Assembly (NCBI GenBank): GCA_015064355.1
Contig: SVSJ01000009.1
Span: 1-64,000, forward strand
Origin: Oscillospiraceae bacterium
GTDB taxonomy: Bacteria > Bacillota > Clostridia > Oscillospirales > CAG-272
Direction: 5' to 3'
Length of the DNA: 64,000 nt
In this document: positions 1 through 64,000 of the stretch, one piece after another
Numbering within the stretch: position 1 is the stretch's first letter
Layout of the letters: the number at the start of each line of letters is the position of its first letter
The notes under the pieces: generated by a model
The model's database searches: none
Seen by the model: the letters and a program-made list of their open reading frames with translations, nothing else
What the model was told of the DNA's origin: nothing
Position numbers and translations under genes: made by a program

Positions 1-44
1 TTACGAACATAGGTCGGATTTTTGTATTGTGTATCGGGTTCGGA

Positions 45-155
45 AAGGCTCCCTTGTGTAAAGGGAGCTGTCAGCGAAGCTGACTGAGGGATTGACAACC
101 CCTCCGCTCCTTCGGAGCACCTCCCCTTACACAGGGGAGGCTTTGTGTGGGCAGA
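45..155. repeat. MITE-like palindromic repeat
   Basis: The outer arms are near-perfect inverted repeats: AGGCTCCCTTGTGTAAAGGG on the left and CCCCTTACACAGGGGAGGCT on the right. They enclose two smaller hairpins, CAGCGAAGCTG and CCGCTCCTTCGGAGC. There is no open frame and no transposase, so a non-autonomous element or REP-like palindrome fits best. Repeats of this look are common in Ruminococcaceae genomes, but copy number cannot be judged from one window. A second imperfect palindrome (about 165-200, GCACT..CACCA/TGGTG..AAGTGC) follows directly and may belong to the same composite unit. The rest of 1-250 holds nothing else recognisable. Confidence 0.6.
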
Positions 156-250
156 GCCGCATATGACGCACTACACCAAATGGTGTATAGAAGTGCGCCA
201 TTGTGTCTGTTCGACAAATTGGAATTTGTTATTCAGTATGCTTCGGGTAG

Positions 251-742
251 TCAATGCTCAAACCATACTGACATAATGTGTCTTGTTGGAAAGAACTCAT
301 AAAGATGTAATGCTGTTATTCTGCCTTTAAAGGCTGAAAACTTTTTCATAACAAACGGTAAAGCTTTGTATATTGTGTCAGGATTATCAATTAGCATAGT
401 TGTATGCGGAGTCCAGTTATAGCTACTACCGAACATTTCTTTCAATTTCAACAATTGGTCATTGGAATCTGGAGCCACAAACAAAACACGAGCCCCTCCG
501 AAAATACCAATGTGATTAAAAGTTATCTCAAATGAAGGAACATCTATTGACAATTTGCGGAGTAAACCAATTAACTCGGCTTCTTTTTCCGTTGGAAAAG
601 AGCCCAGCGTTATATGCTGTGGGATATTTTTGGTATGAGTACCAGTAAAACCGTGTTCATATAATGTGTTTTGAATATTTGCCAGATGCATCTCGGTTAT
701 TTCATCATAACCCGCCAGTACATATAGTGCTTTTTCAGACAT
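251..742 (-). CDS. 2'-5' RNA ligase / 2H phosphoesterase family protein
   Basis: A 163-residue cytoplasmic protein with the two HxT motifs that define the 2H phosphoesterase superfamily: H43-I-T in PQHITLG and H113-T-T in TPHTTM. Their spacing of about 70 residues fits the LigT/YjcG-like fold. Members open or form 2'-5' or cyclic phosphodiester bonds in RNA or nucleotides; the substrate here cannot be told. The ATG at 742 is preceded by GGAGG at a good distance; an in-frame TTG six codons upstream overlaps that ribosome-binding site and is rejected. It appears to be a single-gene unit lying downstream of tpiA in the same direction, separated by the tpiA terminator. Confidence 0.8.
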   Translation of the reverse strand: MSEKALYVLAGYDEITEMHLANIQNTLYEHGFTGTHTKNIPQHITLGSFPTEKEAELIGLLRKLSIDVPSFEITFNHIGIFGGARVLFVAPDSNDQLLKLKEMFGSSYNWTPHTTMLIDNPDTIYKALPFVMKKFSAFKGRITALHLYEFFPTRHIMSVWFEH

Positions 743-807
743 AGGTACCTCCAAATTCAAGTATGCCTAATTGTTTAGTTGATTCTATCACATAGCTGTA
801 ATATATA

Positions 808-842
808 CAAGAAAAGGCCTGGCAGAAACATCTACCGGGCCT
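808..842 (-). terminator. Rho-independent terminator after tpiA
   Basis: Read on the minus strand: AGGCCCGGTAGA, a TGTT loop, TCTGCCAGGCCT, then TTTTCTTGT. The 12-bp stem has one mismatch and one G-U pair. It lies about 55 nt past the tpiA stop and ends the pgk-tpiA transcript before the 2H phosphoesterase gene. Confidence 0.65.
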
Positions 843-895
843 GCAACTGTTTTACGGACCCCGCCCTTTTGGGAGGTTTTTTATTTGATTAAAAC

Positions 896-1666
896 TTACG
901 CCTGAGCTGCATCAACGATCTTTGCAAACTTCTCGGGAACGAGAGATGCGCCGCCGATAAGACCGCCGTCAACGTCAAGCTTTGCAAGAAGCTCTGCTGC
1001 GTTGCCGTCGTTCATGGAGCCGCCGTACTGAATTGTAAGTGCTTCTGCAATGTCATTGTTGTAGAGACCGCAAACAACCTTACGGATAATAGCGCAAACT
1101 TCTTCAGCCTGATCGGGAGTAGCGGTAAGGCCTGTACCGATAGCCCAAACGGGTTCGTATGCGATAATAACGTTCTTCATCTGTTCAGCGGGAATGCCTG
1201 CAAGATCAAGCTTTGTCTGCATAGAAACGATTTCCTCGGTGATACCTGCCTGACGTTCTTCAAGAACTTCACCAAGGCAAAGGATTACCTTGAGACCAGC
1301 GTCAAGAGCAGCGCGGGTTCTCTTGTTAACAGTTTCGTCTGTTTCACCGAAGTACTGTCTTCTTTCGGAGTGACCAACGATTACGTATTCAACGCCGGAT
1401 TCGAGAAGCATATCAGCAGAAATTTCACCTGTGAATGCGCCCTTCTTTTCAAAGTGAACGTTCTGTGCGCCGATCTTTACGTTTGTGCCGGCAGCAGCTT
1501 CTACAGCTACAGCGATGTCAACGAAAGGAACGCAGAGAACAACTTCACAACCGTTCTTGCCTGCAACGAGAGCTGCGGTTTCAGCGATTGCTGTCTTTGC
1601 AGCGGAAGGAGTCATGTTCATTTTCCAGTTGCCGGCGATAATAACCTTACGGGATTCTTTTTTCAT
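896..1666 (-). CDS. tpiA: Triose-phosphate isomerase
   Basis: Interconverts dihydroxyacetone phosphate and glyceraldehyde 3-phosphate in cytoplasmic glycolysis. It has 256 residues, the usual length. Family motifs are all present: AGNWKMN near the N-terminus with the catalytic Asn and Lys, VGHSERR with the catalytic His, AYEPVWAIGTG with the catalytic Glu at the start of loop 6, and phosphate-binding QYGGSMN and GLIGGASL near the C-terminus. An AGAGGT ribosome-binding site precedes the ATG. It lies 78 bp downstream of pgk on the same strand, the classical lower-glycolysis pair, and is probably transcribed from the pgk promoter. Confidence 0.98.
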   Translation of the reverse strand: MKKESRKVIIAGNWKMNMTPSAAKTAIAETAALVAGKNGCEVVLCVPFVDIAVAVEAAAGTNVKIGAQNVHFEKKGAFTGEISADMLLESGVEYVIVGHSERRQYFGETDETVNKRTRAALDAGLKVILCLGEVLEERQAGITEEIVSMQTKLDLAGIPAEQMKNVIIAYEPVWAIGTGLTATPDQAEEVCAIIRKVVCGLYNNDIAEALTIQYGGSMNDGNAAELLAKLDVDGGLIGGASLVPEKFAKIVDAAQA

Positions 1667-1704
1667 TTTTATTTACCTCTGTCAGTTTTGTTATAACGTA
1701 GTTT

Positions 1705-1730
1705 GGGGGAGGTACAAAAGCATCTCCCCC
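1705..1730 (-). other. pgk-tpiA intergenic hairpin
   Basis: GGGGGAG and CTCCCCC form a perfect 7-bp GC-rich stem around a 12-nt loop between pgk and tpiA. No T-run follows, so it is not a terminator. It may protect or process the two-gene mRNA so the two enzymes accumulate differently; that role is inference. Confidence 0.4.
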
Positions 1731-1744
1731 GCGTATTATCTTTT

Positions 1745-3043
1745 TTATTTGTCAAGGAGGCAAGCGATACCGGGAAGTGTCTTACCTTCAAGAAGCTCGA
1801 GAGATGCACCGCCACCTGTAGAGATGTGTGTCATCTTGTCAGCGTAACCGAGCTGTTCAACAGCAGCAGCAGAGTCACCACCACCGATGATGGAGATGGA
1901 GCCGGATTCAGCAACAGCCTTTGCTACAGCACGTGTGCCGCCTGCAAAGTTGTCCCATTCGGAAACGCCCATAGGTCCGTTCCAAACTACTGTGCCCGCA
2001 CCCTGGATAGACTTGGAGTAAAGCTCCTGTGTCTTTTCGCCGATGTCGAGACCCATCCAACCGTCGGGAATGGAATCGGAGTAGATGCGCATGAATGTTG
2101 CGTCTTCCTTGTATTCACGAGCGATGATGTTGTCAACGGGAAGGAGGAAGTTTACACCCTTTTCGTGTGCCTTGGCAATAAGCTCGAGAGCGAGTTCAAG
2201 CTTGTCTTCTTCGCAAAGAGATGTACCGATGGGATTGCCCATTGCACGGAAGAATGTGTAAGCCATACCGCCTCCGATGATGAGTGTGTCAACCTTTTCG
2301 ATGAGGTTGTTGATAACACCGATCTTGTCGGAAACCTTTGCGCCACCGAGAATAGCAACGAAAGGACGAACAGGATTTTCGAGAGCCTGACCCATTACGG
2401 AAATTTCCTTCTGGATAAGGTAACCGCAAACTGCAGGGAGATAATCAGCAACGCCTGCTGTGGAAGCGTGAGCTCTGTGAGCAGCACCGAATGCGTCGTT
2501 TACATATACGTCAGCAAAGTCAGCGAGAGCCTTTGCAAGGTCTGCGCCGTTCTTTGTTTCTCTTGCATCGAAACGTGTGTTTTCGAGAAGAACTGCATGA
2601 CCGGGTTCAAGAGCAGCAACCTTAGCCTGTGCGTCAGGTCCGATAAGGTCTTCAGCGAATGTAACCTTGTTGCCAAGAAGCTCGTTGAGTCTGTCTGCTA
2701 CGGGCTTGAGAGTGAGCTTCTTCTTGTCATCTGTGAGAGCCTTTGCAAGAAGAGCAGCCTTTGCAGCTTCCTGTTCTTCTGCGGGGAGAGCTTCAACTTT
2801 CTGCTTTTCCTTCTTTGTGAGACCGAAGCCTTCTGTGAAGATGCTGTGGGGCTTGCCCATGTGGGAGCAAAGGATAACCTTGCAACCCTTGTCGAGGAGA
2901 TACTGAATTGTAGGAAGCGCGCCAACGATTCTCTTGTCGGAAGTGATAACGCCATCCTTGAGCGGAACGTTAAAGTCACATCTTACGAGGACTCTTTTTC
3001 CGGCCAGATCGATGTCTTCAACGGATTTCTTGTTGTAAGTCAT
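1745..3043 (-). CDS. pgk: Phosphoglycerate kinase
   Basis: Makes ATP from 1,3-bisphosphoglycerate in glycolysis. N-terminal substrate motifs [11 protein letters not shown] and SHMGKP, plus [13 protein letters not shown] and the nucleotide-domain motifs [11 protein letters not shown] and [14 protein letters not shown], are intact. At 432 residues it is about 35 longer than the usual 395. The excess is a charged, Ala/Lys/Glu-rich, helix-prone insertion after SHMGKP (roughly residues 68-108), before the conserved LKPVADRL. It heads a pgk-tpiA pair. A promoter (TTGATT-17-TATATT) sits about 45 bp upstream of the start. Confidence 0.97.
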
Positions 3044-3084
3044 ATTTTACCTCTTTATATAGATTAGATTTTTTCACAAGTATT

Positions 3085-3113
3085 AATATACCACAAATTT
3101 CCGATTTAATCAA
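3085..3113 (-). promoter_or_regulatory. Promoter for pgk-tpiA
   Basis: On the minus strand -35 TTGATT and -10 TATATT are separated by exactly 17 bp, with the start site expected about 35 nt before the pgk ATG. Confidence 0.6.
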
Positions 3114-3204
3114 CAGTTTTTATAATAAATTCTTCAATATCGTAAAAATCAACATAAGTAAGGCAATTTTGGTCGAATCATTTTTGCTATACGCCAGTTT
3201 TTTC

Positions 3205-3233
3205 TTGACAATCAAATACAGTTTTTGTATAAT
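3205..3233 (+). promoter_or_regulatory. Consensus promoter for birA
   Basis: Perfect TTGACA and TATAAT boxes with a 17-bp spacer. The predicted start site near 3240 lies downstream of the longest open-frame start (3169), which therefore cannot be the translation start from this promoter. Confidence 0.85.
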
Positions 3234-3264
3234 GATTATAATTAATTATAATTATGGTTTAATA

Positions 3265-4029
3265 ATGACAAGTGAAAATCTGATCACGTATCTTGAGGGT
3301 TACGACGTAGAGGTAATAGCCAAGCACGAAACTGTCTCAACCAACACAGATGCCCGTGAACTAATAAAAAACACCATTCCCCACCCCGCGCTTATTGTTG
3401 CGGATCAGCAAAGCGGCGGGCGCGGTCGCCAGGGCAAGTCCTTTCTTTCCCCGGTCGGCGGACTTTATATGACCCTTGCTCTGCCGGCGAATATTCCCAT
3501 TGAACAAGCAATCGGTGCAACGTCCTGCGCTGCTGTTGCGGTTTGCCGGGGAATTGAAGCTGTCTGCGATGCCAAATGCGGCATAAAATGGATAAACGAC
3601 ATTTATCTTGGCGGCAAAAAGCTATGTGGCATTCTCACAGAGTCCGTAAACGATTATGAAACAATGACATCAAGATATTTGATCATCGGAGTGGGAGTGA
3701 ACATTGACGTTACCCCGACTGTTACCGATTCTGCAGTAGAGGCGGTTTCGCTGAATGACTGCGGTTGCGATGTTTCAAAGGATATTCTTTGCGCCGGTAT
3801 CACAAAAGAGCTCCTTCTGGCATACGAGAGTGGGTTTGATTTTTCTCTGTATGCAGAGGAATACACTCGCCGGTCAATTTTACTGGGGCAGGAGATCATA
3901 TTTACGTCAAAGGGTATAGTGAAGCACGGAACAGCCAAAAGCATCACCGACCGCGGTGCTCTTGTGGTTCAGAGTGAGGGCAAAGAGATCATTCTTGACA
4001 GCGGTGAGGTTTCCGTCAGACTCAATTAA
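3265..4029 (+). CDS. birA: Biotin-[acetyl-CoA-carboxylase] ligase, monofunctional
   Basis: Joins biotin to the carrier-protein lysine of biotin enzymes through biotinyl-AMP. The 254-residue protein holds only the catalytic and C-terminal domains: GGRGRQGKSF is the biotin/adenylate loop, followed by KWINDIYLGGKKLCGIL and IIGVGVNID. The N-terminal winged helix of repressor-type BirA is absent, so it should not regulate transcription. The ATG at 3265 follows the consensus promoter by about 25 nt. No clear Shine-Dalgarno is visible in the AT-rich leader. It appears monocistronic; a biotin-dependent carboxylase was not found in the window. Confidence 0.93.
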   Translation: MTSENLITYLEGYDVEVIAKHETVSTNTDARELIKNTIPHPALIVADQQSGGRGRQGKSFLSPVGGLYMTLALPANIPIEQAIGATSCAAVAVCRGIEAVCDAKCGIKWINDIYLGGKKLCGILTESVNDYETMTSRYLIIGVGVNIDVTPTVTDSAVEAVSLNDCGCDVSKDILCAGITKELLLAYESGFDFSLYAEEYTRRSILLGQEIIFTSKGIVKHGTAKSITDRGALVVQSEGKEIILDSGEVSVRLN

Positions 4030-4081
4030 ATTCGCGCATAATTAATTTTAATAATTCTTTATAGCACAAATGGAGGTTTTT

Positions 4082-5668
4082 ATGTCATCCAACACATCAA
4101 TTCTGTACCGTATTATCGCGGCGGCCTTGGCTGTTATTATGCTGCTATGCTCAGTTGCTTGCGGTAGTAACCCCGTTGATCCAAAGGATACCGAAGCTCC
4201 CGCAACAGAAGCTCCGGACGTTGATCCCCTCGAAGGCCTCAACTTTAAGGGTGAGGTATTCACAATTCACAGCTCTGCTAATGTTATTGAAGGGCAGGAA
4301 AACTCTTTCAAATCCTCCAACTATCTTATTCAGGGCGCAGACGAGGTTCAGGGTGACAAAGCTTCCGACGCAGCCATTCAGCGTAATAAGCTGGTTGAAG
4401 AAAATCTCAACGTCAAGCTTAACTACATTGAATCTGACTATTCCTACGATATTGCCATGTCAAGTGTCCGCGATCTGATCAAGGGCGGTGCTGACAATAT
4501 CAATCTTATAATCAACGATATCAGACTTGCAAGCCTTTGCACCGAGGGTATGTTCCACGATGCAAGCTACGGCCGTTACTTCGACTTTGAAGAAGATCAC
4601 TGGTACGATAACCTTATGGACAGCATTGGCATCGAAAAAGGTACTCGCTATGTTCTTATGGGAGACTACTTTATCGACATTATCCGTTACACAAACACCC
4701 TTCTGTTCAGTAAGAGTCTTTACACAAAGCTCGGTATGGACGGTGAGGTTATCTATGACTACGTACGCAACCAGGAATGGACTCTTGACAAAATGACAGA
4801 AATCCTCCGTGGTGGCGAAGACCTCGGATATACATACAACACAACATATATCGACCGTACAGGTAACAAAAAGAGAGACCGCCGCGATACATACGGGCTT
4901 GTCACATGCGACTGGTGGGGACCGCTGATTCCTTTCTTCGTTTCTGCAGACCCCGGATATATCACCAGAAATGATGAAGGTTACCCCGAGCTCAACATTT
5001 ACAATGATCGCAGCATAGCACTCACAGAAAAGCTGACCACAATGTTCCACCTTCCCGAAAGTGCCATCGGAAAGATACATAATTACGACATGGATGATAC
5101 CATCACTGCATTTATCGAAGACCGCGCGCTGTTCCTCGGTGGTCAGATGCTTGGTTCTCTCGAATCCGAAGTATTCGCAAATTCCGAGGTGGATTTCGCG
5201 ATCCTGCCATATCCCAAGCTTGACGAGTTCCAGAAGAATTACGTTTCTCCAATTCATGATACCGCAGAAGTTGGATTTATCCCCTCAACCGTATCCTTTG
5301 CAAACCTTGAGGTTGCAAGTGCAGTTATTGAAAGTCTCTGCCGCGAAAGCACCAACACTGTTATTCCCAAGTATTACGAATCAACTCTGAAGATCCGATA
5401 TGCACGCGAATCCGCAAATGCTGAAATGATCCAGCTTATTAGAGATAATTATGACAGCGCATTTGCAATAGCTTGGTATCTTAAGGTAAATGATTATACG
5501 TTCTTTATGGAAAGTATGCTATTCTCCGTAATGAACAACGATAACCAGTTTGCTTCTCATTACAAGATGTACGAAAATGCCGCTCAGGGCATAATTGATG
5601 ATTGGATCAGCGATTATGAATTTATCAAGGAAAGCCTTGAACAGCAGTACACAGGAGTTGGCAAATAA
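4082..5668 (+). CDS. Extracellular solute-binding lipoprotein
   Basis: A 528-residue exported lipoprotein. A signal peptide with hydrophobic core ends in a lipobox SVAC, followed by a Thr/Glu/Pro linker and a large domain that starts with GLNFKGEVFTI. Size and layout match family 1 (sugar or oligosaccharide) ABC binding proteins of Clostridia. GGAGG lies 5 nt before the chosen ATG; a start four codons earlier overlaps it. No permease or ATPase gene is adjacent, so it is an orphan receptor whose transporter must be elsewhere, or it serves in sensing. A similar lipoprotein is at 8063-9571. The ligand is unknown. Confidence 0.75.
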   Translation: MSSNTSILYRIIAAALAVIMLLCSVACGSNPVDPKDTEAPATEAPDVDPLEGLNFKGEVFTIHSSANVIEGQENSFKSSNYLIQGADEVQGDKASDAAIQRNKLVEENLNVKLNYIESDYSYDIAMSSVRDLIKGGADNINLIINDIRLASLCTEGMFHDASYGRYFDFEEDHWYDNLMDSIGIEKGTRYVLMGDYFIDIIRYTNTLLFSKSLYTKLGMDGEVIYDYVRNQEWTLDKMTEILRGGEDLGYTYNTTYIDRTGNKKRDRRDTYGLVTCDWWGPLIPFFVSADPGYITRNDEGYPELNIYNDRSIALTEKLTTMFHLPESAIGKIHNYDMDDTITAFIEDRALFLGGQMLGSLESEVFANSEVDFAILPYPKLDEFQKNYVSPIHDTAEVGFIPSTVSFANLEVASAVIESLCRESTNTVIPKYYESTLKIRYARESANAEMIQLIRDNYDSAFAIAWYLKVNDYTFFMESMLFSVMNNDNQFASHYKMYENAAQGIIDDWISDYEFIKESLEQQYTGVGK

Positions 5669-5686
5669 TAATTCGCAAATAATTTT

Positions 5687-5716
5687 AAAAACCACTTGAT
5701 TTTTCAGGTGGTTTTT
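5687..5716 (+). terminator. Terminator of binding lipoprotein, overlapping the serS promoter
   Basis: AAAAACCACTTGA and TCAGGTGGTTTTT form a strong stem ending in a T-run. The -35 box of the next promoter lies inside this hairpin. Confidence 0.8.
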
Positions 5717-5724
5717 GTTATACT
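5696..5724 (+). promoter_or_regulatory. Promoter for T-box leader and serS
   Basis: TTGATT (5696-5701) and TATACT (5719-5724) are spaced by 17 bp. Transcription would begin near 5731, at the 5' end of the T-box RNA. The -35 box is embedded in the upstream terminator. Confidence 0.65.
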
Positions 5725-5729
5725 CATAG

Positions 5730-5942
5730 GGTATATGAGATACAGCAATGACGAAAACTATCCGCTATGAAGTCCGTCAAAAGAGAGTCGGGGTGCTGAG
5801 ATCCGACGTCGGGCGTTGCGGTATCCACTTTCCGAGCTGTCAGGGTGCGCCCTTTATCGCGCATAATGAGGCTGCGTTTTTGCAGTAAATTTGGGTGGCA
5901 CCACGAGTCTTTCGTCCCAATTCGGGCGGAAGATTTTTTGTT
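5730..5942 (+). ncRNA. T-box riboswitch, serine (UCC specifier)
   Basis: The hallmark T-box TGGGTGGCACCACG is at 5892-5905. Upstream are a Stem I with AGAGAG-type bulge (about 5780-5786) and a distal loop. The specifier on the 3' side of Stem I reads TCC (5824-5826) followed by ACTTTCCGAG, the usual purine and closing helix. UCC is a serine codon, in agreement with serS downstream. A terminator hairpin (TCTTTCGTCCC / GGGCGGAAGA followed by TTTTTT, about 5907-5940) overlaps the T-box 3' side, so uncharged tRNA-Ser should favour antitermination. This explains the 314-bp gap between the lipoprotein gene and serS. Confidence 0.92.
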
Positions 5943-5983
5943 TTCAGAAAATAATCTATTATAAATACAAAGAGGTACAAAAA

Positions 5984-7270
5984 ATGCTTGACATCAAATT
6001 TTTAAGAGACAATCCTGACGTTGTTCGCCAGAATATCAAGAACAAGTTTCAGGACAACAAGCTCCATCTCGTTGACGAGGTAATCGAGCTTGACGCGCAA
6101 AACAGAGCTATTATGCAGGAGGCTGACGGCCTTCGCGGCAACCGCAACAAGCTCTCCAAGCAGATCGGCGGTCTTATGGCTCAGGGCAAACGCGAGGAAG
6201 CTGAAGAAGTTAAGGCTGAAGTTGCAAAGCAGTCCGCCCGCCTTGCTGAATGTGAAAAGCTTGAAGCTGAGCTTGCTGAAAAGATCAAGAACATTATGAT
6301 GATCATTCCCAACATCATCGACCCCTCTGTTCCGATCGGTAAGGATGACAGCGAAAACGTTGAAATTCAGAAGTACGGCGAGCCCGTTGTTCCCGATTTC
6401 GAGGTTCCCTATCATACAGACATTATGGAACGCTTCTGCGGTATCGACCTTGACTCCGCGCGCCGCGTTGCAGGTAACGGCTTCTACTATCTTATGGGCG
6501 ACATCGCTCGTCTCCATTCCGCTGTTATTTCCTATGCCCGTGACTTTATGATCGAGCGCGGCTTCACATACGTTATTCCTCCTTTCATGATCCGCTCCGA
6601 TGTTGTTACCGGCGTTATGAGCTTTGCTGAAATGGAAGCAATGATGTACAAGATCGAGGGTGAGGACCTTTACCTTATCGGTACATCCGAACACTCCATG
6701 ATCGGTAAGTTCATCGACCAGATCGTTCCAGAAGCTGAGCTCCCCTACACTCTCACAAGCTATTCTCCCTGCTTCCGTAAGGAAAAGGGCGCACACGGTC
6801 TTGAGGAAAGAGGTGTTTACAGAATCCACCAGTTCGAAAAGCAGGAAATGGTTGTTGTTTGTAAGCCTGAGGACAGCATGTTCTGGTATGACAAGCTCTG
6901 GCAGAACACAGTTGATCTGTTCCGTTCTCTCGACATTCCCGTTCGTACACTTGAATGCTGCTCCGGTGACCTTGCTGACCTTAAGGTCAAGTCCTGCGAC
7001 GTTGAAGCTTGGTCTCCCAGACAGAAGAAGTACTTTGAGGTTGGTAGCTGTTCCAATCTTGGTGACGCTCAGGCAAGACGTCTCAAGATCCGCGTAAACG
7101 GTAACGGCAAGAAGTATCTCGCACACACCCTTAACAACACTGTTGTTGCTCCGCCGAGAATGCTCATCGCGTTCCTCGAAAATAATCTCCAGGCTGATGG
7201 CACAGTTAAGATCCCCGAAGCACTCCGTCCCTACATGGGCGGCAAGGAGCTCCTTGTTCCAAAGAAGTAA
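5984..7270 (+). CDS. serS: Seryl-tRNA synthetase
   Basis: Charges tRNA-Ser with serine. It has 428 residues, the normal size. The N-terminal antiparallel coiled coil is about residues 30-105. Class II motif 2 is seen in SPCFRKEKG..GVYRIHQFEK. Motif 3 is NNTVVAPPRMLIAFLENN, which keeps the invariant Arg but has Pro-Pro where many bacterial enzymes have Gly; this matches a known variant branch rather than a defect. The ATG at 5984 follows AGAGGT; longer in-frame starts lie inside the T-box RNA and are rejected. Expression is controlled by the T-box leader. Confidence 0.97.
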   Translation: MLDIKFLRDNPDVVRQNIKNKFQDNKLHLVDEVIELDAQNRAIMQEADGLRGNRNKLSKQIGGLMAQGKREEAEEVKAEVAKQSARLAECEKLEAELAEKIKNIMMIIPNIIDPSVPIGKDDSENVEIQKYGEPVVPDFEVPYHTDIMERFCGIDLDSARRVAGNGFYYLMGDIARLHSAVISYARDFMIERGFTYVIPPFMIRSDVVTGVMSFAEMEAMMYKIEGEDLYLIGTSEHSMIGKFIDQIVPEAELPYTLTSYSPCFRKEKGAHGLEERGVYRIHQFEKQEMVVVCKPEDSMFWYDKLWQNTVDLFRSLDIPVRTLECCSGDLADLKVKSCDVEAWSPRQKKYFEVGSCSNLGDAQARRLKIRVNGNGKKYLAHTLNNTVVAPPRMLIAFLENNLQADGTVKIPEALRPYMGGKELLVPKK

Positions 7271-7286
7271 TAAACAACAAAAATCA

Positions 7287-7316
7287 AAACCTCCTATTTT
7301 CGTAGGAGGTTTTTTG
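7287..7316 (+). terminator. Terminator of serS
   Basis: AACCTCCTA, loop TTTTCG, TAGGAGGTT then TTTTG. It also separates serS from the converging XRE gene. Confidence 0.85.
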
Positions 7317-7934
7317 TTATTCAGTTACCTTTTTCGGTTCAAATAGCTTAAATGCAGCCGCGGACATTACGTATATGTCGTCAAGTGCCCGTACAGCACC
7401 TTTCGCCGAAACGAATCCGTTTTCGTCAAGTCCTGTGAAGCACATTGGTTTTCCTGACACTAAAACTATGCCTCGCTCCCCTTTTTCGGAGAAATTTTTA
7501 CCCGTCAAAACCGTTCTCTCTCTTACAGGCGATATGCCCAGAGGTATGATCTGTTCCCAGATTATCTTACCCTTTTCGCAGTGAATAATGGTATGCTTGT
7601 TTGCAGATTTATTCGTTTTCTTAATGAGGTATCTGTCCTCTCCCACAGTCAGTCGGTAGGTAGTAAAATTGTCGTCCTTTTCCACGAGAGCAGCATTCCT
7701 CTTGAAAAGCTCCCAAAAGCTCTTTATCTCCTCGCCTTTTCGCATTTCCATAACGTCGGCAATATCGCAGTCAAGAGCTTCACACACCCGAAGCAAGGTC
7801 TCCGTTGTGACTGTTTCATTTTTAGAGAGTTTTGACAAGGTCCTGGAGCTGATTCCGGTTAATTCCATAAGCTCGGTTTTCGTTATCTTCTTTTCGATCA
7901 ACAACTTCCACAGGTTTTCATAGCTGATATACAT
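7317..7934 (-). CDS. XRE-family (Cro/CI-type) transcriptional regulator
   Basis: A 205-residue protein. Residues 5-65 are a helix-turn-helix of the HTH_26 / Cro-CI type, with core ITKTELMELTGISSRTLSKL and the family pattern ending in LDCDIADVM. The remaining 140 residues form a beta-rich domain with no recognised motif. AGGAGG precedes the ATG at 7934. A strong promoter and an inverted repeat just upstream suggest autoregulation. Targets are unknown; the neighbouring binding-lipoprotein gene at 8063 is a candidate, but only by position. Confidence 0.82.
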   Translation of the reverse strand: MYISYENLWKLLIEKKITKTELMELTGISSRTLSKLSKNETVTTETLLRVCEALDCDIADVMEMRKGEEIKSFWELFKRNAALVEKDDNFTTYRLTVGEDRYLIKKTNKSANKHTIIHCEKGKIIWEQIIPLGISPVRERTVLTGKNFSEKGERGIVLVSGKPMCFTGLDENGFVSAKGAVRALDDIYVMSAAAFKLFEPKKVTE

Positions 7935-7961
7935 ATCGTACCTCCTCGTCACTTTAATATA

Positions 7962-7990
7962 AGTATAGCACAAATGCGCAAACTTGTCAA
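7962..7990 (-). promoter_or_regulatory. Promoter of the XRE gene
   Basis: TTGACA and TATACT on the minus strand, 17 bp apart, end about 28 nt before the start codon. Confidence 0.75.
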
Positions 7991-7995
7991 TATAT

Positions 7996-8011
7996 TTTTA
8001 CTAAAGTAAAA
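7996..8011. promoter_or_regulatory. Candidate operator upstream of the XRE gene
   Basis: TTTTAC-TAAA-GTAAAA is an inverted repeat with 6-bp arms lying 5 bp upstream of the -35 box of the XRE promoter. Dyad sites of this size are typical for Cro/CI proteins. A second short dyad ACTT..AAGT lies around the -10. The role is inferred. Confidence 0.4.
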
Positions 8012-8024
8012 TAATTTTAATTTC

Positions 8025-8056
8025 AGCAAAACAAAACCACGGTCCAACCGTGGTTT
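8025..8056 (-). terminator. Terminator of binding lipoprotein 2
   Basis: On the minus strand AAACCACGG, loop TTGGA, CCGTGGTTT then TGTTTTGC. Confidence 0.8.
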
Positions 8057-8062
8057 AAATTT

Positions 8063-9571
8063 TTATTCGGTTGTTTCTGCAGGAGCGGTGGTTTCCTCGG
8101 GTTCTTCTTCAGCCACACCGAAGTTTTCTCTCATTATTTCGGTAGCAGCCATCATTTTTTCCTTGAAATCCAGAGTCCATTCCTCGTTCTCAATACTTGA
8201 GCGCACAAGATTGTACGTGGCGTCGGCTATCTCCGGGTACGCCTTGCCAAATGTGAGGCCAAAGTCGAATGTTGCCGTATCAAGTATTATATCAAGCATA
8301 TTCACAGAGCCGTTATCACGTAGCACGTATGTCATATTATATTCAACGAACTCATCGTGAATATATCCGTGAGACGCGGCGTTGAGTGCCATAAGTGTAA
8401 GAGATACCATCTCCGTATTGCTGTGGTTTATAGGCACCGCAAACATCAAATGATCACTTGACATAACCGTGCGGTAGCTGTTGCTGTTTTCTCCGCAGGG
8501 CAAGGGTGCCACACCCCACTGTACCTCTGAATTGACCATCCAGTCCAGCACGTGGAGCTTTTCGACCATAAACAAGGTTTTCCCTGCGGCAAAGTCTTGC
8601 ACTACGCCGTCTGCCACACCAATTTGAACAGCGGGATCGGAATACATGGCACGAAGATTCTCCACCGTTTTTGCTGCGGTTTCGGGCTTGTATCCAATGA
8701 TTGGAGTTTTTCTTTCCTTTGCGATAATATAATCGTTGCCTGCCGACTTGAACACAATATCAATAAACTCGTTTGAGGAAAGATTTGTTGTAAGTGTATT
8801 GTAGGAGCCTATCTGACTTATAACCTCGGTGTATTCAAGAAGCTTATCCCATGTCCAGTTGTTTCCGGCAACTGCGGAATAGATCTCGTCAGGCTCAAAT
8901 CCACCTTCACGAAGAATATCCGCATTCAGATAAACGGCAGGATATGACTTCGGGTTAAGAGATGCATCTCCTGCCACGGCGTATGTAGCGTATCCCGCAG
9001 AGGTAGCATCGGAGGACGACTGGTTGAAGTAAGGCTTGTCAAGATCAAAATAAGGCATGGTCTGAATATCCACAAGGGCTTTCATCACCTGGAATTTGCC
9101 AACATATGAGGATGGGATCATCAAAAGGTCGCTGTAATATGCACCGGACAAAACAGAGCGCTCCATTCTGTCAAGTATTGCATCTGCACTCTCGTTTGTG
9201 GTAATGAGATTCACATTGAGAAGGTCCTCCACAGTTGCGTTTCTTTCGGCTGCAAGGCGGGATACAACGGATGCTGTGTCGTCGGGAGAAATATAATCAA
9301 TAGACGGAGTTGAGATAAAGAAGGTCTCTCCGGCGTAGTCAGCCTTCGGCAGCTCAGAAAGAAGCTTCTCAGCCAGCGCTCTGCCGTCTGTTGGATCATC
9401 GAATTTATTGTATTCTGCAAACTCGTGGTGCGCCATGGTCTGCTCCGCCTCTGTGTCAACAGGCAGATCCTCCCATACGGGTGTGTCGTGTATCACGATC
9501 AGTCCGCAGGAGACCGCAGAAAACATCATGGATAAGGCAAGAAGCGCTGCAAATAACGGTTTATATCTCAT
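8063..9571 (-). CDS. Extracellular solute-binding lipoprotein 2
   Basis: A 502-residue lipoprotein: signal peptide MRYKPLFAALLALSMMFSAVSC with lipobox SAVSC, then an acidic linker and a large periplasmic-binding-protein-like domain. General layout and sequence style resemble the lipoprotein at 4082-5668 and family 1 binding proteins. The C-terminus ends in a Glu/Thr/Pro tail (EEPEETTAPAETTE). The ATG at 9571 follows CGGAG at 8 nt; an upstream in-frame start lacks this. No transporter genes are next to it. Ligand unknown; an oligosaccharide is the default guess. Confidence 0.72.
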   Translation of the reverse strand: MRYKPLFAALLALSMMFSAVSCGLIVIHDTPVWEDLPVDTEAEQTMAHHEFAEYNKFDDPTDGRALAEKLLSELPKADYAGETFFISTPSIDYISPDDTASVVSRLAAERNATVEDLLNVNLITTNESADAILDRMERSVLSGAYYSDLLMIPSSYVGKFQVMKALVDIQTMPYFDLDKPYFNQSSSDATSAGYATYAVAGDASLNPKSYPAVYLNADILREGGFEPDEIYSAVAGNNWTWDKLLEYTEVISQIGSYNTLTTNLSSNEFIDIVFKSAGNDYIIAKERKTPIIGYKPETAAKTVENLRAMYSDPAVQIGVADGVVQDFAAGKTLFMVEKLHVLDWMVNSEVQWGVAPLPCGENSNSYRTVMSSDHLMFAVPINHSNTEMVSLTLMALNAASHGYIHDEFVEYNMTYVLRDNGSVNMLDIILDTATFDFGLTFGKAYPEIADATYNLVRSSIENEEWTLDFKEKMMAATEIMRENFGVAEEEPEETTAPAETTE

Positions 9572-9772
9572 TATGAAGCTCCGTTCATTGATAATTTTCG
9601 GATAAATCGGCATTATATGACAGGCGGGAAATGGGAAATACTGTTTTCCCTTCCATGGTACATATTACCGCTTAAAATTGGGTGGTATTTATGGTATAAT
9701 AGTGTTACCGGATGAGCTCCTTTCCACTTTTCGAGCCGCCGGCAACAGTGCGGATAAACTGTAACTTAACCC

Positions 9773-9789
9773 GCAGTGATATTCACTGC
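9773..9789 (+). other. Leader hairpin before the SleB-like gene
   Basis: GCAGTGA-TAT-TCACTGC, a perfect 7-bp stem ending 5 nt before the GGAGG site at 9795. It may modulate translation or be bound by a regulator. A -10 like TATAAT is at 9695-9700 about 100 bp before the start; no matching -35 was found. Confidence 0.35.
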
Positions 9790-9803
9790 AGATTGGAGGA
9801 ATG

Positions 9804-10700
9804 ATGAAAAAAACACTCAGACTTTTGATCGTCTCACTTGTTGTGCTCACGGTGCTTGTACCGCACAGCGCGGTTTTGGCTAAAACCACATATCAAGACT
9901 ATACCTCCGGCAGATTTATCGGAAACACGATGATAAGTCGCGGTCAGCTAAAGAGATCCGGGGTACGGGTCGTTATTGACGGCTTCGATTACGAAGGAGA
10001 GGTACTTACTCTTAAAGATACAGCATACGTAGGACTGAGAGAATTCTCTTGCCTTGCTGACAATTCTGTGGTGTGGTGGGACAGTTCAAGTGAAACTGCC
10101 CACGTATCTACAAGCTCACTTGACTTGACCGCCCCTCGTGATCAATACTACATTGATGCAAACGGACGTATTCTCTGGTGCGCATACGGCAATTTCATTC
10201 AAAACGGCGTTATGTACGTTCCCTTGATCCAGATTGCCCACGCATTCGGGTTCGATTACGAATATTCCCCAACAGATCACACCACTTATCTGACAAGGGT
10301 TCGCGGTGCAATCATTTCCGGAGACGATTTCTATAATCAAAACGACCTGTACTGGCTTTCAAAGATAATTCACGCCGAATCCAGAGGAGAACCCCTCATC
10401 GGCAAGCTTGCAGTTGGTAACGTAGTTCTCAACCGCGTTGATTCCGACGAGTTCCCGGACACGATCTACGACGTGATCTTTGACCGCAAAAACGGCGTCC
10501 AGTTCAGCCCTACAGCTGACGGAGCAATCAATCTGACCGCAGGTGAGGAGTCGATTCTCGCAGCAAAGCTTTGCCTTGAGGATACGCGTCTGTCCGACAG
10601 CATATTGTATTTCCTTAACCAAAAGCTTGCCACAAGCTTCTGGATCGTCTACAACTGTGATTACGTTGTTTCAATAGGCTGTCACGATTTCTACTCGTGA
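9804..10700 (+). CDS. SleB-type cell wall hydrolase with copper-amine-oxidase-like domain
   Basis: A 298-residue exported protein. Residues 1-26 are a signal peptide ending AVLA. Residues about 45-165 resemble the copper amine oxidase N-terminal fold found on many Clostridia exoproteins (GLREFSCL..NGVMYVPLIQIAHAFG). Residues about 180-298 are the SleB/hydrolase 2 domain, with YWLSKIIHAESRGEPLIGKLA holding the catalytic Glu, then AVGNVVLNRV and GVQFSP. The family cleaves cortex or vegetative peptidoglycan as a lytic transglycosylase. The second of two ATGs is chosen because GGAGG touches the first. It converges on the glycosyltransferase gene with only 5 bp between stops. Confidence 0.85.
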   Translation: MKKTLRLLIVSLVVLTVLVPHSAVLAKTTYQDYTSGRFIGNTMISRGQLKRSGVRVVIDGFDYEGEVLTLKDTAYVGLREFSCLADNSVVWWDSSSETAHVSTSSLDLTAPRDQYYIDANGRILWCAYGNFIQNGVMYVPLIQIAHAFGFDYEYSPTDHTTYLTRVRGAIISGDDFYNQNDLYWLSKIIHAESRGEPLIGKLAVGNVVLNRVDSDEFPDTIYDVIFDRKNGVQFSPTADGAINLTAGEESILAAKLCLEDTRLSDSILYFLNQKLATSFWIVYNCDYVVSIGCHDFYS

Positions 10701-10705
10701 TAAAA

Positions 10706-11446
10706 TCAAAGCTTAAGGGTTTTAACTCTTTTTTTGATCTTTCTCACATCTTCGAGCATTTTTATGCTGTCACGGAGAAGGCTTACTTTTGATTCGCCGT
10801 GATTGATAATCGTCACGGGGAATTCGGAAACCGTGCATCCCATTTTATCGGCAATCATTAACACTTCAAGGTCAAATGCCCATCCGCACACCTGACACAA
10901 AGGGAAAATCCGGCGTGCAATGTCGCCCTTAAACATCTTGATGCCGCATTGGGAGTCACTGTGCTTGAAGCCGGCAACAACGGACAGAGCCTTCATATAG
11001 GTCTTGGACGCAAGCTTTCTCATAAATGTGTAGCCGTTGTATCCGTCCTTGCCTATTGCTCTTGACCCTATAACGATGTCGGAGCCTTTCGACATTATTT
11101 CACTGAGCATTTCCACAATAACGTCGCAGCCGTATGCACGGTCGCAGTCGGTAAACAGAACATAATCGCCCCTCGACTGCATTACACCCAGACGGACTGC
11201 CATTCCCTTGCCGGAATTCTTCTCGGCTGTATAAACGATCACGTTACCGTGGTTCAGCTTTGCCTCATCTGTCCACGCACGTACAAGATCACCGCAGCCG
11301 TCACGGGAGCCGTCATCGGAAAAGATAATTTCATATTCAAACGAGAGAGCCTCTGCGGCAGACTCCAGCTTGGTCGTAAGATCAACTGCGCAGTTTACAG
11401 CATTGGCTTTTTCGTTATACATGGGGATTATTACAGAAAACAACAT
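10706..11446 (-). CDS. Family 2 glycosyltransferase (polyprenyl-phosphate type)
   Basis: A 246-residue cytoplasmic or membrane-associated GT2 enzyme. It starts with FSVIIPMYNE, then IIFSDDGSRDG, the metal-binding region FTDCDRAYG, and a late SQCGIKMFKGDIAR. The pattern is that of dolichol- or polyprenyl-phosphate sugar transferases such as DPM1. It has no C-terminal membrane anchor. It is the last gene of a tight operon (3 bp after the methyltransferase). The acceptor is probably undecaprenyl phosphate; the sugar is unknown. Confidence 0.85.
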   Translation of the reverse strand: MLFSVIIPMYNEKANAVNCAVDLTTKLESAAEALSFEYEIIFSDDGSRDGCGDLVRAWTDEAKLNHGNVIVYTAEKNSGKGMAVRLGVMQSRGDYVLFTDCDRAYGCDVIVEMLSEIMSKGSDIVIGSRAIGKDGYNGYTFMRKLASKTYMKALSVVAGFKHSDSQCGIKMFKGDIARRIFPLCQVCGWAFDLEVLMIADKMGCTVSEFPVTIINHGESKVSLLRDSIKMLEDVRKIKKRVKTLKL

Positions 11447-11449
11447 AGT

Positions 11450-12346
11450 TTATTCCACCTTAAAAATCATATAGTTTGTGTCTAAAGTTATATCAAGTTT
11501 TTCTTGTGAATAGAGTCGCTCCCTGCCCGCCTCCGTGGTCTTATAATAAAAGGGTGTCATTACGAACAGGTTTCTTATATCGTCGTTGCACTGAATCTCA
11601 GTTTTATATGTCAGTCTATCGCGGCAGATCTCCGAGAAACCTTCATGGGAGACAGGGTCAAATTCCGAAATGTGCACGTCATCGTAGATCAGCTTTCGCA
11701 TCTCCATAAGGTGCTCACGTCCCGACGCCACAACTGCAAGGATGCCGCCCGGCTTAAGTATCCTCAAAACCTCATCCCAGGCGATCGGCGCAAACATACT
11801 GACCGCTACACTCACAGAATGATCCCTCACAGGCAAGTGGAAGATATTGGCCGGCATGAAGTACGCCTGCGCATCAGCGTCAAGCATCTCGCCGATCCCG
11901 CCTGATGACATCATTCCCTTTGAACGTGCAAGACGTGAGGCATACACCGCACCGTGCTTTGATGCGTCAAATCCCAAAGACAGCACCGGTTTGTTCTTCA
12001 ACTTCGCAAGGCAGGAGGTTATATTGCAGGTGTGGTATCCCTCTCCCGAGCCCATGTCGCACAGGACAACAGTCTCTTCTTCGGGCATATGCTCGGCAAT
12101 AAGCTCCGCAAACTTTTCACTTATGGGGGAGTAATAATCGCCTGAGAGGAAGTCTACCCTCGCCTTTACCATAAGCTGCTCATCACCTGTACGGGCATTT
12201 TTCTCTTTTCCCGGTGGCAGGAGATTTACGTACCCTTGTTTTGCCACGTCAAAGGAGTGACGGTTTTCGCAAACAAGGCTTTTTTCAATACGTTTCAGCT
12301 TTCCGCCGCAAACCGGGCATTTGATTATTGATAAAATATCTGTCAT
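11450..12346 (-). CDS. rlmA: 23S rRNA (guanine-N1)-methyltransferase, RlmA family
   Basis: A 298-residue SAM-dependent methyltransferase. The N-terminal zinc ribbon CPVCGG..LVCENRHSFD, followed by KQGYVNLL, is specific for RlmA (G745) and TlrB (G748) enzymes. The Rossmann motif I is VVLCDMGSGEGYHT, and FAPIAWDEVLRILKPGG follows. It modifies helix 35 of 23S rRNA; G745 versus G748 cannot be decided, and a TlrB-like role would touch tylosin resistance. It sits 3 bp after the sortase gene and 3 bp before the glycosyltransferase. Confidence 0.87.
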   Translation of the reverse strand: MTDILSIIKCPVCGGKLKRIEKSLVCENRHSFDVAKQGYVNLLPPGKEKNARTGDEQLMVKARVDFLSGDYYSPISEKFAELIAEHMPEEETVVLCDMGSGEGYHTCNITSCLAKLKNKPVLSLGFDASKHGAVYASRLARSKGMMSSGGIGEMLDADAQAYFMPANIFHLPVRDHSVSVAVSMFAPIAWDEVLRILKPGGILAVVASGREHLMEMRKLIYDDVHISEFDPVSHEGFSEICRDRLTYKTEIQCNDDIRNLFVMTPFYYKTTEAGRERLYSQEKLDITLDTNYMIFKVE

Positions 12347-12349
12347 TTT

Positions 12350-13285
12350 TCAGTCTTCTATAGCGCTAATAAGTTTTGCCTGAAGAGCATATCTTGTAAA
12401 GTACTCACGGTTGGTACAGGTGGACAAGGTCAGCACTCTGTCCTCTTCCGTGAATATAGCGTCGCTGTAGCATCGTGAATTATTCTTCATGGCATTTGTA
12501 AATTCAAGAAACTCTTTCGTGGACTTAAAGTGAGTTTTATAGTAATTGTAATCGTATCTGGTCTCAAACACCGCGAATGGCTGGTACACATATATTCCGT
12601 GATAAGTGTAAACAATTATCTGAGTGGAATTAAAAAAGTTCTGGTTCAAGAACATTTCGATATCGTGGAACATATCCTCGCCACCGGTCATAAGATTGTG
12701 TCCGTAGAACACCGTGTTCATATTATCCGTAAGCTTGTCTGAACAGCGGTAATCAGCGAATATTGACCCAAGAGGCGAATAGCTGCCGTTATAGGCGTGG
12801 TTGAGGTAATAATCATTGTTTGAGGCCTGTGCTATGGGATAATCTATGCTTGTTCCGCTTATACTTATCCAGCCGTAGATATCCTTGTTAATTTCCCGAA
12901 GGGAGTCTATGCTGGCGCGGACCTTCATAAGTGCGGTGCTTGTTTCGTGGGAAATATCGGGAGGGGTAGGCTCGGCCTCCGGTGTCTGTCCTTCAAGCCT
13001 TGCGGTTATGCTAAGCTCCGAGGCATATCCAAAGTCACGGTCAAGCTTGCTTACTGCACGGGTGTCACCATTAACGATAATAATAAAATCATCGTCCGGA
13101 AACATTCCCTTAAGCTCGCCGTAAAGGTCGTTACCTCTTTTTCGCTCTGATATATCAAGCACAAACTTAACTGCACTTACAATAAATATTACAGAGAAAA
13201 GACAGAGCAGTACTATTCTGACAGCGCCCAGGGCACGCTTCCCTTTCGGCTTCTGAACAGCCTCCTCGTTAACATTTACTTCCAT
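12350..13285 (-). CDS. srtB: Class B sortase (first of two)
   Basis: A 311-residue membrane-anchored cysteine transpeptidase. One N-terminal membrane helix (about residues 22-42) is followed by a linker and the sortase fold: IYGWISISGTSIDYPI, the catalytic His in VFYGHNL, the catalytic Cys in LTLSTCT and the Arg in FTRYALQAKL. TLSTC and the helix-rich insertion point to class B. AAAGGT lies before the ATG at 13285. It heads an operon with rlmA and GT2. No substrate with a sorting signal is next to it, so its target must lie elsewhere, unlike the second sortase at 59971. Confidence 0.9.
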   Translation of the reverse strand: MEVNVNEEAVQKPKGKRALGAVRIVLLCLFSVIFIVSAVKFVLDISERKRGNDLYGELKGMFPDDDFIIIVNGDTRAVSKLDRDFGYASELSITARLEGQTPEAEPTPPDISHETSTALMKVRASIDSLREINKDIYGWISISGTSIDYPIAQASNNDYYLNHAYNGSYSPLGSIFADYRCSDKLTDNMNTVFYGHNLMTGGEDMFHDIEMFLNQNFFNSTQIIVYTYHGIYVYQPFAVFETRYDYNYYKTHFKSTKEFLEFTNAMKNNSRCYSDAIFTEEDRVLTLSTCTNREYFTRYALQAKLISAIED

Positions 13286-13437
13286 AAATACCTTTCGTAT
13301 TGCCGTTTCAGGTTTGCACGACAAAAATCTCAACTAAAAAATTTAAACATACACTATTATTATACTCCTTCTGCGAGAATTCCGCAAGAGTTATTTGATT
13401 ATTAATTCACTGTTTACATTTTATCCCAAAGATTTTG

Positions 13438-13466
13438 TGGACTTTTTTTTGCGCGAATGATATAAT
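13438..13466 (+). promoter_or_regulatory. Putative promoter of the phosphoesterase gene
   Basis: A perfect -10 TATAAT (13461-13466) with a weak -35 TGGACT 17 bp upstream. Confidence 0.45.
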
Positions 13467-13515
13467 AAACACACTCACAACAGAAAGAACGGTAGAAAAT
13501 TTGAAAAATAAATCA

Positions 13516-14322
13516 ATGGGCAAAAAGCTTACAGTGTTTCTCGGTATTTGCGCTGTGCTTATTATCCTCTTTGGTGTGGCGTTCTATGACGGGCTTGTCA
13601 CAAGGTACTATACCCTCACCTCCCCTTTCACAGAGAACGAGCACACCTATGTGGTAATAACAGACCTTCACTCCACTTATTACGGCAAAAACCAGGAAAA
13701 GCTTGTTAAAAAGATCAATGATGCAGCACCCGAAGCCATATTCCTTATTGGGGATATTTCAGAGGACAGTCGTCCTTTTGACGGCACCGCCGCCCTCCTT
13801 TCCCAGATCACAGAACAATACCCCTGCTACTACGTTACAGGCAACCACGAACGGTGGGTAAACTATACGGATGACATCAAAAAACATTTCGAGGAATACG
13901 GTGTCACGGTTCTTGACGGAGAGGGAGTGGATCTCGGCGACGGAATACGTCTCCACGGAATTGACGATCCGTTATTTTTCGACAGCGATTTGGAATTCTT
14001 CTCGGCACTTGAGGACTTGTCCACGTCAGACAGCACATTTGATATCCTCCTGTCACACCGTCCTGAATACGCGAAGATGTACGCCTCTCTCGGCTTTGAT
14101 CTTACCCTTTGCGGCCACGCTCACGGGGGACAGGTAAGAATACCACTCATACTGAACGGACTTTACGCCCCACACCAAGGATTCTTCCCGGAGTTCGCGG
14201 GGGGTGAGTATGAAATAGACTCACGTCACGTTATCGTCAGCAGAGGTCTGATGATCGACGATCTGCCGAGGATTTTTAATCCACCGGAGCTTCTTGTGAT
14301 CAAAGTTACCGGCGAGAACTGA
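13516..14322 (+). CDS. Membrane-anchored metallophosphoesterase (YaeI-like)
   Basis: A 268-residue protein with one N-terminal membrane helix (about residues 5-25) and an outward calcineurin-like phosphoesterase domain. All metal-ligand motifs are present: DLHST, FLIGDISED, VTGNHE, LLSHRPE and CGHAHGGQ. This is the YaeI/YkuE branch, whose members hydrolyse lipid-A-precursor-like or other phosphodiesters; the substrate is not known. The ATG at 13516 has no good ribosome-binding site; a TTG at 13501 is the alternative. It stands alone. Confidence 0.85.
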   Translation: MGKKLTVFLGICAVLIILFGVAFYDGLVTRYYTLTSPFTENEHTYVVITDLHSTYYGKNQEKLVKKINDAAPEAIFLIGDISEDSRPFDGTAALLSQITEQYPCYYVTGNHERWVNYTDDIKKHFEEYGVTVLDGEGVDLGDGIRLHGIDDPLFFDSDLEFFSALEDLSTSDSTFDILLSHRPEYAKMYASLGFDLTLCGHAHGGQVRIPLILNGLYAPHQGFFPEFAGGEYEIDSRHVIVSRGLMIDDLPRIFNPPELLVIKVTGEN

Positions 14323-14373
14323 CAATTAAGTAAAAAAAAGCCACTCTTGTAGCTGGATTACCCTCGTTTTCAC

Positions 14374-14402
14374 TTGACATGACCGCAATTTTATGTTATT
14401 AT
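14374..14402 (+). promoter_or_regulatory. Promoter of the PH-like membrane protein gene
   Basis: TTGACA and TATTAT with 17 bp between them, about 50 nt before the AGGAG site and ATG. Confidence 0.75.
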
Positions 14403-14458
14403 GTATTATTGAAAACAGATGACTCTACGTCATAATAAAATATTCACAGGAGAGTTTT

Positions 14459-15256
14459 ATGGAAACCAAAAGAAATCTCAAATATTTCATAGCCCCCCCA
14501 CTTTCCATTGTTGCGCTTATCGGTTGGGTAATCGTAGCTGCTGGTGGTATTCTGCTTGCTACAGGAATCAAAGACCTTACATTCATTTCAATCATCGTTT
14601 GTATCGTTGGTGTTTCCTTCGTGATCTTCGGCTCCGGCGGAAAGTCTAATGATACCGATATCGAATTCAACATATCCGAACGCATCAAGAACCTCCAGGA
14701 ACTTTCCGAAAAGAAGTTTGAAGTTTACGAGAAGAACTTCCTCAAGATGCTCCAGCCTGTTAACCTCCGCGGTTATGATTTTGAAGCAAAAGAAGAACCC
14801 CTTTACTACAAGAAGGGTGCTGACGGTGTTAACCGTACAAACTACTTCATGGGCTGCAATGTTATCTTCACCAGCGAAAAGATCTACATTTACGGCAGAC
14901 GCTTCTCTCTCATTGACGAAGCTATCGACGAAACTATCACCGCTACATACTTCTTCAACGAGCTTAAGAATGCTACTATCGAAGAAAAGATCTACGAATA
15001 CGAAAAGAAAGACCGCAAGTATCAGGTTAAGTACTACGTATTCTCCATTAACAAGATGGATGACACCCCTGCTCTTCAGATGTGCGTTGACTACGGTGCA
15101 GATATTGACAAGTACACAGATCAGATCTCCCGTGCTATCGTAACAAGAAAGAAAGAGCTTGAAAAGAGAGCTGCTGAAGCTGCGATCCGCCGCGCCGAAT
15201 TCAAGGCAAAGCTTGAAGCTGAAAAGGCTGCCATCGTTAATGATACAAACGAGTGA
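14459..15256 (+). CDS. Hypothetical two-helix membrane protein with coiled-coil tail
   Basis: Not recognised as a named family. The 265-residue protein has two membrane helices (about 14-35 and 40-58), an acidic cytoplasmic segment, a central mixed domain (about 95-215) with alternating hydrophobic strands (NVIFTSEKIYIYGRRFSLI) that could be PH-like, and a charged C-terminal helix rich in Lys/Glu/Ala. AGGAG precedes the ATG. It has its own promoter and terminator, so it is monocistronic. Function unknown. Confidence 0.7.
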   Translation: METKRNLKYFIAPPLSIVALIGWVIVAAGGILLATGIKDLTFISIIVCIVGVSFVIFGSGGKSNDTDIEFNISERIKNLQELSEKKFEVYEKNFLKMLQPVNLRGYDFEAKEEPLYYKKGADGVNRTNYFMGCNVIFTSEKIYIYGRRFSLIDEAIDETITATYFFNELKNATIEEKIYEYEKKDRKYQVKYYVFSINKMDDTPALQMCVDYGADIDKYTDQISRAIVTRKKELEKRAAEAAIRRAEFKAKLEAEKAAIVNDTNE

Positions 15257-15288
15257 TCGGACACCCCGACCGCAAATTCATAAAAATC

Positions 15289-15327
15289 AAGGGAAATGCT
15301 CCGGCCTCGGAACTTTTCCCTTTTTTT
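15289..15327 (+). terminator. Terminator of the PH-like membrane protein gene
   Basis: AAGGGAA..CCG-GCCT-CGG..TTTTCCCTT followed by TTTTTG. Confidence 0.7.
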
Positions 15328-15361
15328 GTCGTCTTATATATTAGAACGGAGGTGTATGACT

Positions 15362-15925
15362 ATGAAAAAATTTCTGATTTTTGCCCTTCTCGCTGTTTTG
15401 CTTATCTCAACCGTTTCGTGCAGAAAAACAGATCCTGCTGCGCTATCAAATAATTCCGGTGTGGGCAGATATTCCGATGACGGAGAGGATGTCCTCCACT
15501 ACCCTGTCAAATATGTGTACACCTACAGGCTGAGTATGGGCGGTGACTACCCCGAGCTTATAACTATCTCCTCCCGCGCCGAGCTCCTTGAGTATATCGG
15601 TAACAACTCGGACGTATATAACTTCGAGCAGTCCTGGTATTCCGTTAGCTTTTACGATGCGGTCACTGAGTATACAGAGGATTTCTTCAAAACCAAATCC
15701 CTTGTTATGGCTGTGATCTATGAACCAAGCGAATCATACACTCACAGCGTCAAGCAGATCAGCAAAACCGACCGGGGATACACCATTGACGTTATCAGAT
15801 TCATTCCCGAAGTCGCAACCGACGTTGAAGCCCTATGGCACATTATAGTTGAAGTGCCTAAAACAAGCGCTATACTGTCTGACACAAATGCCATATCCAT
15901 AAATGTGGAAAGCAAGTCCAAATAA
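15362..15925 (+). CDS. Small hypothetical lipoprotein
   Basis: A 187-residue exported lipoprotein. The signal peptide MKKFLIFALLAVLLISTVSC ends in lipobox STVSC. The mature part has no recognised domain; it is rich in Tyr, Ser and Asp. GGAGG lies 9 nt before the ATG at 15362; the ATG two codons earlier is too close. It converges on the large glycosidase-like gene and shares a two-way terminator with it. Confidence 0.65.
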   Translation: MKKFLIFALLAVLLISTVSCRKTDPAALSNNSGVGRYSDDGEDVLHYPVKYVYTYRLSMGGDYPELITISSRAELLEYIGNNSDVYNFEQSWYSVSFYDAVTEYTEDFFKTKSLVMAVIYEPSESYTHSVKQISKTDRGYTIDVIRFIPEVATDVEALWHIIVEVPKTSAILSDTNAISINVESKSK

Positions 15926-15933
15926 TAAAGAAA

Positions 15934-15972
15934 ACCGTCCTCCGAGAAAAAACGGAAGACGGTATTTTTTTA
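15934..15972. terminator. Bidirectional terminator
   Basis: ACCGTCCTCCG and CGGAAGACGGT form a stem flanked by AAAGAAAA on the left and ATTTTTTTAT on the right. It serves the converging lipoprotein (+) and glycosidase-like (-) genes. Confidence 0.75.
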
Positions 15973-18129
15973 TTTCTTGTTATAGATTCTCACGGTGCAT
16001 CCGCTGAATTTTGCGGGGACTGCTGTTCCGTACTTATTAGCAAGGCTTTCGGTGAGAGTTACCCCAATCAAGTTCTCGCCGTTTTTAACCAGATCGGTAA
16101 TATCCAGCTCGTATGGTTTGAAGATCAGTCTGCCAGCCGCTTTTCCGTTTACGGTAATGTCAGCAATTTCGTGAATTTCCGTAAAGGAAAGCTTCACTGT
16201 TTTGCCCTCTGAACAGGTATAGTTAAATGTCATTCTGCCTTCAGCCAGGGCAGCTATTTCCATAAGCTCTGATTTCTCAGGCTCTTTCAGTATGGGCAGC
16301 TCGGCCGAGTTCATGCCGATGACTTTCACACTGTGTGGAGGCACGGTCACAGGATATGCAAATCCTCCATCTACCATTTCTCCGCCAAGCTGACTGCTGC
16401 TTCCGTCAAAGGGGTTAAACTCAGCCGCCGCAAAGCTCTTGTCAGTAATGAGTCTTCCGCTGATTTCAGAGTATCCCTCGTTCACAAGCACAAAGAATGG
16501 ACAACCGCTCTTGCTGTACTCTGTAAAGCGCAGGTTTCCGCCTCCCTCGCCCTCGAAATATGAGGTGGGCTTTACGTGCTTCTTAACTGCGCCAATGAAA
16601 TCGGATCCGCGGAACATAACCCCGCCCTCTGTGATAAACTTACCCAGCTTCAGAACGATGTCTGCGTTTAGTCTGAGTCTGCCGTCAATTAGAACCAGCT
16701 TGTAGCTGTATCGGTCAATATGGATCTCGCCGTCGTGAATATGAGCCCGATCCATAAAGTCGTCCAGAGTGAGATAATTGAATGTATATCCGCCTTCAAT
16801 AAGGGGTTTTACAGGTATTGTGGGGACATAATCCGGGGAGCACAGTACTGCGGCACAGGGATTGTTAGTACCTGTTGAGCAGAGCCATGACATTCTCTTG
16901 ATATATCCTGCGATACTGCGGTAGTCCTGCCACCAGATGTTTCCTCTGCCCACGTCGGGGGTTTTGCGCTGATCTGCCGCAGCTTCCTCCGGTGCGTAAT
17001 AAAAACTCACAGGCATTATCATATTACATCCCCGAGCAAATGCGTAATTCAAATTCCGCATCATATCGTTTGGAGTAAAGTTCCAGAGGTTTCCCTCTCT
17101 GCCGCTTTTATCAAATGACAGGGCAAAGCTTCGTGAAAGTCCTCTGTGTCGAGCGCAGTCTGACGCAAGCTTTACTGCAGCGGACTCCTTGGCGGTGAGG
17201 GGGGAGAGTCCCATCTGTCCACCAAGATACTGACCCGGGAAGTGAGCAGAAGACAAAACTGCCGTGTTGCTTATATCTTTGGAATATCCGAACAAACCAA
17301 TTTTGTGTTCACCGCACCAGTCTGTAAGGGGCTTCACATATGCCTCTGAGAGCCTGTTGCGAAGAATCTCTACCAGGGTGAATTCCGCTTCTCTCCTGAT
17401 CTTTTTGCTCTTTGGCATAATAAAGAGAGACATAAGGGACATAAAGTCGCCGCCGGCTTCAAAGAATTCCTCTGCCAGGTAGTATGTCCAGGGGATATTT
17501 CCGCCCGGGATATACGCCTCCCCTTCGTTCAGGAATCCGATCAAGGTATTGCCGAAGTATTCTCCAAGCTGATCGGCATACAGATTGTAAACACCGTTTA
17601 TGAGAGACTCCGCATAAATTGGGTTGAGAACGTCGGCTCTATCAGGGTCTCCGTATCCCAAAACGATATTGTATTCCTTGTATCCCTCGCTGCCCTCAAG
17701 TCGAACATCTATCAGAAGCTCGTTTTCAAGCTTTGCATACACTTTGAAAAGGATCTCCTCGTCTGGTGCAATCTCCTCACCGGCAGATCTTGCATAAAGT
17801 TGTCTGCTGCGCAAACGCTTCTCTTCGCCCATATAGGCGGTCAAGGGAGAGTGTGCATGTGACCTGGCGTCTGCTATAACAACGATCATAAACCGTTTCT
17901 TTGCAGCCTCAAGCACAGCTCTGACTACGCTGAAATAATCCTCGCTGAGATACCACTCACCAAGCTCGTCGCCGGGCATAATAACAAATCCGTCAATACC
18001 CTTTTTGCGAAAATCGTTTATCTGTGCAACAAGCTCCTCAGTCTCCGGAATCTTGTTCCACACCCACACGGGCATTGCCGAAAATGCAGCACCCGGATTC
18101 TTCCACATATTACAAATTATATCGTACAT
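15970..18129 (-). CDS. Large glycoside-hydrolase-like protein
   Basis: A 719-residue protein without a signal peptide. The first 450 residues look like a TIM barrel (PVWVWNKIP..EELVAQINDFRKKGIDGFVIMPGDELGEWY), then an amidotransferase-like or A4-type alpha/beta domain, then a C-terminal beta domain ending in a galactose-binding-like jelly roll (NGENLIGVTLTESLAN). The layout recalls GH106-type rhamnosidases and relatives that begin with a PPVWxWN-like segment. The catalytic residues cannot be named, so the substrate is open. The ATG at 18129 is spaced 9 nt from AAGG. It is a single-gene unit. Confidence 0.6.
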   Translation of the reverse strand: MYDIICNMWKNPGAAFSAMPVWVWNKIPETEELVAQINDFRKKGIDGFVIMPGDELGEWYLSEDYFSVVRAVLEAAKKRFMIVVIADARSHAHSPLTAYMGEEKRLRSRQLYARSAGEEIAPDEEILFKVYAKLENELLIDVRLEGSEGYKEYNIVLGYGDPDRADVLNPIYAESLINGVYNLYADQLGEYFGNTLIGFLNEGEAYIPGGNIPWTYYLAEEFFEAGGDFMSLMSLFIMPKSKKIRREAEFTLVEILRNRLSEAYVKPLTDWCGEHKIGLFGYSKDISNTAVLSSAHFPGQYLGGQMGLSPLTAKESAAVKLASDCARHRGLSRSFALSFDKSGREGNLWNFTPNDMMRNLNYAFARGCNMIMPVSFYYAPEEAAADQRKTPDVGRGNIWWQDYRSIAGYIKRMSWLCSTGTNNPCAAVLCSPDYVPTIPVKPLIEGGYTFNYLTLDDFMDRAHIHDGEIHIDRYSYKLVLIDGRLRLNADIVLKLGKFITEGGVMFRGSDFIGAVKKHVKPTSYFEGEGGGNLRFTEYSKSGCPFFVLVNEGYSEISGRLITDKSFAAAEFNPFDGSSSQLGGEMVDGGFAYPVTVPPHSVKVIGMNSAELPILKEPEKSELMEIAALAEGRMTFNYTCSEGKTVKLSFTEIHEIADITVNGKAAGRLIFKPYELDITDLVKNGENLIGVTLTESLANKYGTAVPAKFSGCTVRIYNKK

Positions 18130-18331
18130 TTGAGTCATCCTTGCAAATATTTTTTTCACAAATATGATTATAACTCTTTCGGAATATTATTTCAAGACCT
18201 TTTATCCAATCGTGTCATTTATTGTTTACATTTACCTATAGATTTACGTGAACATATAGTGTATATTCTATATGTCAAATGCCGATTTGTTCAGAAAACT
18301 CTGTCCGTTTTTGGCTTTTTACAATACCCAC

Positions 18332-18360
18332 TTGATTTTTTTCGAGATTTGTGGTATGAT
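18332..18360 (+). promoter_or_regulatory. Promoter of the trigger-factor-like gene
   Basis: TTGATT and TATGAT with a 17-bp spacer, about 30 nt before the AAGGA site. Confidence 0.6.
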
Positions 18361-18396
18361 ATAGAATTGAAAATAATAAAATAAGGAATATTGGTA

Positions 18397-19533
18397 ATGA
18401 AAAAGATAATTTCACTTATGTTGGCGCTTGTTTTTGTTTGCGTGGCATTTGCTTCATGCGGTCAAAAAAAGCACGACGATTTCCTCACAGTCAATTATGA
18501 TTACGATCTTTCAGAGTATATTGAACTCGGCAATTACAAAGGAATCCACGTAGTAACAAATTCCTATAGTGTTGACGAAGAATTCTACGTTAAGATCCAG
18601 GTTGAGTCCTCTCTGTCATATTACGCCCGCACTGTTGAGGTAGATCGCGCGGCTCAGACAGGTGACACTGTTTACATTAACTCCAAGGCTACAATCGACG
18701 GTGCTTCATTTGAGGGCGGCACAACAAGCAATTATCCCCTGGTCCTCGGCAGCGATACGATCGGCAAGGAGTTTGAAAACAACCTCGTAGGTCTTTCTGC
18801 CGGCGGCCACGTTGAGTTTGACATTTCTGTTCCCGATGAAGAAACTGAGCTTGCAGAGCTCAGAGGCAAAACAGTTCATTATGTTGTTGACATTCTCAAG
18901 GTTTGCGGAAGAGAGCTTCCCGAATATACTGACGCTTTTGTAAAGGCTTACCTCGGATACCCCTCCATAGAAGCTTATGAACAGAGCATAATTGATGCAC
19001 TCAAGGAAAACTATCAGCAGAACGTATACAAGAGCATCATTCCCCAGGCTTGGGAGCAGCTCGTATCAACCACTACAGTTATCAAGTATCCCGAGAAAGA
19101 GCTGAAGGAAAAGTATGAAAACCTTGTTGCAGGAGTTCAGGACTATGCAAATGTTAAGGGTCTGACTCTCGCACAGTGCGTAAGAGCCGTTTTCGATATG
19201 ACTGAAGACGAATTCTACGCTTATGCACAGACTGAAGCTGAAAACGATGTTATGGAAGAGATGATCTGCTACGCAGTTGCAAGAGCAGAAAACCTCACCC
19301 TTACAAACGAAGAATTTGAAAAGCGCGCTCTTGATATCGCAAAGAACGTATATGGTCTTGAATCTGTTGAACAGCTTGAAGAAAAGTACGACATCGAAAC
19401 CATTAAAAAAGGCGTTCTCATTGATATGGCAAAGCAGAAGATCGCTGACTACTGCGAAATTGAATACACTGCTCCCGGTTCTGTTATAGTACCCGACGCG
19501 GAGCATGACCCCGATCACGAGGGCGAAAATTAA
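18397..19533 (+). CDS. Exported trigger-factor-like peptidyl-prolyl isomerase lipoprotein
   Basis: A 378-residue lipoprotein: signal peptide with lipobox FASC, then an FKBP-type isomerase domain (about residues 75-160: GDTVYINSKATIDG, FEGGTTSNYPLVLGSDT, VGLSAGGHVEFDISVP), then a helical domain like the trigger factor C-terminal chaperone region. Normal trigger factor is cytosolic and has a ribosome-binding N-domain; this protein instead has a lipid anchor, so it probably folds secreted proteins on the outer membrane face. Monocistronic with its own promoter and terminator. Confidence 0.8.
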   Translation: MKKIISLMLALVFVCVAFASCGQKKHDDFLTVNYDYDLSEYIELGNYKGIHVVTNSYSVDEEFYVKIQVESSLSYYARTVEVDRAAQTGDTVYINSKATIDGASFEGGTTSNYPLVLGSDTIGKEFENNLVGLSAGGHVEFDISVPDEETELAELRGKTVHYVVDILKVCGRELPEYTDAFVKAYLGYPSIEAYEQSIIDALKENYQQNVYKSIIPQAWEQLVSTTTVIKYPEKELKEKYENLVAGVQDYANVKGLTLAQCVRAVFDMTEDEFYAYAQTEAENDVMEEMICYAVARAENLTLTNEEFEKRALDIAKNVYGLESVEQLEEKYDIETIKKGVLIDMAKQKIADYCEIEYTAPGSVIVPDAEHDPDHEGEN

Positions 19534-19538
19534 AAATT

Positions 19539-19567
19539 AAAAGAGACTCAAAAGAGTCTCTTTTTTA
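19539..19567. terminator. Bidirectional terminator
   Basis: AAAAGAGACTC-AAAA-GAGTCTCTTTT flanked by A-rich and T-rich tracts, between the converging foldase (+) and alcohol dehydrogenase (-) genes. Confidence 0.8.
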
Positions 19568-20683
19568 TTCAAATGTTCTCTTGTAAATATCCGACATCTC
19601 GCCGCGTGAAATTTTGTAAATGCTGTTTGCGTAGTTTCCGGCTTCAGCCACTCTGTCGATCAGCTCTTCGCGCACTTCCTTTGACAGTTTCATATCAACG
19701 CCGCTCATTTCAGGTATACGACGGATCATCTCGTCGGTTGTGGTGCCGATATATTCAGCCAATTCCTCAGCCCGGCGCTTTCCCTCTTTGGTGATCATAT
19801 TGTATCTGATGAACGCGCCATCAAATAGAGCGCAGGCACTTCCGTGGGGTACGCCATACTCCAGAGAAAGTCCGTATCCGAGGGGGTGAGGGAATCCGGT
19901 TCCGCAATAGTCGATGGCAATTCCTGCCGCAGTCGCCGCTTTTGAGAGTCTTTCTCTCTGGCGGTCTGTGTATCCTCTACCGTCTCCGTCAGCTCCCATA
20001 AACAGAACTTCCCAGATTTCTTTCGCCGCGTAAAGGGATGCTTCACGGGATTCGTCGCAAGCCTTTGGTGAGAAATACGCCTCAATCGCATGAGCAAGGG
20101 CATCAAGGGCTGTGGAAACCGTGTACTTGTCGCTCATTGTAGCGGAATATCTCGGGCAAACGAAAGAATACTTGGGATAAGCGGAGCTTGTCTTAAAGGT
20201 TCTTTTCTTTTTGCCTCCGGGGGTGGTGAGCACGGAATATCTGCAAGCCTCGCTTCCCGTTCCAGCGGTCGTGGGAATCGCAACAATGGGCAAGCAATCG
20301 TTGGTGCGAATGGAATCATCGAACAGACCCATTACGTCGCACTGTGGGTTTGATGCGTAACCGGCAATAGCCTTTGCTGCATCTATAGCAGAGCCGCCAC
20401 CGATGCCGATTACAAAGTCGCAGCCTTCCTGTCTCGCAAGCTCTCCACCCTCGTAGCAAAGGGGTGCCGGCGGATTTTCAGGAATACCGCTGAATCTCAC
20501 ATACTCGCATCCTGCAGCCTCAAGTGCAGCTGCAACGTCAGCCATAGCCCCGCATTTGTCAGCAGAGGTCTTGCCTGTTACTACCATTGCACGCTTGCCA
20601 AGCGTTCTGAATACTTCACAATTCTCTTTTACGCAGTTTTCACCGAAGATAAGCTTCACCGGCTTGTGCGCTTCAAAATTCAT
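19565..20683 (-). CDS. Iron-containing alcohol dehydrogenase
   Basis: A 372-residue cytoplasmic oxidoreductase of the Fe-ADH family, which reduces aldehydes or ketones with NAD(P)H in fermentation. It shows the dinucleotide motif GGGSAIDAAKAIAGY, the signature AIPTTAGTGSE, metal-ligand histidines in DALAHAIEAYFS, and HPLGYGLSLEYGVPHGSACA. Length fits single-domain Fe-ADH (1,3-propanediol or butanol type); substrate not defined. GGAGG lies 5 nt before the ATG at 20683. Monocistronic. Confidence 0.9.
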   Translation of the reverse strand: MNFEAHKPVKLIFGENCVKENCEVFRTLGKRAMVVTGKTSADKCGAMADVAAALEAAGCEYVRFSGIPENPPAPLCYEGGELARQEGCDFVIGIGGGSAIDAAKAIAGYASNPQCDVMGLFDDSIRTNDCLPIVAIPTTAGTGSEACRYSVLTTPGGKKKRTFKTSSAYPKYSFVCPRYSATMSDKYTVSTALDALAHAIEAYFSPKACDESREASLYAAKEIWEVLFMGADGDGRGYTDRQRERLSKAATAAGIAIDYCGTGFPHPLGYGLSLEYGVPHGSACALFDGAFIRYNMITKEGKRRAEELAEYIGTTTDEMIRRIPEMSGVDMKLSKEVREELIDRVAEAGNYANSIYKISRGEMSDIYKRTFE

Positions 20684-20765
20684 AAAATCCTCCATAGTAT
20701 CATGTTATCAAAACTCAATCCCTAATATTCTAACAAAAAAGTTTATCTGCCGCAATATCAAAATC

Positions 20766-20812
20766 GTTGATTTTTCGATTGCGCTCCCGCAATCAACTTA
20801 GCGGAAATCAAC
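20766..20812. other. Nested inverted repeats upstream of the fucU operon
   Basis: Outer arms GTTGATTT (20766-20773) and AAATCAAC (20805-20812) enclose inner arms GATTGCG (20777-20783) and CGCAATC (20788-20794). It lies between the divergent alcohol dehydrogenase and fucU operon. A regulator operator or hairpin is possible; there is no terminator T-run. The fucU promoter may use TACAAT near 20887. Confidence 0.4.
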
Positions 20813-20943
20813 AAGATATTTTATTAATCCTCTAATATATTCGATTAAATTTAAAAAAGCATCTTTTATTTGGTGATGTTTTATGGTACAATGTATATGT
20901 AAAAATTTATTTAGCGGTAAACACCGCAGAATGGAGTTAAATT

Positions 20944-21366
20944 ATGTTAAAAGGTATTTCCAAAATCATTTCTCCCGATCTTCTGAAGGTTCTTGCACAG
21001 ATGGGCCACGGCGACGAGATCGTATTCTCCGACGGTAACTTCCCCGGCGAGAGCATCGGACGTATAGTTCTCCGCGCAGACGCGTGCGGTGTTCCCGAAA
21101 TGCTCAAAGCTGTTCTTCCCCTCTTCCCCCTTGATACATACGATAACAACGTATATCTTATGGACAAGACAGAATCTGACCGTGACCTGGACATTCCGAT
21201 CTGGGAAGAATACAAGGCAATTACCGCTGAATACACAGACAAGGAGCCTGTTTTCCTTGAAAGATTCGAGTTCTACGAAAGAGCAAAGAAGGCTTACGCT
21301 GTAGTTGTTACAGGTGAAGGCGCTATCTACGCAAACGTTATTCTCAAAAAAGGTGTTGTTAAATAA
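20944..21366 (+). CDS. fucU: RbsD/FucU-family sugar mutarotase
   Basis: Catalyses interconversion of alpha and beta sugar anomers, for FucU of L-fucose. The 140-residue protein carries the family N-terminus LKGISKIISPDLLKVLAQMG, then HGDEIVFSDGNFP with the catalytic His, and a C-terminal Tyr-containing GEGAIYANVILKKG. The motif pattern is closer to FucU than RbsD. GGAG precedes the ATG. It is the first gene of a four-gene run and overlaps the AAA ATPase gene by one base (TAATG). No fucose isomerase or kinase is nearby. Confidence 0.88.
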   Translation: MLKGISKIISPDLLKVLAQMGHGDEIVFSDGNFPGESIGRIVLRADACGVPEMLKAVLPLFPLDTYDNNVYLMDKTESDRDLDIPIWEEYKAITAEYTDKEPVFLERFEFYERAKKAYAVVVTGEGAIYANVILKKGVVK

Positions 21367-22454
21367 TGGCTGACAAAAAAGACGAGATCATCTCAATGCA
21401 ACTTGATCTCATTCGCAAGATGACGGAAAACAATATCAAGCGGCTCAGCGACGATATCTGGGGTCCGTCACGCAGCGGTACAAAAATCACCCCAAAGGCA
21501 GATGCTCCCGCTTCAACAAAGGTGGAAAAAAGCGACGAAGAGCTTATCAAGGCATCTGACGGTGGAGACGGCGGTGCTCCTGTCAAGGCTGAGGATGACG
21601 TTCTGCCCAAAGAGGATATCGCCGATCTGAAAGCCGAGCTTGACACATATATCGGACTCGGTGAAGTTAAGAAAGAGGTTAAAAACCTCATCAATATGGC
21701 GACGGTTTATAAGCTCCGCCGTGACAACGATCTTCCCAATACCGATATGTCTCTGCACATGGTGTTCTCCGGCAATCCGGGCACAGGTAAGACAATGATC
21801 GCTCGCTTTATGGCGAGAGTCTACCACTCCCTCGGTCTCCTTTCAAAAGGAAAGCTGGTTGAGGTTGACCGCAGCGGACTTGTAGCGGGTTATATCGGTC
21901 AGACGGCAATCAAAACCGCAAAGGTGCTTGAGGAAGCAAAAGGAAGTGTACTGTTCATTGACGAGGCGTACACCCTAACCTCAAAAACTGAGAACGACTT
22001 TGGTTTTGAGGCAGTTGACACGCTCCTCAAGGCAATGGAGGACAACCGCGACGATCTCGTTGTTATCGTTGCAGGTTACATTGAGCTGATGGAGGAGTTC
22101 ATTGACTCAAACCCCGGTCTCCGCTCAAGATTCAACAAATACATAGATTTTGCAGATTATTCGGCAGACGAAATGTTTGACATTTTCAAGCTGAACTGCA
22201 AAAAGGCGTGCTACGTTCTCGACGAGAATGCGGAAGAAGAAATCAAGGGATACTTCCGTGCTGTGGAGGAGGCTGCCGGAGAATTCGGTAATGCCCGCGG
22301 TGTGCGTAACACATTTGAAAAGCTCTTAACAGAGCAGGCAAACCGAATTGCGGAAATGGAATCCGTTTCACGGGATGATCTTATGAAGATCACAAAGGCA
22401 GACGTCCTCGCGGCTCTTTACGAAAAAGAGGACGGAGACAAAACACAAGAATAA
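21366..22454 (+). CDS. CbxX/CfqX-type AAA ATPase (SpoVK-like)
   Basis: A 362-residue ATPase. Residues 1-85 are a charged, low-complexity N-terminal part. The AAA module follows: IGLGEVKKEVKNLI, Walker A GNPGTGKT (136-143), pore-loop-like GYIGQTA, Walker B VLFIDEA (195-201), sensor VIVAGY and arginine finger in NPGLRSRFNKY. Relatives are Rubisco activase CbbX and sporulation SpoVK, which remodel partner proteins. Its partner is not evident. It overlaps fucU by 1 bp and precedes cdd by 20 bp, so translation is coupled in one operon. Confidence 0.88.
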   Translation: MADKKDEIISMQLDLIRKMTENNIKRLSDDIWGPSRSGTKITPKADAPASTKVEKSDEELIKASDGGDGGAPVKAEDDVLPKEDIADLKAELDTYIGLGEVKKEVKNLINMATVYKLRRDNDLPNTDMSLHMVFSGNPGTGKTMIARFMARVYHSLGLLSKGKLVEVDRSGLVAGYIGQTAIKTAKVLEEAKGSVLFIDEAYTLTSKTENDFGFEAVDTLLKAMEDNRDDLVVIVAGYIELMEEFIDSNPGLRSRFNKYIDFADYSADEMFDIFKLNCKKACYVLDENAEEEIKGYFRAVEEAAGEFGNARGVRNTFEKLLTEQANRIAEMESVSRDDLMKITKADVLAALYEKEDGDKTQE

Positions 22455-22474
22455 TTCTAAAGGAGATGGCAGAT

Positions 22475-22879
22475 ATGGATTCACGTGAGCTTATCAGGCT
22501 TGCAATCGATGCTATGGCAAAGGCGTATACACCCTATTCCGGATTCAAGGTTGGGGCGGCTCTTCTTACTGACGACGGCCAGGTTTATATTGGCTGCAAT
22601 ATCGAAAATGCGGCATACGGTCCTACCGTTTGTGCTGAAAGAGTTGCGTTTTTCACCGCAGTCCGTGACGGCAAGCGCAAATTCACCAAGATCGCTGTAG
22701 TGGGCGGTATGGGGGGCGAGCTCTCATCATTCACATACCCCTGCGGCGTTTGCAGGCAGGTTATGCGGGAGTTCTGCGACGACGATTTCGTTCTCGTTGT
22801 ATCTGACGGCAAGGACATAAAAGAGCATACTCTTGCGGACATATTGCCCTACTCCTTCTCACCTAAAGATCTTAAGTGA
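22475..22879 (+). CDS. cdd: Cytidine deaminase
   Basis: Converts cytidine and deoxycytidine to uridine and deoxyuridine in pyrimidine salvage. A 134-residue zinc enzyme of the small tetrameric type: substrate loop YSGFKVGAAL, N-IENAAYGPTVCAER with the zinc Cys and catalytic Glu, and PCGVCRQ with the other two zinc cysteines. The ATG at 22475 is spaced 9 nt from GGAG; an ATG three codons earlier abuts that site. It is followed 9 bp later by pdp, which uses its product. Confidence 0.95.
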   Translation: MDSRELIRLAIDAMAKAYTPYSGFKVGAALLTDDGQVYIGCNIENAAYGPTVCAERVAFFTAVRDGKRKFTKIAVVGGMGGELSSFTYPCGVCRQVMREFCDDDFVLVVSDGKDIKEHTLADILPYSFSPKDLK

Positions 22880-22888
22880 GGTGCGGGA

Positions 22889-24187
22889 ATGAGAATATTT
22901 GATATTATCTCAAAAAAACGCCACGGTGAGAAGCTCTCTGATGAGGAAATCAAGTTCTTCGTTGACGGCTACACCTGCGGCGACGTTCCCGATTATCAGG
23001 CAGCTGCACTTTGTATGGCTATCTGCTGCCGGGGAATGGATGAGGAAGAGGTTTCTGCCCTTACGTACCACATGATGAACTCGGGAGACACAGTGGACTT
23101 GTCCGCACTCCCCTGCACCGCTGACAAGCACAGCACAGGCGGAGTTGGTGACCTTACCTCCCTGGTTATCGCCCCCACCCTCGCAACCCTTGGGGTGAAT
23201 ATTGCGAAAATGTCCGGGCGCGGTCTCGGTCATACCGGAGGAACAATTGACAAGCTTGAGTCGATCCCCGGATTCTGCACCGCCCTCACCGGTGAGCAGT
23301 TTATGAAGCAGGTTCGTGACATTGGCGTTGCCATAATCGGGCAGACAGCCGACCTTGCCCCTGCTGACAAAAAGCTCTACGCTCTGCGCGATGTTACAGC
23401 AACGGTTGAGTCCCTCCCTCTTATCGCATCAAGCATTATGTCGAAAAAGCTTGCGGCAGGAGCGGAAACCATCGTTCTTGACGTAAAATACGGCAGCGGC
23501 GCATTTATGAAAACTCCGGAGGATGCTGTAAATCTAGCTGACGCAATGGTAAAGATCGGTCGGGATATGGGCAGACGCATGGGCGCGCTTGTTACGTCAA
23601 TGGAATTTCCCCTCGGACGCAAGATCGGAAACACCCTTGAGGTTATTGAGGCTGTAGAGATCCTCCGCGGAGAGCTTGAGGGGGACGCCAAGACCGTGTG
23701 CGTTAACCTTGCGGCAAATATCCTGTCTCTGGCGAAGAATATCCCCATGGACGAGGCTTTTGATGCAGTAAACGAGGCGATTAATTCGGGCAGAGCTTAC
23801 GAGAAGTTCCTCACATGGATCGCGGCTCAGGGAGGCGACGTTTCATATATCAAGGAAAACCGCCTGCCTGTGGGTAAGTTCACCCGCGAGGTCGTGTCTG
23901 CAAACGACGGATATGTAAGCGGAATGGACACGGAGCGAGTTGGTCTGGCAAGCTGTATGCTGGGTGCAGGCCGCGTTACAAAGGATGACGAACCGGATCT
24001 TTCAGCCGGTCTTGTTCTCCATATTAACCCGGGCGAAAAGATCACGGCGGGTCAGTCCATCGCAACACTGTACACATCTGACGAAGGAAAGCTCGACGGC
24101 GCGGAAAAGATGCTCCTCTCATCGCTGAAGTTGAGTGACGCACCGGTGGAGGATATGCCAACGCTGATCTACAAAGTAATAAGATAA
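22889..24187 (+). CDS. pdp: Pyrimidine-nucleoside phosphorylase
   Basis: Splits uridine, deoxyuridine or thymidine with phosphate into base and (deoxy)ribose 1-phosphate. At 432 residues it has the normal length; signature motifs are KHSTGGVGD (phosphate loop), KMSGRGLGHTGGTIDKLESIPGF and DVKYGSGAFM. The C-terminal barrel-sandwich domain (about 345-432) is complete. GAGG precedes the ATG. It closes the fucU-AAA-cdd-pdp operon, giving a coherent deaminate-then-phosphorolyse salvage step. Confidence 0.96.
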   Translation: MRIFDIISKKRHGEKLSDEEIKFFVDGYTCGDVPDYQAAALCMAICCRGMDEEEVSALTYHMMNSGDTVDLSALPCTADKHSTGGVGDLTSLVIAPTLATLGVNIAKMSGRGLGHTGGTIDKLESIPGFCTALTGEQFMKQVRDIGVAIIGQTADLAPADKKLYALRDVTATVESLPLIASSIMSKKLAAGAETIVLDVKYGSGAFMKTPEDAVNLADAMVKIGRDMGRRMGALVTSMEFPLGRKIGNTLEVIEAVEILRGELEGDAKTVCVNLAANILSLAKNIPMDEAFDAVNEAINSGRAYEKFLTWIAAQGGDVSYIKENRLPVGKFTREVVSANDGYVSGMDTERVGLASCMLGAGRVTKDDEPDLSAGLVLHINPGEKITAGQSIATLYTSDEGKLDGAEKMLLSSLKLSDAPVEDMPTLIYKVIR

Positions 24188-24240
24188 ATCCGTATTAAGA
24201 AACACATTTGAGATAGTTGATTAATCAGAAAGGACTACGT

Positions 24241-26373
24241 ATGAAAAGAGCCATTCCGATAATCGCAATCTTTGTATTATTGCTTTTGAGTTTAACGCTT
24301 TTGTCTTCCTGTGTTAACGAAGATTCGCAGAACAAAATCAATAACGAAACAACAGAGCCCGTTGTCACCTTGAATGAGGAAAAACCGGCAACAGGCTTCC
24401 CAAGTGGTCAATTGCAGAAAGAGTATATTTTCTACGGCGGTGTGGTTTGGACATATGATATGTATAACACCGCAGAACAGAAGCTCAAAGAATTGCCAAA
24501 AGACTTTACTTTTATTGGTCAAACTCTTTTAGAGGATCCTTATGTGATGCCAAGCGAGGATTTCCACACAGCCCACATTGAACCCGGTAAGGATGTATAT
24601 ATATCCACCGCGGGTGATGCAATTTATATTGAGCTCAAAAAAGGTATATATTACAGATACATTCCGGAAAAAAGCATTTACCCTACTCCTCCAGAGACCA
24701 CTCTACCTTCTGAAACAACCGAGCCCGAACCCGACGATAATACCGTTTATACGGCCGAATATTACTCTGGCTCATACAATGGCTATGATTTCGTTGACTA
24801 CGAAGATGAAGACCGCGGAGAAGTCTACCAGAAAGCGTATCCGAATAAATACTTCAATGACAACGTAACCATTGAACTTGAGATCACGGCTAAGCTTGAG
24901 CAGACAACTTACTCTGCCGGCGACAAGTTTTGGATCGATTTTAAAGCCACTAACGCGGGCGAACCGTTTATGTATATCGACTGGGAAGTTAATTACTTTG
25001 ACTCTTGGTTAGTTAATACAGAGCACGTAACGGAAGCTGGGACTAATTTCGAGTTTCACAACGATTACTATGCTGACGGCCGTCCTTCTCTGGATGCAGG
25101 ACCGTATGAGGATTTATTTGAAAAGGGCGAAACCCGTGTTGACAGAAACCCATATACCGTGACGGCAGACATACCCACCGGCAAATATGATCTGTACATC
25201 TATTTCGGCGGGTTCACGTTTGTGGTAAGAGATGCCTTGGAAATAATTAATGAAGACTCGTCTCCCACTCTCCCACCGGAAACCACTCCGCCTGAACCTG
25301 ACGATAATACCGTTTATACGGCCGAATATTACTCCGGCTCATACAATGGATATGATTTCGTTGACTACGAAGATGAAGAATGGGGCGAATATTTCAAGGA
25401 AATGTACCCTAATAAACATTTCAATGACAACGTAGCCATTGAGCTTGAGATCACATATGAGCTTGAAAAAACAACTTTTAAGCATGGCGAAAAATTCTGG
25501 ATCAGCTTCACGGCGACAAACATTGGCGAACCGTTTATGTTTATCGACCATTGGGCAGGATATTTTAACTCCCGATTGGTGAGCACCGAGCATACTGCTA
25601 CTGACGGATCAGACTATATATTCCATAATGACTATTATACCGACGGTAGAGACATGCCCGATGCAGAAGCATTTGAAGACTTGTTTGAAACCGGAGAAAC
25701 CCGTGTTGACGCAAATCCTTATACCGTAACGGCGGACACCCCCTCCGGTTCGTACGATCTGTATATATATTTCAACGGATTCACATTTATTGTAAGAGAT
25801 GCTTTGGAAATCTTTAACGATAACTTCAAGCCTGCCTCTGAATATGTCACTGAAGCGCTGTATCAAAGTGAGAAAAACTACGGCTACACACCAAGCGGGA
25901 CAATGTGGAATTTAGATTATTCGCTTCGTCTTCCCCGTGTTGAAATATCCCCGGAAATTGACGAAATTGTCAATGGCGAGATTAACGAGCTTTTCTACGA
26001 TCCTGCCATAGTAAAAATTGCCAACAAAAACGCATCTTTTGATATAGACTACAGCGCATATAAAAATGGAGATATAGTTTCTCTCATAATCAGCAAGCAC
26101 GAGGGTTACGACATTTCAGGATTTACGTATTATTGCGTTAATGTTAGCGTTTCCGAAAACCGCAAATTGACTTTAGCGGACATCGTTCAAACGCTAGATT
26201 TGAATTACGATTCCGTTATTTCAAATCTTGAAAATCCGCGCGAAGATTTATTTTATCTAAACACAGACGGCGAGTTGATCGTATTAGATTACAGGCTTGA
26301 GGCTCCGGAACTTGATCGATACATGTATTATGCGTATAATGTTTCAAATAACACCGGACGTTTTATTAATTAA
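24241..26373 (+). CDS. Multidomain lipoprotein with two 189-residue repeats
   Basis: Not a recognised named family. The 710-residue lipoprotein starts with a signal peptide ending LLSSC. Domain A (about 45-145) contains GFPSGQLQKEYIF and PSEDFHTAHIEPG and recurs as the whole next gene. Two tandem repeats of 189 residues follow (24733-25299 and 25300-about 25835), each opening EPDDNTVYTAEYYSGSYNGY and ending in a Tyr-rich LYIYF..FTF segment, so they look like beta-sandwich domains. The last 170 residues (PRVEISPEIDEIVNGEINEL..) resemble a DUF3298-like module. GAAAGGA precedes the ATG. Probably a surface lipoprotein of unknown role. Confidence 0.72.
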   Translation: MKRAIPIIAIFVLLLLSLTLLSSCVNEDSQNKINNETTEPVVTLNEEKPATGFPSGQLQKEYIFYGGVVWTYDMYNTAEQKLKELPKDFTFIGQTLLEDPYVMPSEDFHTAHIEPGKDVYISTAGDAIYIELKKGIYYRYIPEKSIYPTPPETTLPSETTEPEPDDNTVYTAEYYSGSYNGYDFVDYEDEDRGEVYQKAYPNKYFNDNVTIELEITAKLEQTTYSAGDKFWIDFKATNAGEPFMYIDWEVNYFDSWLVNTEHVTEAGTNFEFHNDYYADGRPSLDAGPYEDLFEKGETRVDRNPYTVTADIPTGKYDLYIYFGGFTFVVRDALEIINEDSSPTLPPETTPPEPDDNTVYTAEYYSGSYNGYDFVDYEDEEWGEYFKEMYPNKHFNDNVAIELEITYELEKTTFKHGEKFWISFTATNIGEPFMFIDHWAGYFNSRLVSTEHTATDGSDYIFHNDYYTDGRDMPDAEAFEDLFETGETRVDANPYTVTADTPSGSYDLYIYFNGFTFIVRDALEIFNDNFKPASEYVTEALYQSEKNYGYTPSGTMWNLDYSLRLPRVEISPEIDEIVNGEINELFYDPAIVKIANKNASFDIDYSAYKNGDIVSLIISKHEGYDISGFTYYCVNVSVSENRKLTLADIVQTLDLNYDSVISNLENPREDLFYLNTDGELIVLDYRLEAPELDRYMYYAYNVSNNTGRFIN
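24733..25835 (+). repeat. In-gene tandem repeat, 567-bp period
   Basis: The unit beginning GACGATAATACCGTTTATAC at 24733 recurs at 25300, exactly 189 codons later, with near-identical DNA over the first 100 bases and more drift afterwards. The gradient suggests recent duplication or gene conversion at the 5' part of the unit. Confidence 0.85.
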
Positions 26374-26401
26374 TTAAATAACGCAGAGCAGAGGTAAAAC
26401 C

Positions 26402-26815
26402 ATGAAAAAAACGATTTCGATTATCTTGATTTTCGTATTATTAATTTCATCCACAATCTCACTTTTGTCTTGTACTGACAAAGATGTTCCTACTCCCTCT
26501 TCAAATGAAACTGAAGAAAAAGTCGGAACAGGATTCCCAAGCGGCCAGATTCAGAGGGAGTACATTTATTATGACGGTGTGGTATGGGTATATGATTCAT
26601 ACACTCCGAATGCACAGAAACTCAAGGTATTGCCTGACGGTTATACCCTTGTAGGTCAAACTCTCATTGAAGATTCTTACGAAATTCCAAGCGAGGATTT
26701 CCACACAGCCCACGTTGAACCCGGAAGAAATGTGTACGCTTCTTCACTTGGCGATGCTCTTTACATCGAACTCAAGGATGGAACATACTATAGATTTGTT
26801 CCGGAAAAAGCATAA
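26402..26815 (+). CDS. Small lipoprotein, single-domain paralogue of the previous gene
   Basis: A 137-residue lipoprotein with signal peptide ending LLSC. The mature protein equals domain A of the upstream neighbour: GFPSGQIQREYIYYDGVVW, then PSEDFHTAHVEPG and YIELKDGTYYRFVPEKA, and stops where the neighbour's repeats would begin. GAGG lies before the ATG; the gap to the upstream gene is 28 bp, so both are likely co-transcribed. It arose by tandem duplication of a domain. Function unknown. Confidence 0.75.
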   Translation: MKKTISIILIFVLLISSTISLLSCTDKDVPTPSSNETEEKVGTGFPSGQIQREYIYYDGVVWVYDSYTPNAQKLKVLPDGYTLVGQTLIEDSYEIPSEDFHTAHVEPGRNVYASSLGDALYIELKDGTYYRFVPEKA

Positions 26816-26857
26816 AATTTTAGCGTATATACAGACAAATAATTCAAAAAACAATCT

Positions 26858-26887
26858 ACACGTAGGATATTCTCCTGCGTGTTTTTC
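26858..26887 (+). terminator. Terminator of the lipoprotein pair
   Basis: ACACGTAGGA-TATTC-TCCTGCGTGT followed by TTTTC. Confidence 0.75.
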
Positions 26888-26912
26888 TTATCTCGTCACA
26901 TTGCCAAATCCC

Positions 26913-26941
26913 TTGCAATTTTCCCCATTATATGGTATAAT
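26913..26941 (+). promoter_or_regulatory. Promoter of the GH36-like gene
   Basis: TTGCAA and TATAAT spaced by 17 bp, about 25 nt before the GGAGG site. Confidence 0.7.
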
Positions 26942-26979
26942 CGAAGAAAAATCTGACATATAAAAACGGAGGCAAAATT

Positions 26980-29355
26980 ATGCTTGAAAAAACCAGAGCT
27001 ACATCCGGTGCGGATGAGAAAACCCCGTCAATTCCCCAGTATTTCTCCTGGATCAACAACACCGACGAGGGCGGCACCGAAGAGCAGACTCTCATTAACC
27101 TGGAATACTTCAAGTGGCTGCACGACGAGTACGGAATGCAGCTTAAGATATATGCCATGGACGAGGGCAACATCGACGGTCCTTGGGGCACTCACCGCCA
27201 TTTTGATCATCCCAAGACCCGCCGCCAGTACCCCACAGGTTTTGGCAACGTAACAAAAAAGGCTGAGGAATTCGGCTGCGACCTTGGTATGTGGGCAGGT
27301 GCCGACGGATTCGGCGACACTCCCGAGGAGGAGGCAAAGAGACGCGAGATCTTCATCACCCTTTGCCGCGATCACCACTTCCACCTTTTCAAGTTCGACA
27401 CCGTTTGCGACTGGCTTCGTGCAGAAAAGCGCGGCGCATTCAAGAGCATGGTTGATGAATGCCGCAAGTACGTTCCCGATCTTATCACTCTCAACCACCG
27501 TCACGACCTGGGTGAAGCATCTATCTGCTCCACTACATATCTTCTCGGCGGTCTTGAGACTTATGTTGACATCTGGTCATACAACACCACATCCGGTCCT
27601 CACCACAGAATCGGTGAGCTCAGCCGCGGACTCGTTCCCGGAATGGTTCGCCTCACTGAAGACCACGGCGTGTGCATCTCCTCCGCTTGTAACTTCTTCG
27701 AGGACGGCTTGATCCTGCAGGCTTTCGCACGTTGCCTTATCCTCGCTCCCGAAATCTACGGCAACCCCTGGCTCCTCCGCGACGATGAGCAGGCTCGTCT
27801 TGCGAAGATCTACAATCTCCACGCAAAGTACCGCGACATTCTCGTTAACGGTTTTGCCCTTCCCGAGGATCACTACACCAAGAATTCTGCATCCCGCGGT
27901 GACGAAACAACCCGTCTTCTTACATTCGCTAATCCCACATGGAAGGCGAATAAGATCATTCTCAACATTAACGGTGAGATCGGCCTTTGGGGCAAAGAAG
28001 GTGACGAATTCGTAGTCAAGGCTCTTCACCCCTACGAAAAGTACATCACCACCGCAAAGTGGAACGACAAAGTTGAAATTGAAGTTGAACCCGCCCGCGC
28101 AGGTCTCTTCCTCGTTCAGGAAAAGTCCAGATTTGAGGCAACAGACTTCGTTCTCACAAACTGCGAATACGAGACCCTTTGGGGCGCAGGTACAGTTCCG
28201 AAAAAGGCTCTTATCTATTCCGCAGGTGGCAAGATCGAGTCTATCGGCAACAAATCTATCACAGCAGATATCACCTGCTCAGGTTCCCTAGCGCGCCCTG
28301 TTAACCTTGGCAAGCTGACCGACGCTGAAACTCCCGAAAATCTCGAGCAGCTTTACGAGGCAACCTGCTACGAATCCACCAACGACGCATTTGAGGCGCA
28401 GGAGCTTCGCAGATCCGGAGAGACTAAGGTTCCCCAGGTCAAGGCGGCTCGTGATGCGTTCTTCGGCCAGGAAAACTACCGTGTACGCGGATGCGAATGT
28501 TCCTTCATGTTCGACGGCAAAGACGACACCTTCTTCGACGGTCAGTCAACCTTGTATAACTCACGCATCGACGGTGGCTGTCTCCGTGTTGACTTTGGAA
28601 AAGTTTACAACGTTAGCCGTGTTGAGATCGAATTCCTCTGTCTTGACACTCCCCGCGCACCTGTCGACTATGGTATGGTGGTAACTCCTATAGCAAACAT
28701 TGAGCCCATGGGTTCTGTTTCCTGTGATCTCAAAGAGTGGAAGCCTATGTATCGCCGTGCAATCAACACTCTCGCTGAAGTTAATGTTCCCATATGCGAG
28801 GATGTTTGGAACGAAGTTGTGGACTACCCCGGAAGCCGTATCCGCGTAACTTATGCTGTAAATCAGGAAATGCGCTACTTCCGTCTCCCGAGACCTATGG
28901 ACCGCATTATCCACTTCGTAGCATACGACATGGATGGCAATAAGATCAATCTTGACGCGCCTACCGCAACCAACCTGTTCGCTCCTTTCGAGAACACAGG
29001 CTTCAAGTTCACCCGCGCGCTGACCGTTAAGCTTCCCGAAGAATACGCTGACGGCGCGTATATTGCAGTTGGTACTGAAGGTGTACACGGTCACGAGGCT
29101 CTGTACTGCTCTATGGAATTTGACGGCAAGGCAATCGGCAGCTATGACCGTGCCAACGCTCACCGAATCAATAACTGGGAGCACATTCCCTTTGCAACCG
29201 ACAGCGGATACACCTACTACTTCCGCCTCACACCCGAAATGAAGGGCAAGGAGGTTACACTCTACGCATTCTACAAGAACGAGTGCGACGTCGTGACCGA
29301 GGCTTGGGTTTGCGACAATCCGGCAAAGATGCCCATGGCTGAAATCAAGCTGTAA
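26980..29355 (+). CDS. GH36-like alpha-galactosidase-type glycosidase
   Basis: A 791-residue cytoplasmic protein (no signal peptide). The first 330 residues form a TIM barrel with IYAMDEGNIDG, GMWAGADGFG and HLFKFDTVCDWLR; the FKFD motif resembles the KxD nucleophile strand of GH36/GH27 enzymes. A beta domain follows. Residues about 520-640 look like a discoidin (F5/8 type C) module (CSFMFDGKDDTFFDGQST). A further beta-rich C-terminus completes it. Codons are strongly optimised (C-ending), suggesting good expression. GGAGG precedes the ATG. The substrate is probably an imported oligosaccharide, but this is inference. Confidence 0.65.
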   Translation: MLEKTRATSGADEKTPSIPQYFSWINNTDEGGTEEQTLINLEYFKWLHDEYGMQLKIYAMDEGNIDGPWGTHRHFDHPKTRRQYPTGFGNVTKKAEEFGCDLGMWAGADGFGDTPEEEAKRREIFITLCRDHHFHLFKFDTVCDWLRAEKRGAFKSMVDECRKYVPDLITLNHRHDLGEASICSTTYLLGGLETYVDIWSYNTTSGPHHRIGELSRGLVPGMVRLTEDHGVCISSACNFFEDGLILQAFARCLILAPEIYGNPWLLRDDEQARLAKIYNLHAKYRDILVNGFALPEDHYTKNSASRGDETTRLLTFANPTWKANKIILNINGEIGLWGKEGDEFVVKALHPYEKYITTAKWNDKVEIEVEPARAGLFLVQEKSRFEATDFVLTNCEYETLWGAGTVPKKALIYSAGGKIESIGNKSITADITCSGSLARPVNLGKLTDAETPENLEQLYEATCYESTNDAFEAQELRRSGETKVPQVKAARDAFFGQENYRVRGCECSFMFDGKDDTFFDGQSTLYNSRIDGGCLRVDFGKVYNVSRVEIEFLCLDTPRAPVDYGMVVTPIANIEPMGSVSCDLKEWKPMYRRAINTLAEVNVPICEDVWNEVVDYPGSRIRVTYAVNQEMRYFRLPRPMDRIIHFVAYDMDGNKINLDAPTATNLFAPFENTGFKFTRALTVKLPEEYADGAYIAVGTEGVHGHEALYCSMEFDGKAIGSYDRANAHRINNWEHIPFATDSGYTYYFRLTPEMKGKEVTLYAFYKNECDVVTEAWVCDNPAKMPMAEIKL

Positions 29356-29371
29356 AATAAACAAAAAAAAT

Positions 29372-29404
29372 AAAAGCGGTGGATCAAAGTCCATCGCTTT
29401 TTTG
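29372..29404 (+). terminator. Terminator of the GH36-like gene
   Basis: AAAAGCGGTGGA-TCAAAG-TCCATCGCTTTT followed by TTG. Confidence 0.8.
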
Positions 29405-29418
29405 TTATCCAAAACCAC

Positions 29419-29444
29419 AAACGGGAGACTTTCGTCCCCCGTTT
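29419..29444 (-). terminator. Possible terminator of the EF-G paralogue gene
   Basis: AAACGGGGGAC-GAAA-GTCTCCCGTTT on the minus strand, 13 nt past the stop. The following tract GTGGTTTTGG is only partly T-rich. Confidence 0.5.
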
Positions 29445-29456
29445 TGTCATGTTCAA

Positions 29457-31529
29457 TTAGTCTTCGTCAACCTTTGCTTCAGCGATAATCTTCTGAGCAA
29501 CCTGGGAAGGAACTTCTTCGTAACGGTCAACTGTGAACTCAAATGAGCCACGGCCCTGGGACATAGCGCGGAGTGCGATAACGTAATCCATCATTTCGCC
29601 CTTAGGTGCGTCTGCTTCAACCACTGTGTAACCGCTCTTCTTTTCGCTGGGATTCATACCAAGTACGCGACCGCGTCTCTTGTTGAGGTCACCGATAACG
29701 TCACCAACGAGGGTGTCGGGAACTGTAACCTTGAGAGATCCAACGGGCTCGAGAAGGATAGGCTTAGCCTTGGGGAGACCTTCCTTATAAGCAAGGCGAG
29801 CTGCCAGCTTGAAGGAGATTTCATTGGAGTCAACGGGGTGGTAAGAACCGTCGTAAAGGTCAGCAGCAAGGTTAACTACGGGATATCCTGCAAGAACACC
29901 CTTTGTCATAGCTTCGAGAAGGCCCTTTTCAACTGCGGGATAGAAGTTCTTGGGAACTGTACCGCCGACAACGGACTGTGTGAATGTGAGACCGTCTTCA
30001 GTACCCTGGGAGAATCTGATCTTAACGTGACCGTACTGACCGGAACCACCGGACTGCTTCTTATGCTTACCTTCAACGTCTGCTGTGCCCTTGATTGTTT
30101 CGCGGTATGCAAGTCTGGGCTTTTCGAGGATTACGGATGTGCCGTAACGAGCCTTCATTCTTGCAACAGCAACGTCAAGCTGCATATCACCCATACCGGA
30201 GATGGTCATCTGCTTTGTTTCAGCGTTGTTTTCGTAAATGAGTGTGGGATCTTCTTCGAGAAGTCTGGTGATACCGGTGGAGATCTTATCTTCGTCGCCC
30301 TTTGCAGCAGGCATGATAGCCATTGTCATGTAAGGCTTCGGGAATGTGATCTTCTTGTATTCGAATTCAGCACCGGATACGAGAGTATCGTTGGTATTGG
30401 TGTTAACGAGCTTGGGGATCATACCGATGTCGCCGCAGCAGAGAGATGTAACTTCAGTCTGCTTCTTGCCGCGCATTGTATAGATGTGAGCCATCTTTTC
30501 GTAAGAGCCGGAGGTAGCATTCTTAAGAACGAGGTCGTTAGTAAGAGTACCGCTCATTACCTTGAAGTATGTCTGCTTACCGAACTGGTCAGCGATGGTC
30601 TTGAATACGAAGATGGAGCAGTCGCCGTCAACTTCGATGGGCTTATCCATTACGCCGCTCTCGCTAATGATCTTTTCAACCTTTCTTGCAGTAGGTCTCG
30701 GGAAGGAGTCAGCGATTGTGTCGAGAAGGAATGTGCAACCCCAGAGGTTAGTAGCGCTTCCGCAGAATACGGGAACGATGGAACCGTCGATAATACCCTG
30801 GTGGAGAGCTTCAATAGCCTGTTCCTGAGTAATGATACCTTCTTCGAAGTACTTTTCAAGAAGTTCCTCGCTTGTGGATGCGAGAGATTCGTTGAGGTGT
30901 TCCTTGTATGTGTCAGCAATAGCTTCAAGATCAGAGTTAGGCTCTACGGGAACTTCAGTTCTCTTACCCTTAGCGTCGAATGTGTAAACCTTCATTTCGA
31001 TGAGGTTTAAGAACTTTGTTTCGCCGTTTTCCTTGATAGGAACGAGAACAGGACATACAGCTGTACCGAACTGCTGGTGGAGCTGACGGTACACTCTGTC
31101 AAAGTTAGCTTCAGTATCGTCACACTTGTTGATGAAGAATGCTGTGGGGATACCTGCTTCTGTAGCCTTGTCCCAAGCAAGCTCTGTACCAACTTCTACG
31201 CCTGCCTTACCGTCGAGAGTAATGATAGCAGCGTCAGCAACACGAACACCTGCGTAAACGTCGCCCTGGAAATCAAGGAAGCCGGGGGTGTCGATGAAGT
31301 TGATCTTGCAATCGTTCCAATTTACGTTTGCAACGGACAGGTTAAGAGAGAAGCCACGCTTGATCTCTTCGGAATCGTAGTCACACACGGTGTTACCGTC
31401 GGTGATCTTACCGAGTCTGTCAGTACCCTTTGCCAAATATAAAGCTGTTTCAGCCAGAGAAGTTTTGCCCGATCCGCCGTGACCAAGCAGAACGATATTG
31501 CGGATGCCTTTTGTTGTGATGTCTGCCAT
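29457..31529 (-). CDS. Elongation factor G-like translational GTPase
   Basis: A 690-residue EF-G family GTPase with all five domains. G1 is GHGGSGKT rather than the AHIDAGKT of housekeeping EF-G; G3 is DTPGFLDF, G4 NKCD. In domain IV the tip sequence is SGGSGQYGHVKI and HPVDSNEISFK, near canonical. The altered G1 loop marks the EF-G2-like paralogue branch, whose role in translocation is weak or specialised. AAGGAG precedes the ATG. Strong C-ending codon bias suggests high expression. It has its own promoter with a leader of about 140 nt. Confidence 0.9.
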   Translation of the reverse strand: MADITTKGIRNIVLLGHGGSGKTSLAETALYLAKGTDRLGKITDGNTVCDYDSEEIKRGFSLNLSVANVNWNDCKINFIDTPGFLDFQGDVYAGVRVADAAIITLDGKAGVEVGTELAWDKATEAGIPTAFFINKCDDTEANFDRVYRQLHQQFGTAVCPVLVPIKENGETKFLNLIEMKVYTFDAKGKRTEVPVEPNSDLEAIADTYKEHLNESLASTSEELLEKYFEEGIITQEQAIEALHQGIIDGSIVPVFCGSATNLWGCTFLLDTIADSFPRPTARKVEKIISESGVMDKPIEVDGDCSIFVFKTIADQFGKQTYFKVMSGTLTNDLVLKNATSGSYEKMAHIYTMRGKKQTEVTSLCCGDIGMIPKLVNTNTNDTLVSGAEFEYKKITFPKPYMTMAIMPAAKGDEDKISTGITRLLEEDPTLIYENNAETKQMTISGMGDMQLDVAVARMKARYGTSVILEKPRLAYRETIKGTADVEGKHKKQSGGSGQYGHVKIRFSQGTEDGLTFTQSVVGGTVPKNFYPAVEKGLLEAMTKGVLAGYPVVNLAADLYDGSYHPVDSNEISFKLAARLAYKEGLPKAKPILLEPVGSLKVTVPDTLVGDVIGDLNKRRGRVLGMNPSEKKSGYTVVEADAPKGEMMDYVIALRAMSQGRGSFEFTVDRYEEVPSQVAQKIIAEAKVDED

Positions 31530-31678
31530 TTTGAACTCCTTATATGTGTTATTTTTTAATAAACCTTGGTAAAATAATTCAGAATGCTCTGAAAATCCGA
31601 TGTACCCAGATTAATTATTCAAGATTTATGCAAGCTTTTCGCCTACAAAATATGCATTGCGTAAAGCCTTACCCAATA

Positions 31679-31707
31679 ATTATACACTATTTTTAGTTAA
31701 TTTGCAA
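31679..31707 (-). promoter_or_regulatory. Promoter of the EF-G paralogue gene
   Basis: TTGCAA and TATAAT on the minus strand with a 17-bp spacer, leaving an untranslated leader of roughly 140 nt. No further gene is visible in 31530-31803. Confidence 0.7.
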
Positions 31708-31803
31708 TACAAATACACAATTTTCACCTTGTCATAGTGTAATTTTTTGGAGGATTTTTTTGTTGATTTTGCCTAATCGGCGTGGAATTTCGGTGGATTT
31801 TCC

Positions 31804-32337
31804 TTATTTCACCAGTACTTCTTCGATCTGGCAAACGTACATTTTGTGAAAATCTCCCGCTGCGTATGTTGTAAGAGGAGACTCGTCTGTAAACGCATCT
31901 TTTTTGATCCAATCGGCGTAAAGCTTTTTTACCTTGATAACAAGTTTAGCTTCGTCAAACCAAACCGCGCGGCCGTTTTCATTTGAATCGAACACAGGTG
32001 TGAGTCCACACTCCTTGGCCTTATCGTAGTCTCTGCCGCTTTCCTTTCCGCAGAATGCCAGCGCGGGTCTGTAATCTTCGTCAAAGAACGAGAGAGTCAT
32101 TCTGTCATTTGCCTCGGAAAAGCCGAAGGTGTGTCTCTGTGGACGGATGAAAACATATACAACGGGCTTCTTCCAAAGAATACCCACTCCGCCCCAGCTT
32201 GCAGTCATAGTGTTGTAGTCGCGTCCGCCTACTTCCCCCTCGGGATTTGCACTTGACACCAGCATCCAGTCCTGTCCGATCAGCTTGAAGGGATTTTCCG
32301 CCAGTTCAAATGGTGTTATTTTCTTAAATTCTGCCAT
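31804..32337 (-). CDS. Flavin reductase-like FMN-binding protein
   Basis: A 177-residue protein of the flavin reductase / split-barrel family: NTMTASWGGVGILWKKPVVYVFIRPQ is the FMN-phosphate region and FSEANDRMTLSFFDEDYR follows. Such proteins reduce flavins or use bound FMN for redox chemistry. GGAGG precedes the ATG at 32337; the longer frame runs into the upstream gene and is rejected. It lies 17 bp after the MIF-like gene in a two-gene operon. Confidence 0.85.
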   Translation of the reverse strand: MAEFKKITPFELAENPFKLIGQDWMLVSSANPEGEVGGRDYNTMTASWGGVGILWKKPVVYVFIRPQRHTFGFSEANDRMTLSFFDEDYRPALAFCGKESGRDYDKAKECGLTPVFDSNENGRAVWFDEAKLVIKVKKLYADWIKKDAFTDESPLTTYAAGDFHKMYVCQIEEVLVK

Positions 32338-32354
32338 ATTGCCTCCGTTATTGT

Positions 32355-32699
32355 TTAGAAATTTGAGCCGTTCCAGCCCCAGTTTGTATACTCGCCGTAC
32401 TTGACGTACACTCTGTCGGGAGAGATCTTCAATTCCTCTTCGGCAAGAGCGCACACTGCCGCGGTCATTTTCTCATAAGCCTCCGGTGTCTGTTTGCCGA
32501 GGATATCCACCTCAAACATCGCGCAGGGGAGGTCGCTTCCTGCAAAGTACATAGCGCAGAAGCCCTCAACGTTTACCATAAGCCAGCTTTCCGTTTTTCC
32601 GGGGAAGCTTTCTTCCATTGCCGCCGCCAGCTTTGACTTTAGCGAAACCTCTGTTTTCTTTGTTATTTCTGCATTCGTTTTAACATTAATATAAGGCAT
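32355..32699 (-). CDS. MIF-like phenylpyruvate tautomerase
   Basis: A 114-residue member of the macrophage migration inhibitory factor family. After Met removal the N-terminal Pro (MPYINVKTNA) is the catalytic base; SWLMVNVEG, MYFAGSDLPCAMFEVDILG and the C-terminal VYVKYGEYTNWGWNGSNF fit the full-length MIF fold (trimer). The family tautomerises keto-enol substrates such as phenylpyruvate. Bacterial MIF proteins in host-associated species have been discussed as host cytokine mimics; no signal peptide is present here. AAAGGA precedes the ATG. First gene of an operon with the flavin reductase. Confidence 0.88.
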   Translation of the reverse strand: MPYINVKTNAEITKKTEVSLKSKLAAAMEESFPGKTESWLMVNVEGFCAMYFAGSDLPCAMFEVDILGKQTPEAYEKMTAAVCALAEEELKISPDRVYVKYGEYTNWGWNGSNF

Positions 32700-32745
32700 T
32701 GATGTTATCCTTTCCCGTATTTAAGTTGATTTTATATTCATTTTG

Positions 32746-33429
32746 TTACGTCTGCCATTGGTATACTTTATATTTTAAAATTACAATTATTTTTGGAAGC
32801 ATAAATACTGCCAACATCAGCCAAATACACATAAGAGCCCACAGGCACAAACCAATTCCCAAGCCCAGCTCAGAAAAAGGCCCACTCAGCAATCTAACAA
32901 AAATCATAGGGGAAACTGCCAGCGCTGCCGGTATAGACATTCCACCTTTATTTTGTGACAGTAATATCGACTTCGCTTTTTCTATAGAGTGATTCATTGT
33001 AATTTTGTATACTCTGAAAAATCTTACTAGCATATAAACCGCAAGTGCTACCGCTGAAATCGAAACGGCTATATGCATCCATCCAAACCGTGGATATCCA
33101 AACTCTATAAGCTCTCCTTTTGAAAAAACAGCCCAACCATACAGCAATACCAAAACAGAACAGCTCACCGCAGAAAAATGGTGAAACCACTCATCGGTAT
33201 GCTTTTTGCTTGTTTTTATTGTGATAAATAATGCAATAATTGAAATCACACAAAGGGAAAATGCTAAAATATTATACCACGAAAAACTGATCAACTTTAG
33301 AAGTAATCCCCCTCCAAAGATAAACACGCTAAATCCTACGTAAAACCATGTGATCAGTTTCATCATGAATTTGTCTATACTTTTCTTAAGGTCTATATTC
33401 AGAAATGATAATACTTTTTCCTTTTCCAT
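32746..33429 (-). CDS. Hypothetical integral membrane protein
   Basis: A 227-residue protein with about six membrane helices (starting near residues 28, 50, 85, 115, 172 and 195), and no recognised motif. It is distinctly AT-richer than its neighbours and uses more A/T-ending codons, which hints at recent acquisition. The ATG at 33429 has a weak ribosome-binding site; an in-frame TTG eight codons upstream is an alternative. Function unknown. Confidence 0.6.
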   Translation of the reverse strand: MEKEKVLSFLNIDLKKSIDKFMMKLITWFYVGFSVFIFGGGLLLKLISFSWYNILAFSLCVISIIALFITIKTSKKHTDEWFHHFSAVSCSVLVLLYGWAVFSKGELIEFGYPRFGWMHIAVSISAVALAVYMLVRFFRVYKITMNHSIEKAKSILLSQNKGGMSIPAALAVSPMIFVRLLSGPFSELGLGIGLCLWALMCIWLMLAVFMLPKIIVILKYKVYQWQT

Positions 33430-33610
33430 ACCGCTTAATATCCACTTCTTCAAATAACAATATATTCATTTGTATTATTTGTATGATAACATACTGAAAT
33501 ATCTTTGTCAATACCGCGGGGGTACAACTGTCTATTGACTTTCGCAAGTGATAATGGTAAAATTTTCATATGAATATACAGTCATTCGCGTATTCAAAGG
33601 AGGTGACGGA

Positions 33611-34438
33611 ATGAAGCACAGTATTCTCGAGATTTTTGACACGGAGACCGGTGAAAGACGCGAGATTCTCCGAACTGACGAGCACATAAAAGCCCCGTTT
33701 TTTCGGTCTGACAGCGAGCTTTGCTATAACGCAGGCGGGCTGATCTACAGAATACGCCTTGACTCAGGCGAGACCTGCGTGATCCCCACGGGAAACTGCA
33801 CCCACAGTAACAACGATCACCTTTTCTCGCCTGACGGACGGTATCTTGCAATATCGGACGAGGTACCTGGCATTGGCTCGAAGATCTGGCTCCTTGACCT
33901 GGAAGGGGATGCTGAACCGCGACTGCTCACACCTGATAACATTTGCTACCTGCACGGGTATTCCCCCGACGGCAGTACCCTACTCTACACCTCAAAGCGG
34001 AACGGCACCTGCGATATATATTCCCTCTCCTTAGACACCGCAGAAGAAACAAGGCTGACTTTCGGCGAGGGACACAACGACGGCGCGGAGTATTCGCCAT
34101 GCGGCAAGCACGTGTATTTTAATTCCACTCGGGGCGGGCTGATGGACTGCTACCGAATGGACGCGGACGGCAAAAATCCCGTCAGACTAACGTGCAACGA
34201 ACGAAACAACTGGTTCCCTCACATCTCACCCGACGGCACGGCTGTGGTTTATCTCTCATACCCAGCGGACGTACAGCCGGACAAGCACCCGCCGGACGAG
34301 AACGTCGAACTGCGGCAAATGAACCCGGACGGCACCGGAGACCGCTGTCTGCTCAAGCTTTACGGCGGACAAGGTACGATTAACGTAAACTCGTGGATGC
34401 CAAGCGGACGGTATTTTGCGTTTGTGCGGTATGAATAG
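33611..34438 (+). CDS. TolB-like beta-propeller (PD40 repeat) protein
   Basis: A 275-residue cytoplasmic protein composed of PD40/WD40-like blades, seen as repeated FSPDGRYLAISD, YSPDGSTLLYTS, YSPCGKHVYFNS and ISPDGTAVVYLS units, each ending in a Trp/Tyr strand. The spacing of about 45 residues gives a six-bladed propeller. Cytosolic members include oligogalacturonate-lyase-like enzymes and scaffolds; no catalytic residues are proposed. An unusually complete AAAGGAGGTG site lies 5 nt before the ATG at 33611, which settles the start. Monocistronic. Confidence 0.8.
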   Translation: MKHSILEIFDTETGERREILRTDEHIKAPFFRSDSELCYNAGGLIYRIRLDSGETCVIPTGNCTHSNNDHLFSPDGRYLAISDEVPGIGSKIWLLDLEGDAEPRLLTPDNICYLHGYSPDGSTLLYTSKRNGTCDIYSLSLDTAEETRLTFGEGHNDGAEYSPCGKHVYFNSTRGGLMDCYRMDADGKNPVRLTCNERNNWFPHISPDGTAVVYLSYPADVQPDKHPPDENVELRQMNPDGTGDRCLLKLYGGQGTINVNSWMPSGRYFAFVRYE

Positions 34439-34444
34439 ACACAA

Positions 34445-34482
34445 AAATCCCCTTACTTTTTCGTAAGGGGATCGTTTTTTAT
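34445..34482. terminator. Bidirectional terminator
   Basis: AATCCCCTTAC-TTTTTC-GTAAGGGGAT flanked by AAAAA and GTTTTTTATT, between converging propeller (+) and oxidoreductase (-) genes. Confidence 0.85.
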
Positions 34483-34486
34483 TAAA

Positions 34487-35734
34487 TTACTTGTCCAGAG
34501 CGTAGAAGCCGTGGTTCTTGTCGGCTACGTCGTCTCTGTGAGTCCACTTGCCGCGTGTGAAGTCGGGAATCTCAACAGCTGCGCCGCCGAGTGTGATAGA
34601 CTGCTCGGACAGAGGTGTGATTACCATCCAAGCCGCTGTGTCGTATGTATCGATCGGGGGAACTTCACCATTCTTAAGTGCTTCAAAGTAAGCGTCGAAT
34701 ACGAGCCAGTCCATACCGCCGTGTCCACCCTTAACTCCTTCTTCCTCAAATCTGCGCCATACGGGATGTTCCCATTCCTTGCGGTATTCTTCGATATTGT
34801 TGTGGAAGTCCTTGCGATCTGCCTCAGGCACCTCTTCGCCGTGAACGCTGTCAATGAATACGCTTGCGGTCATTTCGCTGAAGAAGCCTTCAGTACCGCG
34901 CATAGTGTAGTTTCTGGAGTAGAATCTGGGGAGAGAGTTGTCAAGTGTGAGTGTGATAAGCTCACCGTTTGCACACAAAATATTTGTCTTTACGATGTCA
35001 CCCTGTTTGAGCTGTGCTGTCTGAAGAGCAGGATCGATATTTGGACGAGTCTTTGCGTAAGTATTGATACCGCGCGCCTTAGACGCCATAGCGTTAAGGG
35101 ATATCATTCTGTTACCGCGGTTGATATCGAGAGTCTTCGCGATCGGGCCAAGCTCGTGTGTGGGATAGTTTTCGCAGCAACGGTTCATAAAGTTGCGAAG
35201 TCTGTAATGCTTTGTAGTGCTAGCACTGGCGATCTCAACGCGGAGGTCATGCTGATATCCGCCCTCGCAGGCAACGATCTCACCGAACACGCCGGCACGT
35301 ACCATACGCATAACCATCATTTCGTTACGGTCATAGCAGCAGTTTTCGAGCATCATGCAGTGGATGCCGGTTCTCTCGTATGCATTAACGAGGTCCCAGC
35401 AGTCCTGTACGCTGTAAGCACCGCCTACCTCAATACCAACCTGCTTGCCGTGATCCATAGCATAGATAGCAGCAGGAATATGATTTTCCCAAGCGGAGAA
35501 TACGAATACTACGTCAACATCGTCTCTGCGGATAAGTTCTTTGTAATCGGTTGTACCGTAGATATCAGTCCAACCCTTCTTTTTATTGCAGTATTCGATA
35601 GCATGATCAATTCTATCCTGATAAATGTCGCATACTGCTGTGATAACGGTGTCGTCTCTCTCTGTGAGAATGCCCTGAATGTGGCCAAAACCGCGGCTGC
35701 CAAGGCCAATAACACCAACTCTGAATTCAGTCAT
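34487..35734 (-). CDS. Gfo/Idh/MocA family oxidoreductase
   Basis: A 415-residue NAD(P)-dependent sugar or inositol dehydrogenase. The Rossmann motif is VGVIGLGSRGFGH, followed by AVCDIYQDR; the catalytic-region motif EVGGAYSVQDCW replaces the common EKP, and the C-terminal barrel contains GGHGGMDWLVFDAYFEA, the latter as in GH109-like members. That suggests a glycosidase or dehydrogenase acting on sugar derivatives via a bound NAD. GAGGT precedes the ATG at 35734. It has its own strong promoter and terminator. Confidence 0.88.
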   Translation of the reverse strand: MTEFRVGVIGLGSRGFGHIQGILTERDDTVITAVCDIYQDRIDHAIEYCNKKKGWTDIYGTTDYKELIRRDDVDVVFVFSAWENHIPAAIYAMDHGKQVGIEVGGAYSVQDCWDLVNAYERTGIHCMMLENCCYDRNEMMVMRMVRAGVFGEIVACEGGYQHDLRVEIASASTTKHYRLRNFMNRCCENYPTHELGPIAKTLDINRGNRMISLNAMASKARGINTYAKTRPNIDPALQTAQLKQGDIVKTNILCANGELITLTLDNSLPRFYSRNYTMRGTEGFFSEMTASVFIDSVHGEEVPEADRKDFHNNIEEYRKEWEHPVWRRFEEEGVKGGHGGMDWLVFDAYFEALKNGEVPPIDTYDTAAWMVITPLSEQSITLGGAAVEIPDFTRGKWTHRDDVADKNHGFYALDK

Positions 35735-35803
35735 AATATACCTCGTTTGCAAATGAGTTTTTTCAAAAATAATAAATGCGATTTTTCGCACTACTTATCT
35801 CAT

Positions 35804-35831
35804 ATTATACCACATCTGCGCCTCTTGTCAA
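35804..35831 (-). promoter_or_regulatory. Promoter of the Gfo/Idh oxidoreductase gene
   Basis: TTGACA and TATAAT on the minus strand with a 16-bp spacer. The 342-bp divergent region 35735-36076 holds this promoter and the ftsK promoter, and nothing else recognisable. Confidence 0.8.
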
Positions 35832-35937
35832 GAAGATTTCGACAGTTTTTTGCCCTGTATTTTCAGTTTTTTCGCCATCCTCTTTCGCAGCCGCAGATTA
35901 ATTCTTTTCCTTACTTACAATAAAGTGAAATTTATCC

Positions 35938-35966
35938 TTGTTTTTTCTCACGTTTTATGTTAAAAT
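35938..35966 (+). promoter_or_regulatory. Promoter of ftsK
   Basis: TTGTTT and TAAAAT with a 17-bp spacer; the leader to the ATG at 36077 is about 105 nt. Confidence 0.5.
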
Positions 35967-36076
35967 ATATATTGGCGTTGTTTGTGCAGATTCCTCTGTA
36001 CAATTTTCGCCTGCTGATACAAAACACAAAAGGACAGAATTATAATAAATATATTACTCTCCGGAAAGGACAGGTC

Positions 36077-39064
36077 ATGGCAAAAACAAGTAGTACAAAT
36101 AAAAACTCCGGAAAATCCACAACTACAAAAAAACAAACCTATAAAAAGACTGAGCCAAAGAAAACGACCGTGAAGAATCAGGCTACGAAACCAAAAAAGA
36201 CGGAAGCACCGGTTCAGCAGAAAATTGAAAATATCGAGAAGAAAAAGGCGGAAAATACCTTTATCAATCAAGCGATGCCGTATCTTATGGCGGTTCTTGC
36301 GATCCTTATTGCAGGATGCGTTATCTTAGGCGGTGGCAAGATCGGCGGAGCTATCAAGAACGTTCTCACCGGGCTTTTCGCAGGTGCGGCTTATGCCCTT
36401 CCCGTGTTCATTCTCATTCGTACATTCCTTTGGAAACGTGACGTAAACGAAGGTCAGAACACCGGCCGCAGTATTTGCACCGCTGTTGTGTTCCTTCTTC
36501 TCGCGGCACTTCTGCACATTCTCGGTGGCGGTCAGGCAACATTCCAACTTGCTGCGCATTACAGCGACGGCGTTTCCCTCGTGGGCGGCGGTGTGTTTGG
36601 CGGCCTCCTCGGTCAGCTTTTCATCGTCGGATTTGACAAGGTATTGTCTCTTATCATAATCTTTGCCGCAATGATCCTTCTCGGACTTTACGTTGCAGGC
36701 ATAACTCCTCGCGGCGTATACATTTATGTGGCTTACAGAATCAAGTTCGCAAGTGAAAGACGTGAGGAACGCCGTGCACTCGAAGCGGAACAGAGAAAGA
36801 ACGCCCCCCCAACAAAGAAGCAGCTTAAGGAAGAGGAGTATCTGGAATATCTCCGCCAGAAGAAAAAAGCCGCTCTTGCTGAGGCTGAGGATGAAATCGA
36901 ACCTTATGAGCAACAGCCTATAGTTGAGCAGCCCACGCCTCACGTTGTAAGAAACAATGCCACGGTTTATCGTGTAAAGAAGCAGAAGGCAAGCACCCTT
37001 GATCCCTCAAATGATCCCGATGCAAACGCAAAACGCGATGTAAAGAACATCAGCGACAGCGATTACGACGATGATATTGACTCTCCCGCAATTACAACAG
37101 AGAAGATCCCCCCGGAAAAGATCGAAGCTGAGGAGCTTCCTCTTGATCAGGAAACTGTTGACGAGCAGATCTTCGATGAAGTAATGCGTCGTACTCGGGA
37201 AAGAATAGAAAAGAGCCAGAAGAAAAACGGCATTGAGCCTAAAACCGCAGAGGAACTGGGCGCATCGACAGGGGTCGTTGATCCCACAGATGCCCGTGAC
37301 AAAGAGGTCACTGACGAGATCGTTGGCGGCGACGTTCTTGATGCTGTTGAAATGGCAACACAGGCAATGCGTGAAAAGAAATCCGCATCTGCCGCAAAAC
37401 AGTCTGCAAAGAATACGGAAGAGGAAGAGTTTGACGTTTCCAAGATCTTCGTAAATCCCGAGGACGTGGAAATGATCGACAAGATCTCCGAGGCCCACAA
37501 CACTCTGGATGTTCACAGAGAAGCTGTGTCCTCTCCCCTGCCCACAGTTCAGAAGGCAGTCCGCCCATCTGCTCCCACCTACAAATTCCCGCCCATCGAG
37601 CTTCTCACAGAGGACCCCGGTCGAGGAAAGGAAAATATCAGAGAAGAGCTGCAGAATAATGCTGTCAAGCTGGTTGAAACACTCAAGAGCTTTAACGTAA
37701 AAACAAAAATCGAAAATATCTCTCGCGGTCCTACCATCACCAGATACGAGCTTCTGCCAGAATCCGGCACCAGAGTTCGTTCCATTGTTAACCTTGTAGA
37801 CGACATCGCACTTAATCTTGCCACAACAGGTGTGCGTATCGAAGCCCCCATCCCCGGCAAGTCCGCCGTTGGTATCGAGGTACCCAACAAGAATCAGGCA
37901 ACCGTTCATCTGCGTACCCTTATCCAGGATTCCAGATTTATTGAAGCAAAGAGCAAGCTCAGTGCATGTCTCGGCGAAAACGTAGCCGGAGAAGCGATCT
38001 ACTTTGATATTGCAAAGATGCCTCACTTGCTTATCGCCGGTGCCACAGGTATGGGTAAGTCGGTATGTATCAACTCCATTATCACAAGCCTTCTTTATAA
38101 GGCTTCTCCCGAAGAATTGAAGATGATCCTCATCGACCCTAAAAAGGTTGAGCTCAGCATTTACAACGGAATCCCCCATCTCCTTGTACCAGTTGTGAGT
38201 GATCCCAAAAAGGCGGCTGGTTCCCTTTCCTGGGCAGTTGCCGAAATGGACCGCCGCTTTGGTCTTATTGAGGCTGTGGGTGTGCGCGATATTACAAACT
38301 ATAATAAAGCTGTCAAAGACGATCCCGACTACGAATATTTGCCGAGAATCGTTATCATCATCGACGAGCTTGCTGACCTTATGATGACAGCACCCAAGGA
38401 CGTTGAAGAATCCATATGCCGTATTGCACAGAAGGCAAGAGCCGCAGGTATGCACCTGGTAATCGGTACACAGCGTCCCTCCGTTGACGTTATCACCGGT
38501 CTCATCAAGGCAAATATTCCATCCAGAATCGCGTTTACCGTTTCTTCACAGATCGACTCCCGTACCATTATTGATAAAGCAGGTGCTGAAAGCCTTATCG
38601 GCAGAGGAGATATGCTCTTTAACCCTGTAGGCGCGCAGAAGCCTATCCGTGTTCAGGGTGCATTTATCTCCGAATCCGACGTTGAAGAGGTAGTTTCCTA
38701 TATCAAGAATATGAACACAGGCTTCGGCTACTCTGACGAGGTTGCAAATCAGATCGAGCGTGAAGCACAGAAATGCGACTCCGATGATAAGAAGGACAAG
38801 CGATCCGACGATGCGGGAATTTCCGGCGAGGACGCTATGCTTAAATCCGCAGTAGAGCTGGCAATCGAAAGCGGAAAGATCTCCACTTCTCTAATTCAGC
38901 GCAGACTTTCCCTGGGTTACGGTCGTGCGGCAAAGCTTATTGACCGAATGGAAGAGCTGGGTTACGTATCAGCACCCGACGGGCAGAAGCCACGTGAGGT
39001 TCTTATCACAAAGCAGGAATACATGGAAATGCGCCTCAAGGACGAGACCCCATTTGATGAGTAA
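36077..39064 (+). CDS. ftsK: DNA translocase FtsK/SpoIIIE
   Basis: A 995-residue septal or sporulation DNA pump that moves the chromosome through the closing septum. Order: Lys/Thr-rich N-terminus (1-65), four membrane helices (about 68-215), a charged low-complexity linker to about 505, then the motor with Walker A GATGMGKSV (about 652-660) and Walker B IVIIIDELADLMM, TQRPSVDVITGLIKANIPSRIAF, and a C-terminal gamma winged helix (SLIQRRLSLGYGRAAKLIDRMEELG) that reads KOPS/SRS sequences. GGAAAGGACAGG precedes the ATG at 36077; a start 40 codons earlier is not supported. Whether it works in division or sporulation is open. Confidence 0.95.
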   Translation: MAKTSSTNKNSGKSTTTKKQTYKKTEPKKTTVKNQATKPKKTEAPVQQKIENIEKKKAENTFINQAMPYLMAVLAILIAGCVILGGGKIGGAIKNVLTGLFAGAAYALPVFILIRTFLWKRDVNEGQNTGRSICTAVVFLLLAALLHILGGGQATFQLAAHYSDGVSLVGGGVFGGLLGQLFIVGFDKVLSLIIIFAAMILLGLYVAGITPRGVYIYVAYRIKFASERREERRALEAEQRKNAPPTKKQLKEEEYLEYLRQKKKAALAEAEDEIEPYEQQPIVEQPTPHVVRNNATVYRVKKQKASTLDPSNDPDANAKRDVKNISDSDYDDDIDSPAITTEKIPPEKIEAEELPLDQETVDEQIFDEVMRRTRERIEKSQKKNGIEPKTAEELGASTGVVDPTDARDKEVTDEIVGGDVLDAVEMATQAMREKKSASAAKQSAKNTEEEEFDVSKIFVNPEDVEMIDKISEAHNTLDVHREAVSSPLPTVQKAVRPSAPTYKFPPIELLTEDPGRGKENIREELQNNAVKLVETLKSFNVKTKIENISRGPTITRYELLPESGTRVRSIVNLVDDIALNLATTGVRIEAPIPGKSAVGIEVPNKNQATVHLRTLIQDSRFIEAKSKLSACLGENVAGEAIYFDIAKMPHLLIAGATGMGKSVCINSIITSLLYKASPEELKMILIDPKKVELSIYNGIPHLLVPVVSDPKKAAGSLSWAVAEMDRRFGLIEAVGVRDITNYNKAVKDDPDYEYLPRIVIIIDELADLMMTAPKDVEESICRIAQKARAAGMHLVIGTQRPSVDVITGLIKANIPSRIAFTVSSQIDSRTIIDKAGAESLIGRGDMLFNPVGAQKPIRVQGAFISESDVEEVVSYIKNMNTGFGYSDEVANQIEREAQKCDSDDKKDKRSDDAGISGEDAMLKSAVELAIESGKISTSLIQRRLSLGYGRAAKLIDRMEELGYVSAPDGQKPREVLITKQEYMEMRLKDETPFDE

Positions 39065-39106
39065 ATCCCCCCGTTCTCAAATAAATAGAATCAAGGAAAT
39101 AACATC

Positions 39107-39778
39107 ATGTCAAAATTTATAGTACTCGAAGGGCTTGACGGTTCCGGCAAGGGAACGCAGATCGAGCTTCTCAGAAAATATCTCACAGACAACGGCAAGC
39201 GGGTCGTGGTCATAGACTTCCCTGACTACGCCTCTGATGGATCAATGCTGGTGCGTATGTACCTTGACGGTAAGCTTGGAAAAAATCCCTCAGATACCAA
39301 CGCATACGCCGCATCAATGTTCTTCGCCGCAGACCGCTACGTTAGCTACGTTACAGGCTGGCGGGAGGATTATCTCCGCGACGATACATATATAATCGCA
39401 AACCGCTACACCACCGCAAATGCGTATCATCAGCTTTCCAAAATGCCCAAGGAGGACTGGGACTCATTTCTCGCCTGGCTCTGGGATTTCGAATTTGGAA
39501 AGCTTGGACTCCCATCCCCCGACCGCGTTATCCTGCTGGATATGCCCGAATCCGTGTCTTCAGCTCTCGTGAGAAACCGCAGTGCGGAAACCGGACGCAA
39601 AATAGATATTCACGAAAAAGACGAGGAATATCTACTGTCCTGCCGACGTGCAGCAAACTATACAGCAGAAAAATGCAATTGGCGCGTTGTCAAGTGCGCC
39701 GGTGAAAATGATACTGTGCCTCGCAGCCGCGAATCCATTGCCGCAGATATCGTAAAAAACATCGAAGATCTGCTCTGA
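39107..39778 (+). CDS. tmk: Thymidylate kinase
   Basis: Phosphorylates dTMP to dTDP for DNA synthesis. A 223-residue P-loop kinase: Walker A GLDGSGKG (residues 9-16), the DFP motif VIDFPDY, the ADRY motif FFAADRYVSY, and NRYTTANAYHQ. It deviates from the usual enzyme in lacking a clear Arg-rich LID; GRKIDIHEKDEEYL occupies that region. The gene lies 42 bp after ftsK, probably as the second gene of that transcript, and AAGGAA precedes its ATG. Confidence 0.9.
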   Translation: MSKFIVLEGLDGSGKGTQIELLRKYLTDNGKRVVVIDFPDYASDGSMLVRMYLDGKLGKNPSDTNAYAASMFFAADRYVSYVTGWREDYLRDDTYIIANRYTTANAYHQLSKMPKEDWDSFLAWLWDFEFGKLGLPSPDRVILLDMPESVSSALVRNRSAETGRKIDIHEKDEEYLLSCRRAANYTAEKCNWRVVKCAGENDTVPRSRESIAADIVKNIEDLL

Positions 39779-39865
39779 TCCCACGGCTTGTCAAGTATCA
39801 CAAGTTGGGAATAAATATTTCGTAGAAATTCAGCTTATTTTTTGTAATTTCTTTTAATATTTCTG

Positions 39866-39894
39866 TTTACAAAACAAAAATTATATGTTATAAT
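39866..39894 (+). promoter_or_regulatory. Promoter of rpsO
   Basis: TTTACA and TATAAT with a 17-bp spacer; initiation near 39901 gives a leader of about 110 nt. Confidence 0.75.
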
Positions 39895-39900
39895 ATACGT

Positions 39901-40005
39901 TGGTCGCCCGTGTCTCGGTTTTCGGATCAAAGGTCTTTATGACGTTTCACCCGCCGTTTGCTGAGGCTTGGGGATTAAATAAATTTTTATAGGTGAAAGG
40001 AGCTA
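39901..40005 (+). promoter_or_regulatory. Structured rpsO leader, candidate S15 autoregulatory RNA
   Basis: The transcript leader between the rpsO promoter and GAAAGGAG contains GC-rich complementary segments (CCCGTGTCTCGG, CACCCGCCG, CTGAGGCTTGGGG). S15 represses its own mRNA in many bacteria through lineage-specific leaders. The fold could not be assigned to a known S15 leader class by eye. Confidence 0.35.
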
Positions 40006-40010
40006 CTACA

Positions 40011-40277
40011 ATGCTCACAAAGGAAAAGAAGCAGGAAATTATCGAAACCTACAAGGTTCACGAGGGTGACACAGGTTCTCCCGAAGTTCAGATCGCTATT
40101 CTGACCTACAGAATCGAAACTCTCACCGAGCACCTCAAGGCTAACAAGAAGGACCACCACAGCCGTCGCGGCCTTAACAAGATGGTTGGTCACAGACGTA
40201 ACCTTCTCGGCTACCTCAAGGACAACGATATCGAACGTTACCGCGCTATTATCGAAAAGCTCGGTCTCAGAAGATAA
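40011..40277 (+). CDS. rpsO: 30S ribosomal protein S15
   Basis: The 88-residue primary 16S rRNA-binding protein of the platform. Typical sequence: [51 protein letters not shown] and a C-terminal EKLGLRR. GAAAGGAG lies 7 nt before the ATG at 40011. It forms the classical rpsO-pnp pair. Confidence 0.98.
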
Positions 40278-40307
40278 GTTTCCGCTTATCCGAAATCGCA
40301 ACTGTTG

Positions 40308-40338
40308 TGTCGCGGCGGTAAATATTGCCGTCGCGGCA
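40308..40338 (+). other. rpsO-pnp intergenic hairpin
   Basis: TGTCGCGGCGGTA-AATAT-TGCCGTCGCGGCA gives a 13-bp stem with three G-U pairs and no T-run. In other bacteria rpsO-pnp intergenic and pnp leader stems are RNase III and PNPase targets; a similar role is inferred. Confidence 0.55.
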
Positions 40339-40383
40339 TAATTATTTGCACAGAATTACCCATGTACCCATGCCCGCTTTGGA

Positions 40384-40436
40384 TTAGCAGTTAAACAAAG
40401 GTCCGATATATATCAGGCAGTTGTTTAAGTGCTGAA
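40384..40436 (+). promoter_or_regulatory. Long hairpin in the pnp leader
   Basis: TTAGCAGTTAAACAA (40384-40398) pairs with TTGTTTAAGTGCTGAA (40421-40436) in a stem of about 15 bp, continued inward by CCGAT/ATCAGG. It ends 50 nt before the pnp ATG. PNPase represses its own mRNA through such a stem in Escherichia coli; this looks like an analogous autoregulatory element. Confidence 0.5.
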
Positions 40437-40486
40437 CCGGAGCGGTAAAATTTAAATTTAAAGAAAAAAGAAAGGTAAAAAACGAA

Positions 40487-42580
40487 ATGTTCGAAAACTT
40501 CAAGACTTTTTCCTACAATTTCGCAGGCAGACCGCTTGTAATTGAAAGCGGCAAAATGGCTGGCCTTGCAAACGGCTCCGTTCTCGTAAGATACGGCGAA
40601 ACAGCTATCCTCGCTTGCGCTACCGCATCCGAAAGACCTCGCGACGGTATCGACTTCCTTCCCCTGTCTATTGACTTCGAAGAAAGACTTTACGCAGTAG
40701 GCAGAATCCCCGGCTCTTACCTCAAGAGAGAAGGCAGACCCAGCGAAAAGGCGATCCTCACAGCTCGTGTGATCGACAGACCTATCCGTCCCCTTTTCCC
40801 CAAGGATCTCCGTAACGACGTTGCTATTTCCCTTCTCGTTCTCTCCGTTGACCACGACGCTTCCCCTGAAATCGCAGCTATGATCGGTGCGTCCATCGCC
40901 CTTTCTATCTCCGATATTCCGTGGAATGGTCCTATCGGCGGTGTGTTCGTAGGTCTCACAGAGGAAGAAGGCCTTATTATCAACCCCACAGCAGAACAGC
41001 GTGAACGCTCCATCCTCGAGCTTACCGTTGCAGGTACTGAAAAGAAGGTTGTAATGATCGAAGCAGGCGCTGCAGAAGTTCCGGACGACAAGATGTTCGA
41101 AGCTATCATGCTCGCTCATGAAGAAATCAAGAAGGTTTGCGCATTCATCGAAACAATCAAGGCTGAAATCGGCAAGCCCAAGTTCGAGTATCCCTCTGCT
41201 GAACTTGATCCTGTTCTCTTCGATGCAGTTTACGATTTCTGCGCTGAAGACGTAAAGGTTGCTCTCGACACAGACGATAAGAACATTCGCGATGCTCGCA
41301 TGGCTCCTATCAAAGAGGCTGTTTACAACAAGTTCGACGAAGGCAAGGAAGAAATGCACGTTGTTCTTGACGAAGTTCTCTACAAGATCCAGAAGAAGAT
41401 CGTTCGTCGTTGGCTTCTTGACGAGCAGAAGCGTGTTGACGGCAGAAAGATGGACCAGATCCGTCCTCTCGCTGCTGAAGTTCACCTCTTCAACCGTGAC
41501 CACGGTTCCGGTATGTTCACAAGAGGTCAGACTCAGGTTCTCACAATCGCAACTCTCGGCTCTATCTCCGACGTTCAGATGCTCGACGGTATCTCCGAAG
41601 AAGAAACAAAGCGTTACATGCACCACTACAACATGCCCGGTTACTCCGTAGGTGAAGCTAAGGCTGTTAGAAGCCCCGGCCGCCGCGAGATCGGTCACGG
41701 TGCTCTTGCTGAACGTTCCCTCATTCCCGTACTTCCCTCCGTTGAAGAATTTCCCTACGCTATCCGTTGCGTATCCGAGGTTATTTCTTCCAACGGTTCT
41801 ACATCACAGGCTTCCGTTTGCGGCTCTACCCTCGCTCTTATGGACGCAGGTGTTCCGATCAAGGCTCCCGTTGCAGGTATCTCCTGTGGTCTTATCACAG
41901 AAGGCGACCGTTGGATGACCATGATCGACATCCAGGGTCTTGAAGACTTCTATGGCGACATGGACTTCAAGGTAGCAGGTACTCACGCAGGTATCACATC
42001 CATTCAGATGGACCTTAAGATCGACGGTCTTACTCCCGAGATCATCAAGGAAGCTCTTGCTGTAACGCACAAGGGTCGTGACTACATCATCGACGAAGTT
42101 ATCCTCAAGGCTATTCCCGCTCCTCGTGCAGAGGTTTCCGATTACGCTCCCAAGATGATCTCTATGAAGATTCCCGTAGACAAGATCGCTGAGGTTATCG
42201 GTAAGCAGGGTAAGGTTATCCAGGGTATCGTTGCTGACACAGGTGCTAAGGTTGACATCGAAGACGACGGTTCCGTATTCATTTCCGGTATCGAAAAGGC
42301 ATCTATCGAGGCTGCAAAGAAGATCATCGAAGGCATCATCTTCGAGCCCGAAGTTGGCGCGATCTACGAAGGTGTTGTTACCAGAATCATTCCTATCGGC
42401 GCGTTTGTTGAATTCGCTCCCAAGAAGGAAGGTATGGTTCACATCTCCAAGCTTGACAAGAAGCGTACAGAAAAGGTTGAAGACGTTTGCAACGTTGGCG
42501 ACAGAATCAAGGTTAAGTTCCTTGGTACTGACGAAAAGGGCAGACTCAACCTCTCCCGCAAGGACGCTCTTGACGACTAA
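40487..42580 (+). CDS. pnp: Polyribonucleotide nucleotidyltransferase (PNPase)
   Basis: A 697-residue phosphorolytic 3'-5' exoribonuclease of mRNA decay. Two RNase PH cores (about 12-140 and 315-455) flank an all-helical domain; FTRGQTQVLTIATLG and SNGSTSQASVCGSTLALMDAG with the catalytic Asp motif GDMDFKVAGT are present. KH (about 555-615: IGKQGKVIQGI) and S1 (about 620-695) RNA-binding domains end the protein. GAAAGG lies 10 nt before the ATG. Strong codon bias. Confidence 0.98.
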   Translation: MFENFKTFSYNFAGRPLVIESGKMAGLANGSVLVRYGETAILACATASERPRDGIDFLPLSIDFEERLYAVGRIPGSYLKREGRPSEKAILTARVIDRPIRPLFPKDLRNDVAISLLVLSVDHDASPEIAAMIGASIALSISDIPWNGPIGGVFVGLTEEEGLIINPTAEQRERSILELTVAGTEKKVVMIEAGAAEVPDDKMFEAIMLAHEEIKKVCAFIETIKAEIGKPKFEYPSAELDPVLFDAVYDFCAEDVKVALDTDDKNIRDARMAPIKEAVYNKFDEGKEEMHVVLDEVLYKIQKKIVRRWLLDEQKRVDGRKMDQIRPLAAEVHLFNRDHGSGMFTRGQTQVLTIATLGSISDVQMLDGISEEETKRYMHHYNMPGYSVGEAKAVRSPGRREIGHGALAERSLIPVLPSVEEFPYAIRCVSEVISSNGSTSQASVCGSTLALMDAGVPIKAPVAGISCGLITEGDRWMTMIDIQGLEDFYGDMDFKVAGTHAGITSIQMDLKIDGLTPEIIKEALAVTHKGRDYIIDEVILKAIPAPRAEVSDYAPKMISMKIPVDKIAEVIGKQGKVIQGIVADTGAKVDIEDDGSVFISGIEKASIEAAKKIIEGIIFEPEVGAIYEGVVTRIIPIGAFVEFAPKKEGMVHISKLDKKRTEKVEDVCNVGDRIKVKFLGTDEKGRLNLSRKDALDD

Positions 42581-42589
42581 TCAAAAAAA

Positions 42590-42625
42590 CAAAGCGGTAT
42601 CACATAATGTGGTATCGCTTTTTTC
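42590..42625 (+). terminator. Terminator of pnp
   Basis: AAAGCGGTATCAC-ATAAT-GTGGTATCGCTTT then TTTC. Confidence 0.85.
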
Positions 42626-42743
42626 TATACTGTTAATTTTATATTATATTTTTCCCTATTCCCTTGATTTAATCGGGGGGATATTCTATAATATTACTAT
42701 AAACGCAAATAGATTTGTACATAATAAAGGAACGGTGTAAATT

Positions 42744-44360
42744 TTGAATAACCCTAATAATCACGAAACAAACAAGACACCCGGCGGAACCACTCCCGTA
42801 AGACAGAATCTTGCAGATAGAGCGGCTTCCACCTCTCCCCGCCCTACAGGAGCTAATCCCCAGGCGAGACGTCCCCTGACAAACGAAGAACGCAGACGTA
42901 TGGAAGCGGCACGCCAGGCGGCTATGAGAAACGGCGGCGCTGTTGCTTCTGCTACAACACAGGCAAAGCCTCAGACTACCGCCCAGAGACCCCAGACGAC
43001 TGCGACGAGACCGCAAGGAACAGCACAGAGACCCCAGGCCACCGTGCAGAAGACTCAAGCTACTGTTCAAAGGCCCCAGTCTGCACAAAAGCCTGTTACA
43101 CAGACGCAAAAGCCTCGTCCCACAGCAGCACCCGTGAAATCCACACCGGTGCAGGAGAGTTCTCTGTATCGCAAGTTCACCGCTGACGAGGAAGAGATCT
43201 TTGAAATCTATGAAGACGAAGAATATTCCCGTGATTATCAGAACAACGAACCTCGCAGAAATAATACAACTTCCAAAAAGCGCAAGAGAGCGAAGATCAA
43301 CTGGGGTATTATAATTTTTGCGGTGATCCTTGTCGGCGTTGTTGCCTTCTCGATCCGCTACTTGAATAATAATCCTCACACCCCGGGTCCTGAAATGCCC
43401 AACCTCGGTGAGACAGATGGCGAAGTACTCCCGCCCGATACAAGTGAGACTCCCGACACCGACGATATTACCGCAACAGAGCCTCCGGAAACCGAGCCCC
43501 CTGTTACACTTCCCTCTCACTTTACAGTTACCGTGCCTCACACCGACCTTGACGTTGGTAATCAGATCCTTGTTAACTACGCTCATCCCTATGCGAGAGT
43601 TGATACAGTGAACCTTACAAATGTTCGCGCAAACAAGGACAGCGATCTTCAGGTTTCCTCAATTAACGACGCTCTTGCTCCCTCTGCTTTTGCGGCACTT
43701 GACAAAATGACCGCCGATATGCGCGAAGCAGGTTGCGGCGACTGGCTCCTTCTCACAAGCGGATATCGCGACACCACCGAGCAGCAGCAGATCTGGGACA
43801 GAAATCTCGCTCAGAGCGGTGAAGAATATACAAGAATGTACGTTGCAACTCCCGGTCACAGCGAGCACCACACAGGTCTTGCAGCGGACCTCAGCTTCTT
43901 CACATACGATTACGCGTCAATTCCCGTTGCTGACCACGATTTCGGTCCTTGGCTCTGGAACAACTGCGCTGACTACGGATTCATCCTCCGTTACCAGGCA
44001 GACAAGACCGAGCTTACACATACCGCTTACGAAGCATGGCACTTCAGATATATCGGCGTTCCTCACGCTTATGCGGTAAACGCTCTTGACTACTGCTATG
44101 AAGAATACATAGACTACATCCGCGGATACACAGCTACAACCAAGCTGTTCCACGTTAAATCTGACAGAACCACCGCTGCCGTAGCTGCAGAAGATGCAAA
44201 CCAGGTTAAAGACGGTTGGCTTATCTACTACGTTCCCGCCGGCGAAGGTGAAACCACAGATATTCTCTTCCCCTTTGAAGAAGGAAGCGTAGAGTATGAG
44301 ATCTCCGGCAACAATGCCGACGGCTTTATCGTAACAATTACACCCAAATCCAACACATAA
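42744..44360 (+). CDS. VanY-type D-alanyl-D-alanine carboxypeptidase
   Basis: A 538-residue membrane-anchored peptidase that trims the terminal D-Ala of peptidoglycan stem peptides. A long Gln/Pro/Thr-rich cytoplasmic N-terminus (1-185, with PQTTAQRPQ-like repeats) leads to one membrane helix (about 190-210). The outer M15B domain (about 285-455) has TSGYRDTTEQQ, the zinc motif GHSEHHTGLAADLS and EAWHFRYIG. A beta-rich C-terminal tail follows. The start is TTG at 42744 with AAAGGA some distance upstream; this long cytoplasmic tail is unusual for VanY and may tie the enzyme to cytoplasmic partners. Confidence 0.9.
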   Translation: MNNPNNHETNKTPGGTTPVRQNLADRAASTSPRPTGANPQARRPLTNEERRRMEAARQAAMRNGGAVASATTQAKPQTTAQRPQTTATRPQGTAQRPQATVQKTQATVQRPQSAQKPVTQTQKPRPTAAPVKSTPVQESSLYRKFTADEEEIFEIYEDEEYSRDYQNNEPRRNNTTSKKRKRAKINWGIIIFAVILVGVVAFSIRYLNNNPHTPGPEMPNLGETDGEVLPPDTSETPDTDDITATEPPETEPPVTLPSHFTVTVPHTDLDVGNQILVNYAHPYARVDTVNLTNVRANKDSDLQVSSINDALAPSAFAALDKMTADMREAGCGDWLLLTSGYRDTTEQQQIWDRNLAQSGEEYTRMYVATPGHSEHHTGLAADLSFFTYDYASIPVADHDFGPWLWNNCADYGFILRYQADKTELTHTAYEAWHFRYIGVPHAYAVNALDYCYEEYIDYIRGYTATTKLFHVKSDRTTAAVAAEDANQVKDGWLIYYVPAGEGETTDILFPFEEGSVEYEISGNNADGFIVTITPKSNT

Positions 44361-44488
44361 TATTTACTATTGCTCTTAATATAATTCAATTAACATTTTA
44401 CCTCTTTTCAAATTCCCGTCACATTGAGGTTTTACAATATGAGCATAGACTGAAATACAATCAAAACGGAATACAGAAAGGTAATGTT

Positions 44489-45973
44489 ATGAACGAATTT
44501 GACAACAACAATAATAACAATCAGTTTGATAGCGACCTTAATGACTATATCAATAAAGATGAAGAGCCAAAGAGACCCGAGCCTGAAGCCCCTGTAAACG
44601 AGCCTCCGAAGGTTCAGGAACAGTACCGCCAGTACCGTCCCGAACCCCAGCAGAATGGGGGATACTACGGAAACGGATATCCCTATTACACCTACAATGC
44701 TCCCAACAATTCCTACGGTGCGCCTTACGGTCAGGGTATTTCCTACACCCCCGAAGCACCAAAGAAGAAAAAGAAGGAGAAGAAAGGAATCTCCGCAGGT
44801 GCTGTTGCTGCACTTTGCTGCATTACAATTCTCCTCTCTACTGCGGGCGGATTCGTTGGCACCTACTTTGCAGGAAAGATCACAGGCGACAGACAGCCCG
44901 GAATCTCTAATATTGTTGGCTCGGACAACATTTCAATGGACACTCCGGTTGTGATCTACCGTGACGTTGATGACGTTCAGACATCCGTTGACAAAGCGGA
45001 CGGAGAGACACTCAGCTTCAGCTCCGTTGCGGCTCTTGTTAAGGACTCGGTCGTTGAGATCACAACAGAGTATAACGTTCAAAGCACGTGGTACAACTAT
45101 GTTACCCAGGGCGCGGGCAGCGGTGTGATTATTTCTGAAAATGGATACATCGTTACAAATGCACACGTTATCACCGGTGAAACAAGTGCTGTAGCCGATA
45201 ACATCCTGGTTCGCCTTACAACAGGTGAGGAATTTACAGCTACTGTTATCGGATATGACACCGATGCAGATATCGCGATCATCAAAATCGACGCTACCGG
45301 CCTCTCTGCCGCAGTTTGCGGTGATAGCGACACTCTGGTAGTAGGTGAGGAACTTGTAGTCGTTGGTAATCCTCTCGGCGAGCTTGGCGGTACTGTTACA
45401 AACGGTATCGTAAGTGCAACCGAGCGCGAGATCTCCGTTAACGGAGTTAAAATGCAACTGGTTCAGACAAATGCCGCAGTAAGCCCCGGTAATTCCGGCG
45501 GTGGTATGTTCAACATGGAGGGCAAGCTCGTTGGTATCATTAATGCAAAATCCAGCGGCACCGGCGTTGAAGGACTTGGCTTCGCTATTCCTATTAACGA
45601 CGCCCTCAGCGTAACTGAGCAGCTTATGCAGTACGGTTATGTTCGCGGCAAGACATACATCGGCGTTGGATTTGAAGTGGTTTCTTCTTCTAACAACTTT
45701 TATTTCTTCTATGGAATCAAGCCCGGTGTATATGTTACCTCCCTTGTTGAAGGATACAATGACACGGTTCTCCGCGCAGGCGACAGAGTGGTTGCAATTG
45801 ACGGCAAAACCATTTCCACAGTAGAAGAGATCAAAGGAATTGTTACAGCATCTTCTGTGGGGGATGTGCTGAAATTCCAGATCGAGCGCGAAGGCAAGCT
45901 TATTGAGGTTGAAGTCACCTGCTATGAAAAGGTGCCCGAAAAAGCAAGCGAAAACGTAAAATTCGATAGTTGA
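44489..45973 (+). CDS. HtrA/DegP-type membrane serine protease
   Basis: A 494-residue protease for surface protein quality control. Cytoplasmic Asn/Pro/Tyr-rich N-terminus (1-105), one membrane helix (about 106-130), then a trypsin-like domain with the triad His in YIVTNAHV, Asp in DTDADIAIIK and Ser in SPGNSGGGMFN, and a C-terminal PDZ domain (about 395-480: PGVYVTSLVEG, GDRVVAIDG). AAAGG precedes the ATG. The gene is followed by a two-component system, and such systems often control htrA. Confidence 0.94.
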   Translation: MNEFDNNNNNNQFDSDLNDYINKDEEPKRPEPEAPVNEPPKVQEQYRQYRPEPQQNGGYYGNGYPYYTYNAPNNSYGAPYGQGISYTPEAPKKKKKEKKGISAGAVAALCCITILLSTAGGFVGTYFAGKITGDRQPGISNIVGSDNISMDTPVVIYRDVDDVQTSVDKADGETLSFSSVAALVKDSVVEITTEYNVQSTWYNYVTQGAGSGVIISENGYIVTNAHVITGETSAVADNILVRLTTGEEFTATVIGYDTDADIAIIKIDATGLSAAVCGDSDTLVVGEELVVVGNPLGELGGTVTNGIVSATEREISVNGVKMQLVQTNAAVSPGNSGGGMFNMEGKLVGIINAKSSGTGVEGLGFAIPINDALSVTEQLMQYGYVRGKTYIGVGFEVVSSSNNFYFFYGIKPGVYVTSLVEGYNDTVLRAGDRVVAIDGKTISTVEEIKGIVTASSVGDVLKFQIEREGKLIEVEVTCYEKVPEKASENVKFDS

Positions 45974-46050
45974 TTTTGAAAATACACGCAAGGAGGGGAT
46001 ACTTAAAGTTCCCTCTTTTGCGTTTTGAGACTTATGATAAGGAGGCTTAT

Positions 46051-46758
46051 ATGTATAACATTCTTATTGTTGACGATGAAGAAATGATCCGCAGGCTTAT
46101 TGCCAAATATGCCATCTATGAAGGTCACACGGTAAGTGAGGCCGGCGACGGCATGGAAGCGGTTGATCTTTGCAAAAAGGAAAATTTCGACATAATGATA
46201 ATTGACATAATGATGCCGGAGCTTGACGGTTTTTCCGCCTGTCGCGAAATCAGAAAGTTCTCCGATATTCCGATAATTATGCTTTCTGCCAGAGGCGAAG
46301 AGTACGACCGCATAAACGGATTTGAACTGGGAATTGACGACTACGTTGTGAAGCCCTTTTCTCCCAAAGAGCTCATGCTCCGCGTCAATGCGGTTATGAA
46401 AAGATACAACTCCGATTCTACAGGTAAGTCTGACAAGGTTACCGCTTCAGCAAACGAGATCATAGAGCTTGCTGACGGCGGACTGCGTGCAGATATTTCT
46501 GCCAGAATCGTGTACGTTGACGGGAAGCGTGCGGATATGACTCCTAAGGAGTATGATCTGTTCTTCTATATGCTCAAAAACAAAAATATCGCCTTGACTC
46601 GCGAGAAACTTATATGCGAGGTGTGGGGCTACGATTATTTCGGCGACGACCGTACCCTTGATACCCATATCAAACTTCTTCGCAAGAGTCTTGGCAAATA
46701 TTCTGACTATATCGTTACTTTGAGGGGAGTTGGCTACCGTTTTGATGCAGAAAAATAA
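46051..46758 (+). CDS. OmpR-family response regulator
   Basis: A 235-residue DNA-binding regulator. Receiver residues 1-118 keep the acidic pair in IVDDEEM, the phospho-acceptor Asp in IIDIMMPELDG, Thr/Ser in MLSARGEE and Lys in YVVKPFSPKEL. The winged helix (about 140-233) has MTPKEYDLFFYMLKN and DDRTLDTHIKLLRKSL. GGAGG lies 5 nt before the ATG at 46051. It overlaps the kinase gene by 14 bp, so they are coupled. Confidence 0.95.
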   Translation: MYNILIVDDEEMIRRLIAKYAIYEGHTVSEAGDGMEAVDLCKKENFDIMIIDIMMPELDGFSACREIRKFSDIPIIMLSARGEEYDRINGFELGIDDYVVKPFSPKELMLRVNAVMKRYNSDSTGKSDKVTASANEIIELADGGLRADISARIVYVDGKRADMTPKEYDLFFYMLKNKNIALTREKLICEVWGYDYFGDDRTLDTHIKLLRKSLGKYSDYIVTLRGVGYRFDAEK

Positions 46759-48235
46759 AAGAAGCAAAAATCCCCGCCATCCTAGCCTTACAGGCAAAAT
46801 GATTCTTTCATTTGCAATGTTTGGAATTGCCGTGCTTTTAATACTTTGGCTGTTTCAAACGGTACTGCTTGACGACATTTATATGCACCTAAAGCAACGG
46901 TCCCTGACTAAATGCGCCCGAGAGGTAACAGAATCCGTTGACGGCAGCCTTAACCGTGTGCAACTTGATCAGATCTCCTCAGAAGCCGCAAAGAAATACG
47001 GGATCTGCATTTCTGCCTACAGCATAACTTCGTCAAACGGCAGAAAAATGGGTGAGGCAATCCTCGACAAGCACATCAACTCCTTCTGCTTTATTCATAA
47101 TATGAAAGGCGAAAGTCTTTTGAACAAGCTGTATTTAGCAGCGGTCCAAAACGGAGGAACATATAAAGAAAGCTTTTCCATTTCATCTTTGTTCGGTAAA
47201 AATCAAGGTGACAGTAATACAGGTGAGAACGTAATTTACTGCAATCTGGTTCCACTGGAGGATAAAGAGGTTCTTCTCGTATTTAATGCGGAGCTGATGC
47301 CCTTGACCTCAACGGTCGACACCATCCGTGCCCAGCTTGTGATAATCAGTGTTATCATACTTGCTGTGGCTGTTGTTATGGCGATAATTTTCTCTGTGAG
47401 AATATCCCGACCTATACGCGAAATGAGCGAGGAAGCCACAAAGCTGGCGGTGGGTAATTACAACGTTAATTTTGACGGCGGCAACTGTAAGGAAACCGCC
47501 AATCTTTCCGCTACCCTGAACCGTGCAGCTTATGAACTGTCCAAGCTTGACAGAATGCAGAAGGATCTTATCGCAAACGTTTCTCACGATCTCCGCACCC
47601 CCCTTACTATGATCGCCGGATACACAGAGGCTATGCGGGATCTTCCGGGAGAGGCAACGCCGGAGAACATGCAGATCGTCATTGACGAGACCGCTCGACT
47701 TACTTCTCTCGTTAACGATATGCTTGAAGTCAGCAAGTATCAAAACACATCGCAGGTTCTGAAGATCACAAAATTCAACTTAACAGAAGTGCTCCGCACC
47801 ACTCTCGAAAGGTACTCAAAGCTTAAAGAGCGTGACGGATACAAAATAATTTGCGAAGCTGACTGTGATGTTTACGTTGAAGCTGACGAAAATCGCATTT
47901 TGCAGGTTCTATATAATCTTATCAACAATGCGGTAAACTATACAGGCGAGGACAAGACGGTTATTATCCGTCAGACCGTATCCGTAAGTGAAGGCAAAAA
48001 ACAAGTACTCATCGAGGTCATCGACAGCGGTCGCGGAATCAGCGAAGATGAGCTTCCTCTTGTGTGGGAAAGATATTACAAGGTTCACGATTTCCACAAG
48101 AGAGCTGACATGGGTACGGGCCTTGGGCTTTCCATTGTCAAGAACATTCTCCTGCTTCACCGCTCTGAATTCGGAGTAAACAGCAAGGTAGGACATGGAA
48201 GCTGCTTCTGGTTCAAGCTGGACGTGGCAGAGTAA
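46745..48235 (+). CDS. Sensor histidine kinase
   Basis: A 496-residue membrane kinase, partner of the preceding regulator. Two membrane helices (about 20-40 and 195-218) enclose an extracytoplasmic sensor loop of about 155 residues. HAMP follows (SRPIREMSEEA), then HisKA with LIANVSHDLRTPLTMIAG, and the ATPase domain with NNAVNYTG, DSGRGI and GTGLGLSIVKN. The ATG at 46745 overlaps the regulator's 3' end; a GGGGAG site lies upstream. The signal is unknown; cell-wall stress is suggested only by the neighbouring htrA-like and vanY-like genes. Confidence 0.94.
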   Translation: MQKNKRSKNPRHPSLTGKMILSFAMFGIAVLLILWLFQTVLLDDIYMHLKQRSLTKCAREVTESVDGSLNRVQLDQISSEAAKKYGICISAYSITSSNGRKMGEAILDKHINSFCFIHNMKGESLLNKLYLAAVQNGGTYKESFSISSLFGKNQGDSNTGENVIYCNLVPLEDKEVLLVFNAELMPLTSTVDTIRAQLVIISVIILAVAVVMAIIFSVRISRPIREMSEEATKLAVGNYNVNFDGGNCKETANLSATLNRAAYELSKLDRMQKDLIANVSHDLRTPLTMIAGYTEAMRDLPGEATPENMQIVIDETARLTSLVNDMLEVSKYQNTSQVLKITKFNLTEVLRTTLERYSKLKERDGYKIICEADCDVYVEADENRILQVLYNLINNAVNYTGEDKTVIIRQTVSVSEGKKQVLIEVIDSGRGISEDELPLVWERYYKVHDFHKRADMGTGLGLSIVKNILLLHRSEFGVNSKVGHGSCFWFKLDVAE

Positions 48236-48270
48236 AAAAACCGGAGGTTTTATCCTCCGATTTTTTTATT
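48234..48270. terminator. Bidirectional terminator
   Basis: AAACCGGAGG-TTTTAT-CCTCCGATTT flanked by A-rich and T-rich tracts between the kinase (+) and the cyclic-di-GMP protein (-). Confidence 0.85.
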
Positions 48271-51200
48271 TTGTTTCAGCATTTCTGCACATAAGGAGCC
48301 AAGCATTTTTGCCGTGCCAGTGGATGTTGTTTGCATTAGCACTTACGTCAAGGTTAAGGTGCGGGTTCTTGATGGTCGTAACTCTGTCACCGCTTTCTAC
48401 CGCGATCGGGCAGTTCGGGCATGGTGCATCTCTGCCCATAAACACCTTGTAACACTTTTGACCGGGTTCCGCACTTGGCACAAGCTCACGTGCTCTGCGG
48501 TTGAGGAACTTAAGCTCGTACGTCTCAGGCTCTACAATGTAGGTCCAGCTGTACTGGCTGTTGAGCACGTTCTGAATATCCTCGAACGTTCTGGTGTTTT
48601 CCTCTTTACCTCTTTGCTTCAGCAGGAACAAAGATATGGTCTGGCTCAGAAGCACGAGAATATCAATCTGCTCCTTTGTCCAAAGTCTTGCTGAATTGTT
48701 GTCGTCAAATCCAACGTAACCTCGGAACTCGCCGTTATCAAGAATAGCACACTGAAGCATTGAGCAAATATTCTGGGGACCGAGAATGTCCTGCAGATGC
48801 TGTGCAAGCTTGGTTACGTCAGGCACATAGAAAATTCCGTCTTCATCGAACAGATCCTGGTATCCGGGAATGTCCGTAATGTAGCTGACGTTCTGCAAAT
48901 TGTCCTTCTCGCTACTGATTCCGACATTACACCACTCAAACGTGTTACTGCACTCGGTGTTATCTGCGTTGTTTTCAAATATATACACGCGGCTTACGTT
49001 AAGCTGGCGTCCAACTATTTCTATAAGGGAGTTGATGGTTCCCTCGAAGTCTCCGGACTCGTAAAGACGGTTGAACACGTAATGAGAAAGGTTGTTCCCC
49101 GCAAGTCCCAGATCTCTGTCCGAGTCGATCCGGCGGTTAACCATAGTCGCAATAACGTTGCCTGATACGCTTGAATCATAAATAGCGTAGCGGTTCTTGC
49201 CCATCTGCTTTGCGTGATACAATGCACGGTCAGCGTTCTGGAGCAGTACCTTATACGACTCGCCGTGATAAGGCGCAAGAGAAACGCCAACGGAACAAGT
49301 GAAATCGTTTTTTTTCAGGTATTCCCTGCAAATGCTCTGGATCATGCCGATAAGAGCCGCACATCTGTTTTCCACAAGACTCCTGTCGGGAATATTGTTC
49401 ATAAACACAAGGAACTCGTCGCCGCCGATTCTTGCAGTCACATCAGTGCCGCGGAACATCCACGAGATCTCAGACGCAACTCTCATAAGGATCGTGTCAC
49501 CGTACAGATGTCCGTACTGCTTGTTGATCTCCTTGAAGTTGTCAAGGTCAATTATGAGCAGCGCAGACAGGGATGATCTACCGGTTTCGAGGCGCACGTC
49601 GATCTGTCTCTTGGCCGCCTCGCTGTTGAGAAGCTTGGTAAGAGGATCGCGGTCTGCATTGTCATCAATAGATGAGAACAGGCTTCTTTCGTTGTCCACG
49701 CAGATCACAGAACCTATCATGCCGATAACAGCGCCCTCTCTGTTAAAGCGGGTAGCAACGCGTACACGGAACCAGCTGTATTTTCTGGTAGCATTGGCGA
49801 TACGCACGTTGAACTCTGTGAATTTGCCGCCTCTTTTTAGGGCTTCGATCTCTTTTCTGAAAATAGCAATATCGTCCGGGTGAAGGAGCGCAAGATCGGT
49901 CACCTTTGTTGTGTTACCGTTTCGTTCAGTTCCGCGGAAGATGATCTTATCGTCCTTGATGTCCAAGAGGAACATAGCGTCTCCTGCCTGCTCCACAACC
50001 AGTCGGTAGAACTGCTGGAATGATACCAGGTCAGAATTACCTGATTTTGCAGCAGTTGAATCAAACAATGCTCCGTTTATATATTCAAGTCCGTCATCAC
50101 CCGTGGACAGTTTTCCCTTGAGAAGAAGCCATACCACACCGCTGTTCTTGTTATACACAGGAAGCTCCAAGGTAACGTCCACACCAATCTCAAGCTGCTC
50201 CTTGAGTCTTCCTGCAGCTTCGTCGAATTCAACCGGGATAATCAGCTCTGCAAGGCGGTTGCGGTGCAGCTCGCGCATCTCCTCCGTGGTATACCCGAGA
50301 AGCTCGCAAATACCATCTGTACTTCCGGCAAGGGTAAGCCATCTGTCGTTAAGTATGGAAACTGGAATTCCGCCACCTATTGCTTCGGGTTGAAGGGCAC
50401 TTCCGCCCTGACTGCTTATACCAGCACTACCGCCCGATTCACCGGCTGGTTCCCATATTAGCAGTGCCCGTCTGTTCTTTGAGGAATCGTTAACACGCAG
50501 CGCTGTCACGTTATAGTAGGAATATGTACCGTCAGCGCCCTTGATGCGGTATCTGCGTGACTTTTTCCTCATTTCCGAGTCAAAGAACTCCTGAAGATAT
50601 GCGTCCATTCCCTCAGCAACCATCTCTCGGTCGTCGGGGTAAACCACCTCATTCGCCAGAAGCTCTCTTGCCTTATCCAAATTAACCGCACGGTTAAGAA
50701 TAGTAAGCTCCGGGTTGGGATTATACACCACGTGGAACAACTGACTGTCAAGATCTATTTCCACAACAGTTGCGTTCATATGATGCAATAGTACCTGGTA
50801 CTTTGAAAGTGCGTTTTGTACAGCATTTTCCTCCGCTCTGCTGGGTGGTTCAAGAGGAATGGTTATTGAATCAGACGCGGGAGAATATCCGTCCGAATAC
50901 TTGTTAGCCAAAGCCTCAAACTGGCCTGCTACAAGCTTGAAGCATTCAATAAGCTTGGGAGAGAATACTCCGCAGTCACCGCGCAAAATCATATTTGCCG
51001 CGTCCGTGCAGGAGTAGGCCTTTTTGTATACTCTTTCCGTGGTCAATGCGTCATAAACGTCGGCAAGTCCCACCACCTGGGCACAGATAGGTATATCGTC
51101 TCCTGCCAAACCGTCGGGATAACCCCGTCCGTCCCAGCGCTCGTGGTGATAACGGCAGATATTATATGCATATCGCATATACATATCATTGCCCATTGTT

Positions 51201-51937
51201 TCAACCCGCTGGAGAAGCCCGCATCCTGCTGTTGTGTGGGTCTTCATTATATCAAATTCTTCTCCGGTCAGCTTGCCGGCCTTGTTGAGAATTGAGTCGG
51301 AAATAGTGATCTTCCCAATATCGTGGAGAGAAGCAGCACTTGAAATAATGCTGATAGTTTCCTCTGTCAACCCGTACTCCGGGCAGCTACCTGCCACAGC
51401 CTCAAGCAAGATCTGCGTAAACCTGCGGATTCTCAAAATATGCTGGGCTGACTCCATGCTACGGCTTTCAATAATCGAAATAAGTGCGTCAACCATAACC
51501 TCGCTGGAGTGCATAAGAGCATCCTCCTGCTCTTTCACGAGGTTTCTGAGATTCCATTTATGAGAATGAAGTGTAATGAGATTTGATACTCTCTTGCTTA
51601 CGATTTCGGGATAGAATGGGTATGAGATCGTGTCGCCGGCACCATATTCGAAAGCAAAATACTCACTACGTGCATCTTGCTCGTCTATTACAGCAATAAG
51701 CGGAACGTCGCCGAAAACATCCTGCTTTCTTGTAAGGTCAGACTCCTTTGAAAGCAGCTCAATGCTGATAATTACGGCTACGATTGATTCACAATTCAGT
51801 TTGCCAAGAAAATCTGCCTGCTCGAAATTTCTGGCCTCGAGAATATTGTATTTTTCTTCAAATATTCTGCGTAGCTCATCCCGCTTCTCGGCAGAACCGT
51901 CAACAAGCAAAATAGTGTCGCGAATTTTTATCGACAT
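48266..51937 (-). CDS. Receiver/HD-GYP/PAS/GGDEF/GAF cyclic-di-GMP turnover protein
   Basis: A 1223-residue cytoplasmic signalling protein. Residues 1-125 look like a receiver domain (LLVDGSAEKRD), but the phospho-acceptor position reads IISIELL, with no Asp. HD-GYP follows (about 135-345), with HDIGK (205-209), YHHERWDGRGYPDG and intact GYP (272-274): a phosphodiesterase module. PAS-like segments fill about 375-755. GGDEF is intact (837-841), preceded five residues earlier by the I-site RGTD (828-831). A GAF-like domain and a Cys-containing PAS-like end (GRDAPCPNC) complete it. It can probably both make and degrade cyclic-di-GMP. It is divergent from the BTAD/dead-GGDEF regulator gene. Confidence 0.9.
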   Translation of the reverse strand: MSIKIRDTILLVDGSAEKRDELRRIFEEKYNILEARNFEQADFLGKLNCESIVAVIISIELLSKESDLTRKQDVFGDVPLIAVIDEQDARSEYFAFEYGAGDTISYPFYPEIVSKRVSNLITLHSHKWNLRNLVKEQEDALMHSSEVMVDALISIIESRSMESAQHILRIRRFTQILLEAVAGSCPEYGLTEETISIISSAASLHDIGKITISDSILNKAGKLTGEEFDIMKTHTTAGCGLLQRVETMGNDMYMRYAYNICRYHHERWDGRGYPDGLAGDDIPICAQVVGLADVYDALTTERVYKKAYSCTDAANMILRGDCGVFSPKLIECFKLVAGQFEALANKYSDGYSPASDSITIPLEPPSRAEENAVQNALSKYQVLLHHMNATVVEIDLDSQLFHVVYNPNPELTILNRAVNLDKARELLANEVVYPDDREMVAEGMDAYLQEFFDSEMRKKSRRYRIKGADGTYSYYNVTALRVNDSSKNRRALLIWEPAGESGGSAGISSQGGSALQPEAIGGGIPVSILNDRWLTLAGSTDGICELLGYTTEEMRELHRNRLAELIIPVEFDEAAGRLKEQLEIGVDVTLELPVYNKNSGVVWLLLKGKLSTGDDGLEYINGALFDSTAAKSGNSDLVSFQQFYRLVVEQAGDAMFLLDIKDDKIIFRGTERNGNTTKVTDLALLHPDDIAIFRKEIEALKRGGKFTEFNVRIANATRKYSWFRVRVATRFNREGAVIGMIGSVICVDNERSLFSSIDDNADRDPLTKLLNSEAAKRQIDVRLETGRSSLSALLIIDLDNFKEINKQYGHLYGDTILMRVASEISWMFRGTDVTARIGGDEFLVFMNNIPDRSLVENRCAALIGMIQSICREYLKKNDFTCSVGVSLAPYHGESYKVLLQNADRALYHAKQMGKNRYAIYDSSVSGNVIATMVNRRIDSDRDLGLAGNNLSHYVFNRLYESGDFEGTINSLIEIVGRQLNVSRVYIFENNADNTECSNTFEWCNVGISSEKDNLQNVSYITDIPGYQDLFDEDGIFYVPDVTKLAQHLQDILGPQNICSMLQCAILDNGEFRGYVGFDDNNSARLWTKEQIDILVLLSQTISLFLLKQRGKEENTRTFEDIQNVLNSQYSWTYIVEPETYELKFLNRRARELVPSAEPGQKCYKVFMGRDAPCPNCPIAVESGDRVTTIKNPHLNLDVSANANNIHWHGKNAWLLMCRNAETK

Positions 51938-52133
51938 ATTTGTTACTTCCTTCTTCGTAAATTGTGATTGTGCAGTGGATCACGGTCCTTGATATTTACG
52001 CATAAATACCATTCGTATATTTAAACAAATACCCAATTTTATTATACTTTATTTTATTTTTGATGTCAATAGACTATCAGTCGAATAATGGATATATATA
52101 CAGTGTTTGTTGTGATAATTAACATATTACGTA

Positions 52134-52162
52134 TTGACATTACAGGGTTTTATGTGTAAAAT
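52134..52162 (+). promoter_or_regulatory. Promoter of the BTAD/dead-GGDEF regulator gene
   Basis: TTGACA and TAAAAT with a 17-bp spacer, about 35 nt before GGAGG. The divergent region 51938-52208 is AT-rich and shows no other feature. Confidence 0.7.
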
Positions 52163-52208
52163 ATAATATGTAGTATTGTGGCAAAAAATATAATGGAGGT
52201 GGTAAAAA

Positions 52209-53405
52209 ATGGAAGAAACATCTGTAAAAGTATGTCTTTTCGGAGATCTTTCCGTTTCACTTGGAAATAACACTGTCACCTGCTCCGGCACCCGTTCAAA
52301 AAAGGTGTGGGATCTCCTTGCCTATTTGTTCTATCACCGCGGCAGAAGTGTAACAAGTGACGAGATCACCTCCCTTCTTTGGAGTAACACAGGCGAATCT
52401 CCTAAAAACGCAATGAAAACAGCTCTTCACCGGGCACGTTCCCTCCTTGACTCTCTTTCCGACGGTCTTGGTCACAAAGTCATTCTGTTCAAGGACGGGG
52501 GATATTCTCTTAGCCCGGATGTAAAAATCACAGTTGACGTGGAAGAGTTTGACAGCCTGCTCCGCTCTGCACGGGACGCAAGCCCGGATGAGGCAACCGA
52601 TATCTACCTACGTGCTATCTCCATTTACACGGGAGACTTTGCAAATATTCTTTCATCTGAATCATGGGTGATCCCTATTTCGGCATATTACCACAATCTC
52701 TATGTTATAACAGTTGAAAAAATCGTTCCAAAGCTTGAAGAAGCAAAGCGGTTCAAGGAAGGTGTTGATATTGCAAAAGCAGCACTTCGTGTTGATCCAT
52801 ATCACGAACACTTCTATCAGCTTCTTATGAGATGCCTCTTGCAGACCGGCGCACGGGACGAGGTAGTAACGGTTTACGAGGAAATGAGCAAGTTGCTTCT
52901 CTCCACATTTGGTGTTATGCCCGATAAGGAAAGCCGCAGTCTCTACAGAGAGGCTTTAAAAACCGTAAACATCAGCACCGTTTCCCCGGATGCAGTAAAA
53001 GAACAGCTTACGGAAATCGGGAATATCTCCGGCGCCCTCCTTTGCGACTACGATTTCTTTAGAATGATGTATCAAGCAAAAGCAAGAATGATTGCTCGCA
53101 CAGGGGATGCAATACATATCGCTCTTCTGACTCTGCAAAGCAGGACTAAATCTGATATTGCGCAAAAGAGCATTGAGATTGCTATGGATAATCTGGAAAA
53201 GCACCTGTGCGCCTCTCTCCGCAAAGGGGATCTGATCTCACGTTGCAGCGTATCACAGTTTGTGATCATGCTTCCACAGGCAAATTACGAAAACAGTTGT
53301 GCTGTTTGTCAGAGATTTATCGATTCATTTGAGAAAAAATACTCGCACTCCCCTCTCAAAATCAACTATTTTGTTCATTCGGTTACACCGTCAACGGATA
53401 ATTAA
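52209..53405 (+). CDS. Winged-helix BTAD regulator with degenerate GGDEF domain
   Basis: A 398-residue transcription factor of SARP-like layout. Residues 5-100 are an OmpR-type winged helix (KVWDLLAYLFYHRGRSVTSDEI; DGGYSLSP). Residues 108-255 are the TPR-like bacterial transcriptional activator domain (VEEFDSLLRSA, AALRVDPYHEHFYQLLMRCL). Residues about 275-390 align with a GGDEF fold, yet the active-site loop reads SVSQF (347-351) instead of GGDEF, so no cyclase activity is expected. The I-site RxxD is kept as RKGD (338-341), exactly five residues before it. It may therefore bind cyclic-di-GMP as a ligand. GGAGG precedes the ATG. It is followed 32 bp later by the transglutaminase lipoprotein gene. 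Confidence 0.8.
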   Translation: MEETSVKVCLFGDLSVSLGNNTVTCSGTRSKKVWDLLAYLFYHRGRSVTSDEITSLLWSNTGESPKNAMKTALHRARSLLDSLSDGLGHKVILFKDGGYSLSPDVKITVDVEEFDSLLRSARDASPDEATDIYLRAISIYTGDFANILSSESWVIPISAYYHNLYVITVEKIVPKLEEAKRFKEGVDIAKAALRVDPYHEHFYQLLMRCLLQTGARDEVVTVYEEMSKLLLSTFGVMPDKESRSLYREALKTVNISTVSPDAVKEQLTEIGNISGALLCDYDFFRMMYQAKARMIARTGDAIHIALLTLQSRTKSDIAQKSIEIAMDNLEKHLCASLRKGDLISRCSVSQFVIMLPQANYENSCAVCQRFIDSFEKKYSHSPLKINYFVHSVTPSTDN

Positions 53406-53437
53406 CACTTATAAACATTTCAAGAAAGGGGTACGAT

Positions 53438-54655
53438 ATGCGATTCACCTTACGCAAAACAATAGCTTTGCTTGGTTTGGCAGCCCTTTTGTCAAGCTGT
53501 GGTGACGCGCGCATACCTGATGACACCCTCCCCCGTGACACAGAGCCGCCAGCGATAACCGAAGCTGATGCAACAGTTCCGGCAACAGAGTCGACAGTTA
53601 CGACCCCACCCGAGACCGAGGTGCAGGTAACAATTCCACCCGAAACAGAAGCGCCTATTACAACTGCACCGGAGACCGAATCACCCGCTACTCTTCCCCC
53701 GGAAACAGAGGCTCCCATAACAGCCCCACCGGAAACCATACCACCGGAGACGGAGATTCCGGGCTTTACTGAAATCGCAACCATAAACCCCGGCGAAATC
53801 GAAAACGAGGCTGACGCAATAAAGGATTCCCCTGCCATTGTAATACAGATTCCGGAGCTGCTCCAAGCCACCGCCCCCGGGCACGCAGAAAAAGACAGCG
53901 GCAGCGCGGTGATCGACTACTCAAACGTTACAGACGGTTACGTAACCGTGAAATATAAGCATAAAACCGGCACGCGAATCAAGGTGCAGATCAAGGGTCC
54001 GAAAACCACCTATACATATAACCTTAAACCTGAGGAATTAACGGTCTTCCCTCTCTCCGAAGGAAACGGAAAATACACCGTATCGGTTTACGAAAACGTG
54101 ACCGGCACGAAATACGCCACCGTTATATCAGCCTCATTTAATGCTAATTTGAAAAATGAGTTCGGGCCGTTCCTCTACCCCAACCAGTACGTTGACTACT
54201 CCCACGCACCAAATTCCGTAAACAAGGCATACGAGCTTACTGCAGGCTTGACCGACCCTCTCCAAATGGTAGCGGCAATATATGATTATGTTGTTGACAA
54301 TCTAACCTACGACAAAGAGAAGGCGGCTACGGTAAAAAGCGGTTACTTGCCGGAGTTAGACAAGGTGCTGGAAACAAAAACAGGCATTTGCTTTGACTAC
54401 GCAGCGCTGATGACCGGTATGCTACGAAGCCTCGGCATCCCCTGCAAGCTGGTTGTTGGGTATGCAGGTGATGCTTATCACGCCTGGATCAACGTGTGGT
54501 CAGAAAGCGAAGGCTGGATCGACGGAGCCATATTCTTTAACGGCACGTCCTGGCAGAGAATGGACCCCACCTTTGCCTCCTCCGCTCACCGTAGTCAAGG
54601 TATTATGGAATACATCGGTGACGGCAAAAATTACACCGAAAAATATCTTTACTAA
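53438..54655 (+). CDS. Transglutaminase-like lipoprotein
   Basis: A 405-residue lipoprotein: signal peptide with lipobox LSSC, then a Thr/Pro/Glu linker (about 25-110) of PPETEAPIT-type repeats, a beta domain (about 150-235), and a transglutaminase/protease-like core (about 270-385) with Cys in KTGICFDYAALM, His in GDAYHAWINVW and Asp in RMDPTF. Clostridial relatives are thought to act on wall peptides or surface proteins. AAAGGGG precedes the ATG. It is probably co-transcribed with the upstream regulator and ends just before the leader of the pilus operon. Confidence 0.87.
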   Translation: MRFTLRKTIALLGLAALLSSCGDARIPDDTLPRDTEPPAITEADATVPATESTVTTPPETEVQVTIPPETEAPITTAPETESPATLPPETEAPITAPPETIPPETEIPGFTEIATINPGEIENEADAIKDSPAIVIQIPELLQATAPGHAEKDSGSAVIDYSNVTDGYVTVKYKHKTGTRIKVQIKGPKTTYTYNLKPEELTVFPLSEGNGKYTVSVYENVTGTKYATVISASFNANLKNEFGPFLYPNQYVDYSHAPNSVNKAYELTAGLTDPLQMVAAIYDYVVDNLTYDKEKAATVKSGYLPELDKVLETKTGICFDYAALMTGMLRSLGIPCKLVVGYAGDAYHAWINVWSESEGWIDGAIFFNGTSWQRMDPTFASSAHRSQGIMEYIGDGKNYTEKYLY

Positions 54656-54760
54656 AAAAATGACAGAGTAATATACATAAGCAAAAGAGTTCAGTGTTTC
54701 TGTCAGAAAATCTGTGAGAAAACGAGCTTCTTGATCTTTTGACAGCTCGTTTTTTTGCCC
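54656..54760 (+). promoter_or_regulatory. Candidate RNA switch (attenuator) before the type IV filament operon
   Basis: Three segments can pair in mutually exclusive ways. TGACAGA (54661-54667) pairs with TCTGTCA (54699-54705). The overlapping segment CTGTCAGAAAATC (54700-54712) can instead pair with GATCTTTTGACAG (54733-54745), 13 bp with one mismatch and one G-U, which overlaps the 3' arm of the terminator. The terminator ends only 4 nt before the GGAG of pilC. This is the geometry of a transcriptional attenuator; no known aptamer was recognised. Confidence 0.45.
54719..54757 (+). terminator. Terminator in the pilC leader
   Basis: AAAACGAGCT, a 15-nt loop, AGCTCGT and TTTTTT. It stops transcripts from the transglutaminase gene, or acts as the off-state of an attenuator, immediately before pilC. 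Confidence 0.8.
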
Positions 54761-54771
54761 GGAGATAATTT

Positions 54772-55806
54772 ATGAAAAAACAAATCCTCTCATATTCAGA
54801 CATATCCGCCGTTTGCCTTGAGCTATCCCTGTTTATTCACGCAGGGGCAGACCCAAGCGCCGCTCTGATCATGCTGGCTGAAGAAACAAAAGCCCACTCT
54901 ATGAAGTCAGCCCTTTCCGAAATGGCTAAAAAAATTGACGAAGGCTCCCCTTTGTCTGCCGCAATCAAAGAATCGGGACTGTTCCCCGACGACGTGCACA
55001 AAATGCTTGTAATCGGAGAGAAAACAGGCCGAAGCGAGGATGTGCTTCGCTCCCTTTCGGCTTATTACGATCACAAGGACACCGCGGACCGTGAGCTTCG
55101 AGCCGCCCTTTTGTACCCGTCTATCCTTATGGCAGTAATGCTTTCGGTGATCGTTGTTCTGCTTACTAAGGTTTTGCCTATATTCAGCGATGTTTACGCA
55201 TCCTTGGGTGGGCAAATGACCGGTGTTGCGGGAGGACTCCTCCGATTCGGTCAGGTTCTTGATTCTGTTCTGCCCGGGATTTGTGTGTTTATTGGAATCG
55301 TCGCACTTATAATAATTGTCTTCGCTTCTTCCCAGGGATTCCGCAAAATAGTAAGTGATGCTTTTGATAAAATGGGGCAAAACAACGGAATCAGAAAGAA
55401 AACTGCCGCTGCAAAATTTGCCCAAGCACTTTCAATGTGTCTCCACAGCGGACTTACCCCTGCAGATGCCCTGGATATTGCCTCCGAGCTTTTGCCGGGT
55501 ACGGTTCAGGCTGAAGAATGCAAAAAAATGATGGAGAACGGTCTCTCCCTTGCTGATGCACTCCATGAATCCGGGCTTTTACCTGCTGCCGAATGCAGAC
55601 TTCTCGCCATAGGCTTCAAAAGCGGAAACAGCGAGGCAGTGGCTGATGAAATCACCCGTCGACTTGACAAGGACGCAAAAGAGGCTGTATCTCGACGCAC
55701 AGGAATGATCGAGCCTGCTATGGTGATAATCACCTCTGTTCTTATAGGATTGATCCTTCTGACAGTTATGCTTCCGCTCACCCACATTATGTCTTCTATA
55801 GGATAA
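54772..55806 (+). CDS. pilC: Type IV filament platform protein (PilC/GspF family)
   Basis: A 344-residue inner-membrane platform on which the assembly ATPase acts. It has two GspF repeats (about 10-130 and 210-330), each opening with a helical segment (CLELSLFIHAGADPSAALIML; FAQALSMCLHSGLTPADALDI), and three membrane helices near 115-140, 168-190 and 313-337. Length is as in compact ComGB-like members, shorter than the 400 of Gram-negative PilC. GGAG precedes the ATG. It heads the run PilC, four small membrane proteins, PilT. Confidence 0.9.
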   Translation: MKKQILSYSDISAVCLELSLFIHAGADPSAALIMLAEETKAHSMKSALSEMAKKIDEGSPLSAAIKESGLFPDDVHKMLVIGEKTGRSEDVLRSLSAYYDHKDTADRELRAALLYPSILMAVMLSVIVVLLTKVLPIFSDVYASLGGQMTGVAGGLLRFGQVLDSVLPGICVFIGIVALIIIVFASSQGFRKIVSDAFDKMGQNNGIRKKTAAAKFAQALSMCLHSGLTPADALDIASELLPGTVQAEECKKMMENGLSLADALHESGLLPAAECRLLAIGFKSGNSEAVADEITRRLDKDAKEAVSRRTGMIEPAMVIITSVLIGLILLTVMLPLTHIMSSIG

Positions 55807-55817
55807 TCAGACGACTT

Positions 55818-56135
55818 ATGAAACAAAAATTCAAGCTAAATTTTCTGTGGCCGGTTTTGTTCTTTGCCATAATCGCCGCAGTCATAGTCTCATTTGCACT
55901 TGCAATGGACGATCTGGCGGATAATCAGAATGAAGAACACAGGCTCCGTCTTGAGGAATCTGTCAGATTAGCCGCCGTTTCTTGCTATGCAAACGAGGGA
56001 AAATATCCGAAGGACCTTGATTATCTGGTGGAACACTACGGAATTCAGATAGACACCGATCGCTATACCGTTTATTATGAAGTGTTCGCGGAAAATCTGA
56101 TGCCCGAAATTACGGTGGTGGAACAAAATGACTAA
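55818..56135 (+). CDS. Small pilin-like membrane protein A
   Basis: A 105-residue protein with a short basic N-terminus, a membrane helix (about 8-30) and a helical-then-beta outer part: RLEESVRLAAVSCYANEGKYPKDLDYLVEHYGI has the amphipathic helix and CYAxEGxYPxxLxYL pattern seen in pilin-like clostridial proteins. No canonical prepilin cleavage motif is visible. It is 11 bp after pilC and overlaps the next gene by 8 bp. Confidence 0.7.
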   Translation: MKQKFKLNFLWPVLFFAIIAAVIVSFALAMDDLADNQNEEHRLRLEESVRLAAVSCYANEGKYPKDLDYLVEHYGIQIDTDRYTVYYEVFAENLMPEITVVEQND

Positions 56136-56592
56136 CCATTCATCAAAACGAAATCTCATTGGACTTGTTCCGATTCTGCTGTTTGTGATCCTGGCGGCAT
56201 CTGTTCTGTCGATCCTTTTGAGTAGCGCTGACACCTACGCTTCCATTACGGAAAGAGGCAATTCCACCTACACCACGCGCACCGCTGCCCAGTATATTTC
56301 AACCAAGCTCCATCAATCAGATGGAGTAGTCGGTGTTGAGATCTTCGGTCAGGATACTGCTGTGACTATTACGGAAACCATAAATAATCAGGAATATATT
56401 ACCCGAATCTACTGCTACGAGGGATATCTGTATGAGCTGTTTTCTAATGCCCTTGCGGATATGTCTCCGGAGGACGGCGAAAAGCTTTTGCCAATGGACT
56501 CCATGACCGCCACCGTTGACAATGGGCTTCTGACAATTGATATTGCGGGGCAAAGGATTGTTTTTGCCATACGCGCAAATAAGGAGGGGTGA
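56128..56592 (+). CDS. Small membrane-anchored filament protein B
   Basis: A 154-residue protein: one membrane helix (about 10-33), a Thr/Gln-rich helix (NSTYTTRTAAQYISTKLHQSDG), then a beta-rich head. The layout resembles DUF4860-type proteins of clostridial type IV filament loci; that family name is a guess. The gene overlaps its upstream neighbour by 8 bp and is followed after 2 bp by the next, so it belongs to the operon. Confidence 0.65.
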   Translation: MTNHSSKRNLIGLVPILLFVILAASVLSILLSSADTYASITERGNSTYTTRTAAQYISTKLHQSDGVVGVEIFGQDTAVTITETINNQEYITRIYCYEGYLYELFSNALADMSPEDGEKLLPMDSMTATVDNGLLTIDIAGQRIVFAIRANKEG

Positions 56593-56594
56593 AC

Positions 56595-56981
56595 ATGAAG
56601 AATAAATCCCCCCTCCAAATGATTGAATTCGTTATAATGCTTTTGGTGTTTGCGGTGCTGTCCGCGCTGTGCCTTCGCACTTTCTTCTACGCAAATGGAA
56701 TCTCAACGAAAACCGCCCTACGAGATGAGGCGATAATTGAAGCCCAAAACACAGCGGAGCTTCTCTCTTATCACAAGGGAGACTTTTCAGCCGGGGAAAT
56801 TGATGCGACTGCCTTGACTGACGGCCACTGGCAGATTGAACACGAAAATTTCACCATTGATATTGTAGCGACAGAGTCAGGCTCTCCCCTCCTTGCTGTT
56901 TACACAATAACCGCCACGGATAATAGCGGAGAAATACTGGCCGAGTTCCCTGTGTCCTGGCAGAAGGAGGTCGCAAAATGA
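56595..56981 (+). CDS. Small pseudopilin-like protein C
   Basis: A 128-residue protein with a pilin-like start: short Lys/Ser leader, then MIEFVIMLLVFAVLSALCL, a hydrophobic helix beginning near a Glu as in pseudopilins, an amphipathic helix (TALRDEAIIEAQNTAELL) and a small beta domain. No GFxxxE consensus is present. The ATG at 56595 is spaced 7 nt from AAGGAGG; a GTG two codons earlier is too close to it. It overlaps the next gene by 4 bp (ATGA). Confidence 0.7.
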   Translation: MKNKSPLQMIEFVIMLLVFAVLSALCLRTFFYANGISTKTALRDEAIIEAQNTAELLSYHKGDFSAGEIDATALTDGHWQIEHENFTIDIVATESGSPLLAVYTITATDNSGEILAEFPVSWQKEVAK

Positions 56982-57376
56982 AAAAAGAACGACGATCCTT
57001 CCCTCTCATCGGCGCCAGTTCTCTGATCGTGATCTTTGCGGTAGTGTGCCTTACCGTGTTTGCAATGCTTTCGCTAAACACTACCCTGGCAGGTGAGCGA
57101 CTTTCGCAGAAAAATGCTGACTCTACCGTGGAATATTACAAAGCCGAGGCGGCTGCACAGGAGATCCTCGCGAAAATCCGTGCCGATGAAACACCCTCCG
57201 AAGTGCAGCGCGCAGGCAACGTATATACATACTCCTGCAAGGTATCTGAGGGCAAAGAATTATTCGTAAACGTTACTGTGAACAGTGCAGATGACTACAA
57301 TATCAATATCTGGCAAGTTCGCTGGACTGACGACTGGACTCCCGACGACAGCATCAACGTCTGGGACGGAAACTAA
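56978..57376 (+). CDS. Small membrane-anchored filament protein D
   Basis: A 132-residue protein. The N-terminus FPLIGASSLIVIFAVVCLTVFAMLSL is one membrane helix, followed by a long amphipathic helix (AGERLSQKNADSTVEYYKAEAAAQEIL) and a short beta part. The pattern recalls PilX-like minor pilins. It starts within the stop of the preceding gene (ATGA overlap) and ends 22 bp before pilT. Confidence 0.68.
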   Translation: MKKERRSFPLIGASSLIVIFAVVCLTVFAMLSLNTTLAGERLSQKNADSTVEYYKAEAAAQEILAKIRADETPSEVQRAGNVYTYSCKVSEGKELFVNVTVNSADDYNINIWQVRWTDDWTPDDSINVWDGN

Positions 57377-57398
57377 ACCATTAACAGAGGTAAAACAT

Positions 57399-58457
57399 AT
57401 GACTGAAGTAACCGAATATCTCCGTTTAGCTGTAGAAAACGGCGCTGCTGATATTTTCTTTGTGGCAGGAAGTCCTGCAAGCCAGAGGCTCAACCGACGT
57501 TTATCTCCGCTTCTTGAGGACAAGCTTTTGCCGGCAGATACCGAGCGGCTCATATCCGAGCTGTACTCTCTTGCGAAAAGGCCAATGGACGCATACACAA
57601 AGAACGGCGACGATGATTTCTCTTTTGCAATTCCGGGTCTCGCCCGTTTCAGAGTCAGCACTTACCGCCAGAGAGGCTCCCTTGCTGCGGTGATCAGAGT
57701 GGTAGCCTTTAATATCCCCGACTGGCAGGAGCTTGGTATTCCCCAGGCAGTTATGGATCTTTCCGAAGTTACAAGCGGCCTGGTTTTGTTTACGGGTACT
57801 GCCGGAAGCGGTAAATCCACTACCCAGGCTTGTCTTATTGACAGGATCAACAAAACCCGCGACTGCCACATTATCACACTTGAAGATCCCATTGAATTCC
57901 TCCACCGAAACGCAAAAAGCATTGTGAGCCAACGTGAGATCGCAATTGACACTACTGATTATCTTTCGGCTCTCAGAGCATGTCTCCGTCAGGCACCCGA
58001 CGTTATTCTCCTTGGTGAGATGCGTGATGCGGAAACAATCCGTACTGCTATGACTGCCGCCGAAACAGGTCACACCGTGATCGCAACACTCCACACCAAG
58101 GGTACGGTGAACAGCATTGACCGTGTTGTTGACGCATTCCCTGCCGAGCAGCAAGGACAGATCCGTATTCAGCTTGCGTCGGTCCTTAACACCGTAGTTT
58201 CCCAACAGCTTGTTCCATCTGTAGACGGCGGTCTCATTTCTGCATTCGAAATTATGACCTCAAACAACGCTGTAAAGAATCTGATTCGCGACGGCAAAAC
58301 CCACCAGCTTCCTGCAACCATTGCTTCATCAAGCGGAGACGGTATGCTCTCAATGGATCAGTCACTTCTGGATCTTTACGCCGGTGGAAAGATCACAAAA
58401 GAAACCGCCATTCAATATGCTGACAATCCCGAGCAGATAAAACGCAGACTTCAATAA
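57399..58457 (+). CDS. pilT: PilT-type ATPase of type IV filaments
   Basis: A 353-residue hexameric secretion ATPase. N-terminal PAS-like domain to about 100, then Walker A GTAGSGKST (133-141), Asp box ITLEDPIEF, Walker B with VILLGEMRD (202-210), His box TGHTVIATLHT (223-233) and the late helix AVKNLIR (291-297) that is diagnostic for PilT retraction motors. No PilB-type extension ATPase (with its zinc-binding tetracysteine) is in the operon or window, so this protein may power both directions or rely on a distant PilB. GAGGT precedes the ATG at 57399; upstream in-frame starts lie within the previous gene. Confidence 0.93.
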   Translation: MTEVTEYLRLAVENGAADIFFVAGSPASQRLNRRLSPLLEDKLLPADTERLISELYSLAKRPMDAYTKNGDDDFSFAIPGLARFRVSTYRQRGSLAAVIRVVAFNIPDWQELGIPQAVMDLSEVTSGLVLFTGTAGSGKSTTQACLIDRINKTRDCHIITLEDPIEFLHRNAKSIVSQREIAIDTTDYLSALRACLRQAPDVILLGEMRDAETIRTAMTAAETGHTVIATLHTKGTVNSIDRVVDAFPAEQQGQIRIQLASVLNTVVSQQLVPSVDGGLISAFEIMTSNNAVKNLIRDGKTHQLPATIASSSGDGMLSMDQSLLDLYAGGKITKETAIQYADNPEQIKRRLQ

Positions 58458-58462
58458 AAAAC

Positions 58463-58500
58463 AGCCGAGATACCCAAATGGGTGCCTCGGCATTTTATTA
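58463..58500. terminator. Bidirectional terminator
   Basis: GCCGAGATACCCA-AA-TGGGTGCCTCGGC flanked by AAAAAACA and ATTTTATTATT, between pilT (+) and the PAS/GGDEF gene (-). Confidence 0.85.
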
Positions 58501-59838
58501 TTCTTCATTTGCGAAGTAAGCACAGTGTTTTCCATGGTTCTTTGCGCGGTACATTGCCCGGTCTGCTTTCTCAAAAAGCTCGTCTACGGTATATCCGTCA
58601 ACACCGTAAATACTTATTCCTATACTTCCGGAAACGTCAAGTGCACTAAGCTCACTGCATACATTTTTTAGGGAACCCACCAACGTTTCGGACTTGTCTC
58701 TTACTATATCTGCGCCGGAGATGTTCTTCATGAGTACCATAAACTCATCTCCCCCCACGCGTCCCACGAGATCGCTTTCGCGGAAGCATTCACGAATAGC
58801 TGCGGCAAATCTGGCAATGAACACGTCTCCCGCCTGGTGGCCGTATGTATCGTTGACTCTCTTGAAATTGTCAGCATCAATAACGAACAGGGCGTGCAAG
58901 TCTCCCTCACCGCTCTTGTCAAGGAAAGCCTTGGCGTATTTAAGCACAGCCGCTCGATTGAACAGACCTGTCATATCGTCTCTTTCCGCTGCCCACACAA
59001 GATTTCTCTCGTTCTCCTTCTGGGAGTGAATGTCACGCACGATAAGCATGGCGCACATATGGCTGTTTGATGGGTCTACCATGAACCTGATCTCGTCACG
59101 CACCCAGCGGTGTGATCCGTCTGAGAACCTGCGGACATATTCCAAGGTGAAGTCCCGCTTGCCGTTTGCGTAAATATCTCTCAAGGAATCTTTGGAGAAA
59201 TATCTGTAGAATGCGTATGCAGGGTCTTTTCTGTCTACAACGTTGCTGTACGCCGCCTGAATAAGTGCATCTATGTTTTCGTGGGCATCAAGGGAGTAAC
59301 CGTCGATGGTCTGGAGACGCTCCGTAATAACGCGCCAAGTGTTAATATCAATAAATGCAGCAAAGTATGTGTCATCCGGTAAATCAAACAAATACTCTAT
59401 CTCCGCCTGGTGATTCTGGTTTGCAAGATACTCGCGTGTTATATCACGGCTTACACCTGCAATACCAATGGGTTTTCCCTCTGCATCCTTAAGAACGTAC
59501 TTGGATGTGGAGCCGTATCTGGGTTGTCCGTTTTCATCGGGTAAGGGTTCGATATAGTCAAGTCTGTCCTCTCCTGTTGCCAGAAGCTTCGCATCGTCCG
59601 CAACATAACGTCTTGCAAGATTCTTGTCCTCAAATATATCATAGTCAGAGTGACCGATTATTTCTTCTCTGACATTCTTCCCTACCAGCTTAGTAAAGGG
59701 TACGCTCGCCGCCTGATACACGTGGTTAATGTCCTTCACAAACACCATAGAGGGTGTATCGTCAAGGATCGCCTGAAATGCAGTAAGAAGCAGTCTGGTA
59801 TTTTTGCCCTCTTTCAGTATTTCATCAATGTTTTTCAT
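58498..59838 (-). CDS. PAS/GGDEF diguanylate cyclase
   Basis: A 446-residue cytoplasmic enzyme that makes cyclic-di-GMP from two GTP. A PAS domain (about 20-140: DDTPSMVFVKDINHVYQAAS; IGIAGVSRDIT) is followed by a second PAS-like region (145-275) and a GGDEF domain (280-446): DDMTGLFNRAA, VIDADNFKRVNDTYGHQAGD, and intact GGDEF (362-366) with I-site RESD (353-356) five residues before it, so product inhibition is expected. TGAGGTGA precedes the ATG. It converges on pilT and lies downstream of the sortase gene. Confidence 0.94.
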   Translation of the reverse strand: MKNIDEILKEGKNTRLLLTAFQAILDDTPSMVFVKDINHVYQAASVPFTKLVGKNVREEIIGHSDYDIFEDKNLARRYVADDAKLLATGEDRLDYIEPLPDENGQPRYGSTSKYVLKDAEGKPIGIAGVSRDITREYLANQNHQAEIEYLFDLPDDTYFAAFIDINTWRVITERLQTIDGYSLDAHENIDALIQAAYSNVVDRKDPAYAFYRYFSKDSLRDIYANGKRDFTLEYVRRFSDGSHRWVRDEIRFMVDPSNSHMCAMLIVRDIHSQKENERNLVWAAERDDMTGLFNRAAVLKYAKAFLDKSGEGDLHALFVIDADNFKRVNDTYGHQAGDVFIARFAAAIRECFRESDLVGRVGGDEFMVLMKNISGADIVRDKSETLVGSLKNVCSELSALDVSGSIGISIYGVDGYTVDELFEKADRAMYRAKNHGKHCAYFANEE

Positions 59839-59929
59839 TAATTCACCTCAGTACCAATCGAAATACTCATCTATCATTATAATTATATTTTACAACCAAA
59901 AGTAATTTTCGTCAAGTAAATAATGCAAT

Positions 59930-59964
59930 AAAAAAATAAGCCCGAGGTTGTTCCCCGAGCTTTT
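59930..59964 (-). terminator. Terminator of the sortase B gene
   Basis: On the minus strand AAGCTCGGGG-AACAA-CCTCGGGCTT followed by ATTTTTTTATT. Confidence 0.85.
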
Positions 59965-59970
59965 TCTTAA

Positions 59971-60897
59971 TTATGACACTTCGTCTGCTGTGTAGATTCC
60001 GCTCTGTACGCAGTGGACCACCCAGCGGAAACGGCTGTCGCCACTCTGACTGCAGGTGGACAGGGTAAGAAGCTTATCGCCATCTTCAGCCGAGGGTTTT
60101 ATCCCTGCGTCAACCACAGATCTGCTGATGCAGAAATCTATGAGTGCCTGCTGCCCTTCTGTGTCATTTAATCCAAGTCGCCAGCTGGGTCCCTTTGCTT
60201 CTGCGTTATAGGCAGAAAAAACATCATATTTCAGCACACATCCGTCAATGAGAATGTAAACCGAGGGATGTTCTGCCAGAAATTCGGGATTATCGTATTT
60301 TTTCAGCGCGTTAAACATTGCGTCAATATACATACGGTGACCGTATATTATTGAGTGAAAATCACCGAAATCAGCTGATGAACGATAGTCCAGATATATC
60401 GATCCTACGCGGTTTTTCATTCCCTCCCATGAATAGTCCAGGTAATAAGAATTATCCTTTCCCTGGATCAAAGGGTACGAGATCGAGGTCCCGGGAATGC
60501 AGATCCATCCAATAACGTCAGGGTTTACTTTTCGCAGAGCCGCCACATCGGTTAGGAGAAGCTCAGCAGCAAACCCGTCAACCGGGATCTCAGGCTCATC
60601 TTCTACAGGTATTTCCGTTTCAGCGGTTTCATCCGGGATGATCGTTTGGGGAAGCTGTAGAATTGGGGTTGCGGGAATGTCCGTATCAAAAGCCACTGCT
60701 TCAGTTTTGGATGTGGTCACCTGAGGAGTTGACTTCGCTTCCGAGACTCCAAACTCGGGGGTATGAGCGATCTCCTTTGCCAGATCGTAAGATTCATCTG
60801 CGCGAATATAGTTTATGAGATGATTCCCGGCACCAAAGAGGCTGATAACAAACACAAAGGCAAGTATAATGGTCATTATTTTTTTTACTTTTTTCAT
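59971..60897 (-). CDS. srtB: Class B sortase (second), partner of the PEVTE-repeat protein
   Basis: A 308-residue membrane-anchored transpeptidase: membrane helix (about 8-28), a Thr/Pro/Glu linker to about 115, then the sortase core with VIGWICIPGTSISYPL, His in IYGHRM, Cys in LTLSTCS and Arg in SRFRWVVHC. It resembles the first sortase at 12350 in length and motif order. GAGAGGAG precedes the ATG at 60897. It lies 81 bp after the wall-anchored protein gene on the same strand, with a weak hairpin between, which makes that protein's VPLTG signal the likely substrate. Confidence 0.92.
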   Translation of the reverse strand: MKKVKKIMTIILAFVFVISLFGAGNHLINYIRADESYDLAKEIAHTPEFGVSEAKSTPQVTTSKTEAVAFDTDIPATPILQLPQTIIPDETAETEIPVEDEPEIPVDGFAAELLLTDVAALRKVNPDVIGWICIPGTSISYPLIQGKDNSYYLDYSWEGMKNRVGSIYLDYRSSADFGDFHSIIYGHRMYIDAMFNALKKYDNPEFLAEHPSVYILIDGCVLKYDVFSAYNAEAKGPSWRLGLNDTEGQQALIDFCISRSVVDAGIKPSAEDGDKLLTLSTCSQSGDSRFRWVVHCVQSGIYTADEVS

Positions 60898-60939
60898 TAT
60901 GTTGTATCTCCTCTCTGATAAATTTGTTGCTATAAAGGC

Positions 60940-60962
60940 TGAGGTGGGTTTTCCCCACCTCA
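60940..60962. other. Hairpin between surface protein and sortase genes
   Basis: TGAGGTGGG-GAAAA-CCCACCTCA on the minus strand. The downstream tract GCCTTTATAG is only weakly T-rich, so it may be a leaky terminator that keeps sortase levels below those of its substrate. Confidence 0.5.
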
Positions 60963-60978
60963 TTTTTGCCCTTATTGA

Positions 60979-63036
60979 TTATGCGTTTTCTTTTCTCTTC
61001 TTGTCTTTTCTCATTACGAGAAGTCCGATTCCGGAAAGAGCTGCGATTGCGAACCATGTAATGGAATCGCCTGTGAGGGGAACATCCTCATCGGGGATGT
61101 CGGTAAGAGGAACCTCCTCGTCACCGATGTCAACGAGATCACCATTGTCGTCGCCATCGTCGTTTCCATCATTGTCATCTCCGCCGTCGTCAGAGGTGGT
61201 GGGATCATCGCCTGCAGGATCATCGCCTATGGGTTCTGTAACTTCGGGTTCGGTTACTTCAGGCTCTGTAATTTCGGGCTCAATAACTTCAGGTTCGGTT
61301 TCAATAGGTCTTGTTATTTCAGGCCACTCGAATTCGGGTTCAGTTATTTCGGGTTCGGGTTCTGTAACAACAGGTTCGGTTTCAACGGGTTTGGGATATT
61401 CGGGATAGGTTTCAATCGGAATAGGCTCAATAATTTCCGGTTCCAATGTATCGGGTATGGTAAATTCGGTCTCGATTACTTCGGGTTCGGTAACTTCAGG
61501 TTCTGTAACTTCAGGTTCAGTAACTTCGGGCTCTGTAACTTCGGGTTCTGTTACTTCGGGTTCTGTTACTTCAGGTTCTGTTACTTCAGGTTCTGTTACT
61601 TCGGGTTCGGTTACTTCAGGTTCAGTAACTTCGGGCTCTGTAACTTCGGGTTCGGTTACTTCAGGCTCTGTTACTTCAGGTTCAGTTACTTCGGGTTCTG
61701 TAACTTCGGGTTCAGTTACTTCGGGTTCTGTTACTTCAGGTTCTGTAACTTCGGGTTCAGTTACTTCGGGGTCTGTAACTTCAGGTTCAGTTACTTCGGG
61801 TTCTGTAACTTCGGGTTCTGTAACTTCGGGCTCTGTTACTTCAGGCTCTGTCTCAACGGGAACTGCTACGTAAGAGTTAACAAATACAACAGCAGTATCG
61901 CCTTCGAGAGTGAAAGCTGCACTTGTTTCGCCGTCTACAGTGTTTCCGTCAATAGTTGCAGTTGTGGTTCTGGTGAAACCGTCGATATCAGGAGTGCCTT
62001 CTTCAATAACATAGTATGTTTCGTTGAGGCTCAATACTGTTGTACCGATAGCATTTGCGCCACCAGCCTGAACTGTGAGTCGAACAGTGTCAGCCTTATT
62101 TCCATCAGCGGTGTATACACCAAATACATATTCCTTGTTTTCTTCAAGAGCAACACCGGAAACGTTCTTCTGGATTGTTACTGTTGCTTCTGTGAGAACG
62201 GGCTCTTCCGGAGGATTTGCCGGATCGTCGGGAGTTGTAACTGTCTGGCTTGCACCAAGCTTGAAGTCCATACCGCCGTATACAAACTTGCCTGCTTTCC
62301 AGTCTCTTGTTCTGCTGGAGCTCTGTCTGATCGTCTCACAAATATTATCGCTGTGCCAGAAGTTAACTGTCTTTGAGAAGGTCATGGGAACAGAGATGAT
62401 TTCACCATCAATGTTAAAGTCAACATTCTTTACAAGGGAAATTGTGTAGTAAACCGGTCTTTCAGATGTACCAACCGGGAAATCACCGTTAAATCTGCGC
62501 TGGCCTGCGTCATAGATCTCAGTGCCGGTAATATTGAACGGAACGTCTGATGTAATGATGAGGTTGCCGTTGTAATAGTCTTCTGCATCCAGCTGAACGC
62601 TTGAGCTGTAAGACACGCCATCCAAAATGTAAGTTGCATTCAGAGCAATGTGAATGTCCAAATGAAGAGCAGAGTCTGTGTTCTCTACAACCTGCCACTG
62701 TGCCTTTGCGGGAGCAACAACTGTGCATCCTGCTTCGCTGTGAATATGCTCTTCGCAGTCGCCCCAATAACGACAGACCATACTGTGCCGATGCTCTTCT
62801 TTTCCGCAGTCATATTCTGCAGAAGTCATTTTGATGTACTTCCATTCGCCATTTGCGGGAATCTCGCCTGCCGGAGTGGTGTTCTTGCTATCGGAATAAG
62901 CGTAATCACCTATCTCATATGATTCTGTGCCACTTGCAAAAATACCGATTGACATTGTACCACACATAAGGGATACAACGAGGATGAGAGTAAGTACTGT
63001 TACTCCAAACTTTCTGAAATTAAATCTTTTTGCCAT
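60979..63036 (-). CDS. Wall-anchored PEVTE-repeat surface protein
   Basis: A 685-residue exported protein. Signal peptide 1-35; residues about 75-105 hold a Cys/His cluster ([21 protein letters not shown]) that could bind metal; then a beta-rich domain and a Cna-B/DUF5979-like domain (about 275-390: [26 protein letters not shown]). Residues 394-521 are about 25 PEVTE repeats, then more Glu/Pro/Thr and an Asp/Gly segment. The C-terminus is a sortase signal: VPLTG (652-656), membrane helix and [10 protein letters not shown] tail. AGAGAG precedes the ATG. Its leader holds a class I cyclic-di-GMP riboswitch. Probably an adhesin or surface stalk. Confidence 0.88.
61476..61858 (-). repeat. 15-bp coding tandem repeat (PEVTE)
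   Basis: About 25 in-frame copies of a 15-bp unit encode Pro-Glu-Val-Thr-Glu, with one Asp variant. Third positions vary (TCGGGTTC, TCAGGTTC, TCGGGCTC forms on the plus strand), so the array is kept by protein-level selection and repeated expansion, not by identical DNA. Copy number is likely to vary between strains. Confidence 0.93.
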
Positions 63037-63037
63037 T

Positions 63038-63072
63038 TTTCAATCTCTCTTTCTATATTTTTTAGATTGAAA
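63038..63072 (-). promoter_or_regulatory. Riboswitch expression platform hiding the ribosome-binding site
   Basis: TTTCAATCT (63064-63072), at the 3' edge of the riboswitch aptamer, is perfectly complementary to AGATTGAAA (63038-63046), which overlaps the AGAGAG ribosome-binding site of the surface protein. The 9-bp stem would block initiation. Its 5' arm begins where the aptamer's closing helix ends, so ligand binding could decide whether it forms. Confidence 0.6.
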
Positions 63073-63152
63073 TACCGGCGGCCGGGCTGGCATAGTCTTT
63101 CGACCTTAGCTCCCTGGCTTTGCGTCCCGCCCTTTCGGGAGGTTTGCCTTTT
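63072..63152 (-). ncRNA. Class I cyclic-di-GMP riboswitch (GEMM-I)
   Basis: On the minus strand the conserved blocks appear in order: GGCAAACC, P2 stem CTCCC-GAAA-GGGCGGG with GAAA tetraloop, ACGCAAAGCC, the tetraloop receptor CTAAGG, a short GAAA-capped hairpin, CTATGCC, and GCCCGGCCGCCGG. The aptamer ends about 36 nt before the start of the PEVTE-repeat protein. Class I aptamers bind cyclic-di-GMP with very high affinity. Confidence 0.93.
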
Positions 63153-63190
63153 ACTCGTATTTGCTTAATTTTTTTGCGCCTCGCGCTGTG

Positions 63191-63631
63191 TTAACTGGAA
63201 TAGATCGGGGCAGCTCCCTTTCCGGGATTGCTTGAGTAGTGTAATGCGCTGTCCATCAGGAAAATCAGCTCAAGGACACTTCTGAAGCTTTCCTCGAGTT
63301 TACCCTCCGGCCAGAACACTGATCCTTGCCAACTTGCGTTCTGCCTGAACAGAATGCGTATCGCAAAGGTTGCCAGCTCTCCTTGTTTGTGATTATGCTC
63401 CTGCTCTTTTCTTACCGTTCGGCATCTCGGCTCACCGAACACCCTTAACTTTTCAAAGGACTGCGGGTATTTCGTTGTATCCAAGCTGTGCTCAACGATC
63501 TTTAAAAGCTCGCACAAACTCTGAAAAGGCCGAGTTTCGCGGTCGCAAGCTCTTGCAACCCGACCTCTTAGAACCCCATCATGGTATGAATCAACATAAA
63601 CCATGATAGTTCTTGTGCGTTCACCTTTCAT
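63191..63631 (-). CDS. Conserved hypothetical small protein
   Basis: A 146-residue cytoplasmic protein, not assigned to a named family. It starts MKGERTRTIMVYVDSYHDG and has later blocks FQSLCELLKIVEHSLD and ASWQGSVFWPEGKLEESFRS followed by VLELIFLMDSAL. Similar ASWQGxVxW..FRSxLEL patterns are, from memory, found in short clostridial proteins of unknown role. GAAAGGTG precedes the ATG. It lies directly upstream of the cyclic-di-GMP riboswitch on the same strand (38 bp), so it may share a transcript with the surface protein. Its promoter region carries paired direct repeats. Confidence 0.6.
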   Translation of the reverse strand: MKGERTRTIMVYVDSYHDGVLRGRVARACDRETRPFQSLCELLKIVEHSLDTTKYPQSFEKLRVFGEPRCRTVRKEQEHNHKQGELATFAIRILFRQNASWQGSVFWPEGKLEESFRSVLELIFLMDSALHYSSNPGKGAAPIYSS

Positions 63632-63678
63632 AGTTTATCACCTTTCACTTGGTAGGGTTTTATTTCCTTTGTGACCAC

Positions 63679-63712
63679 ATTATACTATACGGCGGTTACA
63701 ATTTCGGTTACA
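63679..63712 (-). promoter_or_regulatory. Promoter with paired direct repeats
   Basis: A perfect -10 TATAAT (63679-63684) lacks a good -35. In its place are two TGTAACCG direct repeats (63693-63700 and 63705-63712 on the minus strand) 12 bp apart. Such spacing with a poor -35 is typical of activator-dependent promoters driven by a response-regulator-type dimer. Confidence 0.5.
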
Positions 63713-63754
63713 TTTCAGATAAAGTCTTTCATTTTTCAGAATTTTTTTGTAACT

Positions 63755-63789
63755 GAAAGAAAAAGCACCGCTTCACAAAACGATGCTTT
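63755..63789 (-). terminator. Terminator of the cation diffusion facilitator gene
   Basis: On the minus strand AAAGCATCG, a 10-nt loop, CGGTGCTTT and TTCTTTC. Confidence 0.75.
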
Positions 63790-63811
63790 GATTATTGTTT
63801 AATTAATGGGC

Positions 63812-64000
63812 TCAATGGTGATGATGGCCGTGGTGATGGTGATGGCCGTGGTGATGGTGATGTGAAGATGATGCGGTGTCTACCACACAATTATGCTCAG
63901 CGCACTCTTCTCCCTCAGCTTCAAGTTCAAGGGTGGCGTGTGATATGCCGTGCTCTGCCAGCTCAGCTCTTACAGCCTTTTTCACAGCTGCCCCGTCACC
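63812..64000 (-). CDS. Cation diffusion facilitator (CzcD-like), C-terminal part
   Basis: An open frame enters from the window end and stops at 63812; 62 residues are visible. AVKKAVRAELAEHGISHATL followed by ELEAEGEECAEHNC is the end of the cytoplasmic domain of CDF zinc/cadmium/cobalt exporters, which have the H-I-x-H-A-T-L-E-x-E signature. The tail has fourteen histidines in three clusters (HHHHHGHHHHHGHHHH), a probable metal-loading or buffering extension. The N-terminal membrane part lies outside the window, so metal selectivity cannot be judged. Confidence 0.85.
   Translation of the reverse strand, partial: GDGAAVKKAVRAELAEHGISHATLELEAEGEECAEHNCVVDTASSSHHHHHGHHHHHGHHHH

Follow-up and report, generated by a model that had tools for sequence, protein, structure and literature searches.

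Can a diguanylate cyclase domain that has lost its catalysis serve a transcription factor as its sensor? The question is raised by a 398-residue protein encoded in the window (the whole 64,000-nucleotide stretch of Oscillospiraceae DNA analysed here), which a first-pass annotation had read as a possible transcription factor responding to cyclic di-GMP (c-di-GMP). The same annotation had set its gene between a c-di-GMP enzyme and a type IV filament operon. Both do flank it, but a transglutaminase-like gene (53438–54655) intervenes before pilC, and the HD-GYP gene on the other side is divergent. The locus comprises the following features.

48266–51937, minus strand: 1,223-residue HD_5 (HD-GYP)/PAS/GGDEF/GAF protein (open reading frame, domain search), with one of the two GGDEF domains detected genome-wide
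52041–52069, minus strand: sigma-70-like promoter match (12/12) 5′ of the divergent HD-GYP/GGDEF gene (consensus match only)
52134–52162, plus strand: sigma-70-like promoter match (11/12) 5′ of the regulator gene (consensus match only)
52209–53405, plus strand: 398-residue regulator with winged helix, BTAD and degenerate GGDEF domain (open reading frame, Pfam, AlphaFold2, structure match)
53438–54655, plus strand: transglutaminase-like lipoprotein gene, 32 bp 3′ of the regulator (open reading frame, Pfam)
54772–55806, plus strand: PilC/GspF-type platform protein, T2SSF (open reading frame, Pfam)
55818–57376, plus strand: four small pilin-like open reading frames, so called from position and shape (hydrophobic stretch near the N terminus)
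57285–58457, plus strand: PilT-like ATPase, T2SSE (open reading frame, Pfam)
58498–59838, minus strand: PAS-GGDEF diguanylate cyclase with intact GGDEF (open reading frame, domain search), the second of the genome's two detected GGDEF domains
59971–60963, minus strand: sortase
60979–63036, minus strand: 685-residue repeat-rich surface protein (VTEPE repeats)
63074–63158, minus strand: c-di-GMP-I riboswitch 5′ of the surface-protein gene; no other was detected in the genome

The 271-bp gap between the regulator and HD-GYP genes holds promoters pointing both ways, as judged from a consensus scan alone. In the genome to which the window belongs (79.9% complete), only two GGDEF domains and a sole c-di-GMP-I riboswitch were detected, all in this locus, and the window yielded no c-di-GMP riboswitch apart from the one before the surface protein (adhesin). 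The VTEPE-repeat protein and the sortase gene after it lie under this riboswitch, a second c-di-GMP output of the locus. Only one pilus ATPase, PilT-like, was seen within the pilus operon (54772–58457). Between the transglutaminase gene and pilC (54721–54756), AACGAGCT...AGCTCGTT followed by a run of T is a possible terminator; it was picked out by eye and is unlisted in the scan, which had a loop limit of 8.

The N-terminal half of the regulator is that of a BTAD winged-helix protein, as had been proposed for 52209–53405. The open reading frame lies at these coordinates, Pfam places Trans_reg_C at residues 30–99 (E = 3.6e-6) and BTAD at residues 109–248 (E = 2.1e-17), and residues 4–255 match the structures of AfsR (8k60_I; Z 21.0, rmsd 5.0, 240 aligned) and EmbR (2ff4_B; Z 20.0). 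By Pfam and structure match, the protein thus has the architecture of SARP/BTAD regulators of the AfsR/EmbR type, an N-terminal winged helix followed by BTAD. An origin by chance or as a frame artefact was excluded by full-length open frames in many genomes.

The Pfam GGDEF model (PF00990) matches the C-terminal part only weakly, at residues 328–384 (E = 0.0019 with the whole protein, and 2.2e-4 with the C-terminal piece alone, under Pfam's cut-off); of 40 family members submitted, 30 were matched at E <= 0.01, with the window protein under the curated cut-off. An AlphaFold2 model of the regulator, built on a 77-sequence alignment (mean pLDDT 91.3, pTM 0.67), matched GGDEF structures over residues 277–396 with Z 12–13.6, including PleD (2v0n_A; Z 13.4, 2.7 Å over 120 residues, PleD 296–424) and c-di-GMP-bound 3ign (Z 13.6, 3.5 Å over 125). 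Because pTM is only 0.67, the orientation of the domains to one another is not reliable in this model; a single-sequence model of the C-terminal part was poor (pLDDT 53) and was disregarded. A profile of 40 C-terminal domains, searched against PDB sequences, recovered GGDEF domains (best E = 1.3e-8). The GGDEF fold expected for the C-terminal ~120 residues is therefore confirmed at the level of a predicted structure and its matches, and the regulator qualifies for membership of the fold by the family profile as well. The domain ends at the position of PleD residue 424, and the final helix and strand of the usual GGDEF domain are therefore missing. The parts of the protein on which the following argument turns are these.

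52218–52973, plus strand: AfsR/EmbR-like winged helix and BTAD, residues 4–255 (structure match, Pfam)
53037–53396, plus strand: truncated, catalytically dead GGDEF domain, residues 277–396 (AlphaFold2, structure match, profile)
53085–53099, plus strand: R293-x-x-x-R297, a pair in the domain's first helix that may form the other half of the ligand site (conservation, co-loss)
53220–53231, plus strand: RKGD (338–341), the RxxD motif of the I-site (sequence, family alignment, profile against PDB)
53247–53261, plus strand: SVSQF (347–351) replacing GG(D/E)EF (sequence, family alignment)
53313–53315, plus strand: R369, placed relative to RxxD as R390 is in PleD (alignment, profile)

To sample the family, 77 contigs were gathered by a pattern over residues 279–288, outside the I-site, and further relatives by profile search of whole genomes (a class sample and a phylum sample). 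The loci examined contained 195 full-length family open reading frames, which came down to 174 after removal of duplicates and to 160 at a 90% identity limit; the 160-member set excludes copies that are split or broken (for example, L110 and L138). Of the 392 genomes sampled from the window's class, 44 have a full-length relative, counted as matches spanning both halves and including two split ones (G145 and G347), and the 49 positives of the phylum sample were selected likewise. A second set of 44 genomes, used for the riboswitch test and, with the 49 phylum positives, for a tally over 93 positive genomes, differs from the class positives in including G046, G001 and G023 and omitting G000, G145 and G347. 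G043 is outside the class sample.

The catalytic loop reads SVSQF, as annotated, and none of the 160 non-redundant relatives has GG at positions 347–348 or GG(D/E)EF. T308 occupies the place of the metal-binding D327 of PleD. On these grounds, an active diguanylate cyclase was excluded. Position 347 is S in 94 relatives and N in 41, and Q350 is kept in 127; retention of S347 and Q350 despite lost catalysis suggests that some constraint still acts on the former active-site loop. This conservation at the former active-site turn is not explained by c-di-GMP at the I-site.

The I-site, by comparison with the PDB, appears to have been retained. RKGD keeps the canonical spacing exactly, with five residues between RxxD and the GGDEF slot, where SVSQF starts at 347. 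R369 lies 31 residues C-terminal of R338, the spacing that separates R390 from R359 in PleD; in the alignment of the family profile with PDB sequences, the RxxD and the following (+31) arginine of SadC (4wxo) and 3ign align with R338/D341 and R369. The equivalent helix of 3ign has, at its end, an arginine that aligns in the same way with R297. We assume that R297 corresponds to R313 of PleD, the arginine of its secondary I-site, an equation that rests on sequence alignment without side-chain superposition.

These residues are conserved to an unusual degree. Among the 160 non-redundant relatives, R338 is kept in 156, D341 in 159, R369 in 155, R297 in 150 and R293 in 148, bearing out the expectation that RxxD be conserved in orthologues; R338, D341 and R369 are kept jointly in 151. 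Over the full length of the regulator, conservation on a par with R338 and D341 is reached only at Y140, D110, F284 and W153. No exception to R338 or D341 occurs in the first 78 sequences, 77 of which also have R369, and with a median pairwise identity in this set of only 31%, conservation of the I-site, as judged from aligned sequences, exceeds chance. Members gathered by profile gave similar counts (R338 in 44, D341 in 46 and R369 in 47 of 47), in part overlapping the first 78. The invariant columns in an alignment of 40 C-terminal domains are C279, F284, R293, R297, R338, D341 and R369, of which C279 and F284 belonged to the search pattern. A dead site combined with a conserved RxxD five residues before it marks degenerate-GGDEF c-di-GMP receptors, and the regulator has both. 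For comparison, 38 canonical GG[DE]EF domains, taken only from the loci examined and not a random sample, have the residues equivalent to R338, D341 and R369 in 27, 29 and 13 cases, and all three in 10 (10 of 38 versus 151 of 160, Fisher p 4e-18, relatedness ignored).

The exceptions are informative. R338 is absent in four members (L127, N; L134, C; L224, G; L136, Q), spread over four taxonomic families (f43, f73, f221 and f26), and all four are among the ten relatives without R297 (hypergeometric 8e-6, relatedness ignored). Loss of R338 is thus always accompanied by loss of R297, as expected if both serve one shared ligand site.

To place the family in its genomic context, we analysed the neighbourhoods and genomes of its members. 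Type IV pilus genes (PilC/PilT) lie within about 10 kb of the regulator in 37 of the 77 contigs, and in these the transglutaminase-PilC-pilin-PilT operon adjoins the regulator gene in several arrangements, with the regulator upstream on the same strand, divergent or downstream of pilT. The four small pilin-like frames, too, are found beside the regulator in relatives' loci. The other 40 contigs show no pilus genes in the available stretch, some being merely short. At the level of whole genomes, GGDEF domains are present in 43 of the 44 class positives versus 252 of 348 other genomes (p 3e-5), and in 49 of 49 further positives from the phylum sample; PilT is found in 40 of 44 class positives versus 169 of 348 others (p 2e-8; relatedness ignored in both tests). 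Strong enrichment of GGDEF genes adjoining the regulator was not borne out: the flanks in the 77 contigs are only mildly enriched, with 11 GGDEF domains in 1.2 Mb, and this is not main evidence. The c-di-GMP-I riboswitch (RF01051) is present in 30 of the 44 family-positive genomes tested, and in 8 of the 44 it lies <=10 kb from the regulator, always on the regulator's strand, where about 0.7 would be expected. A model made from seven riboswitches found five in the 77 contigs, all in closer relatives of the window.

Individual loci vary in their composition. In L019 (9956–16906), a riboswitch about 260 bp after the regulator relative is followed by a 1,852-residue surface protein, and no pilus genes were found in the available stretch. 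L234 (3793–8998, from G377) contains, in order, a c-di-GMP-I riboswitch, a transglutaminase gene, the regulator and a VWA/SpaA tip-pilin-like surface protein; the G377 regulator may itself be under riboswitch control. L235 and L236 (G319 and G289) have the regulator, a GGDEF-HD_5 protein, a c-di-GMP-I riboswitch and a repeat-rich reading frame; the Pfam scan, which covered the L235 frame, gave Flg_new/InlB-type repeats there. In G678 (G678:C1:1721199-1722942), a GGDEF match and a regulator match share a strand, the former ending about 95 bp upstream of the latter; another regulator is about 4 kb away.

The earlier interpretation, a transcription factor that reads c-di-GMP, is supported by R369, the RxxxR pair, the co-loss of R297 and R338, co-occurrence with GGDEF domains, pilus synteny and nearby riboswitches, with ligand binding and DNA binding inferred. 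We consider it probable that the regulator governs transcription of type IV pilus and adhesin genes under the control of c-di-GMP, its ligand binding and DNA targets again being inferences.

The same conservation could be read without any ligand. If the dead GGDEF domain were a mere dimerisation or interaction module, R338, D341 and R369 would be kept for salt bridges in the fold or interface and nothing would be sensed. No binding data exist, and certain degenerate GGDEF domains, such as that of FimX, bind no c-di-GMP. The G243 relative (L124), in a 99% complete genome with no GGDEF domain, PilT or c-di-GMP-I riboswitch detected, yet keeps all three residues, which counts against c-di-GMP gating. 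However, canonical GGDEF domains vary at the arginines in question (−9, present in 27 of 38; +22, in 13 of 38), so the fold does not require them; the G243 protein has Y in place of R297, as well as G for S347 and I for Q350; R297 is gone in four of four R338 losses; and GGDEF domains occur in 92 of 93 positive genomes. We therefore regard a module without a ligand as unlikely. Sensing of some other nucleotide (pGpG, ppGpp, GTP or a cyclic dinucleotide other than c-di-GMP, for instance), whether at the former I-site or at the conserved S-x-[ST]-Q loop of the lost active site, would accommodate the conservation at positions 347 and 350, and the PDB lists PleD structures with ppGpp (9g85), but given that the triad fits a c-di-GMP I-site, that GGDEF domains co-occur in the class sample and that c-di-GMP-I riboswitches lie nearby, we think this very unlikely.

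It is also conceivable that c-di-GMP is bound and that transcription of the pilus operon is not controlled, the regulator acting on other genes, or on pilus proteins directly, and the synteny reflecting operon history. The variable orientation towards the pilus operon, the 40 of 77 contigs without pilus genes seen and the relatives that instead adjoin riboswitch-led surface-protein genes are all compatible with this. Against it, the association survives rearrangements, PilT is present in most class positives (40 of 44) and the N-terminal half resembles the DNA-binding unit of AfsR, leaving this an unlikely possibility.

For a c-di-GMP-gated transcription factor, we propose the following mechanism. 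As in AfsR, the winged helix and BTAD would provide DNA binding and the contact with RNA polymerase, and the C-terminal domain would be a diguanylate cyclase descendant that has lost catalysis and substrate binding and retained the product-binding inhibitory site as a sensor. We infer that c-di-GMP, probably as an intercalated pair, would link the RxxD/R369 site in one protomer with the R293/R297 pair in a second and so form or stabilise a DNA-binding dimer. The inferred targets are the promoters of the regulator, transglutaminase and pilus genes and the surface-adhesin genes; SARP proteins typically activate, which makes activation likelier than repression, although this, too, is inferred. 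The two flanking enzymes, HD-GYP/GGDEF and PAS-GGDEF, would determine the c-di-GMP level, and the locus would read the messenger twice: the regulator on behalf of the pili, the riboswitch on behalf of the adhesin.

More broadly, and with little more than even confidence, we suggest that these proteins constitute a widespread, apparently undescribed Bacillota class of one-component c-di-GMP transcription factors, each a SARP-type unit with a retired cyclase as its sensor, in which c-di-GMP staples RxxD and R369 to the RxxxR (293/297) of the other protomer. Such a class would be the protein counterpart of pilus/adhesin riboswitches, with one messenger read by RNA and protein in one compact locus. 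Known c-di-GMP control in Clostridia runs mainly through riboswitches, and a DNA-binding receptor tied to pilus/adhesin loci, if true, would supply the missing protein effector there and show an enzyme's product-inhibition site becoming the sensor of a transcription factor. The proposal can be tested one residue at a time, and in a few cultured organisms; cultured relatives with an orthologue include Flavonifractor sp. An100 and Anaerotruncus massiliensis AT3.

Receptors built on a dead GGDEF domain are already established, as are transcription factors that sense c-di-GMP; for a winged-helix/BTAD (SARP) protein with a GGDEF domain as sensor, no report was found in the accessible text of the literature searched, reviews included. 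AfsR and EmbR share the winged helix and BTAD with the regulator (Z 20–21 over 240–246 residues). After the BTAD, AfsR has NTPase/TPR and EmbR an FHA domain, where the regulator instead has a dead GGDEF domain. PopA of Caulobacter and PelD of Pseudomonas are degenerate-GGDEF c-di-GMP receptors that use an RxxD I-site as sensor, according to the available portions of the sources (PMC12564702, PMC10519070, PMC10333796). SgmT of Myxococcus and YdaK of Bacillus are, within the same limits, further such receptors, and all four have a dead active site and a retained RxxD I-site in common with the regulator. None of the four is presented as a DNA-binding transcription factor in those portions, unlike the role proposed here, and their architectures differ: PopA is REC-REC-GGDEF, PelD a membrane GAF-GGDEF protein and SgmT a histidine kinase, whereas the regulator is a fusion to winged helix and BTAD. 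YdaK is membrane-bound. The GGDEF domain of the regulator is also shorter than those of this type, lacking the final helix and strand.

BldD, VpsT, FleQ, MrkH and BrlR are c-di-GMP-gated DNA-binding proteins, as proposed for the regulator, but sense the messenger through folds other than GGDEF: a receiver domain in VpsT, PilZ in MrkH, AAA+ in FleQ and the C-terminal domain in BldD. BldD is dimerised by c-di-GMP, as described in the accessible part of its report (PMC4151990). In Clostridioides difficile, the c-di-GMP-II riboswitch Cdi-2-4 lies before pilA1, and the mechanism for many c-di-GMP-responsive genes is termed unclear in the portion of that source available (PMC6200980). The likeness to the role proposed here is control of clostridial type IV pili by c-di-GMP; Cdi-2-4 is an RNA sensor acting in cis, whereas for the regulator locus we propose a protein sensor.

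Follow-up and report, generated by a model that had tools for sequence, protein, structure and literature searches.

A c-di-GMP-I riboswitch predicted to license translation of a sortase-anchored surface protein by releasing its start codon

The window, a 64,000-nucleotide stretch of an Oscillospiraceae genome, encodes on its reverse strand a 685-residue protein with the hallmarks of wall anchoring (Table 1). This protein has a signal-like N-terminus, a tandem array with 25 EVTEP motifs, and a C-terminal sorting signal made up of VPLTGD, a hydrophobic segment and the basic tail KDKKRK, features that bear out the wall-anchored protein with PEVTE repeats proposed in a first-pass annotation. The NF033073 (LPXTG_double) model scored 23.4 bits on the C-terminus, under its cut-off of 48, and Pfam gave no match in the N-terminal 312 residues; we refer to the protein as a presumed adhesin. 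It also has its own sortase, as had been suggested. A class B sortase gene directly follows, identified by TIGR03064 (163.3 bits against a cut-off of 153.75), by matches to SrtB structures in the PDB (E 3.5e-29) and by a TLSTC motif (TLxTC), and its true start is likely an ATG near 60897 behind GAGAGGAGA. The inverted repeat lying between the adhesin stop and the sortase start might determine how much adhesin is made relative to sortase, or how stable the mRNA is. Elsewhere on the reverse strand, another ORF (12350-13333) has a TLSTC motif resembling that of sortase B.

Table 1. Features of the adhesin locus, in window coordinates
Feature	Position	Strand	Basis
PAS-GGDEF diguanylate cyclase, intact GGDEF motif	58498..59838	-	Pfam, motif
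Intrinsic terminator closing the adhesin-sortase unit, 10-pair stem + ATTTTTTTAT	59938..59962	-	sequence
Class B sortase	59971..60963	-	TIGR03064, PDB SrtB matches, TLSTC motif
Inverted repeat TGAGGTGGGGAAAACCCACCTCA, perfect stem of 9 bp, lacks a T-run on the reverse strand	60940..60962	-	position between adhesin and sortase genes
Secreted, wall-anchored repeat protein, 685 aa, start AUGGCA	60979..63036	-	ORF; N-terminal region homologous in G046 (L008)
C-terminal sorting signal	60982..61085	-	sequence; weak NF033073
PEVTE/EVTEP tandem array, 15-base unit, ~25 copies	61476..61851	-	TRF
Right arm AGAUUGAAAAAUGGC, ends in start codon and first two bases of codon 2	63032..63046	-	MFE, accessibility
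Shine-Dalgarno-like AGAAAGAGAG, mostly hairpin loop in both states	63045..63054	-	sequence, accessibility
Switching strand GCCGGUAUUUCAAUCU, P1 3' strand and left arm of masking helix	63064..63079	-	sequence, folds
c-di-GMP-I (GEMM-I) aptamer	63074..63158	-	cmscan RF01051
P1 5' strand AAAUAC, partner GUAUUU 63075-63070, predicted ON state	63157..63162	-	sequence, P1-forced fold
'SWQG' protein, 146 aa, uncharacterised family	63191..63631	-	upstream of aptamer

An intrinsic terminator closes the adhesin-sortase unit, and the PAS-GGDEF gene beyond it has a promoter-like site of its own (TTGACG-17-TAAAAT at 59915-59887). We rejected an adhesin operon that includes this cyclase because the terminator at 59962-59938 and the promoter-like site lie between them, so the cyclase is probably outside the operon. 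A second GGDEF/HD-domain protein is encoded at 48266-51937, and the expectation of cyclases nearby thus held, with two GGDEF proteins detected by Pfam within the window. Type IV pilus-like genes occupy about 54.8-58.5 kb, and the region beside the adhesin locus (52209-58457) contains BTAD-type regulator, transglutaminase, T2SSF, pilin-like and T2SSE genes. Pilin-like and T2SSF genes also adjoin the adhesin locus of another genome of the same genus (G023, locus L029).

Upstream of the adhesin, the Rfam model for c-di-GMP-I aptamers (RF01051, GEMM-I) matches over its full length (model positions 1-87) with 77.4 bits and an E value of 1.8e-13, against a gathering score of 35. This covariance-model result confirms the class I aptamer that the first-pass annotation had proposed, and it is the sole RF01051 match in the genome (2.17 Mb, 79.9% complete). 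The class II model, RF01786, had no match in the genome, a weak negative given that control genomes yielded none either. In alignment to the model, the conserved core is present, including the GAAA tetraloop and GGCAAA / GACGCAAAGC. By every feature tested the aptamer is a member of RF01051, and it is predicted to bind c-di-GMP. Just upstream of the core, AAAUAC is complementary to GUAUUU at the opposite end, and we take this putative pairing as helix P1; the Rfam consensus structure shows no pairing there. The adhesin AUG (63036) begins 38 nt downstream of the aptamer.

On its other side, the aptamer is preceded by a gene for an SWQG-type protein, whose stop codon and P1 are separated by about 30 nt. 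The aptamer may thus lie between the SWQG and adhesin genes of one transcript, an intercistronic position that would suit translational control. A protein of this type, about 145 residues long, is encoded within roughly 210 nt upstream of 17 of the 40 related leaders among the matches listed. It consists of two copies of a strand-strand-strand-helix unit, as judged from a structural model (pLDDT 80.9) and from its sequence halves; it matched nothing in Pfam or NCBIfam, and a structure search returned no significant PDB fold match. Members of the SWQG family also precede surface-protein genes with no intervening aptamer.

The short leader between aptamer and adhesin can fold in two ways. In the minimum free energy (MFE) fold, whose energy beats those of 198 of 200 shuffles, a 9-bp stem joins 63072-63064 (UUUCAAUCU) to 63046-63038 (AGAUUGAAA). 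The first-pass annotation had drawn this stem as a cover for the ribosome-binding site. The stem is indeed found, but the Shine-Dalgarno-like site sits in its loop, and it is the start codon that is masked. The 9 bp are the inner part of a longer helix, whose outer part pairs GCCG (63079-63076) with UGGC (63035-63032). In this helix the strand GCC-GGUAUUUCAAUCU, which includes the 3' strand of P1, is paired with AGAUUGAAAAAUGGC, and the start codon is buried. With P1 forced to form, bases 2-5 of AUGGC have a probability of being unpaired of 0.64-0.99, compared to 0-0.04 in the free fold; the first base is unpaired either way. Of 20000 shuffled linkers, just 7 attained the complementarity of the window linker. 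We also considered the Shine-Dalgarno as the masked site and rejected it at this locus, where AGAAAGAGAG is accessible in the loop in both folds; in several relatives, for example L130, the masking arm reaches GGAG too. In the folding models, both states contain an inner CAAUCU/AGAUUG hairpin. Since these 6 bp beside the Shine-Dalgarno may remain paired after the switch to ON, they leave the window's Shine-Dalgarno weak or in part hindered whichever state is adopted.

P1 and the masking helix compete for bases within 63079-63070 and are mutually exclusive, and this coupling suggests how the switch would work. Without c-di-GMP, the GCC-GGUAUUUCAAUCU strand just 3' of the aptamer would pair with the right arm and hide the start codon. 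With c-di-GMP bound, P1 would form with the same strand, the outer masking helix would open and the AUG would be freed, while the short inner hairpin may stay. Because both helices need the same bases, a ligand-stabilized P1 excludes start-codon masking, and a translational ON switch is predicted. The free fold (-37.7 kcal/mol) lies 6.3 kcal/mol below the P1-forced fold (-31.4 kcal/mol), a gap that nanomolar ligand binding could pay. In the Vibrio cholerae switch Vc2, loss of P1 abolishes ligand binding (PMC9262584); since P1 frees AUGGC in our folds, ligand should expose the start codon here. Cd1 has no detectable P1 (PMC9262584), so the ligand need not always work through this helix. The mechanism first proposed for the locus was placed at a level that the evidence supports, translation, but it covered the wrong site, missed the coupling through the shared P1 strand and gave no direction, for which the evidence points to ON.

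We compared the locus with related leaders. A genome from another family of the order (G046) has the same leader layout, with a homologous protein downstream (L008) and a homologous gene upstream, and the layout recurs before other surface proteins in G001 and G023, which belong to the window's genus, and in G211, from its family. A pattern scan of the genome collection, which required ATGGCA, brought many more leaders from Oscillospiraceae among the matches listed, with Oscillibacter valericigenes An860, O. ruminantium GH1 and Flavonifractor sp. An100 among the carriers. In this pattern-selected set, again among the matches listed, 16 of the 18 complete proteins encoded downstream have a C-terminal sorting signal, frequently as a doubled motif, (E/D)xVPLA...PxTGD, and a class B-like sortase motif adjoins in several loci.

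For 40 leaders of this layout we computed, in fixed windows, the energies of the duplexes that each left arm forms with the right arm of the same leader and with those of other leaders. Own arms won, with z of -7.7 among 26 leaders thinned to under 80% identity and of -7.3 and -5.1 in smaller sets of 20 and 13, and 0 of 5000 permutations reached the observed value. The P1 5' strand likewise preferred its own left arm in these relatives (z -4.7 to -3.4), so that both helices covary. The arms vary strongly between leaders, with compensating changes such as UUUCG/CGAAA, UUUUGU/ACAAAA, UUCCG/CGGAA and CAAUC/GAUUG; a further arm pair is UUCGCU/AGCGA. Although relatedness can inflate tests of this kind, the thinning and the controls (z -0.3 to -1.0 for a reversed right arm, -0.2 to 0.4 for a coding segment) argue against it as the whole cause of the signal. 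Hits outside the order were tried as a negative control and rejected: they show complementarity too, and some resemble terminators in which ATGGC falls by chance within the 3' arm. Because these hits are not a clean control, we relied on the reversed right arms and the coding segments. When RNAalifold was run on a MAFFT alignment, it recovered just the GCC:GGC pairs and one more, nearly invariant pairs at the outer end, since bulged arms are misaligned; the register-free swap test was used for this reason.

Since the pattern-selected set was chosen for ATGGCA, independent support for the motif comes only from a survey that was blind to the start codon. RF01051 searches of relatives, the family and the order gave about 138 leaders, gathered whatever their start codon and then classified by simple rules. 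These crude rules called 87 terminator-like and left 33 unclassified, and they initially miscalled the window leader owing to its atypical Shine-Dalgarno. An AUGGC start was found in 11 of the 17 short leaders free of T-runs, compared to 5 of 102 others (Fisher p 4e-8), and two of those five (L184 and L210) are themselves of the start-codon-masking type with a T-run in the loop. Leader L234 starts with AUGAUGGC. Altogether about 14 of the roughly 138 leaders, from families f1, f10, f12, f14 and f16, are of the start-codon-masking type. In many terminator-type leaders, such as L007, the same P1 3' strand forms one arm of the terminator, so the logic is common to both types and the output alone differs. 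Outside the order, in Acetoanaerobium pronyense (L064), the P1 3' strand CUACCAUCC is complementary to the Shine-Dalgarno region GGGUGGAGG, and this leader may possibly follow the same logic with masking of the Shine-Dalgarno instead of the start codon.

Taken together, these results make it likely that the GEMM-I aptamer controls translation of the sortase-anchored surface protein as an ON switch, and we infer that it acts at translation rather than on mRNA stability. The hairpin could instead belong to an OFF switch, or it could work without ligand, as a constitutive element of the 5' leader that adjusts translation or mRNA stability, with an aptamer that acts otherwise or is vestigial. Persistence of the inner hairpin in both predicted states would fit such a role, as would the OFF behavior of Vc2, the best-studied translational GEMM-I switch (PMC9262584). 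However, because of the shared bases the complete masking helix cannot coexist with a ligand-bound aptamer; covariation across species is seen for both helices, and the aptamer is well conserved, all of which make this explanation unlikely.

A switch that acts on transcription, through termination or Rho, is very unlikely. Most GEMM-I leaders of the order look terminator-based, many with the same P1 3' strand as an arm, and Rho-dependent secondary effects of poor translation are possible, but the window leader is only 38 nt long and has no T-run from the aptamer to the AUG (63073-63037). Least probable is a cyclic dinucleotide ligand other than c-di-GMP, for instance 3',3'-cGAMP. Some GEMM-I aptamers do prefer cGAMP, with G20 as a selectivity factor (PMC9262584, PMC6274999), and several aptamers in the order read AGCAAA rather than GGCAAA. 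The window keeps GGCAAA (63148, to which G20 presumably maps), and its neighborhood encodes intact GGDEF proteins. The aptamers with AGCAAA at the presumed selectivity position (L016, L042, L044, L045, L051 and L057) are candidates for cGAMP binding or relaxed specificity, judging from this motif.

Having weighed these alternatives, we retain the translational ON switch and, somewhat more in favor than against, extend it to the order. Under this proposal, members share a GEMM-I platform in which c-di-GMP licenses translation by start-codon release: the P1 strand would serve as the anti-start, codon 2 would be held as GCN (Ala) by pairing, and the switch would be a post-transcriptional checkpoint on a group of sortase-anchored surface proteins, often behind a cotranscribed SWQG gene. 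An RNA structure constraint on the second codon is thereby suggested. Recurrence of the platform before wall-anchored proteins across the gut bacteria of one order looks like a common control of cell-surface stickiness, and the cultured carriers named above make c-di-GMP-set surface attachment in commensals directly testable.

The RF01051 aptamer is known in kind, its expression platform is a new variation, and its function is predicted. In open-licence papers we found no start-codon-masking GEMM-I platform described in this order, and among the experimentally described GEMM-I switches that we found, none turns translation on by an identified mechanism. Transcription termination is said to be the preferred mode of Gram-positive riboswitches (PMC11477304), and in Bc1 transcription and translation are affected in opposite senses (PMC11218506). 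The comparative evidence presented here defines a predicted translational ON GEMM-I switch to the nucleotide and ties it to wall-anchored proteins of gut and rumen bacteria.

Individual elements of this switch have counterparts in known systems. The comparison with Clostridioides difficile made in the first-pass annotation holds in that c-di-GMP turns on sortase-anchored collagen-binding and thioester adhesins there, but it is loose: the switches before CD2831 and CD3246 belong to class II, which has no match in the window's genome, and for the class I switches of C. difficile the reported control is transcriptional and OFF (PMC11477304, PMC6200980). Vc1, before gbpA in V. cholerae, is likewise a GEMM-I aptamer upstream of a colonization factor, with less expression when c-di-GMP is reduced (PMC4744006). 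Its leader exceeds 200 nt, compared to 38 nt in the window, and its authors found no terminator or anti-Shine-Dalgarno and left the mechanism open. Vc2 shares with our switch GEMM-I class, translational control and the key role of P1 stability, but it is described as an OFF switch that masks a distant ribosome-binding site (PMC9262584), whereas in the window the P1 3' strand masks the start codon and ON is predicted. Bc2 of Bacillus thuringiensis, before the collagen adhesion protein Cap, resembles the window in aptamer class, ON logic and wall-anchored target; it uses a terminator and anti-terminator (PMC4933901), in contrast to the terminator-free window leader with its masked start codon. 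Finally, the Geobacter pilM cGAMP ON switch has a terminator instead of a start-codon helix and a different ligand, but in it, too, the aptamer and the alternative fold exclude each other through one common strand (PMC9262584).
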